From a virus: a DNA stretch of 39,337 bases. The notes under the pieces were generated by a model that saw only the letters and a program-made list of their open reading frames with translations, ran no database searches and was not told the origin of the DNA. The stretch lies in the IMG/VR virus record IMGVR_UViG_3300036885_000623, positions 1 to 39,337 of that record; one strand, written 5' to 3'. The position numbers and the translations under genes are program-made. Each line of letters starts with the position of its first letter. The first letter of the stretch is position 1. Below are positions 1 through 39,337 of this stretch, in pieces.

Positions 1-170
1 TGTTGAAGGTAACTCTATGAACTCATCTGTTGTATAGTCGTAGGCATAAGCATATTTTTGATCAAATGGAATAAGATATTCATAATTAATTCCAGGAACC
101 AAACTATTTCTAAGGCCCATGACAGGGAGGGCAGGAAAATAGCTAAATGTCACCTTGACAGGAGTAGCAA
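1..170. repeat. Terminal overlap, left copy (circular genome)
   Basis: Bases 1-170 are repeated at 39168-39337 with a single difference (G44 versus A39211). The overlap lies inside a protein gene that reads through it in one frame. This fits a circular or circularly permuted molecule that was assembled past its own start, rather than a true terminal-repeat end. Confidence 0.95.
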
Positions 171-603
171 AGCCAAGAGGTGGATTGAGAACCAGGACCA
201 TAGCTCCTGTAACGTAATTTATCGTTCCTACATCACCTAGACCATCTGATAAATTTCCAAGCCCATCATCTGTGAGAGTGAGTGCCCCAATCGCTACCAC
301 TAATGATCCCGCCTCAATCTCAGCATTTGGCTCTGTGGCCCTCAAGCCTAAGGCTGCATCTGCCAGAAGATCAGCTACGGCATAATTTCCACCAATGGCA
401 GCGTTGGTCAATGTTATGCCAGTGAGGATACGACGAAGTCTACCAAGCAAGAAGACCCCACCTCGTTTTTTAACCCTGCCTCTCCAGCAATAGGCATCCT
501 CGATGACAGGGAAGGCCTTTTCTGGGAGCAAGAAGCTTTGGAAGTAGTTTTCTAGGCCAGTTTCTTGCTCGTATTGCGTAATGTAATATGGCTGGTATGA
601 CAT
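1..603 (-). CDS. Tail protein, N-terminal part (gene crosses the circle junction)
   Basis: This is the first part of a 761-residue virion protein whose remainder lies at 37485-39337. The ATG at 603 follows an AGGA at good spacing. Reading on the minus strand, the frame stays open to base 1 and continues in frame at 39167 through the shared 170-bp overlap. The N-terminus begins MSYQPYYITQYEQETGL and contains a motif around EDAYCWRGR near residues 36-44, which I associate with large tail proteins of podovirus-like phages. It is followed by a beta-rich stretch with short Ala/Gly segments. The gene sits between the adaptor-like gene at 668 and a small virion protein at 37021, so it belongs to the tail or tail-hub module. 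P22 gp10-like function is possible but is only an inference. No stop occurs in this part. Confidence 0.85.
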   Translation of the reverse strand, partial: MSYQPYYITQYEQETGLENYFQSFLLPEKAFPVIEDAYCWRGRVKKRGGVFLLGRLRRILTGITLTNAAIGGNYAVADLLADAALGLRATEPNAEIEAGSLVVAIGALTLTDDGLGNLSDGLGDVGTINYVTGAMVLVLNPPLGFATPVKVTFSYFPALPVMGLRNSLVPGINYEYLIPFDQKYAYAYDYTTDEFIELPST

Positions 604-667
604 GTGGTGTCCTAAAGATTTTATTTACTTATCTGCAATATAAAGGCTCTAGGATTTCAAATAAAGA

Positions 668-1795
668 CTAGAAACCACCATATAGGTTGCCAAATGGCCA
701 TTGCGACAGGCCAGTTTGCTCTGTGTAGATTGTCGATGCCCTTTCACTCGTCTGCTGAACGATAGTCCTTCTCTGGCAAAGTTTTAATTGCTCCTCTAGG
801 AGGGGCCTAAATTTTGTCATAGACTCTATATCCCCTGCGTCAGAAAATATTTTATCTGCCGCTCCATAGGCGAGGAGTTGCCAAAGCTCTCGAAGTTGGG
901 GAACTAGGGCGTCATCACCAGCAGTGGCAGGGGCTACAGCCAAGAAAGCAGTAGGATATTTATAGGCCTCGAAGCTGACCGTATAGGCCTGATCTGGCAC
1001 AGGATAAAGGATGAATTGGTCTTGGTAGAAGACTACACTTTGGGGCCTGCTAGCCACGTATGGAATGTATTGGCAGTTGATGGGGTTCCCTGCCGCAATG
1101 GCTGTTGTAAAGCCTGGAGCAGCGTTAATTGTCACCTGCCCTGTGATATAGTTGATTGTGCCCCTAGCATTGGCTGCTAAGGTTGAATTGTCAGTCGCAG
1201 CAAATAGAAGCCCAACATTATTGTGTCCATTAATGGAACTACCGCCATCATCAATCAGTGTAATGCTCCTTCCATTGGCATCCTTACCGCTTATGAGCAC
1301 GTTCCACATTATTTGTGATGCTGGGATGTCTGTGGATGGGGTGCCTATGACATAAGCAACTGAAGGAGTATAGGCTCCAGGAGGATTTGGTTTAAATCCA
1401 GGCATCACAGGAGTGTTCGTTAAAGTGAACACATATGGACCTACAGTTCCATTCCCTGTCGCCACCTGCTGTTGAAGGAGATTAAGTTGAGGATTGATCC
1501 TAAAGAAGTTTTCTCTAGATTGCGTCATGTAGCTTTGATACCCTCCAATATAGACTGGAGGCATATTGGTGAGATACAATTCCTTAGGAAAGTCATAGAC
1601 TGGAGTATTGGCGTTGGTGATAAATTGATAGTTAAATCTAAAACTCTCTAATCGAAGTTGCTCACTGAGGTCGAATAGATAATACGTGTTGATGTATTGA
1701 TCGATTTGAGCATCTGTAATCTGGGCAGCATTAGGACGCCCTGTTATTCTTCTTACTTTGTTTCTGATGTCTAATAGCGTAAAAGGGACTGACAT
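668..1795 (-). CDS. Head-tail adaptor-like virion protein
   Basis: This 375-residue protein probably sits at the head-tail joint. The N-terminal 50 residues are helical (DIRNKVRRITGRPN, then AQIDQYINTYYLFDL), followed by a beta-rich middle and a C-terminal helical part (LRELWQLLAYGAADKIF near residue 305). I associate this arrangement with adaptor or connector proteins of podovirus-like phages, though sequence similarity alone does not fix the role. AAGG lies 4 bases before the ATG. The stop is TAG. The gene lies between a small virion gene and the large tail protein in one minus-strand operon. It is longer than classical adaptors (about 110-170 residues), so it may carry an extra beta domain of roughly 100-250. 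Confidence 0.7.
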   Translation of the reverse strand: MSVPFTLLDIRNKVRRITGRPNAAQITDAQIDQYINTYYLFDLSEQLRLESFRFNYQFITNANTPVYDFPKELYLTNMPPVYIGGYQSYMTQSRENFFRINPQLNLLQQQVATGNGTVGPYVFTLTNTPVMPGFKPNPPGAYTPSVAYVIGTPSTDIPASQIMWNVLISGKDANGRSITLIDDGGSSINGHNNVGLLFAATDNSTLAANARGTINYITGQVTINAAPGFTTAIAAGNPINCQYIPYVASRPQSVVFYQDQFILYPVPDQAYTVSFEAYKYPTAFLAVAPATAGDDALVPQLRELWQLLAYGAADKIFSDAGDIESMTKFRPLLEEQLKLCQRRTIVQQTSERASTIYTEQTGLSQWPFGNLYGGF

Positions 1796-1801
1796 AATAC
1801 C

Positions 1802-2260
1802 TTAAGGGGTTATGTGTGGAATGATTACAGGGTTTAAAGGATAATTTGGTGATGGCGACGTGCCAAAGATCTCTGGAGTTATATTTCTGTTGTTTATAGT
1901 GGCGCTTGTGAGGGTTAGCGCATCTTCAGACACAGGAATCACTTGGCCAATAAACGCCTTATCCTTTGGAAGAGCGAGGCCAGGTACATAAGGATCAAAA
2001 TTTGTAGAGTCTATGGCCATGGAAAACATATTAGTATTAATTACTGAAATTATTCCAACAGCCCCATTAATCTGTGGCATCCCAAGCGAAGGAAAAGTTG
2101 ATTTGTATGGAGCAGGCTCTTGAGTGGAAGGGATGTAAACCCTGACTACTAATCCATCTTTGTAATTATGCGCGTTATATGTAGTTATTACTGCAGGATT
2201 TGTCTGGGAGATGGCAGATATATCCTGCTGATTTGGATAAAAGTAGTCAGGGAGGGTCAT
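1802..2260 (-). CDS. Small beta-rich virion protein, FCCH-like
   Basis: This 152-residue protein belongs to the virion operon. Residues from about 15 (AISQTNPAVITT) through GLVVRVYIP and a following ISVINTNMFSMAIDSTNF have the pattern of the E1-FCCH-like beta-barrel modules found in phage structural proteins: a value-at-a-turn strand pair followed by an N-x-x-x-hydrophobic strand. Pro and Asn are abundant and there is no signal or membrane segment. The ATG is preceded by AGAAGG at the end of the upstream gene and the two genes are 6 bases apart. Function beyond a tail or adaptor accessory role is not known. The same fold seems to recur in the 3206-4183 gene. Confidence 0.65.
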   Translation of the reverse strand: MTLPDYFYPNQQDISAISQTNPAVITTYNAHNYKDGLVVRVYIPSTQEPAPYKSTFPSLGMPQINGAVGIISVINTNMFSMAIDSTNFDPYVPGLALPKDKAFIGQVIPVSEDALTLTSATINNRNITPEIFGTSPSPNYPLNPVIIPHITP

Positions 2261-2266
2261 ATAAGT

Positions 2267-2806
2267 TTAACCTTCTGGATCAAAAGCAGTGCTTTCAAAG
2301 CCAAATCTACGATTCCACCTGGAAATCCCAATAATAGGAACTGGGATGCCAGAATCACCTTCCCTACTAGCTGGCATAGGCTTATCGCGATCCCATTTGA
2401 AACCATGAGTGGGCCAACTACAAGTGTTAATTTTTGTAGTACCCCCTCCAGCTGTTGCGTCAATGCCATTGAGATGTCGTGCCACATATAGAGGAACTTC
2501 GTACATTTCGTTATCAATCATTATTTTATCAAATGGGGGGATTCCTGGGTATTTTCTTATCTGGACCCTCAGATTCCCACCTGGAGTCTCATAATTACGA
2601 AATCGCCCTTTGACAAGCTTAGTCTCCTCTTCGATGAATTTGTTGAGTTTTTCTTTAGAAAGTTGCTTAGGACTAGGAGGAGCTATGAGTATGATCTCCT
2701 CTTTTTTAGTAACTGGATCAGTTACTTTCATTTCTTCAACAGCTTGTGAAGATTGTTTTTCTAATTCTGCAGGTTTGCTTTCTACTACTTTTTTTGGACG
2801 CGCCAT
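2267..2806 (-). CDS. Conserved phage virion protein, first gene of tail operon
   Basis: This is a 179-residue protein with a charged, disordered-looking N-terminal third rich in Lys and Glu, then a compact region with FRNYETPGGNL and VPLYVARHLNG. That combination (a positively charged loop followed by a VARHLN motif) is familiar to me from small structural proteins in the head-tail region of podovirus-like phages, but no activity is known to me. It is the first gene downstream of the promoter at 3009-3038, with a 200-bp leader that holds a repeated element. Its start is the ATG at 2806, with an AGG-rich site (AAGAGGTG) upstream. Two other open frames on the same bases are shadows. Confidence 0.75.
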   Translation of the reverse strand: MARPKKVVESKPAELEKQSSQAVEEMKVTDPVTKKEEIILIAPPSPKQLSKEKLNKFIEEETKLVKGRFRNYETPGGNLRVQIRKYPGIPPFDKIMIDNEMYEVPLYVARHLNGIDATAGGGTTKINTCSWPTHGFKWDRDKPMPASREGDSGIPVPIIGISRWNRRFGFESTAFDPEG

Positions 2807-2947
2807 GAAACACCTCTTGTTTTAGGTTTCAAGCGCAATATTTCAAATATTAGTTATTAGTGAAAGAAATATTTTACTTTACACGATTTGCCTAACATTT
2901 CTAGGCAAGTGTTTCCAAAATGGAAATAGTTGGTTGTTAGAGGAATG

Positions 2948-2968
2948 CCTCTAATTCGCACAGAATCG
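2948..2968 (-). promoter_or_regulatory. 21-bp leader element, copy A
   Basis: This 21-base sequence occurs exactly once more, at 18907-18927. Similarity extends on both sides, including a second AATCGA about 5 bases away. Both copies lie on the minus strand some 35-45 bases downstream of a predicted transcription start and about 140-165 bases before the first gene of an operon. Read on the minus strand it forms ATTC-TGTGC-GAAT, a short stem with a 5-base loop, and here it runs into a second small hairpin (TTAGAGG/CCTCTAA, 2938-2954). An antitermination or other leader-RNA role is an inference. Confidence 0.6.
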
Positions 2969-2990
2969 AGCTACAATCGATTTTCTTCAT

Positions 2991-3012
2991 TAGACATGTA
3001 TTTGCACGTCTA
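2991..3012. promoter_or_regulatory. Imperfect inverted repeat at promoter
   Basis: TAGACATG, six bases, then CACGTCTA form a near-perfect dyad that overlaps the -10 box and start region of the promoter at 3009-3038. The position suits a regulator site. No candidate regulator was recognised in the window. Confidence 0.35.
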
Positions 3013-3038
3013 TAAGTAGATCGTGCAGTGTAGGTCAA
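3009..3038 (-). promoter_or_regulatory. Promoter for the minus-strand tail operon
   Basis: On the minus strand there is TTGACC (3033-3038) followed after 18 bases by TATAGA (3009-3014), or after 17 bases by TTATAG. This is a good sigma70-type match in a 400-bp gene-free gap. It would transcribe 2806 downward through the tail genes. The gap 2807-3205 otherwise holds only the leader element, small dyads, A/T-rich repeats and the capsid-operon terminator. Confidence 0.55.
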
Positions 3039-3100
3039 ATTAATGTGTAAATATACGATTTGAAAGTGTATTTAAGAGTATTTCCCTCATAAGAAGTAGG

Positions 3101-3130
3101 AATATTTACGAATATTTACGAATATTTTAA
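3101..3130. repeat. Short A/T-rich direct repeat
   Basis: AATATTTACG occurs twice in tandem (3101-3120), followed by a third partial unit AATATTTTAA. It lies between the capsid-operon terminator and the tail-operon promoter. It could act as an upstream A/T-rich element for that promoter. No other role is visible. Confidence 0.5.
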
Positions 3131-3133
3131 GAA

Positions 3134-3164
3134 TAAAAAAAGGGCCTCCCAGAAAGAGAGGCCC
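3134..3164 (-). terminator. Rho-independent terminator of capsid operon
   Basis: On the minus strand GGGCCTC (3164-3158), a loop and GAGGCCC (3148-3142) form a perfect 7-bp stem followed by seven T residues. It lies 40 bases past the stop of the 3206-4183 gene and separates the capsid operon from the tail operon. Confidence 0.9.
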
Positions 3165-3205
3165 AGTGATCAGACTATATCAGTAATGATATAGATGAAT
3201 CAGAG

Positions 3206-4183
3206 CTAGATAGAAATTCCTTTCTTGGCGATCCAAGAATAGGTTTTGCTAGCTACCAAAATAGCAGGATCTATAATTACCCCATTGAACGACACATTGC
3301 GTGTGCGATCATCAAGGAGATTTTGGTACGGAGCTGTTGCAGCTTCGCCAACAGGAACAACCTCTGGCACCAAAACACCAAGCGCTGCAGCAGCACTTGA
3401 TGGGAATGAAAAGGCTGTAAATCCTGTAGAGTCAATATTCACAGTAATTGTGTTTGTCGCTGTGTTAATGGCTGTGATTGTAACTAATTGATTATTCATT
3501 TCAATCATACCATACGCAGGAGGAACTACAATCCTGACCTTTTGACCAACAGTGAAGCCATGCGTGACTGACATTGTGATGACAGCTGACGCGGCTTGTG
3601 TGATCAAAGTTATCCTTCTATTGACAGGATAATATCGAGGATCAAACGGGACAACCCTAAAGCTTCCGCCTGTTGCAGCAGCAGCAAATCCATTCGCTGC
3701 TAAAGCATCAAGGTAGCCAAAGGTCATTGTCGCACCAACACCAACAGCTGTGACGGTAAAGTCCCATCCACCAATTTGAAGCATCCCTGTCGTGTTATAT
3801 ACCCTCACAACACTCCCAAGAGGAGCTGGTGTGATTGTAGAAACAACAGCAGGATTAGCATTGGTGATCGCTGTAATGTTAGCAACCAATGGTCCAAGCC
3901 CTACACTTGCACTATCATTGATAAAGGTAAAACCCCCAGTCAAAAGATCAGTGACGGTAATCACGTTAGGATTTGCGCCACTTCCTGTCTTAACTTCTGC
4001 ACTATTTGCAAGTGAAGAGGCCCAGCCTGATGCTTCAATAATAGCTGCAGCATGCGCTGTATAGTCAGTCTCATTTCTGATCTTAATTTCTGTGGCCCCT
4101 GAAGGCAGAGAAATGTTTACAGGAACCAGGGTTCCTGGCGTAGTAAATGTGCCACTTAAGATGGCATTAATAGGTGTACTCAT
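3206..4183 (-). CDS. Virion protein with FCCH-like beta domains, downstream of capsid gene
   Basis: This 325-residue protein follows the major capsid gene directly and has a strong AAGGAGG site that overlaps the capsid stop. It is rich in Ala, Thr and Val with no charged core. Around residues 100-165 and again 200-260 there are modules with the pattern VTHGFTVGQKVRI, then EMNNQLVTI, then NTITVNIDSTGF. That matches the E1-FCCH-like beta barrel I know from phage decoration and tail proteins. The C-terminus (VSFNGVIIDPAILVASKTYSWIAKKG) is conserved-looking. The position next to the capsid gene and the repeated barrels make a head decoration or head-completion protein likely, but this is inference. 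The operon terminator follows. Confidence 0.7.
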   Translation of the reverse strand: MSTPINAILSGTFTTPGTLVPVNISLPSGATEIKIRNETDYTAHAAAIIEASGWASSLANSAEVKTGSGANPNVITVTDLLTGGFTFINDSASVGLGPLVANITAITNANPAVVSTITPAPLGSVVRVYNTTGMLQIGGWDFTVTAVGVGATMTFGYLDALAANGFAAAATGGSFRVVPFDPRYYPVNRRITLITQAASAVITMSVTHGFTVGQKVRIVVPPAYGMIEMNNQLVTITAINTATNTITVNIDSTGFTAFSFPSSAAAALGVLVPEVVPVGEAATAPYQNLLDDRTRNVSFNGVIIDPAILVASKTYSWIAKKGISI

Positions 4184-4196
4184 AGTTATTTCCTCC

Positions 4197-4592
4197 TTAT
4201 GCCAAAGTGCATCGTAAGTTTAGAAGCCATTGATCGTTGAGTATTCTAGGTACTTCAGCGAATTTATACCCTACACTTGCGTTAAGGGCTAGTGGCCCAT
4301 CATAGATGGGTGGTCGATAGATAAACTGTGCAGAATATCCATCTTGTTCAATAGCTGCGAAGGACTCACGCCCTACACAGAATATGTTGTAGACATCAGC
4401 CCCAAGCATAGAAGCATTAGGAGTTACAGAACCAATGCTAGATAGTAAGAATCTAACGTTGGCAACTGTTCCCCATTCTGCATCTAATGTGCTTTGTTGA
4501 TTTGGATAGTTCCATTTTTGAATGAATCCATTGACGTTGTCCAACTGACCAATTAGGTTAGTGTGGCCAAGGCCAAAGTAAGAATCGCGTAC
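4197..4592 (-). CDS. Major capsid protein, exon 3 (C-terminal 131 residues)
   Basis: This is the C-terminal part of the split capsid gene. The open frame begins with ATG at 4595, but that ATG is made of the last three intron bases. The exon proper starts with GTA (Val) at 4592, giving VRDSYFGLGHTN. Residues such as EWGTVANVRFLLSSIG and LGADVYNIFCVG are the signature of the N4-gp56-type major capsid family. Joined to exons 1 and 2 it completes a 315-residue capsid protein, a normal length for the family. The 3' splice site is set by a P10 pairing (4588-4592 with 4826-4830). The stop is TAA, overlapping the ribosome site of the next gene. Confidence 0.88.
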   Translation of the reverse strand, partial: VRDSYFGLGHTNLIGQLDNVNGFIQKWNYPNQQSTLDAEWGTVANVRFLLSSIGSVTPNASMLGADVYNIFCVGRESFAAIEQDGYSAQFIYRPPIYDGPLALNASVGYKFAEVPRILNDQWLLNLRCTLA

Positions 4593-4834
4593 CATTTTTT
4601 TTTAATTCTGTTACTTATGTGACCAACTGTTAGGAATTTCCTTATAGTTGGCGGGGCGGATTCTTCGATCCACCCTCTCATAGTTGCCTATGAGATCAGA
4701 CTATCAAATCACCTTTGTCAGGTGTCTCTGGGTTTAGTCGTTCAGGCTGCTTTCGCTTGCCCCTTGTTGTCCTTGGCCTATGCCGCGAGGAGTTCCAAGT
4801 CAATTACCAAAGATTTAACGCGCCCATACGTTTT
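4593..4834 (-). ncRNA. Group I intron 2 in the capsid gene (242 nt)
   Basis: On the minus strand exon 2 ends CCGCGCCT and the guide GGGCGCG lies 10 bases into the intron. They pair over 7 bases with a terminal U-G at the splice site (P1). The bases CGTAT just before the guide pair with exon-3 GTACG (P10). The intron ends in G at 4593. The core has GACTA (4739-4735) and TAGTC (4703-4699), the P7 strands, flanking a CACC/GGTG P8 hairpin, followed by a P9 stem. The catalytic core shares a 45-base identical block (about 4724-4768) with intron 1. It has no open reading frame, so mobility would need help from outside. No other reading of this region explains the in-frame exon on each side. Confidence 0.9.
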
Positions 4835-4884
4835 AGGCGCGGTTCCAAATCTATTTTCGCCTTCGACGCCTGTAAGAAAACTAT
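4835..4884 (-). CDS. Major capsid protein, exon 2 (50 bp)
   Basis: This is a 50-base internal exon lying between two group I introns. With the last T of exon 1 it encodes 17 residues, YSFLTGVEGENRFGTAP, that fit exactly between the NNA end of exon 1 and the VRDSYF start of exon 3. Both borders are set by independent RNA pairings: P10 of intron 1 at its 5' end and P1 of intron 2 at its 3' end. It is far too short to be called by gene finders and would be lost in automatic annotation. Confidence 0.85.
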
Positions 4885-5205
4885 CAATTCTGTTACTTTT
4901 AAGACTTACAAAAGAGGGATTATATGGAAAATTTTTTTTCATGCCTTTTCATGGCTAGTCTTATTTTTTTAATTATCAGTGTATCCATAGCTTTTATTCG
5001 CAACTTTTGGTAAGCGGGAAAGGCTCTTCGGCCTATCCTCCACGATTTTATATATAGTCGTGGTTCAGACTATCGAATCCCCCGAAGGGGTCTCTGGGTT
5101 TAGTCGTTCAGGCTGCTTTCGCTTGCCCCTTGTTATCCTCAGCTTATGCAGCTTGAAGGACCTCCAAGTCAATTACCAAAGATTTTGAATGCGCTAGTTT
5201 CGTTA
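4885..5205 (-). ncRNA. Group I intron 1 in the capsid gene (321 nt)
   Basis: On the minus strand exon 1 ends AATGCGT, which pairs with the guide GCGCATT (5195-5189) over 7 bases with a terminal U-G (P1). GAAACTA just before the guide pairs with TAGTTTT at the start of exon 2 (P10). The terminal base is G at 4885. P7 strands GACTA (5105-5101) and TAGTC (5072-5068) flank a GACCCCTTCGGGG P8 hairpin, then a P9 stem of CCACGA/TCGTGG follows. The 3' end shares AAGTAACAGAATT with intron 2. The extra 80 bases near the 3' side hold only a 22-codon frame (4920-4988) with no recognisable endonuclease motif. The core is a copy of, or sister to, intron 2. Confidence 0.92.
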
Positions 5206-5707
5206 ACGCATTATTCCCACGTAGCGTTCTGACAACGAAGTCTACGTCTGTGCGAGTGATTTCTGTTGGGTTATCCCCATCACCACCACCAACACAGTTC
5301 GCAAATGTCGCTGTTCCTGCGAGCATGTCTCTCATCAACTGGTCTTCAGTTTGACGAAGGGAGACACCAAGACGCTGAGCAGCTTCGTTTAAAACAGGAT
5401 CTTGATTTTGTAAGGTAACCTGCTCGTTGAGCAATACGTAGGTACCGTAAAAATCCATTTGTGCGTCAATGTTCAGCGCTGTCAAATTCTGAGGCGCTGG
5501 GGTCACACCTGTATTCCCAAGGGGCACAGGAGCTGTTGCGAGGGGGTTATACCTACGCATACGAAGGGTCGTACCACCATTACGTGGCATCGCTTTCAGT
5601 TCGGCTGGGATCTTGTGGATCATGTACGGCACAGGAACTGACAGCAACTTAAAACTAAAACTTTGCTGGACAGGAGCTGGCAAAGTTGCAGTCGTTGTTA
5701 TAGTCAT
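5206..5707 (-). CDS. Major capsid protein, exon 1 (N-terminal 167 residues)
   Basis: This is the N-terminal part of the major capsid protein, an N4-gp56-type capsid family member. Family-type segments are PYMIHKIPAELKAMPRNGG (residues 28-46), a run RYNPLATAPVPLGNTGVTP and YGTYVLLNEQVTLQNQDPVL. The raw open frame runs on to 5144, adding 20 residues from intron 1 and ending at a TAA inside it, so the apparent 187-residue protein is an artefact. The true coding order is 5707-5206, 4884-4835 and 4592-4197, giving 315 residues in one frame. The upstream neighbour is the scaffold gene and the downstream neighbour a virion protein, the usual head-module order. The ribosome site before the ATG is weak, so translational coupling to the scaffold gene is plausible. 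Confidence 0.92.
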
Positions 5708-5742
5708 TTTTTGAATCTTTTGTTAAAAAAAAGACTCAGAAA

Positions 5743-6456
5743 CTAAGCACTCTTGATAGCTTGTTGCATTTCCTTCCATAACTCCTTTCGAAGCTCTGGT
5801 GTGAGGCCGTTTTCAAACTTATGCACTTCGCCTATAGCGCTGGATTTTGTCACACTTTGGACTGAAACAGGTTTTCTAGAGTTTTCCAAAGCTTTCGCTT
5901 TTTGAGGCTGTGATTTTGCCATATCCCCTATCCCCTGTTTCTTAAGCAATTTATAGGCTGCAACGGCCTGGGCGTAAGGATCTTGCGCCAAGGCATATAA
6001 AGACATTGCTAGTTCTGGGTCTTGTGATTTCAATGTTTCTATATTGTCTCGAGTTACAACGTCGTCAAAGTCAGGGAATCGATTCTTCAATCGCTCATCA
6101 ACAGTAGAAGCTTCTCGCTCGCGAATAGCCTCGTCAGCAACTTGTCTGGCCATATTTTCTGCTAGGCGCCTTGCCTGCTTTGCTGTGACAATGTCATCAT
6201 CGGCCAGTTTTGCTAAGTCGTCTTCCTCGACAGGCTGCGATTGTTGATTTTGTAATCTTGAAATTAATTCTTGCTGTTCTTCTGCACGACGCTCGAGGTC
6301 TTGCATCTTCCTGCGAGCTTCTCTCCAGTTGTGCTCTTGATCACTGATCAGGGGCTCTTGAGCTACTGTAGGGGTGTCTTGCAGGACGTCCTGCTGTTCT
6401 GATTCAGTTGGGGGAGCGACTTCCTGGTTCACGCTCTGTTCTACTTCTTCAGCCAT
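5743..6456 (-). CDS. Capsid scaffold protein
   Basis: This 237-residue acidic and Gln-rich protein directly precedes the capsid gene. It would guide capsid assembly inside the procapsid. An N-terminal disordered part rich in Glu, Gln and Thr is followed by a long coiled-coil (about residues 40-110, e.g. NWREARRKMQDLERRAEEQQ), then a region with RFPDFDDVV, which I recognise from scaffold proteins of the same phage type. The C-terminal tail has a basic, Ser-rich linker and a final short helix ending KELWKEMQQAIKSA, where scaffolds usually contact the coat. The ATG at 6456 has AAGGA upstream and is preferred over the ATG two codons earlier. Confidence 0.85.
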   Translation of the reverse strand: MAEEVEQSVNQEVAPPTESEQQDVLQDTPTVAQEPLISDQEHNWREARRKMQDLERRAEEQQELISRLQNQQSQPVEEDDLAKLADDDIVTAKQARRLAENMARQVADEAIREREASTVDERLKNRFPDFDDVVTRDNIETLKSQDPELAMSLYALAQDPYAQAVAAYKLLKKQGIGDMAKSQPQKAKALENSRKPVSVQSVTKSSAIGEVHKFENGLTPELRKELWKEMQQAIKSA

Positions 6457-6497
6457 TAGCATTCCTTAGGGTAGGGACCCTCGTTACGCCTATTGAT

Positions 6498-6551
6498 AAA
6501 TTGTTGAGAGAGACCTTTCGTGGTCAACGAATATTTTTAACTCAACAATTT
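6498..6551. promoter_or_regulatory. 11-bp inverted repeat upstream of capsid operon
   Basis: AAATTGTTGAG (6498-6508) and CTCAACAATTT (6541-6551) are perfect inverse copies 32 bases apart, with a GACC/GGTC dyad (6512-6525) between them. They lie 40 bases upstream of the scaffold start. This suits a paired operator or a leader stem-loop. No clear -10/-35 pair was found here. Confidence 0.45.
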
Positions 6552-6638
6552 GTTTGATAGCTGAAAGGGAGAATTCTGTCAAATAATTGTTTACATTAGA
6601 AATTGCGAATTGAAATGGCCAAAAAATCCAAATCCTGT

Positions 6639-6730
6639 AAGATGGAACAGGAAAGACTAACAGCTGCCTGCTGGTTATCTTATGCGCCGACTCATGTTTC
6701 AGCATGCAGTCGGCGTTCCTGTTCTATCTT
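6639..6730. ncRNA. Structured three-way-junction element
   Basis: Bases 6639-6653 and 6716-6730 form a 15-bp stem with one G-U pair. Inside it sit a short CAGC/GCTG hairpin (6661-6673) and a long hairpin CGCCGACT/AGTCGGCG (6685-6715) extended by CATG/CATG. Together they make a compact junction of about 92 bases with no T-tract, so it is not a simple terminator. It lies in the gene-free gap 6457-6823 between the capsid operon and a plus-strand gene. Strand and function are unknown; a packaging RNA, regulatory RNA or DNA cruciform site are all open. Confidence 0.5.
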
Positions 6731-6823
6731 GAAACCATTTCTAGCTTCCCACATAAATTTACATAGACAAAATTTGGATATGAGAGCATTGTTATACACA
6801 CAAAACAGGGAAAAGGAGTGTAT

Positions 6824-7009
6824 ATGAGCATGCCTATTGGAAATCCAGCGCCACAACCTACTTATGTCGCTGAGCCTGCTCAGCAAGAAACACAAAATAA
6901 TGTTATAGAATTATTTCCAGGGGATTATCTTTGGTCGCCACCATTGGATGTGAATGACCCTCATACGCGCCCTACAGTAGTTGATACGTGGGACCCTGGG
7001 ACTGTATAA
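6824..7009 (+). CDS. Small Pro/Gln-rich hypothetical protein
   Basis: I do not recognise this 61-residue protein. It starts at an ATG (MSMPIGNPAPQP) with AAAAGGAG at ideal spacing. It is acidic and rich in Pro, Gln and Thr, with a conserved-looking core GDYLWSPPLDVNDPHTRP followed by a short Asp/Pro tail. It has no membrane segment. It forms a two-gene plus-strand unit with the next gene and lies between two minus-strand blocks, just downstream of the structured element at 6639-6730. Confidence 0.6.
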   Translation: MSMPIGNPAPQPTYVAEPAQQETQNNVIELFPGDYLWSPPLDVNDPHTRPTVVDTWDPGTV

Positions 7010-7011
7010 TC

Positions 7012-7248
7012 ATGAAGAAGAAAAGCAAGGATCTCGCCTGGAACAGGGCTTCTGAAGGCCTTCCAGTTCATAAATGCCATTGTATAACTTTCCATAATAA
7101 GTGGCTGTCAACTCTCAGGGCAAATGGAATGAGAATATGTTTCTATGAACCAGATATAGGCATCTTTTATCCTGCGACTGGGGAGTTCCAAGATGCAATC
7201 GCTGTGACGCATTGGATAGAGATTCCAGAAACACCAGAGTTAGAGTGA
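7012..7248 (+). CDS. DUF551-like small protein
   Basis: This 78-residue protein starts at the ATG at 7012 two bases past the stop of the upstream gene. The C-terminal half ends with AVTHWIEIPETPELE, the VTHW-x-x-x-PxxP ending that marks the DUF551 family of small phage and prophage proteins, though the central part is only loosely similar. It has two Cys/His-rich positions (HKCHC) that may be incidental. No function is established for the family. An in-frame start 24 bases earlier is less likely because it lies inside the upstream gene. Confidence 0.6.
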   Translation: MKKKSKDLAWNRASEGLPVHKCHCITFHNKWLSTLRANGMRICFYEPDIGIFYPATGEFQDAIAVTHWIEIPETPELE

Positions 7249-7351
7249 GAAAGGAAGGAGTCACACATTCTCGCGTTGGTAATTCTTTTAGTTATTTCCA
7301 CTCGTCGCCCTATGTAGCACTGCCTGCATTCTTTGGCATCTATCTCATGAC

Positions 7352-7870
7352 TTATTGACCAACAGCCCAATCAAATGTATAAGAATCCTTGTCCAAACGC
7401 CTTGTAAAGCATTCCTCGACCCATTTCACAAGCTCTGAATCATATTGCTGTGGGGCTCTTGCTATTGTTATGCAATCATCCCATGAGGGCAATGACCACA
7501 AACATTTAAGACTTCCTCTCTCTGAATCAATAAGATATAATGTTTTAGTATAGTTACTATACTGTTCCATCATATCAAATGCGTGAGGTGGCGTTTGTCT
7601 TGCAATGAACCAGTCCCTGAGGACGTTATTTGCCCAAAACTCTTTTTTAGTGAGCACGAAGATGTAAAATGGATTTTTATACTTACCTTGATTATCCTCT
7701 ATGCACTCCTGCATAAACTTAGCATAGTCAGGCCCAAAGGCATCGAGTGTATCGCCAACAGTTTGGACTGCTTGGGGCTTTGAGAGGATGTCATAGACCG
7801 CCTGCCCTACCCTCTTTCCCTTTTTCCCAAAACGATCATAATCGTAGATAACAGAAGAGACGTCAGACAT
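7352..7870 (-). CDS. Conserved phage protein, unknown function
   Basis: This 172-residue protein resembles a family I recall near portal or small-basic-protein genes in podovirus-like phages. The marks are YIFVLTKKEFWANNVLRDWF, then ARQTPPHAFDMM, KTLYLIDSERG and LWSLPSWDDC. The family has no function known to me; the aromatic-rich central part suggests a compact fold. The ATG is followed by a Ser/Val/Tyr-rich start. The stop lies 104 bases from the plus-strand gene end at 7248, so transcription converges here with no clear terminator. It is the last gene of the minus-strand cluster 8731-7352. Confidence 0.7.
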   Translation of the reverse strand: MSDVSSVIYDYDRFGKKGKRVGQAVYDILSKPQAVQTVGDTLDAFGPDYAKFMQECIEDNQGKYKNPFYIFVLTKKEFWANNVLRDWFIARQTPPHAFDMMEQYSNYTKTLYLIDSERGSLKCLWSLPSWDDCITIARAPQQYDSELVKWVEECFTRRLDKDSYTFDWAVGQ

Positions 7871-7883
7871 GCAGTCACCCTAG

Positions 7884-8027
7884 TTAGTAGGATTTTGAGG
7901 GCTTTGGAGCCTTGTGAGCCTTGATCTTCTGCCCAAACTTCCCACTAACAGGCTTAAAGTCCTTGATAGTAGGAAGTTTTGCAGTTCTTATTCTCTTATG
8001 AATTGGTAAAGACGTTGCTTTTGCCAT
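7884..8027 (-). CDS. Short basic phage protein (47 residues)
   Basis: This is a very short Lys-rich protein beginning MAKATSLPIHKRIR and ending in KAPKPSKSY. Its start overlaps the stop of the gene upstream by one base (TAATG), and the cluster keeps this tight spacing throughout, which supports translation. The net charge is strongly positive, so binding of DNA or RNA or a place inside the virion is conceivable but unproven. Confidence 0.6.
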   Translation of the reverse strand: MAKATSLPIHKRIRTAKLPTIKDFKPVSGKFGQKIKAHKAPKPSKSY

Positions 8028-8203
8028 TAATGTTTAAACCCTTTTAAGGTTTCAGCAAGCCGCGCCCTTTTGCCTAACTTCCCAGGCTTTTTTGCAGCAG
8101 CAGCTAATTTCTTGGCTGGGATTTTCTTTCCCATGGGGACGCCCATCTCTTTATGAAGAGCGCCAGGGTGCTTGATAGCCTCTTGAATGAATTTCTTTGC
8201 CAT
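8027..8203 (-). CDS. Conserved short basic phage protein (58 residues)
   Basis: This is a short basic protein starting MAKKFIQEAIKHPGALHKEM and ending KKPGKLGKRARLAETLKGF. That ending (AAKKPGKLGxRARLAxTL) is one I recognise from tiny proteins found beside head genes of many phages. No function is known to me; DNA binding during packaging or a role inside the capsid would fit its charge. The start and stop overlap the flanking genes by one base each. Confidence 0.75.
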   Translation of the reverse strand: MAKKFIQEAIKHPGALHKEMGVPMGKKIPAKKLAAAAKKPGKLGKRARLAETLKGFKH

Positions 8204-8382
8204 TAGCAGCCTCTTTTTCCCTTTTTCATTGAGCCCATAAGTTTTTTATCTTCTTTATAGGCCTGTTTTTCTTCTTTCATATCCTTGACAAGATGTTTTT
8301 CAACTTTCTTGCCTGGCATTGCCTTTTTTAGCATCTTGCTGAACATTTTTTTGTCAGCAGCAGCGTCGTCGTGACCTTTCAT
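8203..8382 (-). CDS. Short Lys-rich hypothetical protein (59 residues)
   Basis: I do not recognise this 59-residue protein. It opens MKGHDDAAADKKMFSKMLKK and ends MKKGKRGC, with about a third of residues Lys and several Met. It overlaps the next gene by one base (TAATG). The cluster organisation supports expression more than the sequence itself does. Confidence 0.6.
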   Translation of the reverse strand: MKGHDDAAADKKMFSKMLKKAMPGKKVEKHLVKDMKEEKQAYKEDKKLMGSMKKGKRGC

Positions 8383-8390
8383 TTTTGTCC

Positions 8391-8522
8391 TTAATGTTGG
8401 AGATATGGGCCTGTTAAGACAGTTTTTTCCATCTTTTTCTTTTTAGGAATTACAACGCCCTTGTTCTTCATTACTTTTTCAGCAATTTTTTGAGCCTTGC
8501 CGCCTGGCCTTAAGCCAACCAT
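8391..8522 (-). CDS. Short basic hypothetical protein (43 residues)
   Basis: I do not recognise this 43-residue basic protein, which begins MVGLRPGGKAQKIAEKVMKN and contains a KKKKMEK run. It lies 8 bases before the next gene and 14 bases after the 8537-8731 gene. Support comes from its place in a tightly packed cluster of similar tiny genes. Confidence 0.5.
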   Translation of the reverse strand: MVGLRPGGKAQKIAEKVMKNKGVVIPKKKKMEKTVLTGPYLQH

Positions 8523-8536
8523 CGTAAGCCTAAAGG

Positions 8537-8731
8537 TTAATGTTGATTAGAAAGGTGCTTTTTTGATTTGCCAACGCTCTTGTCAATTGTTTCGTCAATT
8601 CCTTCAATCGTGTCATCCAATTCAGAGTTCTCGTGAGAAATCTTCGAAAACTCTTTCATGGTCACGTCTTGGGGAAGATTTGCAAATGATTTTTTATCAT
8701 GCCCAAAGTCTTTCATCGTTGATTTTGCCAT
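8537..8731 (-). CDS. Conserved short phage protein (64 residues)
   Basis: This is a 64-residue charged protein starting MAKSTMKDFGHDKKSFANLP with DDTIEGIDETIDKS near the middle. The pattern FANLPQDVxMxEFxK followed by LDDTIxGID is one I associate with short proteins of podovirus-like phages, without a known function. An AGGAG site precedes the ATG. It is the first gene of the minus-strand cluster that runs down to 7352. The gap to the divergent gene at 8854 is about 120 bases and A/T-rich. Confidence 0.7.
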   Translation of the reverse strand: MAKSTMKDFGHDKKSFANLPQDVTMKEFSKISHENSELDDTIEGIDETIDKSVGKSKKHLSNQH

Positions 8732-8853
8732 AGCCTTATTCCTCCTAAGGAATATTTTTGTTTTACAATTTGGAGTCTAGTAAATAAAGAAATTTTTGGC
8801 TATCGACAATTTTTGACAGTTTATCTATTTTTCAAAAAAAAGGAGGCTTAGGA

Positions 8854-9258
8854 ATGGGTAAGCATAAATGGTGGCTAACAAAAAATGAGGTTAGAAGAAA
8901 ATGTGGATATTGCAATGAATACTTTCTTCCAAAAAACGATGTACAAATTTATTGCAACAGAGAGTGCAGAGAAAAAGCCCAGAAATATCGAGAAGAAATG
9001 AAGAGAGCGCAGAAGAACCCACTTATTATAATTAAATGTAGGAAATGCAATAGAGAATTCAAAACTATATATATAAAAGTAAAATATTGTTCAGATATTT
9101 GTAGAAATGAAGATAAGATTCTAAAATTAAACAAAAAATGGGCAGAACACGCATACAAAAAAAGAAAGTACCAAAATCTAAGAATGCAGATGTTTTATGA
9201 ACTAGGAGACAAACCATCAGACTCAGCCCTTAAAAAATGCAATGCTTGTAGAGGATAA
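8854..9258 (+). CDS. Zinc-ribbon protein
   Basis: This 134-residue basic protein has two similar Cys4 motifs, CGYC...CNREC (residues 18-37) and CRKC...CSDIC (58-77), each followed by a helical charged stretch. These fit zinc-binding beta ribbons of the kind seen in phage and mobile-element proteins. A third Cys pair, CNAC, lies at the end. It has no recognisable HNH nuclease motif. An AGGAGG site precedes the ATG and a terminator follows at 9522. It is A/T-richer than the neighbouring genes and stands alone on the plus strand, so it may be a recently acquired gene. DNA or RNA binding is likely; the role is unknown. Confidence 0.7.
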   Translation: MGKHKWWLTKNEVRRKCGYCNEYFLPKNDVQIYCNRECREKAQKYREEMKRAQKNPLIIIKCRKCNREFKTIYIKVKYCSDICRNEDKILKLNKKWAEHAYKKRKYQNLRMQMFYELGDKPSDSALKKCNACRG

Positions 9259-9320
9259 AGGACAACTTTGATAGCGATGAGAGGGCGATAACAGAAAGCC
9301 AAAGAAGATGAAAAAAGAAG

Positions 9321-9350
9321 TGCCCGCTACACGGCTAAGTGTAACGGGCA
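9321..9350. other. Stable hairpin after zinc-ribbon gene
   Basis: TGCCCGCTACAC (9321-9332) and GTGTAACGGGCA (9339-9350) pair over 12 bases with one mismatch around a 6-base loop. There is no T-tract, so it is not a standard terminator. It lies in the gap 9259-9553, which otherwise holds only a terminator at 9522 and a degenerate tRNA-like stretch. Confidence 0.5.
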
Positions 9351-9521
9351 TCGCGGGACAGTATCTGGTAGATCTTTCCTTTTCTTATTCCATCCTACCC
9401 AGGCTCGGGATCTAGAAGCAACAAAAAAAATATTTTGAACGCCAAGGGTCCGTAGTTAATAGATATAAGAAGCCAGTGCAATGCTGGAGGTTTTTAAGAT
9501 TTGTTCATGTAGATACCTTCG

Positions 9522-9555
9522 CCTGGCCAGTTCATCTGTACTGGCCAGGTTTTTT
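9522..9555 (+). terminator. Rho-independent terminator, plus strand
   Basis: CCTGGCCAG and CTGGCCAGG form a perfect 9-bp stem with a 10-base loop followed by six T residues. It would end transcripts from the zinc-ribbon gene at 8854-9258. It overlaps the very end of the minus-strand gene 9554-9667. Confidence 0.85.
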
Positions 9556-9667
9556 ATTCTTCAACAAGCTTGATGCCAAAACAAATGGAAGCGAAGGCTA
9601 TTGATGCCATCAAAAAATTCATTGTAATCATTGACACCATTTCTAATGTCGTCATTATATTAACCAT
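9554..9667 (-). CDS. Very short membrane protein (37 residues)
   Basis: This 37-residue protein beginning MVNIMTTLEMVSMITMNFLM is almost wholly hydrophobic with one membrane segment and a short charged tail, KLVEE. AGGAGG lies 8 bases before the ATG, which is strong support for translation. It sits between the portal stop and a terminator on the other strand. A holin-type or virion membrane role is possible; nothing in the sequence decides it. Confidence 0.5.
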   Translation of the reverse strand: MVNIMTTLEMVSMITMNFLMASIAFASICFGIKLVEE

Positions 9668-9805
9668 TTTTTCATCCTCCTAACTTTTGGAATTTACAAG
9701 AAGGCTCCATACATAATCATACGAGGTATTTTCTTCACTACTGATTAACATATAGCGCTTAGAACATTTAACAAAAACTTAAAAATTGGCGCTGGCAAAA
9801 GCTGG

Positions 9806-11911
9806 TTATTGAGCTATTTGTTGTGGCTGCTGCTGAGGCTGTGGCTGTGGTATTTGCGATGATTCTTGCTGAGGTTGCTGTGAAGCTGCCATCTGCTGCT
9901 GTTTCATCTGCAATTCCTGGTTTTGCATATTTGTCATCTGCTTTGCCTGCTCCTGAGTATGCATTAGTGTCATGACCTTCATGATCTGGTCAATATCTGT
10001 GCCCTCAATTTGCTTTGAAGCAAGTATTAATTTCAAAACGCCTTCTATCTTATCAGTGTCGGCCTTCTCAATCTTTTCTATAGCCGCTGCTGAGTCTAGT
10101 CTAATTTTATTTAGACGCTCTTGGGCTTGGGCATGTTGCGCATCTGCAAAGCCTAACTTGGTCTCGTTATCAACTTGTGCAGCCTGCATCTGGGCCTGGG
10201 CCATAGCTTGCTCTTGTTGCTCTTGTTGCTCCTGCTGCTTTTGAATGGTCTCCATTGTTTTGTCTTTATCACTGAATTGAACATACTCTAGAACATCGCT
10301 CATAGGTATTGGTACGCCCATTTCAAGCAGGTAAAGCCGTTGTTGAAGAGCTAATTGCTTTTGAGTAGCAGTAAGAGGTGCTTCTTCAACCACAGAGTCG
10401 TATTTACTAAAAGCCCTATTGTAAAACTCTTGTGAGGGCTCATCGTTGATTATCCTCGACACCTTGCCAGGAGTCCAATTGGCCTGAATCATTTCGAGAT
10501 GAAGCTTGCCCAAAAGCCTTTGAGACATATCAAGGTTATCAAATAAGCCTTGAAGGGTCACTAGGCCTGCCCCCTGCCTCAACATAGATAGAATGCCAGC
10601 TTTTTCGTCTACAGCAGCGCCTAGAAGCTCTTCATTGACGCCAGAGATCTGTTGTAATTCATTACCAAGCATCTCAGAAAGTTGCAACATGCTTGGTGGA
10701 ACCTGTGGAGGCAATATCTGCTCTACGTCAGTCATTTGAGATTCAGCCCTCAAAGCTAATCCACGACCTTGTCCTTGCATGAATACGTCTTTTGGATTAA
10801 CTAGTGCATTCTCTTTGTATTTCCATCCAGAGTTAATTTGGCTCTCGAGGATATCTAGAGAGGTGATAACCCTTCTGTTATATAGATATTGGGCATCCCT
10901 AATGCCTCTAGCTACGCCCTGGACTCTCCAAGGAAAATATGGTATTTCTGGCATATAATAGGCCCATACAGGCACGAAAGGATATTGATCAATGCCCATA
11001 GGGTTAGGGCCGTGATACATAACCTTTCCTTGAACCACAATGGCTAGTTTTACAGAAGGGATTTCATTTTTCATGACAATAGTCTGAGGATACATGTGAA
11101 GGAAATCCCTTAAGTCTTCCTCATCGCCCTTCCATTCAATGGTCTCGCCAGTCTCTGTGTCAACTATCACCTGCTGGCTTCGAGTGCTCATATACCAGAA
11201 TTCGTCATAGAGAACTAAGTCCTGCTGGCCATAGGCATAAGACTCTGGCATAAACATAAACTTGCCGTCTCTATTCCCCCATCCTGCTAAATTCTTTATT
11301 TCATCCTCTCGTCCTGGAAGCAATGTCATAATCTGATTGCGAGTTAAATATTTTCTAGTCCAAAGAGCGTTGCAATCTGATAGGTCTTTCTTCTTGAAAT
11401 AAGGATCGATGAGATAGGCATTGTATCCTACGTTGTCAACCTTGATGTCCCCATTTACAGGGTCTGCTGTGTAGTCAATGTAAGTTGAAAGGAGATTCAT
11501 GCCTCCTATGACAGCGCCTTCAAAAGCCTCTGAAATCGTTTCTAGCACGTTGCCATGAGTGTTGACATGATAGAGTAGCTTTGTGAATTGATCAGAGGTC
11601 TGCTGAGCTCCTTGCTCTATAGGCGTGACCATGGTGCTTTTTCTGTGTTGCCTTTGATACCCTGTGATCATGTTGACAATTCTACGCATCCTATTAAAAT
11701 TGAATTGCCTTCGTCGAAAGGCTGGCATGCTGCCATAGATGTCGTTGTAGATCGTCTGGTCGCCCGCTACAAATCTGTGGTCGATATCACTCTCGCTCCA
11801 AAAGCTTTGGTTAATTGTTATGAACTTAGCGTAAGTGTTGTCCATCATCTTTAAGATGTTATGGTCATTATCAACATAATAAGTATCTGAAAGTTGGGGA
11901 AAGAGAGTCAT
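9806..11911 (-). CDS. Portal protein
   Basis: This is the 701-residue portal protein. It forms the ring at one capsid vertex through which the terminase pumps DNA and to which the tail attaches. P22-type portal features are visible: an N-terminal region with AFRRRQFNFNRMRRIVNMITG, then GYNAYLIDPYFKKKDLSDC, QYPFVPVWAYYMPEI and QYLYNRRVITSLDILES. The C-terminal 150 residues are extremely Gln-rich and coiled-coil-like (QKQQEQQEQQEQAMAQAQMQ), like the barrel or tail extension of P22-like portals. It stands alone in its operon with its own promoter at 11940-11968. It is far from both terminase genes, which is unusual. An acidic linker (DKIEGVLKL) lies inside the coiled part. Confidence 0.93.
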   Translation of the reverse strand: MTLFPQLSDTYYVDNDHNILKMMDNTYAKFITINQSFWSESDIDHRFVAGDQTIYNDIYGSMPAFRRRQFNFNRMRRIVNMITGYQRQHRKSTMVTPIEQGAQQTSDQFTKLLYHVNTHGNVLETISEAFEGAVIGGMNLLSTYIDYTADPVNGDIKVDNVGYNAYLIDPYFKKKDLSDCNALWTRKYLTRNQIMTLLPGREDEIKNLAGWGNRDGKFMFMPESYAYGQQDLVLYDEFWYMSTRSQQVIVDTETGETIEWKGDEEDLRDFLHMYPQTIVMKNEIPSVKLAIVVQGKVMYHGPNPMGIDQYPFVPVWAYYMPEIPYFPWRVQGVARGIRDAQYLYNRRVITSLDILESQINSGWKYKENALVNPKDVFMQGQGRGLALRAESQMTDVEQILPPQVPPSMLQLSEMLGNELQQISGVNEELLGAAVDEKAGILSMLRQGAGLVTLQGLFDNLDMSQRLLGKLHLEMIQANWTPGKVSRIINDEPSQEFYNRAFSKYDSVVEEAPLTATQKQLALQQRLYLLEMGVPIPMSDVLEYVQFSDKDKTMETIQKQQEQQEQQEQAMAQAQMQAAQVDNETKLGFADAQHAQAQERLNKIRLDSAAAIEKIEKADTDKIEGVLKLILASKQIEGTDIDQIMKVMTLMHTQEQAKQMTNMQNQELQMKQQQMAASQQPQQESSQIPQPQPQQQPQQIAQ

Positions 11912-11939
11912 AAGACCTGCCAGTTGTATTATTTTCTTT

Positions 11940-11968
11940 ACAATACTAGCTTAGAAGGATTTTTTCAA
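11940..11968 (-). promoter_or_regulatory. Promoter for portal gene
   Basis: On the minus strand TTGAAA (11963-11968), 17 bases, then TATTGT (11940-11945), followed by AAAGA. The same TATTGTAAAGA block stands at the tail-fibre promoter (31232-31260). It is about 30 bases from the portal ATG. Confidence 0.6.
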
Positions 11969-12049
11969 AGGGCTAGGGATTTCTCTTGAAAATAAATTTG
12001 CGTGGAGGCAAGGTGCAGAATTTATGAACAACTTCAACAGCGATGTATA

Positions 12050-12154
12050 GAAGATGAAGTATATATACTTACTCTTCATCTTCAGGGGCTGTGGATATTG
12101 TTCATAGCTATGACCTGTTCACTCAGGAGCGCTGTTCATAGAATGTTGAACAGC
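12050..12154. promoter_or_regulatory. Cluster of palindromes between divergent genes
   Basis: Three dyads lie in the 282-bp gap between the portal and kinase genes: GAAGATGAAG/CTTCATCTTC (12050-12083) around a perfect 14-bp palindrome AAGTATATATACTT (12057-12070), and GCTGTTCA/TGAACAGC (12131-12154). Direct copies of TGTTCATAG also occur (near 12099 and 12133). This looks like operator DNA controlling the plus-strand operon at 12194. No regulator was identified. Confidence 0.45.
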
Positions 12155-12193
12155 TAGCAATAGAAACAACAAACCTGGCAGAAAGGAGGGCTT

Positions 12194-12808
12194 ATGAAGA
12201 AAATCGCTGTAATAGGCACACACGGCGTTGGAAAGACGACGTTGTGCAAAAGCTTGTCTGAATACTCAAAGGCGCAAGGCAAGCATGTAGAATGCGTTGG
12301 CGAGGTGGTAAGAGCATGCCCTTATCCCATCAATGCTGGCATGTGCTATAAGGCCGCTGAATGGATTGTGATGACACAGGTCTTAAGAGAAAGAGACGCC
12401 GAAAGAAAAAACCCAGACCTCATAGTCTGTGATAGATCCTTCTTCGACCCTATGATCTATCTTGATATGACAAGGAAAGATTATGGCAAGGGAGAAATGC
12501 ACCTCCATAGAGGCCTTAGAAACTTCACAACAAACTTTCTCTTCGCCTATGACGTTCTCTATTTCGTCCAGCCAACAGGAAAGTCAATAGAATCAGATGG
12601 ATTCAGAGATACGAACAAAGAGTTTCAGGAAAAGATTCACAACTGGTTTTCAGAAGAATTAGACGAAGCCTTGGATAGTTATTATCGTGCCAAGGAAGAG
12701 TATAGTCTAGATCTTGATGATGATAAAATCATTATCATAAATTCTGATGAGGTATTTGATGATCCCTTAACCACAGTAAAGAGGATTTATTCAAAATGTT
12801 TTTCATAA
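12194..12808 (+). CDS. NadR-like P-loop kinase
   Basis: This 204-residue ATPase or kinase probably phosphorylates a nucleoside-type substrate. It has an N-terminal Walker A GTHGVGKTT (residues 8-16), then VCDRSFFDP (78-86), which fits the base-binding or lid region of small P-loop kinases, and a C-terminal acidic tail. It resembles the kinase domain of NadR (nicotinamide riboside kinase) or the AAA_28 group. The next gene is a PnuC-like membrane protein, so a nicotinamide riboside salvage pair is an attractive reading. An AGGAGG site precedes the ATG. Known NadR also has an adenylyltransferase domain, which is missing here, so only the kinase step would be done. Confidence 0.7.
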   Translation: MKKIAVIGTHGVGKTTLCKSLSEYSKAQGKHVECVGEVVRACPYPINAGMCYKAAEWIVMTQVLRERDAERKNPDLIVCDRSFFDPMIYLDMTRKDYGKGEMHLHRGLRNFTTNFLFAYDVLYFVQPTGKSIESDGFRDTNKEFQEKIHNWFSEELDEALDSYYRAKEEYSLDLDDDKIIIINSDEVFDDPLTTVKRIYSKCFS

Positions 12809-13011
12809 CTTGGGCATTAGTCGCCATCGCCTTGAGAGGAACTTGGCTAAATGCCAAGGGTAAAAGGGATGGTTTTTGGTTCTGGGTGGTGAGCAATACA
12901 GGATTCGCTATTGTTAACTTTCTCCTAAGCCAATATGCTATGAGCGCTTTATTCACGGCCTACCTTTTTTTAGCAATCAAAGGCCTTAAAACTTGGAGAA
13001 AAAATGGATAA
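12796..13011 (+). CDS. Mini-PnuC-like membrane protein
   Basis: This 71-residue hydrophobic protein overlaps the upstream kinase gene by 13 bases, so the two are probably translated together. It begins MFFITWALVAIALRGTWLNA and has three predicted membrane segments with a conserved-looking GFWFWVVSNTGFAIVNFLL. That pattern is like part of PnuC-type nicotinamide riboside transporters, but full PnuC proteins are about 200-240 residues, so this would be a shortened, possibly multimeric form. A similar small PnuC-type protein is known in phages, to my memory. Alternatively it is an unrelated small membrane protein. Confidence 0.55.
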   Translation: MFFITWALVAIALRGTWLNAKGKRDGFWFWVVSNTGFAIVNFLLSQYAMSALFTAYLFLAIKGLKTWRKNG

Positions 13012-13345
13012 GAAAGAATTTTCAGAAGAAGAGATCGACTTCATAGCTGCAAGAGCAGCAGTTTACATTTCAGCTGCAACTGAAGCCTACAACAAAGAAC
13101 TTCAAAACATTGACAAGACATCAGACAGGGCATCTCTTGAGGCGACAGCTGCCCTCAGTGCATTGGCAGCGATTACATTGAGTATAATAACTTCGATAAC
13201 TGGGAACATTGATGACTTATGCACCGTGTTGACAGATCATATAGATGCCCTTGATAAAATTTTACTTACCGTGGAAGAAGCTCCAAGGGAAGCGTACAAG
13301 GCCATTCCAGAAGCAGAAGGATCGATTGTTGACACCCAACCATGA
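13004..13345 (+). CDS. Helical hypothetical protein (113 residues)
   Basis: I do not recognise this 113-residue protein. It starts with MDKKEFSEEEIDFIAARAAVY and is mostly helix, with a hydrophobic Ala/Ile/Thr-rich middle (SALAAITLSIITSITG) that could be one membrane pass or a buried helix. The tail is acidic. It overlaps the membrane protein upstream by 8 bases and the next gene closely, so it belongs to the kinase operon. Confidence 0.6.
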   Translation: MDKKEFSEEEIDFIAARAAVYISAATEAYNKELQNIDKTSDRASLEATAALSALAAITLSIITSITGNIDDLCTVLTDHIDALDKILLTVEEAPREAYKAIPEAEGSIVDTQP

Positions 13346-13376
13346 CATAGACCCATACATTTGTGCTGAGTTCGAC

Positions 13377-13625
13377 ATGACTTTCGACAAAATAGTATCA
13401 AGATCAAACGAGATCATTAATATTTTCAATAGAATTGAGCTATTAACAGCGAAACTAGATGACGACAAAGAATGTATAGCCAAACTGAATGCATTAGCTC
13501 GCATGACAGGTTACACCATTGGAGAGATGATCATGCAAGGCAATGATGCCAGAGTCATGTGGGAAATGTTTGGCAAAATAGTTCAGGATAGTCTTATTAT
13601 AGATGCGCTCGAGTGGAGCGAGTAG
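13377..13625 (+). CDS. Small helical hypothetical protein (82 residues)
   Basis: I do not recognise this 82-residue acidic helical protein, which begins MTFDKIVSRSNEIINIFNRI. A longer open frame starts at 13245 inside the upstream gene. The ATG at 13377 is a better choice because the earlier part is a shadow of the 13004-13345 gene. The ribosome site is weak. It ends with TAG just before the tRNA genes. Confidence 0.5.
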   Translation: MTFDKIVSRSNEIINIFNRIELLTAKLDDDKECIAKLNALARMTGYTIGEMIMQGNDARVMWEMFGKIVQDSLIIDALEWSE

Positions 13626-13698
13626 GCTGGAATAGCTCAGTTGGTAGAGCAGCAGTTTTGTAAACTGCCTGTCAAGGGTTCGATTCCTTTTTCCAGCA
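13626..13698 (+). tRNA. tRNA-Thr (anticodon TGT)
   Basis: The sequence folds as a full cloverleaf. The acceptor stem is GCTGGAA/TTCCAGC, the D arm TAGCTCAGTTGGTAGAGC, the anticodon stem-loop GCAGT-TTTGTAA-ACTGC with anticodon TGT, and the T arm contains GGTTCGATTCC. It lacks an encoded CCA. It reads ACA codons, and the two tRNA genes are adjacent. Confidence 0.92.
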
Positions 13699-13701
13699 TA
13701 T

Positions 13702-13773
13702 TCCTGCTTAGCTCAGAGGTAGAGCAGCTCGCTGTTAACGAGTTGGTCAGTGGTTCGAATCCATTAGCAGGAG
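13702..13773 (+). tRNA. tRNA-Asn (anticodon GTT)
   Basis: The acceptor stem is TCCTGCT/AGCAGGA and the anticodon stem-loop GCTCG-CTGTTAA-CGAGT has anticodon GTT. The T arm contains GGTTCGAATCC. The discriminator is G. Only three bases separate it from the tRNA-Thr gene, and no CCA is encoded. It reads AAC/AAT codons. Confidence 0.92.
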
Positions 13774-13784
13774 AATTGGAAACA

Positions 13785-14183
13785 ATGAATTTGATACAGA
13801 AGCTGAGTAGAGAAAAAGATAATGCAGAGTTTTCAGAGCTCGTACACTGTTATTTTAAATTAGCAGTGATGAGGGTTATGCAGGAAATTAGGGATAAATA
13901 TAATGTTTCAGAAAATGAAATTCAAACACTTTTATTGGCAATATTTGCCCGCATGCTAAACGAAAGCTGTTATGTACTGGGAGGTCAGATCAAAAATGGA
14001 ATTGAAATCAGAGAGATTTATAGTAAAGAACATTTATTTAATCTAGTCAAAATATTATCTGGAGAATCGCTCGATCCAAACGATAGAACAGATATCGACG
14101 TAAATCCTATAAGTAGAATAGAAAAATTTAAAGAATTTGTTTTAAAAAAAGCTTCGGATTTCTATCCAGAAGCAGGAAATTAG
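13785..14183 (+). CDS. Hypothetical helical protein (132 residues)
   Basis: I do not recognise this 132-residue protein. A longer open frame starts at 13641 but its first 48 residues translate the tRNA genes, so the ATG at 13785 is the true start, with AGGAG at the end of tRNA-Asn. The protein is helical and acidic, with EFSELVHCYFKLAVMRVMQE near the start and an HLFNLVKILSG stretch late on. It has no membrane segment or known motif. It is the first gene after the tRNA pair in the plus-strand operon. Confidence 0.65.
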   Translation: MNLIQKLSREKDNAEFSELVHCYFKLAVMRVMQEIRDKYNVSENEIQTLLLAIFARMLNESCYVLGGQIKNGIEIREIYSKEHLFNLVKILSGESLDPNDRTDIDVNPISRIEKFKEFVLKKASDFYPEAGN

Positions 14184-14192
14184 GATAAAAGA

Positions 14193-14438
14193 ATGAAGAA
14201 GGATATTAAATTTATCAGAACGCAGACAAACTGCATTGTCAATCTACAAAACATCACAAAGATTTATGTGACTTCGAATAGCAGTGATACTATTTGGATC
14301 TTAAGGGCAGAACATAACTTCATGAACGAAGACTTGGGTAGTTCCAAACGTTCCTAGGTCTATGTAATCTGGTTTGGAACTGAGGATGAGGCAAATGATG
14401 CGCTAAATACCCTAGCTGAAAACCTGAGCGTTTTGTAA
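14193..14438 (+). pseudogene. Small conserved-type gene with in-frame amber codon
   Basis: A frame starts at ATG 14193 (MKKDIKFIRTQTNCIV) and meets TAG at 14355-14357 after 54 codons. It then continues in the same frame for 26 more codons (VYVIWFGTEDEANDALN...) to TAA at 14436. The two parts look like one protein: a beta-rich N-terminus with INLxNITKIY and a final strand-helix FGTEDEANDAL, a layout common in small phage proteins. TAG ends several other genes here (the large terminase, ERF), so it is not recoded genome-wide. Either this is a nonsense mutant, or the codon is read through by a host suppressor. Confidence 0.55.
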
Positions 14439-14441
14439 CGG

Positions 14442-14546
14442 CCTTGCTCATAAGATCGGCCATCCTCTTCGATGGATCCCTTCTCGGATTTTCCTGGCTC
14501 CGGCTCAGCGGAACTGGCCGACTTTTTGTGCTCCTTATGAGCAAGG
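14442..14546. ncRNA. Structured element between converging genes
   Basis: CCTTGCTCATAAG (14442-14454) and CTTATGAGCAAGG (14534-14546) form a perfect 13-bp stem. Inside, TCGGCCA/TGGCCGA (14456-14462 and 14515-14521) pairs perfectly, enclosing further small hairpins. The segment is G/C-richer than its surroundings and has no T-tract. It lies between the amber-interrupted plus gene and the minus small terminase gene. On the minus strand there is also an open frame across it that reads as hydrophilic protein, so a truncated C-terminal extension of the terminase is an alternative. Confidence 0.45.
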
Positions 14547-14561
14547 TCTTTGTAACAAAGG

Positions 14562-14933
14562 CTATTCCCCAGGCTTTTCAGACTTTCCAGGGTACTTATA
14601 ACTACCTTTCTTCTTGGCTGTCACTTCCCATTTCTCGAGCAATGCCCTCACGTCAGGCTCTGATGAGGTAAAGTTGATCTCCTCTTTCTGACCTAAGTAG
14701 AATTTCCCAAGCCAAATAAGCATCGTAGCATTGCCTTCCAAAGCCTTTTTAAACTGTGCCTTTCGAAGACTGCTCTTGCCATCTTCACGACCACGCTTAA
14801 TAACTTCCGAATAACGATTCTCCAATGTATCTACAGAGCATTTCATTACAGCAGCGATTTCGCCCATCGTGCATTGAATACTCGCCAATTTGAAAATCTG
14901 TCCTTCGTCAAGATCCAATTTAGGTCTAGCCAT
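14562..14933 (-). CDS. Terminase small subunit
   Basis: This 123-residue protein is the DNA-recognition subunit of the packaging motor. It has the layout of a known small-terminase type: MARPKLDLDE, a helix-turn-helix (residues about 18-42, CTMGEIAAVMKCSVDTLENR), a basic helix RGREDGKSSLRKAQFKKALEG and GNATMLIWLGKFYLGQKE, a very characteristic segment. The C-terminal tail is basic. An AAAATG start has GAGG upstream, and a good promoter lies at 14959-14986. It is alone on the minus strand, about 8 kb from the large terminase, which is on the plus strand. A pac or cos site has not been located. Confidence 0.88.
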   Translation of the reverse strand: MARPKLDLDEGQIFKLASIQCTMGEIAAVMKCSVDTLENRYSEVIKRGREDGKSSLRKAQFKKALEGNATMLIWLGKFYLGQKEEINFTSSEPDVRALLEKWEVTAKKKGSYKYPGKSEKPGE

Positions 14934-14958
14934 TTTATGCCCTCAAGCTATATTTCAG

Positions 14959-14986
14959 AGCATACTCAAGATATGAATTATGTCAA
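14959..14986 (-). promoter_or_regulatory. Promoter for small terminase gene
   Basis: On the minus strand TTGACA (14981-14986), a 16-base spacer, then TATGCT (14959-14964). The -35 is a perfect consensus. It lies 26 bases from the ATG. This is one of the best promoter matches in the window. Confidence 0.6.
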
Positions 14987-15036
14987 GCATTTATTTTTAT
15001 TCAGGAATTGAGAGCAAAAAGCTTGCTAGTTAATAA

Positions 15037-15051
15037 GCTAACATGTTAACG
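15037..15051. promoter_or_regulatory. Operator-like palindrome, site 1
   Basis: GCTAACATGTTAACG contains a perfect 10-bp palindrome TAACATGTTA. The half-site GCTAACAT recurs at 20814-20821 with a second half GTTAACG close by. Both sites lie before plus-strand operons. Confidence 0.4.
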
Positions 15052-15159
15052 TTGTGGCATCGAAAAAAACCAGACACTTTAAATCTTCAGCCGTTGTGGG
15101 CTGACTGAATTGTAGAAAAACTAGAAAAGTGATATGACAACAAAAAAATGGAGCAAAAT

Positions 15160-15378
15160 ATGGACCAAATCAAATTCTCAGAAGAGTATACTCACTCAGG
15201 GCAAATTTACTACGAACCAGCTAATGCAGATGCTTGGGAGGTCATGGACTTCCTTGGGGCAAGTCAAGGTATGCTGAACGAAACTAAGTTTGACAAGATT
15301 TATGAATGGCTAGAGAAGCTAGGCCATCCTATTAAGATTATTCAGTCTAAAGAATATGCAAAAAGTGTGGGAATGTAA
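15160..15378 (+). CDS. Hypothetical protein (72 residues)
   Basis: I do not recognise this 72-residue acidic protein. The ATG at 15160 has GGAG six bases upstream and is preferred over the ATG at 15148. It begins MDQIKFSEEYTHSG, has WEVMDFLGASQGM in the middle and ends in a helix KEYAKSVGM. It is the first of two small plus-strand genes that end at a terminator. Confidence 0.6.
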   Translation: MDQIKFSEEYTHSGQIYYEPANADAWEVMDFLGASQGMLNETKFDKIYEWLEKLGHPIKIIQSKEYAKSVGM

Positions 15379-15392
15379 AAGGAGGTTAGGAC

Positions 15393-15653
15393 ATGGAACA
15401 GAAAAATCTTGAAGAAATCAATATATTAACAAGAAAGCTTGATTTTGTATTGAAAGAATTTTGGGAGAAAGATAATGAAAAAGATCTATCTCTTGAAAGA
15501 ATAATAGAAAAAAGGAACATTGTTCTGAATTCTATAAACACTGTATTGGCTTTATCAATTCACAATACAAGTGAAAGAAGTTTTTGGCCAAAGGCAATAG
15601 GAATTACAGTCGCTCAAACAGTAGAATTACTTTTTGGTAAAGTTGAGGAATAG
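15393..15653 (+). CDS. Helical hypothetical protein (86 residues)
   Basis: I do not recognise this 86-residue protein. It is charged and helical, starting MEQKNLEEINILTRKLDFVL, with a Trp-rich short middle (SFWPKAIGITVAQTVELLFG). An excellent AAAGGAGG precedes the ATG. The gene is the last before the terminator at 15665, in a two-gene unit. Confidence 0.65.
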   Translation: MEQKNLEEINILTRKLDFVLKEFWEKDNEKDLSLERIIEKRNIVLNSINTVLALSIHNTSERSFWPKAIGITVAQTVELLFGKVEE

Positions 15654-15664
15654 ATTAAGACCTT

Positions 15665-15687
15665 GGGGGCCCACAAAGCCCCCTTTG
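15665..15687 (+). terminator. Rho-independent terminator, plus strand
   Basis: GGGGGC (15665-15670) and GCCCCC (15678-15683) form a 6-bp G/C stem with a 7-base loop followed by TTTG. It lies just past the plus-strand gene ending at 15653 and before the converging minus-strand gene at 15693. Confidence 0.6.
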
Positions 15688-15692
15688 TCTAC

Positions 15693-15968
15693 TTAGGAAG
15701 GTCCACAAGGTCCAGAAGGTCCATTAGCCCCTTGAGCTTCCAAGGCCCTCTCTCTGACAATCTCATCATACCCCGCGAACACAGAAGGTCCATCAGAGAA
15801 GATGACAGCACAAAGATGATTAGGCCCATTGGCGCCTCTTTCATTCACGCCGCTATGGCCCCCAGGATTCCCCCTAGGTCCATCGCAGCCATAATCGTGG
15901 GCATATTCATTACTCCCCCCACAATCAGCCCCACCATCCCAATTCCCACAAGCATCGTCACTCGCCAT
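15693..15968 (-). CDS. Gly-rich protein with collagen-like tail (91 residues)
   Basis: This 91-residue protein starts MASDDACGNWDGG and is rich in Gly, Asn, Cys and Asp. Its end contains a short G-x-y run, GANGPSGPCGPS, like a collagen repeat, and similar GPxG pieces occur earlier. At the DNA level it has short repeats of GGACCTT. The ATG lies in the end of the upstream gene (overlap 11 bases). A longer open frame on the same bases is not preferred. Function is unknown; Cys-rich small proteins like this might be surface-exposed or secreted. Confidence 0.55.
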   Translation of the reverse strand: MASDDACGNWDGGADCGGSNEYAHDYGCDGPRGNPGGHSGVNERGANGPNHLCAVIFSDGPSVFAGYDEIVRERALEAQGANGPSGPCGPS

Positions 15969-16164
15969 TAATTTCATCGAGACGAGGAGAAGCATAGAGC
16001 TGTAGTGGATAATATTGTCGCCTACTCTCCATGTAGTAAATCCTTTCTTCATCTTCAATCCTGTGTTGAAAATTTACCATTTGCATGTTTTTTCTTCCAG
16101 ATTTAATGACGTCATTAATACTGTCAATGAAATCTTTGGTTTCTTGCGAATTTTCATATTCCAT
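15958..16164 (-). CDS. Hypothetical protein (68 residues)
   Basis: I do not recognise this 68-residue charged, Tyr-rich protein, which begins MEYENSQETKDFIDSINDVI and has RIYYMESRRQYYPLQLY. The ATG at 16164 overlaps the TGA of the upstream gene by one base, so coupling is likely. It has no signal or membrane segment. Confidence 0.6.
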   Translation of the reverse strand: MEYENSQETKDFIDSINDVIKSGRKNMQMVNFQHRIEDEERIYYMESRRQYYPLQLYASPRLDEINGE

Positions 16165-16466
16165 CAAATTTCTCCTTCATCTAAGGGAATAGCTTCAATT
16201 GGCAAAGGCTTTTTGTTTCTAAAGCGAATCACATTTAAATGGTTTTGCTTTAAAGGTAGAAACAAAAGCTTTCCATCTTTGTTTTTTCGATACAAAGATA
16301 AATTGTATCCTTTCAATTTTTTAGAGGAGTTAACAGCTACAAACAAATCTCCATTTTTTCGCACAGAGACATCGACTTTGATTTGGTAAAAATCTTCAGA
16401 GGTAAGAAAGCTTAAGGGTAACAAGGGTAACAGGGCTATGGAGAGAAGAGAAAGCATCTTGACCAT
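16164..16466 (-). CDS. Exported small protein (100 residues)
   Basis: This 100-residue protein starts with a likely signal peptide (MVKMLSLLSIALLPLLPLS), followed by a soluble beta-rich basic part (KVDVSVRKNGDLFVAVNSSK). It is likely exported to the periplasm or surface. No lipobox Cys is seen. A hairpin covering its ribosome site lies upstream (16472-16503), so translation may be regulated. I do not recognise a family; a role in lysis or superinfection exclusion is only speculation. Confidence 0.6.
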   Translation of the reverse strand: MVKMLSLLSIALLPLLPLSFLTSEDFYQIKVDVSVRKNGDLFVAVNSSKKLKGYNLSLYRKNKDGKLLFLPLKQNHLNVIRFRNKKPLPIEAIPLDEGEI

Positions 16467-16471
16467 AAATT

Positions 16472-16503
16472 CTCCTTGAGGTGATGAAAGTCACGCCAAG
16501 GAG
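16472..16503 (-). promoter_or_regulatory. Hairpin sequestering a ribosome site
   Basis: On the minus strand CTCCTTG (16503-16497) can pair with CAAGGAG (16478-16472). That contains the AAGGAG ribosome site of the 16164-16466 gene, 5 bases before its ATG. The stem extends inward by a G-U and four more pairs around a six-base loop. It looks like a translational switch or simple RNA thermometer. Confidence 0.5.
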
Positions 16504-16527
16504 GTTATGGATAGGCAGAATTTTAGG

Positions 16528-16650
16528 CTACAACTTTTTTGCCATTGAATTTCGCCAAGATGAAATTTTGTCCATAAGGCGAGCCTTGACAAGAGACATT
16601 ATGGCGTCTTCAAGCCAAGTTGGAGATCTTTGTTTTTTAGGTTTCTTCAT
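16528..16650 (-). CDS. Very short basic protein (40 residues)
   Basis: This 40-residue Lys/Arg-rich protein begins MKKPKKQRSPTWLEDAIMSL. It starts inside the end of the helicase gene (overlap 14 bases). It is probably translated by coupling with the helicase. Nucleic-acid binding would fit its charge but is not shown. Confidence 0.45.
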   Translation of the reverse strand: MKKPKKQRSPTWLEDAIMSLVKARLMDKISSWRNSMAKKL

Positions 16651-17953
16651 TTGAAATCTCTAAAAATCGAGAGTGTTCTTTATCAAATCTTAATCTAACG
16701 TCCCCTGTTATCCCATGTCTATTTTTCAAGACATAGATTTGGGCTTCACCAGGGCGATCATATTTGTCATATGAGTCTCTCCTGTCAATAGCTATCACAA
16801 GGTCACTATCCTGTTCTATAGCACCAGACTCTTTCAGGTCGCTCAAAATTGGCGTGTGAGTAGTTCTTTCTTCACATTTTCGTGAAAGTTGCGCCAGACA
16901 AATCACAGGGATATTTAGGTCTTTGGCCAAAGTTTTCAAGGCCCTAGTATAGTTGGCAATTTCCAGATGCCTATATTCAGGCTTGTCTTTTGAGCTAATT
17001 AATTGAAGATAATCTATAAAAATCGCTGATATATTAAATATCTCTTTCGCTCTCTTTGCTTTTGAAACTATTTCTTCAATTCTAATTCCTCCCTTATCAT
17101 CAATCAACAACATCCCTTTATCAATTGAGGTGGCTGATTCCAAAACTTTCTCAAAATCTTCAGATGATAGATCACCTAAGTGAATTTTCTTCTGATCCAC
17201 CATTGATATTTGGGAGTAAATCCTTTCTTCAATCTCTTTGTAGTCCATCTCTATGGAGAAAAAATAAGCAGGCTTGTGCTGTTTTGCCAACGAAACTGCT
17301 ATGTTGACAGCAAGAACGGTCTTTCCCATGCCAGGCCTGGCAGCAATAGTGATAAGTTTTCCTCCCTCTATTCCTCCCATTAAGAAGTCTAGCCCCTTTA
17401 TTCCTGTGGCTAGGGTGGCGTCTGGCGTCTCCTTTTTCATTTTCATTTCTAGGGCTTTGGAGAAAGAGTCTTTCATGTCATAAAAGTCTATCCCAAGCTT
17501 TCCTGTTATATTTTCTTCAAGGCCATTTATCATAGACTTGAAAGCTAAAATTATCTCACTAGAAGGGCTCCTAATTTCCTGGTCAAGAATAGCTCCAAAC
17601 TTTTTGTAACACGATTCAATCTCTCTAAAAAGGGCATGGTCCTTGACAATATTGATATAATCAATCAGATCCTCTCTGCTTGCCACATACCCTCCAAGGC
17701 AAGTAGCTAGTTTGGCATAACCCCCAACTCCATCTAAGAGGTTTCTTTCCTTCAATTTATTGGCAACCTTCTCTATGCCAGGGCGCACCCCTGATTTGTA
17801 AATATCTGAGAGGGCAGAGAAAAGTATCTGGTTATCAAGAAAGGCGAACTCATTTTCCTTCAGAGATTCGATGCCTAAACACAAGTTTTCTGTATTTTCA
17901 TTCATCCCAGACAGGACTAGGATTTCACATTCATAGCTAGCATTTTGTCTCAT
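16637..17953 (-). CDS. dnaB: Replicative DNA helicase, DnaB type
   Basis: This 438-residue protein unwinds DNA at the phage replication fork. The N-terminal part (about residues 1-110) is helical and matches the DnaB N-domain. The RecA-like core has Walker A AARPGMGKT (204-212), Walker B AIFIDYLQLI (311-320), the LAQLSRK sensor motif (354-360) and SDLKESGAIEQDSD (372-385), which is diagnostic of DnaB. Its start overlaps the stop of the upstream initiator gene by four bases (ATGA). It has no primase domain. It works with the initiator or loader next to it to replicate the phage with host polymerase. Confidence 0.93.
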   Translation of the reverse strand: MRQNASYECEILVLSGMNENTENLCLGIESLKENEFAFLDNQILFSALSDIYKSGVRPGIEKVANKLKERNLLDGVGGYAKLATCLGGYVASREDLIDYINIVKDHALFREIESCYKKFGAILDQEIRSPSSEIILAFKSMINGLEENITGKLGIDFYDMKDSFSKALEMKMKKETPDATLATGIKGLDFLMGGIEGGKLITIAARPGMGKTVLAVNIAVSLAKQHKPAYFFSIEMDYKEIEERIYSQISMVDQKKIHLGDLSSEDFEKVLESATSIDKGMLLIDDKGGIRIEEIVSKAKRAKEIFNISAIFIDYLQLISSKDKPEYRHLEIANYTRALKTLAKDLNIPVICLAQLSRKCEERTTHTPILSDLKESGAIEQDSDLVIAIDRRDSYDKYDRPGEAQIYVLKNRHGITGDVRLRFDKEHSRFLEISNEET

Positions 17954-18744
17954 CGTTGTTTTTTCCTCAGGTTACAGCAAATTTTGTAGATATAGGGCAC
18001 AAAGTCTTCTATCTTCCTTCCATGCCAGGATTCCTGTGAGGTAATGTCTATTGCCTTCCCAACTATAATTGGCGAAAACCCTTGAAACCAGGCGATGTCT
18101 TTATGGTGCATCAAAAACCTCTGAGACCCAATTTTGATGGGAGACTGTAGGAGGTCAGCTGTTTCGTCAGCCATCTCTTTGGAGCCAGGAGTTGGGGGTG
18201 GCCCTTTCATCTGCTGTAGAAGTTGCCTTGGTCTTTCAGAATCTGAAGATGAAGATGAAGACGAGGCGCTGGGCGCAGGGGGAGCTTTTGGCGGGATGGG
18301 CTTCGCCCAAGCCTCTATGTGTTTCTTATTCTTAGTATTAGAACATATATCCACCTTATATATAGGGGGATGCAATCCATTTCGTCCCCCCCCCATGAAA
18401 TTCATTTCGTCCCCAAAATATTTTTGAAAATCCATGTCAGGATGAGCTCTTTCCCAGGCGGCGACATGCTGATTTTTTTCAGCGTGAGTAGCTTTTGTCC
18501 AAATGAGTCTATGAGATTGCTTATCCCTCTCCACTATGATCAAGTTTAGCTCTTTGAATTTTTCTAGATATTGCTGAACTCGGCGAGGTGTTTTTCCAGA
18601 GACTTCAGATAAATAGGCGTTGCTAGCCCAACAGAATCCCCACCTCATGAGAGCTGTCAAAAGCCCATAGAACATACGATGTCCATCAGTGAGATCAGGA
18701 TGTGTTGCAATAAACTCTGGGATTGTGCGATCATGTCCTGGCAT
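17950..18744 (-). CDS. Replication initiator or helicase loader with winged helix
   Basis: This 264-residue protein likely recognises the phage origin and delivers the helicase. A winged-helix region (about residues 20-75) contains AYLSEVSGKTPRRVQQYLEK, like Rep and O-type initiators. A low-complexity linker rich in Pro and Ser (ASSSSSSSDSERPR) separates it from a C-terminal domain ending SWHGRKIEDFVPYIYKICCN, similar to helicase-contacting tails. The frame opens at a TTG at 18831, but the ATG at 18744 has AGGAG seven bases upstream and is the better start. No repeats that would mark an origin inside the gene were found. Confidence 0.75.
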   Translation of the reverse strand: MPGHDRTIPEFIATHPDLTDGHRMFYGLLTALMRWGFCWASNAYLSEVSGKTPRRVQQYLEKFKELNLIIVERDKQSHRLIWTKATHAEKNQHVAAWERAHPDMDFQKYFGDEMNFMGGGRNGLHPPIYKVDICSNTKNKKHIEAWAKPIPPKAPPAPSASSSSSSSDSERPRQLLQQMKGPPPTPGSKEMADETADLLQSPIKIGSQRFLMHHKDIAWFQGFSPIIVGKAIDITSQESWHGRKIEDFVPYIYKICCNLRKKQR

Positions 18745-18862
18745 GGAAGTTCTCCTGTATGGGATAGAAGAAGGGCCGCCAAGCACACGATCTTCTATCT
18801 CAGGTTTATAAGATTTTCCATCTTGTACCAAATCTAAAGTTGGTAGTCAAGCTAGAAGTTGG

Positions 18863-18888
18863 GCCAGGGTCAAAAGCCCTGGCTTTTT
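18863..18888 (+). terminator. Rho-independent terminator, plus strand
   Basis: GCCAGGG and CCCTGGC (18863-18883) form a perfect 7-bp stem followed by five T residues on the plus strand, where no gene ends nearby. It sits in the leader of the minus-strand replication operon. It may block antisense transcription or act as a leader hairpin on the minus strand. Confidence 0.6.
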
Positions 18889-18906
18889 CATTCCTTCACC
18901 AGAATA

Positions 18907-18927
18907 CCTCTAATTCGCACAGAATCG
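18907..18927 (-). promoter_or_regulatory. 21-bp leader element, copy B
   Basis: This is the second exact copy of the 21-base element at 2948-2968. It lies about 50 bases past a perfect -10 box on the minus strand (18978-18983) and 163 bases before the initiator gene. Here too a second AGAATCGA follows after a few bases on the plus strand. The shared position in two operons marks it as a regulatory or RNA element rather than chance. Confidence 0.6.
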
Positions 18928-18977
18928 GCCCTAGAATCGACGATCGCCATTTTGGTGGTGTACCTAGACCTTTAAAC

Positions 18978-18983
18978 ATTATA
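18978..18983 (-). promoter_or_regulatory. Probable -10 box for replication operon
   Basis: A perfect TATAAT on the minus strand lies in the 330-bp gap 18745-19074, with a poor -35. It would give a transcript carrying the 21-bp element and then the initiator and helicase genes. The rest of the gap holds a terminator for the ERF operon and the plus-strand terminator. Confidence 0.45.
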
Positions 18984-19010
18984 ATTGAATATGGGGCGAT
19001 TAAAGGGCAT

Positions 19011-19069
19011 AAAAAAGCCCTTCATCTCTACCAGCACGGTGGGCACCAGATCAAGTAAAGAGAAGGGCT
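19011..19069 (-). terminator. Rho-independent terminator after ERF gene
   Basis: On the minus strand AGCCCTTC (19069-19062) pairs with GAAGGGCT (19023-19016), enclosing a long loop with further pairing, followed by six T residues. It lies 6 bases past the ERF stop and separates the recombination operon from the replication operon. Confidence 0.75.
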
Positions 19070-19074
19070 AAAGC

Positions 19075-19764
19075 CTAGGCAGCGAATTTATTCTGCCACT
19101 GAACAAATGAATCCAGGATTTTCTTCCTATTGCTGGTGATCAAATGATCAAGAGCTGGAAAAAGGGGCGCCTTATTCTGCCATGAGGCTAAAAATTCCGC
19201 CATCTCTTTTTCTATGATCACGCAATTTAGTGTAGGGTCGTCCATCATTGCGTCAGCTATTTTGTGTGACAACTCAGCAAGTTCAGCGCTTCCTAACTTC
19301 TTTGGTTCAGGAGTTTCTTCCTTCCTAACTTCCTGCTTCATATCTGTCTTTTTTGAGTCTTTCCCACAAGCAGAAATTCCATCATCATCCTCAGGGGCTA
19401 CACCAAAAGCAGAACTCAGGCTAAACCTTCTTGCATATGTAAGACCAGCTCCCATAGCCTGGGCGTCAATCCCCACCATACTCCCAGTCTTAGCGTCCCA
19501 TTTTCCTATAGGGACTGCTGTCACCCCACATGATATACTTTCACCTGACTCATGCATAATGATTGTCTCAACAGAGGCGATGCCAGGTGTTGGGTGAATC
19601 TTTTGGATAAACCATAACCCATGATTCGATAAGGCTGGCTTGATAGCGTCTACGACGTTCCCAAGATCAGCATATTTTGATCTAAAGAAAGGATTGTTTT
19701 TATCCTTCACTGCGCCTTCAATCTCTTTAAAGGCTTCTGCCATGGCTTTGCAAAGTTCTTTCAT
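19075..19764 (-). CDS. ERF-type single-strand annealing protein
   Basis: This 229-residue recombinase anneals complementary single strands and supports recombination and late concatemer formation. Diagnostic segments are NPFFRSKYADLGNV (residues 24-37) and GAGLTYARRFSLSSAFGV (105-122), followed by an acidic tail. The C-terminal 90 residues are helical and variable, with a Lys-rich linker. The ATG directly follows the upstream stop (TAAATG) with AAGGAG at good spacing. It lies with a PD-(D/E)XK nuclease upstream and RusA across the divergent gap. Length is normal for the family. Confidence 0.88.
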   Translation of the reverse strand: MKELCKAMAEAFKEIEGAVKDKNNPFFRSKYADLGNVVDAIKPALSNHGLWFIQKIHPTPGIASVETIIMHESGESISCGVTAVPIGKWDAKTGSMVGIDAQAMGAGLTYARRFSLSSAFGVAPEDDDGISACGKDSKKTDMKQEVRKEETPEPKKLGSAELAELSHKIADAMMDDPTLNCVIIEKEMAEFLASWQNKAPLFPALDHLITSNRKKILDSFVQWQNKFAA

Positions 19765-19938
19765 TTATTTTCTCCTTATATCTTGTTTTTGAGCTGAGTT
19801 TTGCTTATCTAATACTTTATTGAATTTGTCTATCTCAATCTTCAAAAGCCCTATGGCATCATCTATGTCTTTGAATCTTTTGAAAAGATTGTCGATGTAA
19901 GAAATACCCTGGCTGGGTATATTGTCGTGCGAAATCAT
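19765..19938 (-). CDS. Small coiled-coil hypothetical protein (57 residues)
   Basis: This is a 57-residue charged helical protein starting MISHDNIPSQGISYIDNLFK. The centre (FKDIDDAIGLLKIEIDKFNK) is probably a coiled coil. GGAG is placed before the ATG and its stop is followed at once by the ERF start, so they are co-translated. No family recognised. Confidence 0.55.
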   Translation of the reverse strand: MISHDNIPSQGISYIDNLFKRFKDIDDAIGLLKIEIDKFNKVLDKQNSAQKQDIRRK

Positions 19939-19977
19939 CTTTTGTTCTCCATTCGATGGTTGTCTGTCACTCTAGTG

Positions 19978-20015
19978 CCCCACATACGCTCACAACAGCG
20001 TGTGTGGGGTTTTTT
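19978..20015 (+). terminator. Strong Rho-independent terminator, plus strand
   Basis: CCCCACATACGC and GCGTGTGTGGGG (19978-20009) form a 12-bp stem followed by six T residues on the plus strand. It lies between minus-strand genes, so it stops a transcript coming from the other direction. The gap on the minus strand is about 75 bases. Confidence 0.8.
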
Positions 20016-20187
20016 ATTTATCTTGAACAAGACCTACAATCTTAATCCCAAGCTTCTTGGCCCTTTCTATCATAGCTATTGAGAAAGTCCTTTTGTTATT
20101 TATCTCAGCGATGGCCTTAGATAAGTCACAAGCTGGCTTATACAGTGGCCTTCCTCCAAAAAACTCATATTTTAATCTAATCTCCAT
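20014..20187 (-). CDS. Small hypothetical protein (57 residues)
   Basis: This 57-residue basic protein begins MEIRLKYEFFGGRPLYKPAC and ends in a helix with IAMIERAKKLGIKIVGLVQ. It starts 16 bases inside the end of the nuclease gene with AGGAGGA upstream. The ending looks like a small strand-helix-strand fold. No family recognised. Confidence 0.6.
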   Translation of the reverse strand: MEIRLKYEFFGGRPLYKPACDLSKAIAEINNKRTFSIAMIERAKKLGIKIVGLVQDK

Positions 20188-20777
20188 AACGCGTCTTCCT
20201 CCTCTTGATTTACAGGATTAAAATGTCTATATGCTTCTAGGACAGCCATTGCCCTAGCCATCATTTTCGATGAATATTGGAATCTCCTTGCGTGTGGCAG
20301 CCCGCCACCCTTATCAAGCTGAAGGAAAATAATCTTATCACTAAGATTGTCGACCCCATTTTGCTCAAGGAGATAATGGTATAGAACGCCTTGTATAGCC
20401 CAAGACCTTCCTGTCTTTCTGTTGTATGAAGCAGAGGTCTTCCAATCTACAACAATCAATTCATCTTCAGCCTTAAACTTCACAAGGGCGTCTACCTGCC
20501 CTGTTATCTTCAACACGTCATCATAGTATCTCTCCTCTGTTTTTCTTACAGATGCCTCTGACTCCACCATAAACGTCCTAAAGCTTTCAAAATACCCTTC
20601 AGCCTCTTCGTCTACAGTTACTGGGATACATTCCAGGTAAAGGTTGATGTATTCGTGAACCCTCACCCCAATACATCTTTTGTTTTCGAGAACACCCTTT
20701 GGGATGCCTTCAAAGTTATTCCAGGGCGACAAGATCTCAGTGATTCTTGTGTATCCTGGCTTTATCTCCTCATCCAT
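20172..20777 (-). CDS. PD-(D/E)XK nuclease, RecB/Cas4-like
   Basis: This 201-residue nuclease probably resects DNA ends for the ERF protein. The motif set is that of RecB/Cas4-type nucleases: a His in RVHEYI (41), GQVDAL with D96, then LIVVDWKTS with D111 and K113, and a Q-x3-Y motif QGVLYHY at 129-135. A missing four-Cys cluster makes it RecB-like rather than Cas4 with an iron-sulphur centre. It directly precedes the small gene and ERF in the minus operon and shares a divergent promoter region with RusA. AGGAG is 5 bases before the ATG. Confidence 0.85.
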   Translation of the reverse strand: MDEEIKPGYTRITEILSPWNNFEGIPKGVLENKRCIGVRVHEYINLYLECIPVTVDEEAEGYFESFRTFMVESEASVRKTEERYYDDVLKITGQVDALVKFKAEDELIVVDWKTSASYNRKTGRSWAIQGVLYHYLLEQNGVDNLSDKIIFLQLDKGGGLPHARRFQYSSKMMARAMAVLEAYRHFNPVNQEEEDALWRLD

Positions 20778-20812
20778 TTCATCTCCTATTTTCTCCTAAT
20801 GTTCTTTCAAGA

Positions 20813-20836
20813 CGCTAACATCTTAGCTCGTTAACG
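20813..20836. promoter_or_regulatory. Operator-like palindrome, site 2
   Basis: CGCTAAC (20813-20819) and GTTAACG (20830-20836) form an imperfect dyad in the 150-bp gap between the divergent nuclease and RusA genes. It shares the GCTAACAT half-site with the site at 15037. A regulator acting on both operons is possible. Confidence 0.4.
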
Positions 20837-20927
20837 CATTTATGCGCAAGAAAAAACAGGAAGAAAAAAGTTGTTAAATAAAACACCATCACATATGTCT
20901 GGGTAAAATTAAAATTGAGGCTATGTG

Positions 20928-21503
20928 ATGATAGACATAGAGATAGATGGTCCTCCAATAGCGTGGCAGCGCCCTGGGCATAAGATGCTAAGAAATGGGG
21001 AAAAGAATGTAAGTATCATCTATGACAAACAAAAAAAACAAAAAGAGGGTGTCAAATGGCAGATGATGGCCCAATTTAGGGAAGAGAAATTCACTGTTCC
21101 ACTCTTGATCGACATAACATTTAGGATGCCCATCCCAAAAGGGGCGTCAGGTGCATTGAGGACCCAAATGATCAATGGCATCTTTCACCATATGAAAAAG
21201 CCAGATGTAGACAACCTTACAAAGTTTGTCCTGGACTGTATGAATGACCTCATCTTTGTCGATGACAGCCAGATATGCACTCTCTATTGCAGAAAAGTCT
21301 TTTCATCTCAGCCTTCAACTTTAATTAGGATAAAACCATTTACAAGAAATGATTTGCAGAAAGAGGCAGACCAAATTAAAGAGCTAGAAGAGGATGAATA
21401 TAATCTACGAAACCCTGGATGGGGAGAAAATAATCGAAGTTGTGTTGACAAAAAAAGATATGTTTTTAATACAGGAGAAGATGATCGTCTCAAGCCTGTT
21501 TGA
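20928..21503 (+). CDS. rusA: RusA-type Holliday junction resolvase
   Basis: This 191-residue protein cuts four-way DNA junctions to resolve branched replication products before packaging. The RusA motif KPDVDNLTKFVLDCMNDLIF (residues 91-110) is intact with D93, D95 and D103, and DD at 112-113. The usual RusA is about 120-140 residues. The extra C-terminal 50 residues are charged and read through the start of the next gene (overlap 110 bases). The ATG at 20928 has GAGG upstream and is preferred to the GTG just before it. It opens the plus-strand operon that ends with the large terminase. Confidence 0.88.
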   Translation: MIDIEIDGPPIAWQRPGHKMLRNGEKNVSIIYDKQKKQKEGVKWQMMAQFREEKFTVPLLIDITFRMPIPKGASGALRTQMINGIFHHMKKPDVDNLTKFVLDCMNDLIFVDDSQICTLYCRKVFSSQPSTLIRIKPFTRNDLQKEADQIKELEEDEYNLRNPGWGENNRSCVDKKRYVFNTGEDDRLKPV

Positions 21504-21618
21504 GATTGAAAATCAAGTTTACAACATAGGCGTTCGCCTAGCAATGAAAGGGGAAGAAGAAGATGCCACTAGTAAAGGGAAAAAACAAAAAAGCAGTAAG
21601 CGAAAACATCAAGACTGA
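21394..21618 (+). CDS. Overlapping hypothetical protein (74 residues)
   Basis: I do not recognise this 74-residue protein. It begins [20 protein letters not shown] and has [19 protein letters not shown], a folded-looking segment, and GAGG just before the ATG. It overlaps the end of RusA by 110 bases and the next gene by 56. Such double coding is uncommon, but the composition favours a real protein. The last 18 residues coincide with the next gene in a shifted frame and are Lys-rich. Confidence 0.5.
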
Positions 21619-21703
21619 AATGGAAGCTGGGAAGCCTCAAAAGCAGGCTGTAGCTATAGCGATGTCAGTTGCTGGCAAGTCCAAAGGAAAGAAAAAGAAA
21701 TGA
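21563..21703 (+). CDS. DUF6496-like short basic protein (46 residues)
   Basis: This 46-residue protein begins [20 protein letters not shown] and contains [19 protein letters not shown]. The pattern is a common short phage protein I recall as DUF6496, with a Lys-rich tail. Its function is not known to me. The stop overlaps the next ATG by four bases (ATGA). Confidence 0.8.
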
Positions 21704-21951
21704 AAAGGGCGGCAGACATAAGAGGCGTGGTGAAGAGACAGAAGATGTACTCCACCCTCGCAAGACATGAAGGTGAATATGCTCTGAAAAAAGAGCATGA
21801 GGAAAAGAAAGAGGGCGCCCCTGAAATGGCTAAGGATAGCGCTAGAGAAGCAAATGTTGCGTTCCAATTTGCCAAGAAGAGAAAAAAAATAGCCGGTCTA
21901 GAAGAGAAAAAACTAAAGCAAAAAAAAGAAAAAACAAAAAAGAAGAATTAA
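21700..21951 (+). CDS. Lys/Glu-rich helical hypothetical protein (83 residues)
   Basis: I do not recognise this 83-residue protein. It is highly charged, starting [20 protein letters not shown], with a Lys/Glu-rich helix and a Lys-rich end. It overlaps the upstream gene by four bases. A nucleic-acid-binding or scaffold-type role is possible but not shown. Confidence 0.55.
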
Positions 21952-21955
21952 AGAT

Positions 21956-22180
21956 ATGACATACCAACAAGAAGATCACAAGCCCCTCCAACCAATTGAA
22001 GTCAGCCTTAAATACATGGCTTGGAACATCAAGGAGATTAGCGAGAGCCAAAAGACTATATGCAAATACATTGAGATCATTGCGAAGAATCAAATGCAAC
22101 AGATGCAACAAACTCAGAAGCCAAATGGCCCCACTCCAGTTAGGACTATGCATGATAGGAACGAAGAGGTCCCTTTCTAA
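21956..22180 (+). CDS. Hypothetical protein with Gln-rich tail (74 residues)
   Basis: I do not recognise this 74-residue protein. It starts MTYQQEDHKPLQPIEVSLKY, has a central helix and a Gln/Met-rich stretch (NQMQQMQQTQK), then a Pro-rich end. It lies 4 bases after the upstream gene and before an AGGAGG site of the next, so it belongs to the RusA-terminase operon. Confidence 0.6.
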   Translation: MTYQQEDHKPLQPIEVSLKYMAWNIKEISESQKTICKYIEIIAKNQMQQMQQTQKPNGPTPVRTMHDRNEEVPF

Positions 22181-22203
22181 AAAAGGTAATAGGAGGAAAA
22201 GCT

Positions 22204-22689
22204 ATGAGATTTTTTGATTGGATAAAATCTAAATGGAATGGAGTGGACAAAGACCCTCCTGACGCCTGTTTTCATCTAACTTTCTTGTGTCAAGATCCTG
22301 AGCATCATGTCTGTGTTGATAAACCAGAACCTGCCCAGGAGAATAAGCGAAAGGTTTACCCTAGGAAAAGGCTAGCAAAGCAAAGAACTAGAAAGAGGGG
22401 GATAGAGAGAAGGAGAGTAATTATTAACTGCTTTGATCAAGATGTCGAAAACTTTATCAATGAAATATTGGTATTTGATGACGTATCTAGGATAGAAAAG
22501 CCAATGATTTATGAAGAATATGAGGAGTGGTGCAACAAAAAACACATTCTTCCAAGGCCGTACAATGGGTTCTTTTCATCATTTAATTACTCTTGTAGAG
22601 ACAAAAATATCTACAGTTCAAAGAATAAAGAAAACAAAGGGATATATGTAGGAATTGGCCTTCAGTCTTGCTGTATGAGAAATGATTGA
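22204..22689 (+). CDS. Hypothetical protein with basic linker and C-terminal domain (161 residues)
   Basis: I do not recognise this 161-residue protein as a named family. The N-terminus has MRFFDWIKSKWNGVDKD. A strongly basic linker follows (RKRLAKQRTRKRGIERRR), then a C-terminal domain with MIYEEYEEWCNKKHILPRPYNGFF. That region recalls winged-helix domains of phage regulators or the small domain at the end of some primases, but I cannot assign it. An AGGAGG site precedes the ATG. The TGA overlaps the terminase ATG by one base, so translation of the motor subunit is coupled to it. Confidence 0.55.
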   Translation: MRFFDWIKSKWNGVDKDPPDACFHLTFLCQDPEHHVCVDKPEPAQENKRKVYPRKRLAKQRTRKRGIERRRVIINCFDQDVENFINEILVFDDVSRIEKPMIYEEYEEWCNKKHILPRPYNGFFSSFNYSCRDKNIYSSKNKENKGIYVGIGLQSCCMRND

Positions 22690-23984
22690 TGAATAATCTT
22701 TCAGACAAACAGCTCTTTTCCCTTCAAGATTCAGACGCAAGGATGAATATCTGGGAAGGGGCTGTTCGCTCTGGAAAGACCTATATAAGTCTTTGGAGGT
22801 GGCTTAAGGAGCTCACCTATGGGCCAACAGGTGAATATTGCATGATCACCAGGACTTATGACTCCTTCAAAAGAAACCTCCTCCCACAACTTACGAGAAT
22901 GATTGGCTGCCAGGATGTGAGATATTATTCTGGCAAAAGGGAGATGAACATCTTCAAAAAGACAATACACATTATAGGCGCTGATGATGAGAGAGCTGAG
23001 GCCAAGATAAGGGGCCCTACATTTTCAGGGGCCTATGTTGATGAGGCGACGATCATTCCAGAAAGCGTATTTAGGATGCTAATTAGCAGATGCGCCATGA
23101 AGAGTGCTAAAATCTTTGCCACCACCAATCCAGATAGCCCTTATCATTGGTTGAAGAAAGACTTTTTGACAGATAACCCTGATGTCAAAAGCTGGAAATT
23201 CACCCTTGATGACAACCCAGAACTAACTGAAGACGAAAAAGACTATCTCAAGAGACAATATAAGGGCATTTGGTTCCAGAGATTTATAGATGGTAGATGG
23301 GTTCAAGCTGAGGGGGCGATTTATGACTTCTTTGACACATCCATTCACACTATTGACTTCCCTCCTGGCCAGGCAGAGTTTTATATTGTGGGGGTGGACT
23401 ATGGTACGAGTTGTGCTTGCTCCTTTGTTCTTATAGGGATAAACAGATCCAGATATCCTAATATGTGGGTGGAGGATGTCTACTACTGGGATAGCAAGGT
23501 TAAGCAGCGCCAGAAGACAGATACAGAATATGCTGAAGACCTAAAAATCTTCATCAAAGACAAACCTATCAAAGCCATATACATTGACCCTTCAGCAGCT
23601 AGTTTCAAGCTGGAGCTAGGGCGTGAGGGCGTTTCTAACCTATTTGATGCAGAAAATGAAGTCCTTGATGGCATTCGACTTGTGAGTAAATTTCTCTCAA
23701 ATGGGACATTAAAGATTTGCAGAAAGTGCGAATCATTGATCAAAGAGATTCAGGGGTACGTGTGGGACCCTAAATGTGGAAAGACTGGCGAGGACAAGCC
23801 ATTGAAAGACAGGGACCATGCTTGTGATAGCTTGCGATATGCGCTCTATACGCACTTCTTTGGAAAAGAGCAGTCTAGAATGACGGCCCAGGATTTAGAC
23901 CGCCTATATATTGAGGCAATGGGAGGATCAACCCTCCCAGCCCCATTCAGAGATATACCAGGAACTGATAACAGATTTGTTTAG
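22689..23984 (+). CDS. Terminase large subunit
   Basis: This 431-residue protein is the ATPase-nuclease motor that packages and cuts DNA. It has Walker A GAVRSGKT (24-31), Walker B GAYVDEAT (114-121), a coupling motif ATTNPDS (144-150), and an RNase H-type nuclease domain with D237 (VGVDYGTS), D300 (IYIDPSA) and DHACD (376-380). The length is normal for the small-type terminases of podovirus-like phages. The start codon at 22689 overlaps the previous stop. The stop TAG at 23982 abuts the stop of a converging gene with no space. The small subunit lies 8 kb away on the other strand. Confidence 0.93.
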   Translation: MNNLSDKQLFSLQDSDARMNIWEGAVRSGKTYISLWRWLKELTYGPTGEYCMITRTYDSFKRNLLPQLTRMIGCQDVRYYSGKREMNIFKKTIHIIGADDERAEAKIRGPTFSGAYVDEATIIPESVFRMLISRCAMKSAKIFATTNPDSPYHWLKKDFLTDNPDVKSWKFTLDDNPELTEDEKDYLKRQYKGIWFQRFIDGRWVQAEGAIYDFFDTSIHTIDFPPGQAEFYIVGVDYGTSCACSFVLIGINRSRYPNMWVEDVYYWDSKVKQRQKTDTEYAEDLKIFIKDKPIKAIYIDPSAASFKLELGREGVSNLFDAENEVLDGIRLVSKFLSNGTLKICRKCESLIKEIQGYVWDPKCGKTGEDKPLKDRDHACDSLRYALYTHFFGKEQSRMTAQDLDRLYIEAMGGSTLPAPFRDIPGTDNRFV

Positions 23985-24191
23985 CTATTTCGTTATCAGA
24001 TTATCTAGCTCCTGCCCTATAACTCCTTTCGCCCTTATCTCAAGATCTTGTAAATGTTTATCTAGCGTTTCAGCTGTAGGCGCTTGAGGCGTAGATGGCC
24101 TAGTCAATATATAGGCATATCCTGAGCCCACAACTATAAATATTAATAAAAGTATCAAAGCCCAAAATTTAGCAACTGTTGGTATCGTCAT
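23985..24191 (-). CDS. Single-pass membrane protein (68 residues), possible lysis accessory
   Basis: This 68-residue protein starts MTIPTVAKFWALILLLIFIV, with one N-terminal membrane segment, then a Pro/Thr-rich stretch and a helical charged domain (TLDKHLQDLEIRAKGVIGQE). The layout suits an inner-membrane spanin with the lipoprotein gene next to it, but sizes and motifs are small and this is inference. The open frame starts earlier at 24296, but the ATG at 24191 with GGGGAAAGG upstream is the better start. Confidence 0.55.
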   Translation of the reverse strand: MTIPTVAKFWALILLLIFIVVGSGYAYILTRPSTPQAPTAETLDKHLQDLEIRAKGVIGQELDNLITK

Positions 24192-24201
24192 AACCTTTCC
24201 C

Positions 24202-24360
24202 CTATAATGGTTTAACAGGCACTTCAACCTCTGCCTGCGCATCTGTCTTTGCTGTCTCATCGACAAGATCATTGGCATATCCATGAGTATCAGCAATTGT
24301 AATATTTACTGTACATGATGGAAGCGCGCACAGGATCAAAAAGAATAAAAGATTTTTCAT
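24202..24360 (-). CDS. Small phage lipoprotein (52 residues)
   Basis: This 52-residue protein begins MKNLLFFLILCALPSC, a clear lipoprotein signal with lipobox LPSC. The mature part is short and acidic, ending in VEVPVKPL, a pattern I have seen in small lipoproteins of phages. It probably sits in the outer membrane and could be the outer partner of a spanin pair with the gene at 23985, but many phage lipoproteins also block superinfection. The ATG at 24360 has AAGGAG. Confidence 0.65.
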   Translation of the reverse strand: MKNLLFFLILCALPSCTVNITIADTHGYANDLVDETAKTDAQAEVEVPVKPL

Positions 24361-24380
24361 GTTGACTCCTTTTTCTTCTT

Positions 24381-24408
24381 CATATATCATCTCCATTCCT
24401 TAATTCAA
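24381..24408 (-). promoter_or_regulatory. Candidate promoter for lipoprotein gene
   Basis: On the minus strand TTGAAT (24403-24408), a 16-base spacer, then TATATG (24381-24386), 20 bases before the lipoprotein ATG. It also overlaps the control region of the divergent gene at 24422. Confidence 0.4.
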
Positions 24409-24421
24409 AGGGAGTATTAAT

Positions 24422-24778
24422 ATGAGCTCCATTCAGCTAGAATTGTTCGAAATAAGTGAAGCAGAAAGACTAAAAGACGAAATCAGAAATTTAGAAAAGA
24501 GCCTTGGGAATGTGCGTAGGGGCATGTTTAGTAGGCATGATGAACTTGAGAAAAAGTTAGTAGAGGCAAGGGAAAGGAATGAAAAGATTGAGGAAGCGCT
24601 CCATCAAATGACAGAGCGCATGAGGCGTTATGAGGAAGCTTTATTCCCAGAACTGGGGTCGACAGATTTAGTGGCTGAAGGAGCAGAATCAGGGCTGAGA
24701 TCTAGATTTATTCCTGTTTCTTCCTTGATAATGGCCTCACAAGCCTCTTCTACTGGATTATCTCTGCCCCAGAAATAG
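24422..24778 (+). CDS. Coiled-coil hypothetical protein (118 residues)
   Basis: This 118-residue protein begins MSSIQLELFEISEAERLKDE. Residues 15-75 form a highly charged coiled coil (KSLGNVRRGMFSRHDELEKK), like short phage proteins I recall as unknowns near tail genes. The C-terminal 45 residues look less like a protein and lie opposite the minus-strand gene 24628-24843. The two genes overlap tail to tail for 151 bases. GGGAG precedes the ATG. It may be a shortened or run-on gene. Confidence 0.6.
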   Translation: MSSIQLELFEISEAERLKDEIRNLEKSLGNVRRGMFSRHDELEKKLVEARERNEKIEEALHQMTERMRRYEEALFPELGSTDLVAEGAESGLRSRFIPVSSLIMASQASSTGLSLPQK

Positions 24779-24843
24779 ATTGAGACGATGCCAACAACAA
24801 TCGAAGCAAATACAGCGATGCATACCAATACAAAACTACTCAT
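24628..24843 (-). CDS. Small membrane protein (71 residues)
   Basis: This 71-residue protein starts MSSFVLVCIAVFASIVVGIV, one membrane segment, followed by WGRDNPVEEACEAIIKEETG and INLDLSPDSAPS. I recognise that ending (a DNxxEE...EExTGxxxDLSP pattern) from small phage membrane proteins of unknown role. A lysis or virion function is possible. The frame is open from 24885, but the ATG at 24843 matches the family start. It overlaps the plus-strand gene on the opposite strand. Confidence 0.65.
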   Translation of the reverse strand: MSSFVLVCIAVFASIVVGIVSIYFWGRDNPVEEACEAIIKEETGINLDLSPDSAPSATKSVDPSSGNKASS

Positions 24844-24854
24844 TTTAAACCCTT

Positions 24855-25616
24855 TTATGCCACGAGATGGCCCCAAAATGTACATGTAACATTTACAGCA
24901 GTGATGTTTTCAATACTTACTGTCTTTGCTGCGCCATTTACAAAAACATTAATGTAGGCGGTATCTCCAGACACCATATAAACTAGAACAGAATTTGTTG
25001 ATTTATAAAATGTCGCTGCACTAGCACAATTAAATGGGTTGACAGTGTTTAATATAAAACTTCCACCTGTCGTAACCAAAGTGATATCAAGTTCGCTGTT
25101 TCCAACTAGGAACGGGGCAGCTCCTATAGCTATCGTCGTTCCCATAAGATATATGCCAGTGACAGGAGCTGTAAAAGTACTCACTCCATCAAAATTGCTA
25201 CCTTGATCAAAAACAGGATTTGCGAAAATTACTTTGTAAAATGTTCCATCGCCTAACACATTATTCTGTGTATCAGCATAGGCCATGAAGGCAGGCTGTA
25301 GAGGATAATTGATCTCTCCTGTGGAATAGACCTCCATCACGTCAGTAGTCCCAAGTGCTGCCCCTGATGAGACAACAAATTTATCTGATACTGAATTATC
25401 AATACCCCAGGTCCATATCCCTCCTGCTGTAACAGAAGCCTGATAGTAAGCATCCCCTCCTGCAGGGCCTCCAGCAGCTGTTATAACCTTGGCGTCTGAG
25501 GCGACGACGTTATAAACATTATTTACAAACACCCCTCTCGTGGCCCCTGAATTTCCATAAACGTAGAAATCATTCAGGCATTGATTGCCAAGTTCATTGA
25601 CAGTTTTAATCGTCAT
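24855..25616 (-). CDS. Tail-fibre or adhesin with C1q-like domain
   Basis: This 253-residue virion protein has a beta-structured N-terminus and a C-terminal domain of about 140 residues (from PLQPAFMAYADTQNNVLGDG). It has the pattern AFxAY...GDGTFYxVxF...FDQGSNF and FTAPVTGIYLM, which is the C1q/TNF-like jelly-roll family that phages use for receptor binding. It is the last gene of the fibre cluster. Its start overlaps the upstream stop (ATGA). The C1q-like domain is shared with the 26676-27764 gene, so the two are paralogues. Confidence 0.75.
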   Translation of the reverse strand: MTIKTVNELGNQCLNDFYVYGNSGATRGVFVNNVYNVVASDAKVITAAGGPAGGDAYYQASVTAGGIWTWGIDNSVSDKFVVSSGAALGTTDVMEVYSTGEINYPLQPAFMAYADTQNNVLGDGTFYKVIFANPVFDQGSNFDGVSTFTAPVTGIYLMGTTIAIGAAPFLVGNSELDITLVTTGGSFILNTVNPFNCASAATFYKSTNSVLVYMVSGDTAYINVFVNGAAKTVSIENITAVNVTCTFWGHLVA

Positions 25617-26662
25617 ACAATTGTAGGATTCCCTTTAATGTTGAGTGCCACCCAAGTGGTGTTGGCTACGACACATAATATTTCAAGGCCGTCGTAGGTA
25701 TCTACTGAGGCCACAGACCCTCCAACGCCAGGGGTTGTGGAAAATATTCCATCAAACACTATGTTTTGCCCTGCATTCTGAGCCACAGTCCATCCTAGAG
25801 ACGTGCCCTGGACTCTTATGACTGTTCCTACAGCGGCGAGAGCTGGAAGAGTTAATGTCACTCCTGCCCCTGTTATATAATAACCTTTGTTTACTGCCAT
25901 CCCTGCGCTGATAGGGGCTGCCACCCAGACTATGGAGCCTGGAGGGGCGATAGCTGAAACAACGCCTGCTGCGACTGTAAAGTTCGCTGGGTTGAATGAC
26001 GCTACCCCTTTAGCAGCTGTTGTAGCGTTGTTGACAGTGATATTTACTTCATTGTTTAGAGGAACGCCGCTAGTGACAACGCCTTGAGCAGCTGTACCTA
26101 AGATTTTTGTATTCCCAGCCCCATTAGGTGATATTGCAACAGCATCATCTCCAGAAAGAGTTTGCATAGTCCCTGTACCACCTACTGAGGAGACAAACCC
26201 ATTGACGACAGTGAAGTTGGCTGAATTAAAGGCGCAGACTCCCCTTTGGGCTAGGCCTATGGCAGCAGCAGCGGTAGCGTTTAGGGCTGTAATTTTCATC
26301 GTGCTGGGAAGGTTTCCAGCTGTTTGAATACCTTGTGTGGTCGTCCCAAAGATGTTACAGTTGTTAGCTGTTGGGCTTATGATGACGGCGTTGTCGCCTG
26401 TAAGGTTCTGGATCCCAGCGCCCCCACCACCACCTGTTATCTGAACCCACACCGCCTGTTTCCCGCCACCAACAATGTTGATGTCTCTCATGAGCATCCA
26501 AATACGATTTAAGATGGTATTCATCCAGGTGTCGCCTGGCTGGTAGTTGTTAACGTCTTGGAGGTTGTTAGGGTCGCGATTGTGAAAGGTGATGTTGCCA
26601 GGGTTAAGAGGACGAACGCCTACATAACCTGTAGGATTCATAGAAGGAAGTTGACTTGACAT
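25613..26662 (-). CDS. Tail-fibre protein with repeated beta domain (349 residues)
   Basis: This is a 349-residue virion protein rich in Gly, Asn, Thr and Val. N-terminal residues MNPTGYVGVRPLNPGNITFH anchor it to the tail. A central part has two or more copies of a pattern like LSGDDAVAISPNGAGNTKIL. The C-terminal 105 residues form a domain with LGWTVAQNAGQNIVFDG and an ending VVANTTWVALNIKGN that recurs in three other genes of the cluster. Such proteins form the distal fibre or adhesin of a podovirus-like phage. AGGA is before the ATG. Confidence 0.75.
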   Translation of the reverse strand: MSSQLPSMNPTGYVGVRPLNPGNITFHNRDPNNLQDVNNYQPGDTWMNTILNRIWMLMRDINIVGGGKQAVWVQITGGGGGAGIQNLTGDNAVIISPTANNCNIFGTTTQGIQTAGNLPSTMKITALNATAAAAIGLAQRGVCAFNSANFTVVNGFVSSVGGTGTMQTLSGDDAVAISPNGAGNTKILGTAAQGVVTSGVPLNNEVNITVNNATTAAKGVASFNPANFTVAAGVVSAIAPPGSIVWVAAPISAGMAVNKGYYITGAGVTLTLPALAAVGTVIRVQGTSLGWTVAQNAGQNIVFDGIFSTTPGVGGSVASVDTYDGLEILCVVANTTWVALNIKGNPTIV

Positions 26663-26675
26663 ATTGTTTTCCTAA

Positions 26676-27764
26676 TTAGGAGATAAGTTGTCCAGAAAAT
26701 AAAGTATAAAAATCTGAAGCATTGCCAAAGATTGCGTCAGTCTTTCCTGCTTCGCCAGATGAATATACAGCAATATTTGCCGTATCTGTTGCCGTCATAT
26801 GTACTACTTGTGTTATAGATGGATTCATTTGTTGGTTACCAGCAGCTTTTTGAATTCTGTATCTATATGTATTTGCACTAGTCCCTGCTACAACTATTTT
26901 TATTTCGCATTCTGTTGCTAGAGTTACGTTAATTATAAGTACTCTTGCAGATAACAAATAGTTTCCTGTAACTGGAGCAGTGAAGGCCCCTGTCGAGACG
27001 CTATAATTTGTGCCTTGATCAAAAAGTTTTGTATCGAAAACTACTGTTACAACAGTACCATCTCCAGTCGCACTATTTGTCGTCGAGGATTTATAGGCAG
27101 AAAAGCAAGGTTGAAGAGGCTCGTTTATCCTTCCTGTGCTATCAGCGACAATTACATTACCTGATGCGCTCGCTAGAGTAAAACCACCAGTGCCATATTT
27201 CTCAGCGAGGGTTGATGTAGTGGTTGTGGCCCCTATAGTAGTTGTCTTCGCTATGGCATTTGCCCCTATACTCAACGCCCCTGTCCCACTATTGATGACA
27301 ACTGAAGTAGCCCCCGTTCCATTTCCTACAGTAATTGTCTTAGCAAAACCGTCAGTTCCTACAAATATAGCCCCAGTTCCTGATTCGACTAAAATTTGTC
27401 CATCAAGAACAGATAAATGATATCCTCCAGATCCTGCATATTCAGTAAGAGAAGTTGCCCCAGTTTGTGTGCCAATAGTGATTGTTTTGGCGCTTGCGCC
27501 ATTTCCTATTGTTATGGGGCCAGCAGTGGTTTCGACATTAAATTGTCCAGAATTTGTTAGAATCGAGACTATGCCACCAGCGCCCGCATTGATTTGAGTA
27601 GTAGAATTATTCGTTGCATTCCCTATCGTCGTAGTTCTTGCATGTGCCCCAGTCCCAATATTGATCGCGTTAGCAGTAGCATCAGTCCCGATCGCCATCG
27701 TGCCGCCAGTGAAGGATACGTTAGCGGCAGCGACGTTGTTGTTCCAGGAGTTGTTTGTAGGCAT
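26676..27764 (-). CDS. Tail-fibre protein with C1q-like tip (362 residues)
   Basis: This 362-residue beta-rich protein starts MPTNNSWNNNVAAANVSFTG. The N-terminal 240 residues carry repeats like KTITIGNGTGATSVVINS, the kind of repeat that builds a trimeric beta-helix shaft. The C-terminal domain has PCFSAYKSSTTNSATGDGTV, then FDQGTNY and FTAPVTGNYLL, matching the C1q-like domain in the next gene. The true ATG at 27764 has AAGGA six bases upstream; the open frame begins with an upstream TTG. It is likely a host-recognition fibre. Confidence 0.75.
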   Translation of the reverse strand: MPTNNSWNNNVAAANVSFTGGTMAIGTDATANAINIGTGAHARTTTIGNATNNSTTQINAGAGGIVSILTNSGQFNVETTAGPITIGNGASAKTITIGTQTGATSLTEYAGSGGYHLSVLDGQILVESGTGAIFVGTDGFAKTITVGNGTGATSVVINSGTGALSIGANAIAKTTTIGATTTTSTLAEKYGTGGFTLASASGNVIVADSTGRINEPLQPCFSAYKSSTTNSATGDGTVVTVVFDTKLFDQGTNYSVSTGAFTAPVTGNYLLSARVLIINVTLATECEIKIVVAGTSANTYRYRIQKAAGNQQMNPSITQVVHMTATDTANIAVYSSGEAGKTDAIFGNASDFYTLFSGQLIS

Positions 27765-27773
27765 CGACAATCC

Positions 27774-28364
27774 TTAAGCTACAGTTATGTTGCCAATTGA
27801 CGACAAGACATACCATGTTGTATCAGCGACAAGGCACACTATAGTGATGCAATCTCCAGCATTAGTTGAAGCCAAAGACCCTCCAGCGCCATTTGTAGTA
27901 TGTGTATTCCCAAAAAAGATTTCTTGTCCAGCGCCTTGTGCAATCGTCCAACCTACAGCCATTCCAACAATGGAAACGAGCGACCCTAATACAGCAGTTG
28001 CTGGCAATGTAAAGGCTGTTGAGCCTCCACTATTCGCCCCATAACCATTATTAACAAGAATCGCTGTGGGAGCTGCTACTACGCTCCATGTAAGCCCTCC
28101 ACCAGAGGTTGCGATTGTGATTGTCCCTGCGCCTGGAGTAATTGATACACCAGCACCAGCGCTCAATGAGGCTGCCACAGGGTCTGCGCCTGTGCTACCT
28201 ATGGCAAGCTGGCCATTTGTGAGAGGGCCAACGTTGGAGATGGCGTTAGATGTTCCACCAACCAATACGGCATGTTGAGTGGTTGTGGTGGCTGAGAAAG
28301 TACCTGCGCCGTCATACTTACAGATCCCAGCTCCTGAGAGGTCTATGGCGTTATTTGTGGGCAT
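27774..28364 (-). CDS. Tail-fibre or adhesin with repeated domain (196 residues)
   Basis: This 196-residue protein starts MPTNNAIDLSGAGICKYDGA, the same N-terminal start MPTNN as the next gene. The last 104 residues are the shared domain with FTLPATAVLGSLVSIVG, VGWTIAQGAGQEIFFGN and VADTTWYVLSSIGN. It is one of four copies in the cluster. AAGGA lies before the ATG. Probably a receptor-binding or fibre-tip component. Confidence 0.75.
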   Translation of the reverse strand: MPTNNAIDLSGAGICKYDGAGTFSATTTTQHAVLVGGTSNAISNVGPLTNGQLAIGSTGADPVAASLSAGAGVSITPGAGTITIATSGGGLTWSVVAAPTAILVNNGYGANSGGSTAFTLPATAVLGSLVSIVGMAVGWTIAQGAGQEIFFGNTHTTNGAGGSLASTNAGDCITIVCLVADTTWYVLSSIGNITVA

Positions 28365-28376
28365 TTGAATAAATCC

Positions 28377-28838
28377 TTAGTTTAAGAAGACGTTACCGAT
28401 AGAACTAACTATTTGAAATTTTGTATTAGCTACAATGCATACTATCTCTAGGCAATCGCTAATCATTGAAGCTGTAATATTCCCAAATACCCCAGCTGTC
28501 GTTGCCTGATTTCCTAAAACTATCTGCTGGCCAGCGTGTTGTGCAATTGTCCAAAGATTTCCATTCCCAATAATGGCGTAGGTGTCTCCAAAAGCTGCGG
28601 CTGCTGGAAGGGTAAATTGAACAACGCCAGCTCCTGAGGCGACGTATCCATTGGCAGGGACAAGAAGGACTGGGTTATCTAGAATGGTGACGTTGTTCCA
28701 TGTGAAGCCGCCACCGCCTCCTCCAGATATGGTAATCGTCCCAGGCCCAAAAACTATCCCTATTCCAGGGCCTGCTACAAGGGCGTCAGCCTTAACGTGG
28801 GGCGCAACGGTGTCTCTAACAAGTAGTTCTTGGACCAC
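28377..28838 (-). CDS. Tail-fibre or adhesin with repeated domain (153 residues)
   Basis: This 153-residue protein starts with a GTG at 28838 (MVQELLVRD) with AAGGTG upstream. It carries the shared domain from residue about 47, with FTLPAAAAFGDTYAIIG, LWTIAQHAGQQIVLGN and VANTKFQIVSSIGN. It is the shortest of the four relatives. The short N-terminus has a Gly-rich link. Likely part of the host-recognition apparatus. Confidence 0.7.
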   Translation of the reverse strand: MVQELLVRDTVAPHVKADALVAGPGIGIVFGPGTITISGGGGGGFTWNNVTILDNPVLLVPANGYVASGAGVVQFTLPAAAAFGDTYAIIGNGNLWTIAQHAGQQIVLGNQATTAGVFGNITASMISDCLEIVCIVANTKFQIVSSIGNVFLN

Positions 28839-28849
28839 GTCATATCACC

Positions 28850-29422
28850 TTATGTCAGGGTGGAAACGTAATAGAGGACTTCAATTATTATAGTGTTGTC
28901 GTCAGCTGCGTTTCCTGCAAATTCTGCTGGACCAACGTTTCTAACTATAAAGTCAACGTTATCTATGCGCCCTGCATTATATACGGTATGTGCAATGTTA
29001 TATGAATTAATAGTATACTGACTTACTGCGAGATGAATTTGACCTGCGGTAAATACAGGTAATACACCATAAAAAGGCGTATATAACAATTGAATATCGT
29101 TACCATTAGTAAATTGATTAGTACCTGCATATATGAACTTTGCTGTATACATAACAGGCACGATTATTGTATTTGCCCCTTGTGCTGGAATTATAGTTAT
29201 AGGCGTAGCCTTGAGCGTCTTGATTTGAGCCGAAGTAAGTGTAACCTTAACCTTCTGTACTATCCCATTTATGGTGACAGTCCCTCCAGCTCCTATTGTA
29301 TTAATGCCATTTGATCCTACAATCGTGAGAACTCCAGCCACAGGGGCTGCATTTCCTGCCATGGTGGTGTAGGTTGTGGCCCCAATAGTTGCATTAGTCT
29401 GAATAATCCCAGCTTGAGACAT
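28850..29422 (-). CDS. Tail-fibre or adhesin, duplicated N-terminus (190 residues)
   Basis: This is a 190-residue protein that begins MSQAGIIQTNATIGATTYTT, nearly identical to the upstream gene at the N-terminus (about 50 residues). The C-terminal part is different, a beta-rich module with VTLTSAQIKTLKATPITIIP and a final VEFAG-like strand set. The ATG at 29422 lies 2 bases after the upstream stop; the frame extends further only as an artefact. The two genes look like a duplication with exchanged C-terminal modules. Confidence 0.7.
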   Translation of the reverse strand: MSQAGIIQTNATIGATTYTTMAGNAAPVAGVLTIVGSNGINTIGAGGTVTINGIVQKVKVTLTSAQIKTLKATPITIIPAQGANTIIVPVMYTAKFIYAGTNQFTNGNDIQLLYTPFYGVLPVFTAGQIHLAVSQYTINSYNIAHTVYNAGRIDNVDFIVRNVGPAEFAGNAADDNTIIIEVLYYVSTLT

Positions 29423-29424
29423 AA

Positions 29425-29943
29425 CTAAGCCACCGTTAATAATTGCGAAATTATTGAAATAGCGTTCCATTGTGTATTTGCAACTGTGCAAACCAATGTA
29501 AGTGATTCACCTGCTGCAAAACTAGACGATATACTTCCACCTACACCTGGAGTGGTGGCTGATGGAAAATTTCCTTCATAATAACCAAGCTGTATAACTT
29601 GGCCAGCGTTTTGCGCTATAATCCAACCAGTTCCATCTTGGTCTAGAACAGAAAAAGTATCCCCAACAGAAGAAAGAAGAGGCAGAGTGAGGGTATATGG
29701 CCCAGCCAAGCCTGAGACGATATACCCATCACCAGCCATAATATTTCCTCCTACTGACTGCTGCCATCTAAACCCAGGGTTAGGAGGGATAATGGTGACA
29801 GTTCCAGCAGCTCCAGAGGTTGTTATGCCATTTACGCCAACAATCGTGAGGACACCAGCGACTGGCGCCGCATTCCCAGCCATGGTAGTGTATGTAGTAG
29901 CCCCTACCACGGCGTTTGTTTGAATGATTCCAGCTTGTGACAT
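29425..29943 (-). CDS. Tail-fibre or adhesin with repeated domain (172 residues)
   Basis: This is a 172-residue virion protein with the N-terminal MSQAGIIQTNAVVGATTYTT shared with its downstream neighbour and a C-terminal domain with LTLPLLSSVGDTFSVLD, TGWIIAQNAGQVIQLGY and VANTQWNAISIISQ. The domain is the fourth copy of the shared module in the cluster. The DNA encoding the common N-terminus has diverged at many silent positions, so the duplication is old. AAGGA precedes the ATG. Confidence 0.75.
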   Translation of the reverse strand: MSQAGIIQTNAVVGATTYTTMAGNAAPVAGVLTIVGVNGITTSGAAGTVTIIPPNPGFRWQQSVGGNIMAGDGYIVSGLAGPYTLTLPLLSSVGDTFSVLDQDGTGWIIAQNAGQVIQLGYYEGNFPSATTPGVGGSISSSFAAGESLTLVCTVANTQWNAISIISQLLTVA

Positions 29944-29953
29944 GGTTTATCCT

Positions 29954-30286
29954 TTAACCTGTAGCATATTGAGCAACAAGATAGACATTCCCTACCGTAG
30001 CAGTCCCGTTGACCCAAAACTGCGTGAATTTATCAACAGCTAATCCCCCTTCCCTAGAGGCATTAGATGTCTCATCATAGAGAAAAAATCCTCCAGCAGG
30101 GCAGATATCTACGTCTGTAACGCCATCTACTGAGATGAGGACATCTGAACCTGATTCATTGATGACCTTAATTAGATAGCATCTATGTTCCAAAGGACCT
30201 CCCAATGTTTGGTAGGCCCCTGTGAATGTCGCCCCGTCTCTTGTCCTAAGAGCTTCCCAATTTACTCTAATTCCTAATGAGCTCAT
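29954..30286 (-). CDS. Conserved small virion protein (110 residues)
   Basis: This 110-residue protein starts MSSLGIRVNWEALRTRDGAT and contains RCYLIKVINESGSDVLISVD and GGFFLYDETSN, with an end like NVYLVAQYATG. It matches a small protein family that I associate with podovirus-like tail regions, with no known activity. AAGGA precedes the ATG. It lies between the shaft-repeat protein and the adhesin genes and may link the fibre to the tail. Confidence 0.75.
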   Translation of the reverse strand: MSSLGIRVNWEALRTRDGATFTGAYQTLGGPLEHRCYLIKVINESGSDVLISVDGVTDVDICPAGGFFLYDETSNASREGGLAVDKFTQFWVNGTATVGNVYLVAQYATG

Positions 30287-30301
30287 TTTATGTCCTTAAG
30301 G

Positions 30302-31195
30302 TTAGAGGGCCTCGACTAAGAGCCAGTTGACAATAGATACGTCAGCAGCAATTACGGCTGCTGGATTGGCTGGATCTAAAGCGTTGATGTCGAAGGTTGC
30401 CCCTGGATTAATTGCCCCTGCTGAGATTTGTCCTAAGGCTACTGAAGCGTTAATGTCAGCCCTTGTTACAAATATTCTTGTGTTTGCAGTTACAGATGTG
30501 TTTGCTATTGATTTTGTCCCAGCAACCAACGTCGCCTGCCCCATTCTGGCATTAGCGCCTTCCTTGACTTGGAGGCCATTGCCTGCAGTGTTGAGGGTGA
30601 CATTTCCATTGGTAAGGTTGACATCGCCAAGAGTAAGGTCGACATCCCCAGCGGTGAGGTTTACGTCCCCTAATGTTACGTTTACATCCCCAGCAGTAAG
30701 ATTGACATCTCCAGAAGTCAGGTTAACGTCACCATTCGTCAGATTGGCACTTCCTAACGTCAAATCCAAGGCCCCAGCCGTGAGCGTCAAGGCTCCAGAT
30801 GTGACGGTTACGCCTCCAACGCCTTTTGGTGTAAGCACGAGGCTTATAGCGGCGTTAGTCCCAATAGCAGACCATATGTTCGCTGTTAAGTCTGTGGCTG
30901 TGGCAGCTGTTGAGGTTTGGAAGTGGAGGGCTGTCGCTGTATTTGTTACTGTGACGTTAGCCACAGAAGGAGAAAAACTGCCTCCTAGACTAAGCCACGT
31001 GGCAACGCCAGCAGTATTTGATGCTAAAGCAAAGACCGTTCCAGCCAACTTATTCACCCACACTTGGCCTATCATATACCCAGTGTCAGAGGCAGTGGGG
31101 CTTCTCCTGGCTACTATTGGGGTAGGAAATTGGTTAAATAAAGGCTGCGGGGTGCCATAGCAGGAATTGTCCTGTGTTTGAAGATGCTTTACCAT
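30302..31195 (-). CDS. Tail-fibre shaft protein with heptad-unit repeats (297 residues)
   Basis: This 297-residue protein begins MVKHLQTQDNSCYGTPQPLF, with a tail-attaching N-terminus containing TGYMIGQVWVNKLAGTV. About residues 134-203 are ten copies of a 7-residue unit of the type G-D-V-N-L-T-x, which would form a regular beta shaft. A C-terminal domain with TLVAGTKSIANTSVTANTRI follows, like those seen in phage tail-spike or fibre proteins. AGGAG is placed well before the ATG and a strong promoter lies at 31232-31260. It is the first gene of the fibre cluster. Confidence 0.8.
   Translation of the reverse strand: MVKHLQTQDNSCYGTPQPLFNQFPTPIVARRSPTASDTGYMIGQVWVNKLAGTVFALASNTAGVATWLSLGGSFSPSVANVTVTNTATALHFQTSTAATATDLTANIWSAIGTNAAISLVLTPKGVGGVTVTSGALTLTAGALDLTLGSANLTNGDVNLTSGDVNLTAGDVNVTLGDVNLTAGDVDLTLGDVNLTNGNVTLNTAGNGLQVKEGANARMGQATLVAGTKSIANTSVTANTRIFVTRADINASVALGQISAGAINPGATFDINALDPANPAAVIAADVSIVNWLLVEAL
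30587..30796 (-). repeat. Ten 21-bp coding tandem repeats
   Basis: The gene 30302-31195 carries ten in-frame units of 21 bases, each encoding a 7-residue unit close to GDVNLTx. The units vary at silent and changed positions, so the array is not recent. Repeats of this sort can expand or contract by slippage and could alter shaft length. Confidence 0.85.
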
Positions 31196-31231
31196 AAATG
31201 CTCCTATAGGTTAGTGGTAAATTTTATCTTT

Positions 31232-31260
31232 ACAATACCATCTATGACTTGATGTGTCAA
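31232..31260 (-). promoter_or_regulatory. Promoter for tail-fibre operon
   Basis: On the minus strand TTGACA (31255-31260), a 17-base spacer, then TATTGT (31232-31237) followed by AAAGA. The -35 is a perfect consensus and the -10 block repeats that of the portal promoter. It lies 37 bases before the first fibre gene. Confidence 0.7.
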
Positions 31261-31311
31261 AAATAATTTGCAAGAGTATGGTAATGACATGATCATAGGA
31301 GGGCTTAGAAG

Positions 31312-31503
31312 ATGGATTCTTTAATTTCTGGGATTTTGTCTTTTGTCAACATATGTTCTCTGATGGTGGGGTTTCATATCATCAAGATCTACTTTAATAG
31401 AGAGGCAGAGGAGATGCAGAAATATAGAACAATGACTGGCCTTGAAATCAAATTGTTAAATAAAAAGATTGAGGGTTTAGATGGCGGCGATAATCACTGT
31501 TGA
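31312..31503 (+). CDS. Small membrane protein (63 residues)
   Basis: This is a 63-residue protein starting MDSLISGILSFVNICSLMVG, with one membrane segment and a charged helical tail (NREAEEMQKYRTMTGLEIK). AGGAGG precedes the ATG at a good distance. It is the first of three tiny membrane protein genes in a row on the plus strand. A holin-like or other membrane role is plausible; no homologue was recognised. Confidence 0.6.
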   Translation: MDSLISGILSFVNICSLMVGFHIIKIYFNREAEEMQKYRTMTGLEIKLLNKKIEGLDGGDNHC

Positions 31504-31564
31504 GATTTTGATTGTGTGTATATGGCTTGGGATGCTATGGTTTGTGATCACGAAAAAGGAGTGA
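31481..31564 (+). CDS. Tiny membrane protein (27 residues)
   Basis: This 27-residue peptide, beginning MAAIITVEILIVCIWLGMLW, is almost entirely one membrane segment with a KKE end. It overlaps the previous gene by 23 bases. Its ribosome site is weak, so expression would depend on coupling. It could be a real tiny holin-type peptide or a chance frame. Confidence 0.35.
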   Translation: MAAIITVEILIVCIWLGMLWFVITKKE

Positions 31565-31565
31565 G

Positions 31566-31661
31566 ATGATGGAGGTTCTTAGCACATTCCTATGGGCAAT
31601 AATGTGGTTTTTGCTATTCTGTATGTATATTAGAAACAGAAAACTAACTGTTAAGAAGTAA
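31566..31661 (+). CDS. Tiny membrane protein (31 residues)
   Basis: This 31-residue peptide begins MMEVLSTFLWAIMWFLLFCM, with one membrane segment and a basic tail (RNRKLTVKK). It has GGAG before the ATG and lies one base after the previous stop. It overlaps the end of the minus-strand gene 31644-34268 by 18 bases. Confidence 0.4.
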   Translation: MMEVLSTFLWAIMWFLLFCMYIRNRKLTVKK

Positions 31662-34268
31662 CTCTTTGTCTATTGAATCGATAGCGTCAATAATTCCTTG
31701 ATTATGCTCCTCAACATCTTTAATGCCCCCCCTCCCTTCAAGCCATTCACCCAAAACTTTTGGCAAATAGGTTTTTGGATGTTCAATCATAGACACGACT
31801 TCTTTCCATGCAGTGTCAACTTTTTGAAATCTTCCTAGATAATTAAACGATTTTGGAACTTTCATTTTTGATAAAAGCTCATGCCTCTTTTGATACAATT
31901 CACCATTTTTGGCCAATTTCGAAGAAACTTTGTGAAGAGTTCCAACTACTTGCTTGCCCATAGTCACAACTAAAAAATGTCTTTTTTCGACATTATCCAA
32001 AACCTTAAGAACTTCTTCTGGTGATGGTTCTGAGATCTTTCCATTATGAAGCACCTTGCCTGCCGCAGATCTTTTCACAAGTTCAAAGATCAAATCGCCA
32101 TTTGGCTGGTCTTTTAAAGCGACACCAACTTCATGAAGACCATCAACAGACATAGCGTGTCTCGCTACTTGTTCATCTGACATATTCTTGATCTTGTCAA
32201 TCACAGCATTTGAGGCTTTCCAATGCTCTACATTTTTTCTATAGGCCTCTTCCTTTTCTTTAATCTCTTTTTTAGCAATAGCCTGGAGTCTTTTGTTTTC
32301 AACTCTTTCGCCACCAACAATATTTTTGACCAATTCAGCTCTTTCGCTCTTTTTTCTGTTAAACTCAACGAGCTTTTCTTTTTCAGAAACTTTATGCTTC
32401 TCTCTTCCTATCGCAATCTCTCTCTTTACCGCTGCCTTAGCTCTTTTCGACTCTCTTTCACGAGCAACGATTTCATTAGCGTGGTATCTAATATTGCCTT
32501 CGACCTCTGACAATTCTCTCTTTGAAAGAATTGGTCTTAGTTCGTTTATGTCGTTATCAAAATCAACGCTGTCACTAAGCTTGGGATTATCTATATATTT
32601 AGACATCTTTTCTTGAACAATGGCTCGCTTTAAAATCTGCTCCATTACCTTTCCGTACTGAGTATTTCCTTCCCTCAATACCCTCTGGAGAGCTCTAAAA
32701 GTATCAATATCTCTAGATGCTTCCTTAAAAAGAGATGAAAAGTTAAGGCTTTTTTCTGCACTTCTAAACTTCAAAACCCTAGGATTTGAGAATATTTTAG
32801 CCCATTGGTTCTTATATACATAATTTGCATACTTAAGAGCCTCATAGCTTTCTTTCTTACCCTTAGATGCATTTTGAAGCTGTTCGTCTAAATGCTTAAT
32901 TAATGGCTTAAAAACACCAGTAGTATCATGATCAAATTCGAAATCTACTGCATTCTGTACGTTTCTTTTTAATTGCAGGGCCATCGTACTTTGAACTGGC
33001 CTATAGGACAACTCAGTGTCTTCTGTCTGTCCTGTCGTCAAATTCGCAACGTCCTCACAAAAGTTTAAAAGCTTTTTCTGCTCTGGAGTCCTTGATTTTT
33101 CTGGAATAGTAGAAATCTTTTTAATTTCGTCAATTGCATATTTAGCGAGTTGTGGCGCCAACTCCTCATCATTTGCAATCAATTTATCTAAGTTGTCATA
33201 TGCTCTATTAACTCTTTCATATGCAGGCTTAGAAATATCATCGATTGTGTGGATTAAATAGCTCCCTCCAGTAGTGCTATCAACAGGTTTTCTGTTTATA
33301 AACACATTGCCTATATTAGAATTTAGCGATTTAGGATCATGTGGGGTTGGCTCTAAGCCCACAATGTCTACTTCAGGGGGAATATAAGGAGAGAATTTGG
33401 GGGCTTCAACAGCAGGAGGCTTTTCATATTCGACCTCTTCTGGGATCTGCATTTCGTTTTCTGTTATTTCTGGGAGGTCTGTTGATGGTAGCGCCTCTTT
33501 TATGGTCTTCCCCATGACTTGATTAGGGATGTTTAAAGATCTATTTACTTTCTGTTGGGGAGATGCAGGCACTAAATCATTTCCAGGAGGTGCATTAGTT
33601 GATTCGTTGGGTGGTTGAGCAAATGGATTTTCTTTATTCTCTAGAAGCTTTTGAGAAGATTTTGGTTTATTAGAGAAGGATCTTTCGAGCCCACTACGAG
33701 CAATAGACTGAGTTACCATCATTGACAAATTGCTTGCTGCGTCCTCTGGAATGCCAATTTCAGTCGCTTTAGAATAAATTTCTGAAGCTGTTAATCCAAT
33801 AATGCTTCTGAAAGCAGGAGTACCAGGAGACATTGCCGCTGCATCTGCTCCAATACTGAGGAATTTTTGACTAGGTGTTTTAGCCGATAAAGGTAGGCCT
33901 GTTTTTTCTTCAATATGTTTATAGAGTTCGCCTAGTGGATTTCCCATTTGCTCTGATGGAGCTTTTGGTTGTTTCTGTTGAGTTTGAGGGGCTTCACCCA
34001 TATATCCCATTGGGGGTCGCTGATATTCTTCTGGAATCTCTTCCTCGTTCAGTTTACCTCCAGTCATAAGAGATAGACCAAAATTTGCAGCAGGAACCCC
34101 AGGAATTAAAAAAGGGGCTGCTTTTGCGACTTGTAATCCATATCGAGCAGCTGACTTTAACGCCCCTTCTTCTTCAGGCTTTTGATTTGTAGGTAGATTT
34201 ACAGGCTTAAACCAGTCTGGATTGTTTGATAAGTCAACAGCCTTAAACCATGAAGGAGTGTTTGTCAT
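31644..34268 (-). CDS. Large internal virion or ejection-type protein (874 residues)
   Basis: I do not recognise this 874-residue protein as a named family. It begins MTNTPSWFKAVDLSNNPDWF, with a repeated SWFKxVDL/DWFKPVNL motif. The first 100 residues have a short hydrophobic stretch (ARYGLQVAKAAPFLIPGVPA). The middle is low-complexity and Pro/Asn-rich. The last 450 residues are long charged helices (KRAKAAVKREIAIGREKHKV). Its size, place after two other large tail-operon proteins and helix content fit an internal ejection protein of a podovirus-like phage. It is the last gene of the tail operon and starts by ATGA overlap. Confidence 0.6.
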   Translation of the reverse strand: MTNTPSWFKAVDLSNNPDWFKPVNLPTNQKPEEEGALKSAARYGLQVAKAAPFLIPGVPAANFGLSLMTGGKLNEEEIPEEYQRPPMGYMGEAPQTQQKQPKAPSEQMGNPLGELYKHIEEKTGLPLSAKTPSQKFLSIGADAAAMSPGTPAFRSIIGLTASEIYSKATEIGIPEDAASNLSMMVTQSIARSGLERSFSNKPKSSQKLLENKENPFAQPPNESTNAPPGNDLVPASPQQKVNRSLNIPNQVMGKTIKEALPSTDLPEITENEMQIPEEVEYEKPPAVEAPKFSPYIPPEVDIVGLEPTPHDPKSLNSNIGNVFINRKPVDSTTGGSYLIHTIDDISKPAYERVNRAYDNLDKLIANDEELAPQLAKYAIDEIKKISTIPEKSRTPEQKKLLNFCEDVANLTTGQTEDTELSYRPVQSTMALQLKRNVQNAVDFEFDHDTTGVFKPLIKHLDEQLQNASKGKKESYEALKYANYVYKNQWAKIFSNPRVLKFRSAEKSLNFSSLFKEASRDIDTFRALQRVLREGNTQYGKVMEQILKRAIVQEKMSKYIDNPKLSDSVDFDNDINELRPILSKRELSEVEGNIRYHANEIVARERESKRAKAAVKREIAIGREKHKVSEKEKLVEFNRKKSERAELVKNIVGGERVENKRLQAIAKKEIKEKEEAYRKNVEHWKASNAVIDKIKNMSDEQVARHAMSVDGLHEVGVALKDQPNGDLIFELVKRSAAGKVLHNGKISEPSPEEVLKVLDNVEKRHFLVVTMGKQVVGTLHKVSSKLAKNGELYQKRHELLSKMKVPKSFNYLGRFQKVDTAWKEVVSMIEHPKTYLPKVLGEWLEGRGGIKDVEEHNQGIIDAIDSIDKELLLNS

Positions 34269-35635
34269 TGTCTTTTATATCCCATTGATAAAGCTTCTTC
34301 TACCTTATTGGCAGGAACCTCGCCTAATGTCCCATCTGGACTTACCATGTATATGTTGCCTTTTGTAGGGGTAGTATTTTTAATTACATTACCTACTTCT
34401 TTTTTGACCTGAGAATCTGATTCTTTCGTCAATTGATCAATCAATTTTGAAGCATTCTTAGGATATGTGCCATCAGGATTTTTTATAGAATCGTAAATTT
34501 CTTTTTTCTTAACATCTCTTTCTAGAACCTTTCTCAGAGCGTCATTCTTTGCCCTTGCGACACTTGGTGGGTCGGAAGCATTAGAAATCACGTGACTATA
34601 TTCTTTAAATTCTGCCTGGTTGCTAATTCCCTTTGCCAGCGAGCCTTTAAACACCTCAAGATTCATTTTTGCAATTTCATCATATGCAGCTCTTATTGGG
34701 GCAGCTCCTGAAAGAGTATCTAAAGCTTCCCCATTTGCAAGACCAAAAGTAAGGCCTCTAGCAATACTTCCAGCTGAATATCCTATTCCACCTTGATCTA
34801 TCAATTTATCTAAATCATCTAACCTAGATAAAATAGTTTTCGCGTTTTCCGCTTTCTCATTGACCTTTGTTATCGCTGCTTTAGTTGATAGATCCTTATC
34901 TTTAATTTCTTCGTTTTCTCTATTGATCTGATTTTCAGATAATTTTCTCAGCTGATCAGACTTGTCTTTATTTATTTTTGTTGCTTCTGTATAAGCCTTA
35001 TTTATAGCTTCTGCCTGCTCAGGATGTTGCTGTAAAAGGTCATTGTGCCTTTGGTCGATAGCATTTTGTTTATTTACCCAGTCATTTTTTAATTTTTCGT
35101 CTAAGGTCGATGGTTCGTTTTGCTGTAATTGTTGTCCTGTTTGATTTTCTGGATTAATCTGTTCAGCTTCGTTTTTGTATGCTTCATTTTGACTCTCCCT
35201 AGCCTGTTGCTCTCTGGGAACTCCAGGAGTTTCTGTTGTTGTTTTAACAGGTTGTTGCTGAGCAGAATTAGTGGGAGATTCTATATTAGAAAATTGAGAT
35301 GTATAATCTGGACTAGTAATATTCCCTATACCCTTACTTTGCATCATAGGGCTGATGAGACTTTGCTGCATAGAAACTGGTAACTGTGAAAAATATTTGG
35401 CTTTCTCTGGAGTTCCTAACAACTCAGCAATAGCAGTTCCGCTTTTAACTTGTTCTTTTCCAAGCAAGTCTTTCTGTCGATCTTCCTTTTCCTTATCAAA
35501 ATACCCTTGTATCTTATTCTGAAGGTATAGATCGCTCGCCTTCCCTAAAGTCTCACCCATGGCTTGGCCTATGAGGTAGGAAGTCTTGGGGCGGCGCTGG
35601 TAAAAGTGTTCTGGTAGCGATTGTATTGTTGTCAT
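34265..35635 (-). CDS. Internal virion or ejection-type protein (456 residues)
   Basis: This 456-residue protein begins MTTIQSLPEHFYQRRPKTSY. It is rich in Gln, Asn, Lys and Glu, with long helical parts and a Gln/Asn-rich middle region (about residues 115-180). It ends with a short motif, GNIYMVSPDGTLGEVPANKV, that recurs in phage virion proteins. Together with its neighbours it looks like the set of ejected internal proteins, inferred from position and composition. AAGGA precedes the ATG. Confidence 0.6.
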   Translation of the reverse strand: MTTIQSLPEHFYQRRPKTSYLIGQAMGETLGKASDLYLQNKIQGYFDKEKEDRQKDLLGKEQVKSGTAIAELLGTPEKAKYFSQLPVSMQQSLISPMMQSKGIGNITSPDYTSQFSNIESPTNSAQQQPVKTTTETPGVPREQQARESQNEAYKNEAEQINPENQTGQQLQQNEPSTLDEKLKNDWVNKQNAIDQRHNDLLQQHPEQAEAINKAYTEATKINKDKSDQLRKLSENQINRENEEIKDKDLSTKAAITKVNEKAENAKTILSRLDDLDKLIDQGGIGYSAGSIARGLTFGLANGEALDTLSGAAPIRAAYDEIAKMNLEVFKGSLAKGISNQAEFKEYSHVISNASDPPSVARAKNDALRKVLERDVKKKEIYDSIKNPDGTYPKNASKLIDQLTKESDSQVKKEVGNVIKNTTPTKGNIYMVSPDGTLGEVPANKVEEALSMGYKRQ

Positions 35636-35645
35636 AATCTTTCCT

Positions 35646-36977
35646 TTATACTACTGTGTTTTGCAATGGTGGACGCCAGCCTGGCGCTAAACCACCTTGA
35701 GGGGTTCCGCCACCTGCTGAAATAGGCTGTGGCATTTGGATATTAAAAGACGTTCCGCCGCCTCCACCACCTAAAAGACCCCCTAACCCACCAATTATTC
35801 CACCCATCGCAGTACCTAATCCAGGAATAGCACTTCCAATCGCAGCACCTCCCAACGCCCCGGTCAAAGCTCCTCCAGCCCTAGGAGCAAGTCCTTGCCA
35901 AAACCCAGGCTGTTTCCCCCTAGGAGGAGACGCCAACATTCCCCAGGGTTGCGTACCCATAATTTGCTGTTGTCTAGCAAAGTCAGCGTTGGCAGCATAT
36001 CTATTCATCTCTTGCTGAGTCTGTTGAGGGATTAAGCTTGCAGGTATTCCCAACTGAGCCACCTGAAGCTGTTGTTGCCATCTTTGTGATGGAAGCTGTG
36101 CATAGCCTAAGCCCATGTTAGCATTCTGCTGTTGCATTCCGTATCTTTGGCCTGGAAGTTGAGAATATCCCAACCCTACGTTGGCCCCTTGAAGCTGCTG
36201 CCCCAAAAGTTGATTGATTAGATTTCCTTTAAGAGAGGCGAGGTTTTCTGAAAGTCCAGCCCCAGCCCCCATCATTGCACTTTGAAAGCCTGAACCTCGT
36301 GCATTTCCTGCCCCAATATATTTCTCAGCTATGGAGGGGGCAATCTCTTCATGAAATTGTCTCATATAAGGAGCTTCAAAGTCCTTGAGCATATTCTGTG
36401 GAGTTTCTCCCAAAAGTCTTTGAAGGAAAGTTCCTCCAGCAGTCTCTACAGGCGAAACAGGAGGCCCACCACCTTCTTTCATCCCTCTTTGGAGGAATTG
36501 TCTTCCAGTTTCTTCTATTGGTGATTGTGGGGGACCTTTTTTTACAGCTTTTTCGATAAAGTCAAGGCCTTCTTTCATTAATTTAGGTTCTTTGAACTGT
36601 TCTACAGGCTGTTTTTTGCCCCAATTCTTCATTATGTCTTTTTGCTGTTGATTTAAAGTCTGAAATCTTTGGAGGTGAGTATATTTCCTTCCCTGTGGGA
36701 CTTTGTAGGATGAGGTGTCTCTCTCTCCCTTTCTATAATCGTGGCCTTTATGGGCTTTCTTCTCTTCTTTCTTTTCTTTTTTTTCTTCTTTTAATCCCTT
36801 CTTATATCCCTTCTTTGCGGCATGTTTTGACTTGTAAATCTTTTCGCCACCATAAGGAGAGGCTAATCCTGGAATTGTATATCCCTGCCTATGATGTTTG
36901 CCTTTCACAGGCTCAAGGGGGATCTTTTTTTCCTGTTTTTTATGTTTATCGTGTTTGTCATGACCATGATGTGCCAT
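35646..36977 (-). CDS. Virion protein with Gly-zipper C-terminus, DNA-transfer type (443 residues)
   Basis: This 443-residue protein starts MAHHGHDKHDKHKKQEKK, a strikingly His/Lys-rich N-terminus. The middle is Gln-rich, with repeats such as QGANVGLGYSQLPGQRYGMQ and ANMGLGYAQLPSQRWQQQ. Near the C-terminus lies GGALTGALGGAAIGSAIPGL followed by a Gly-rich stretch, a glycine-zipper type segment that may insert in membrane. This layout fits a DNA-transfer or ejection protein of the P22 gp7/gp16 sort. GAGG lies 7 bases before the ATG at 36977; an upstream TTG also opens the frame. Confidence 0.65.
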   Translation of the reverse strand: MAHHGHDKHDKHKKQEKKIPLEPVKGKHHRQGYTIPGLASPYGGEKIYKSKHAAKKGYKKGLKEEKKEKKEEKKAHKGHDYRKGERDTSSYKVPQGRKYTHLQRFQTLNQQQKDIMKNWGKKQPVEQFKEPKLMKEGLDFIEKAVKKGPPQSPIEETGRQFLQRGMKEGGGPPVSPVETAGGTFLQRLLGETPQNMLKDFEAPYMRQFHEEIAPSIAEKYIGAGNARGSGFQSAMMGAGAGLSENLASLKGNLINQLLGQQLQGANVGLGYSQLPGQRYGMQQQNANMGLGYAQLPSQRWQQQLQVAQLGIPASLIPQQTQQEMNRYAANADFARQQQIMGTQPWGMLASPPRGKQPGFWQGLAPRAGGALTGALGGAAIGSAIPGLGTAMGGIIGGLGGLLGGGGGGTSFNIQMPQPISAGGGTPQGGLAPGWRPPLQNTVV

Positions 36978-37020
36978 ATATAACCTCAAGTTTTCTGTAT
37001 GCTAACAGAAAGGAAATTTT

Positions 37021-37485
37021 TTAATTCTTGAAATATTCTAGAATGACTCGCCCAGATAGGATATTTGGAAATGTAAGCCCAGACTCAATATGTATATTTA
37101 CAGCGGTCACCCAAACAGATAAAAGATCAGTCCCCCATGGCCCTACAGAGGGCACAGGCCTCCAGTCTGGAGCATCAGTGGCTACAGTGCCATAAATATT
37201 GGCGAAATCAGTCATGCCAACGATGCCATGAGCAATATTTACGACAGCCCCTGTAGCAATAGGCCCAGTTTCAATTACCTTCCTGAAAACAAATCTTTTA
37301 ATCTTAGGATTGACTAAATCATAAAATTGCTGCCCATCATTTGTCTCAAAAGTCTCATATTGTGCATTTTCTTTCAGGTTAAGTTGAAGAGCAATATCTG
37401 TGTAAGCTTTAACAAGGACCCTTTCAAGCTCAGGAGGCTTTTGAACAGGGAAGTTGACATAAGTAGGAAGGTATGTGGATGTCAT
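37021..37485 (-). CDS. Small virion protein (154 residues)
   Basis: This is a 154-residue protein starting MTSTYLPTYVNFPVQKPPEL. Residues FRKVIETGPIATG, then VNIAHGIVGMTDFANIYGTV and SGRVILEYFKN at the end are typical of a small tail or connector protein family that I recall in podovirus-like phages beside the gp10-like gene. It has no membrane segment. The ATG overlaps the stop of the large tail gene by one base. Confidence 0.75.
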   Translation of the reverse strand: MTSTYLPTYVNFPVQKPPELERVLVKAYTDIALQLNLKENAQYETFETNDGQQFYDLVNPKIKRFVFRKVIETGPIATGAVVNIAHGIVGMTDFANIYGTVATDAPDWRPVPSVGPWGTDLLSVWVTAVNIHIESGLTFPNILSGRVILEYFKN

Positions 37486-39337
37486 TAAGCTGTCATCCTT
37501 GCATTTGGTGAAAGGTAGAGGGTCATGGCATGCATCACAAAATCACTGTTGGTAATATCGTAGGAGGACATCTGGATATTGTCCATTTTTAGCTGGAGTT
37601 GGAAGTTTTGTGAGATAAAAGGTGAGAAAAACCTATGCCATATTTTAGTTTGGCTACCTTGATTGGGATAAAGGATTGTGTTTTCTGCTGAAGTGAAAAG
37701 GTCATTATTACCTAAAAGACCTTGGTTACTTGCTACAAGAGGGTCATTTATGGATAGAGGGTTCTCATTTTCATAGAATACACAAGAGAGTTGCCCATCA
37801 GTGGTGGTGTCTAAAAGAAAATCTATATAAGGAACAAGATTTTGTTTTCCTTGTTCATAAAATGGAGAAAAAACCTTAGTCATTATATCGAAATTTTGAA
37901 CAATAGTTATCTTTCCTCCTCCTAAATATGTCCCTCCAGGAATCAATGGAACAGGGATAAACGCATTGGTAGTAGGATCCCAGGTTTCAAGAAAGAACGT
38001 ATTGAGATTAGGGGCTATAGAGAATAGGTGATAGGCATCTTGTGTCGTTGATGTGTTTAAGATTGTAGGGTTGGTCCCTGGAGCCCCTGTCCCTATAATC
38101 CCTGTAATTCTAACCCAGTAATCAGCAATCCCAGTGTTGAAATTGTGATTTGGAACAGTGATGATGGCTGGAGCGCCTGATGTGATAGCAGTTATGGCCA
38201 GGGAAGGGCTGTTGAGAACCTGTACGTTCAACATTTCTACAAATCCCTGCTGATTACCTGCTATAAAATTTGTAGAGTCAACCCGCACTGAGGGAGGGAA
38301 TTTGGCGGTAGGAGTTTCAATAAAGAATTTTCCAAAACATGTGAAAGAGTCATTAAATCTTGCATAACTATTGTTTCTATAGTTAAAAACCATTACTTGA
38401 TTGTTGAAATTTGGATTGACTGGATCTTCTATATTAAGAGGAAGATAGGTATAAGACCAAAACGCTAACTCATTAATATAATCTCTTATACCATAAGTTC
38501 TAAAAGGCGCTGGTTGATTGCTTAAGTATTCATCTGGAATATTTAAGTCAATTCTATCAACAGCAGTTGAATCGTCTGTTGTAATCCCCTGTCGTCCAAA
38601 AGAGAACACGCCATCATCAAATGGAATTAAACTGAATGGTGAAGAAGCCCCAAAGTTTGTATTGATCTTTTGCACTGTAAATGGGGCGACCTGATCTCCA
38701 GTATATAACAACTTCCATGAAGAATTTACGCACTTAATTAGTATAACGTCTTTTAAATACTCCACTGAAATTATTGGTTCATCAGTGGGAATATCAAAAA
38801 ATCCACCTTCCCCTGGCACTGCGAGCCAATTTGCCACAACAGTAGGATCGCTTAAGGCTGTATTCCATCTAATCCTTTGTGCAAAGTTTACAGATGTGGG
38901 CGCCATTCCTCCCAGGCCTTCCCATGTGTTAAAACAAACAAGCCGCTCTTTGAATGGAAGCATTGCAAGGCAGCCATGAAGATAGTTTGGTATTAGGTCG
39001 ATAGGTGGAGTGAAGGCTGTCCATGTCGTACCATTATAATATCTGATGGGATCTCCACCTACTGCCCCATTGAAGTTAGTAGCCCAAATAATCGTAGTCG
39101 CTCCTGCTACATTGTAATTTGTAGTCCAAAACAATTGAGCAGTATTACCAGTCCAAGTTGTAGCTGCTGTTGAAGGTAACTCTATGAACTCATCTGTTGT
39201 ATAGTCGTAGACATAAGCATATTTTTGATCAAATGGAATAAGATATTCATAATTAATTCCAGGAACCAAACTATTTCTAAGGCCCATGACAGGGAGGGCA
39301 GGAAAATAGCTAAATGTCACCTTGACAGGAGTAGCAA
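37485..39337 (-). CDS. Tail protein, C-terminal part (continues from 1..603)
   Basis: This is the remainder of the 761-residue tail protein that starts at 603. A GTG at 39320 could be taken for a start, but the frame is open beyond it and matches the coding sequence at 1-170, so it is an internal Val codon (residue 151). The protein is rich in Asn, Thr, Pro and aromatic residues with no membrane segment, typical of a beta-structured tail hub or tail-tube protein. A segment about 390 residues into this part (AIITVPNHNFNTG) resembles the beta-barrel FCCH-like modules seen in two other virion genes of this phage. The stop codon overlaps the next start (TAATG). Base 39211 is A where base 44 is G, which changes Ala to Val. 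Confidence 0.85.
   Translation of the reverse strand, partial: ATPVKVTFSYFPALPVMGLRNSLVPGINYEYLIPFDQKYAYVYDYTTDEFIELPSTAATTWTGNTAQLFWTTNYNVAGATTIIWATNFNGAVGGDPIRYYNGTTWTAFTPPIDLIPNYLHGCLAMLPFKERLVCFNTWEGLGGMAPTSVNFAQRIRWNTALSDPTVVANWLAVPGEGGFFDIPTDEPIISVEYLKDVILIKCVNSSWKLLYTGDQVAPFTVQKINTNFGASSPFSLIPFDDGVFSFGRQGITTDDSTAVDRIDLNIPDEYLSNQPAPFRTYGIRDYINELAFWSYTYLPLNIEDPVNPNFNNQVMVFNYRNNSYARFNDSFTCFGKFFIETPTAKFPPSVRVDSTNFIAGNQQGFVEMLNVQVLNSPSLAITAITSGAPAIITVPNHNFNTGIADYWVRITGIIGTGAPGTNPTILNTSTTQDAYHLFSIAPNLNTFFLETWDPTTNAFIPVPLIPGGTYLGGGKITIVQNFDIMTKVFSPFYEQGKQNLVPYIDFLLDTTTDGQLSCVFYENENPLSINDPLVASNQGLLGNNDLFTSAENTILYPNQGSQTKIWHRFFSPFISQNFQLQLKMDNIQMSSYDITNSDFVMHAMTLYLSPNARMTA
39168..39337. repeat. 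Terminal overlap, right copy
   Basis: This is the right copy of the 170-bp overlap described at 1-170, differing only at base 39211. One copy should be removed to give a unique circle of about 39,167 bp. The single mismatch is either a read error or real variation in the phage population (Ala/Val in the tail protein). Confidence 0.95.

What the first reader, a model, noticed from the sequence alone, without database searches (positions are those of the whole stretch)
4593..5205. Two tandem, mutually related group I introns in one capsid gene
The capsid frame is interrupted twice. Each intron has its own matching P1 (guide pairs with the 5' exon, ending U-G) and P10 (guide side pairs with the 3' exon), and identical P7 strands. 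The introns share a 45-base identical core block and a 23-base block near their 5' sides, so one is a copy of the other whose guide and P10 sequences were rewritten to fit a site 50 bp away. The 50-bp middle exon restores the conserved capsid frame. Two sister introns re-aimed within the same gene, both without an endonuclease, are rare as far as I know.
Basis: partly seen in the sequence, partly recalled or inferred. Interest (0 to 1): 0.93.

Follow-up and report, generated by a model that had tools for sequence, protein, structure and literature searches.

The report
Phage capsid gene crowded with introns
This phage's coat-protein gene is cut by two self-splicing introns, and relatives of the phage carry about 200 related introns at dozens of other places in the same gene, which makes it the most intron-crowded phage gene I could find described and a natural test bed for how such introns spread.

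Summary
On the minus strand the major capsid gene is interrupted by two group I introns, 5205-4885 (321 nt) and 4834-4593 (242 nt), around a 50-nt exon. Splicing restores a 315-residue capsid protein. Most intronless relatives have exactly 315 codons. The group I core (P3-P8 with the P3/P7 pseudoknot) is shown by covariation over 55 relatives: 98.4% of cells paired, 22 of 30 pairs with two-sided changes. A covariance model built without the window introns finds both (145 and 126 bits).

The 'sister copy' reading is not supported. The two cores are 74% identical, and each has 13-18 closer relatives in other phages, although an AU test does not exclude sisterhood (p=0.105).

The larger finding lies outside the window. 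Relatives carry about 200 distinct introns of this family in this one gene: 73-78 exact sites, 28-30 of them recurrent, up to five per gene. Of 149 model hits in 51 phage records, 146 lie in or near this gene.

At least 23 relatives also carry 29-59-nt inserts that have a P1 and a P10 guide but no ribozyme core. Each sits just upstream of a full intron and pairs with the exon between them. I propose that the neighbour's core removes them. All splicing is inferred from sequence.

The parts
5206..5707 (-). capsid exon 1 (502 nt, ends in U)
   Evidence: phrog_1357 22-201; spliced alignment
4885..5205 (-). group I intron 1 (321 nt, ends in G), inserted at codon 167 phase 1
   Evidence: independent covariance model R2 125.7 bits
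4835..4884 (-). capsid exon 2 (50 nt)
   Evidence: restores frame; matches intronless relatives
4593..4834 (-). group I intron 2 (242 nt, ends in G), inserted at codon 184 phase 0, a site used by at least five other phages
   Evidence: R2 145.3 bits
4197..4592 (-). capsid exon 3 with stop codon
   Evidence: phrog_1357 208-339
5206..5212 (-). intron 1 P1, exon strand AAUGCGU
   Evidence: sequence
5188..5194 (-). intron 1 P1, guide strand GCGCAUU
5195..5201 (-). intron 1 P10 strand GAAACUA, pairs with exon 2 at 4877-4883
   Evidence: 7 bp with exon 2, 2 bp with exon 3
5176..5182 (-). intron 1 P3 5' strand
5090..5134 (-). intron 1: 45-nt block identical with intron 2 (P4 3' strand, P6, P7 5' strand, P3 3' strand)
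5163..5185 (-). intron 1: 23-nt block identical with intron 2 (P3 5' strand, P4 5' strand)
5101..5105 (-). intron 1 P7 5' strand GACUA
5068..5072 (-). intron 1 P7 3' strand UAGUC
4905..5014 (-). intron 1 P9.2-like hairpin (strands 5014-5004 and 4914-4905) with about 90-nt loop holding a 22-codon frame
   Evidence: sequence
4835..4841 (-). intron 2 P1, exon strand CGCGCCU
4819..4825 (-). intron 2 P1, guide strand GGGCGCG
   Evidence: covaries with the exon among phages with an intron at this site
4826..4830 (-). intron 2 P10 strand CGUAU, pairs with exon 3 at 4588-4592
   Evidence: 5 bp with exon 3, 3 bp with exon 2
4807..4813 (-). intron 2 P3 5' strand
4724..4768 (-). intron 2: 45-nt block identical with intron 1
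4735..4739 (-). intron 2 P7 5' strand GACUA
4699..4703 (-). intron 2 P7 3' strand UAGUC
4623..4651 (-). intron 2 P9.2-like hairpin CCAACU...AGUUGG

Best explanation
The capsid gene carries two independent, endonuclease-free group I introns. Each folds around its own core, uses its guide sequence to mark both splice sites (P1 for the 5' site, P10 for the 3' site) and removes itself with a guanosine cofactor, so that exons of 502, 50 and 396 nt are joined into the mRNA for a 315-residue capsid protein. The two introns were most likely acquired separately from a pool of one intron family. In this phage clade that family colonises the capsid gene again and again, at dozens of sites. Ribozyme bodies move between sites, while the guides belong to the site and track its exon sequence. 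Shown from sequence: the insert boundaries, the group I fold, the guide pairings, and the family-wide concentration in one gene. Inferred: splicing in infected cells, and the route of spread.
For: Core covariation on an alignment not fitted to structure: 98.4% of cells paired, 301 two-sided changes against 87 in shuffles, slid controls 39-46%; the P7 pseudoknot pair 108/174 changes A-U, G-C and U-A. An independent model finds both introns. Intronless relatives: 60 loci hold the gene in one piece in the first scan; 59 align at DNA level and 56 span both joins, 34 of them with no gap there. Guides: P1 is at least 6 bp in 91% of 199 distinct introns with their own exon, against 7% with exons from other sites. 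Where exons differ between phages at one site, all 74 cells at 15 variable exon positions stay paired and 14 positions show compensatory change. At site 184, window exon GCGCCU pairs GGGCGC and another phage's GGCCCU pairs GGGGCC. Scale: 199 distinct introns in about 125 distinct genes; 73-78 exact sites, 28-30 recurrent; 146 of 149 hits in 51 phage records in or near this gene; 12 of 14 intron-free-looking records have no hit anywhere.
Against: No RNA or protein data. Rfam's general group I model RF00028 does not reach threshold on the window and hits only two relatives, weakly. P1 pairing was used as a small bonus when boundaries were placed, so P1 statistics on calls are partly circular; the within-site comparison and the P10 result are less so. 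The family was gathered with patterns from its own core, so other intron families in these phages were not surveyed.
Confidence: 0.93

Rival explanations
1. The two introns are sisters: one arose from the other by local transposition within this gene, and its guides were then rewritten.
For: 45-nt and 23-nt identical blocks and the same P3 and P7; the AU test does not exclude it (p 0.105). Some other phages do have similar pairs in one gene, e.g. L168 261/274 at 87%.
Against: Core identity 73.9%, rank 14 and 19; separate supported groups in the tree; no excess of same-phage nearest neighbours over 194 introns (2 against 0.9 expected).
Confidence: 0.12
2. New sites are reached by reverse splicing of intron RNA into matching capsid mRNA, which is abundant late in infection.
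For: The family prefers highly expressed late structural genes: this capsid, and by eye other capsid families, portal and tape measure. About half of the introns carry no ORF of 70 codons or more.
Against: Introns with cores at least 88% identical at different sites share only 2.57 of 6 exon guide positions, against 2.1 for unrelated ones, so the target was not chosen by the existing guide. Many longer introns carry LAGLIDADG or HNH-like genes, which points to DNA-level homing.
Confidence: 0.12
3. The gene is not spliced: two capsid pieces (187 and 132 residues) are translated separately, the second from the AUG at the end of intron 2.
For: Both open frames exist, and the second starts with AUG at 4595-4593.
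Against: Exon 2 (17 residues, conserved in relatives) would be lost; intronless relatives make one 315-residue protein; guides and core are under selection; no obvious ribosome-binding site before that AUG.
Confidence: 0.02
4. The inserts are dead remnants or an assembly artefact.
For: None found.
Against: Second assembly with the same structure; intact core pairs in both; the frame is restored exactly.
Confidence: 0.01

Closest known systems
Staphylococcus phage Twort orf142 (three group I introns; introns 2 and 3 similar, flanking a 23-nt exon, with exon skipping; Landthaler and Shub 1999, cited in PMC11878797 and PMC10136302)
   Same: Several group I introns in one phage structural gene; two similar ones around a very short exon, so exon skipping is a real question here too.
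   Different: Tail-tube gene, three introns; here a capsid gene, with up to five introns per gene and dozens of sites across the clade. In the window, intron 1's P10 fits exon 2 (7 bp) and not exon 3 (2 bp), which should disfavour skipping.
Bastillevirinae DNA polymerase and terminase introns (PMC11878797)
   Same: Two or three group I introns per gene, a small exon between introns, one case of exon skipping.
   Different: There the introns sit in nucleotide and DNA metabolism genes and terminase, which that paper calls typical of phages; here they crowd a capsid gene.
Mycobacteriophage LittleE capsid intron (PMC3706429) and the lactococcal Tuc2009 capsid intron cited there
   Same: Group I-like intron in a major capsid gene, spliced efficiently (LittleE, RT-PCR).
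   Different: One intron each; no multi-site family.
Fungal mitochondrial cox1 (Agaricus bisporus: 18 group I introns; 35 positional classes over the cox1 genes known in 2010; PMC2987802)
   Same: One conserved gene acts as a reservoir of mobile group I introns at many sites.
   Different: Phage capsid gene of 945 nt with 28-30 recurrent and 73-78 exact sites, and at most five introns per gene; the introns form one closely related family.
Spliceozymes and other engineered trans-splicing group I ribozymes (PMC4094466)
   Same: A group I core removing an intron that is not its own is chemically possible.
   Different: Engineered; the guide-only mini-inserts described here are natural and sit beside a full intron.

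Membership tests
Group I intron | 5' exon ends in U paired with G of an internal guide (P1) | tested here: met
   7-bp P1 with U.G in both; 91% against 7% control in the family
Group I intron | Intron ends in G; P10 between guide and 3' exon | tested here: met
   G4885 and G4593; 7 and 5 bp
Group I intron | Core of P3-P4-P5-P6-P7-P8 with P3/P7 pseudoknot | tested here: met
   covariation over 55 introns
Group I intron | G-binding P7 with a bulged base | tested here: met
   column 109 unpaired between pairs 108/174 and 110/173; sequence-level only
Group I intron | Match to Rfam RF00028 at its gathering score | tested here: not met
   no hit in the window; relatives L228 28 bits and L155 24 bits against cut-off 50. 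A limit of the general model, not a defining feature
Group I intron | Self-splicing with guanosine | not testable with these tools
   needs RNA
Mobile (homing) group I intron | Encodes a homing endonuclease | tested here: not met
   no endonuclease-like ORF in either window intron; LAGLIDADG genes in family members
Sister (duplicated) introns | Each other's closest relatives | tested here: inconclusive
   rank 14 and 19 by identity, separate supported groups, but AU p 0.105
Guide-only mini-introns (relatives, not the window) | P1 and P10 present, core absent, full intron next to it | tested here: met
   23 distinct inserts, all with a downstream intron

The most novel reading that the evidence does not exclude
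Some relatives carry introns reduced to their guide: 29-59-nt inserts with a P1 and a P10 that covary with the exons but no ribozyme core. Their tail pairs with the end of the short exon directly before a downstream full intron, so that one group I core removes two introns, first the guide-only one and then itself. Tandem pairs like the window's would be the stage before such core loss.
Probability: 0.55. Interest if true: 0.95.

Novelty: new variant of a known kind. Interest (0 to 1): 0.82.

Why it matters
Phage group I introns are thought to favour genes of nucleotide and DNA metabolism (PMC11878797, PMC12350094). Here one family colonises a capsid gene at dozens of sites. With about 200 introns at known sites, many nearly identical in core but re-aimed, the open question of how group I introns reach new sites (reverse splicing, endonuclease homing or core swapping) becomes testable by sequence and simple reporter assays. 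The guide-only inserts, if removed by a neighbour's core, would be the first natural case known to me of one group I ribozyme serving two introns.

Tried and rejected
Rfam scan at gathering and E-value thresholds: no group I hit in the window. A cultured relative of the capsid: best tblastn hit in the phage collection is 28% identical. DNA matches of the introns in that collection: only short ones. A MAFFT nearest-neighbour analysis on regex-cut cores failed for half of the introns and was replaced by profile alignments.

Leader conservation as a test of resident guides with swapped cores: same-site leaders are more alike (0.64-0.70 against 0.52), but P10 constraint can explain that, so inconclusive. 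Translational bypassing for the mini-inserts: no matching landing codon after the insert (by eye). The two-by-two table printed is not usable, because the first spliced alignment (minimum intron 140 nt) could not represent mini-inserts and misplaced their neighbours; the 23 of 23 count comes. A literature search for chlamydial tailed phages found nothing in the open library.

Full report
WHAT THE WINDOW IS. The window is a whole IMG/VR record of 39,337 bases with a 170-bp direct terminal repeat (1-170 and 39168-39337, 99.4% identical). A second assembly, L082, runs across that junction and is 99.99% identical over the first 11 kb, so the genome is probably complete. It encodes a P22-like portal, a terminase, a DnaB-like helicase and a phrog_1357 major head protein. 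The head protein is split in two open frames on the minus strand that match consecutive parts of the family (22-201 and 208-339).

THE TWO INTRONS. Joining 5707-5206, 4884-4835 and 4592-4197 gives a 315-residue protein. A first scan of viral contigs found 137 relatives of that protein, of which 80 were kept; 60 of the loci hold the gene in one uninterrupted piece, at up to 91% identity for full-length matches and mostly with exactly 315 codons. A dynamic-programming spliced alignment recovered both introns to the base. It uses a capsid relative, a U donor, a G acceptor, a small P1 bonus and a small bonus for family motifs. P1, P10, P3, P7 and P9.2-like pairings are listed under parts.

GROUP I IDENTITY. 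Rfam RF00028 misses the window and only weakly hits relatives. I therefore aligned 55 short introns of the family and counted pairs for a named structure that includes the P3/P7 pseudoknot. Of the cells, 98.4% are paired; 22 of 30 pairs have changes on both sides; there are 301 two-sided cells against 87 in shuffles; sliding the partner drops pairing to 39-46%. A covariance model from 34 introns that excludes the window's own finds both at 145 and 126 bits, with nothing else in the window better than E = 0.2.

ARE THEY SISTERS? The identical 45-nt and 23-nt blocks are the family's most conserved core. On profile-aligned cores the two introns are 73.9% identical, rank 14 and 19. Their nearest relatives are L140 site 184 (82%) and L192 site 188 (83%), in other phages. 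A 42-intron tree separates them with good support, but an AU test does not reject sisterhood (p 0.105). Over 194 introns, nearest neighbours are at the same site in another phage 56 times (7 expected) and in the same phage at another site twice (0.9 expected). The likeliest history is two separate acquisitions.

A CAPSID GENE CROWDED WITH INTRONS. Two scans with patterns taken only from the intron core (no exon sequence) brought 227 new loci. Of these, 154 have an intron of this family in or near the same capsid gene. Cleaned calls, where each intron must contain both profile halves, give 240 introns in 150 loci and 199 distinct sequences, in about 125 distinct genes. Sites number 73-78 exactly, 28-30 used by two or more distinct introns, and at least 29 if neighbours within 9 nt are merged by chaining. 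The range is codons 12 to 305, with up to five introns in one gene (L102). In 51 phage records, mostly 32-42 kb long, 146 of 149 model hits lie in or within 2.2 kb of this gene. Of 14 records picked for an apparently uninterrupted capsid gene, 12 have none anywhere; the other two have introns near codon 12. For comparison, all cox1 genes known in 2010 had 35 positional classes and at most 18 group I introns in one gene (PMC2987802). Known phage genes have at most three in the papers I could read (PMC11878797).

GUIDES ARE REAL AND SITE-BOUND. Own P1 is at least 6 bp in 91% of introns against 7% with exons from other sites; P10 is at least 5 bp in 29% against 9%. Where phages with an intron at the same site differ in exon sequence, all 74 cells at 15 variable positions remain paired, 14 positions with compensatory change; listings for seven sites are. 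Introns with nearly identical cores (88-96%) sit at different sites with unrelated guides, 2.57 of 6 matching exon positions against 2.1 background. This argues against spread by reverse splicing into sites that match the existing guide. It fits homing plus exchange of ribozyme bodies. Of the 199 introns, 107 carry no ORF of 70 codons or more; 47 carry an ORF of 120 or more. The longer ORFs include LAGLIDADG endonucleases and HNH-like proteins by eye.

GUIDE-ONLY MINI-INTRONS IN RELATIVES. With the minimum intron lowered to 25 nt, 23 distinct inserts of 29-59 nt appear at codons 81, 86, 88, 91 and 104 (L220 prints 99 in its reference's numbering but is the codon-88 insert). Each has a P1 of 6-8 bp, a P10 of 4-6 bp and a final G, but no core. 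Sixteen shift the frame, and the other seven contain a stop in frame, so the capsid needs them removed. At codon 88 the P10 position +3 shows all four Watson-Crick pairs and 16 of 16 are paired. All 23 are followed by another intron of the family 26-91 nt downstream; two of the downstream calls (L108, L128) are cut short by the alignment or the contig end. The insert's tail is complementary to the end of the short exon: mean 9.2 bp against 6.3 for shuffled tails, and at codon 88 it ends 7-9 nt before the next 5' splice site in 15 of 16, directly against the next P1. RNAfold of L225 gives P1, tail:exon helix and next P1 in a row. My model: this helix acts like a P2 that docks the guide-only intron on the neighbour's core, which removes it first and itself afterwards. 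This is inference; no transcript was seen. The window has no such insert, but its 50-nt spacing is typical of these pairs.

LIMITS. There is no RNA. Boundaries used a P1 bonus. Some site calls may be off by a codon or two. Contigs are uncultured and loci partly overlap; I counted distinct sequences. The open paper library lacks most subscription journals, so 'not described' means not found there.

Noticed in passing
L075:1116-1168, L225, L096, L133, L086, L301, L228, L094, L190 and others: Core-less 29-59-nt inserts with P1 and P10 guides upstream of a full intron in the capsid gene; possible guide-only introns that borrow the neighbour's ribozyme core.
   Followed up: partly
L310, L313, L315: Three of six hits of this capsid in GTDB genomes are Chlamydiota MAGs (Simkaniaceae, Parachlamydiaceae, Parachlamydia), two on phage-sized contigs; the clade may infect environmental chlamydiae, if binning is right.
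   Followed up: partly
L066, L072, L198, L179 and about 25 other introns: Short ORFs (about 55-112 residues, CxxC motifs) in the P6 loop start just after AAGGGGCAAG, which resembles a ribosome-binding site, and end in a shared tail (QPERLSEKT...) encoded by the ribozyme core itself.
   Followed up: no
L210, L240, L212, L203, L251, L282 (other capsids); L093, L268, L283 (portal); L085, L149, L181, L186 (tape measure); L229 (ribonucleotide reductase): The same intron family also sits in other structural genes, apparently including unrelated capsid families with two or three introns each (genes named by eye), so late structural genes seem to be its general niche.
   Followed up: partly
window 1-170 and 39168-39337: 170-bp direct terminal repeat; L082 spans the junction, so the genome is probably complete.
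   Followed up: yes
window 4988-4920: Intron 1 has an about 90-nt extra loop in P9.2 with a 22-codon frame, perhaps the remnant of a lost ORF.
   Followed up: no
window 13626-13774: Two adjacent tRNA genes, Thr(TGT) and Asn(GTT).
   Followed up: no
window 8854-9258: NinG-like, cysteine-rich 134-residue ORF without relatives in the phage collection; could be a free-standing nuclease.
   Followed up: partly
L168 sites 184, 261 and 274; L231 sites 172 and 181; L196 sites 181 and 273: Same-gene intron pairs with 81-87% core identity: better candidates for true local duplication than the window pair.
   Followed up: no
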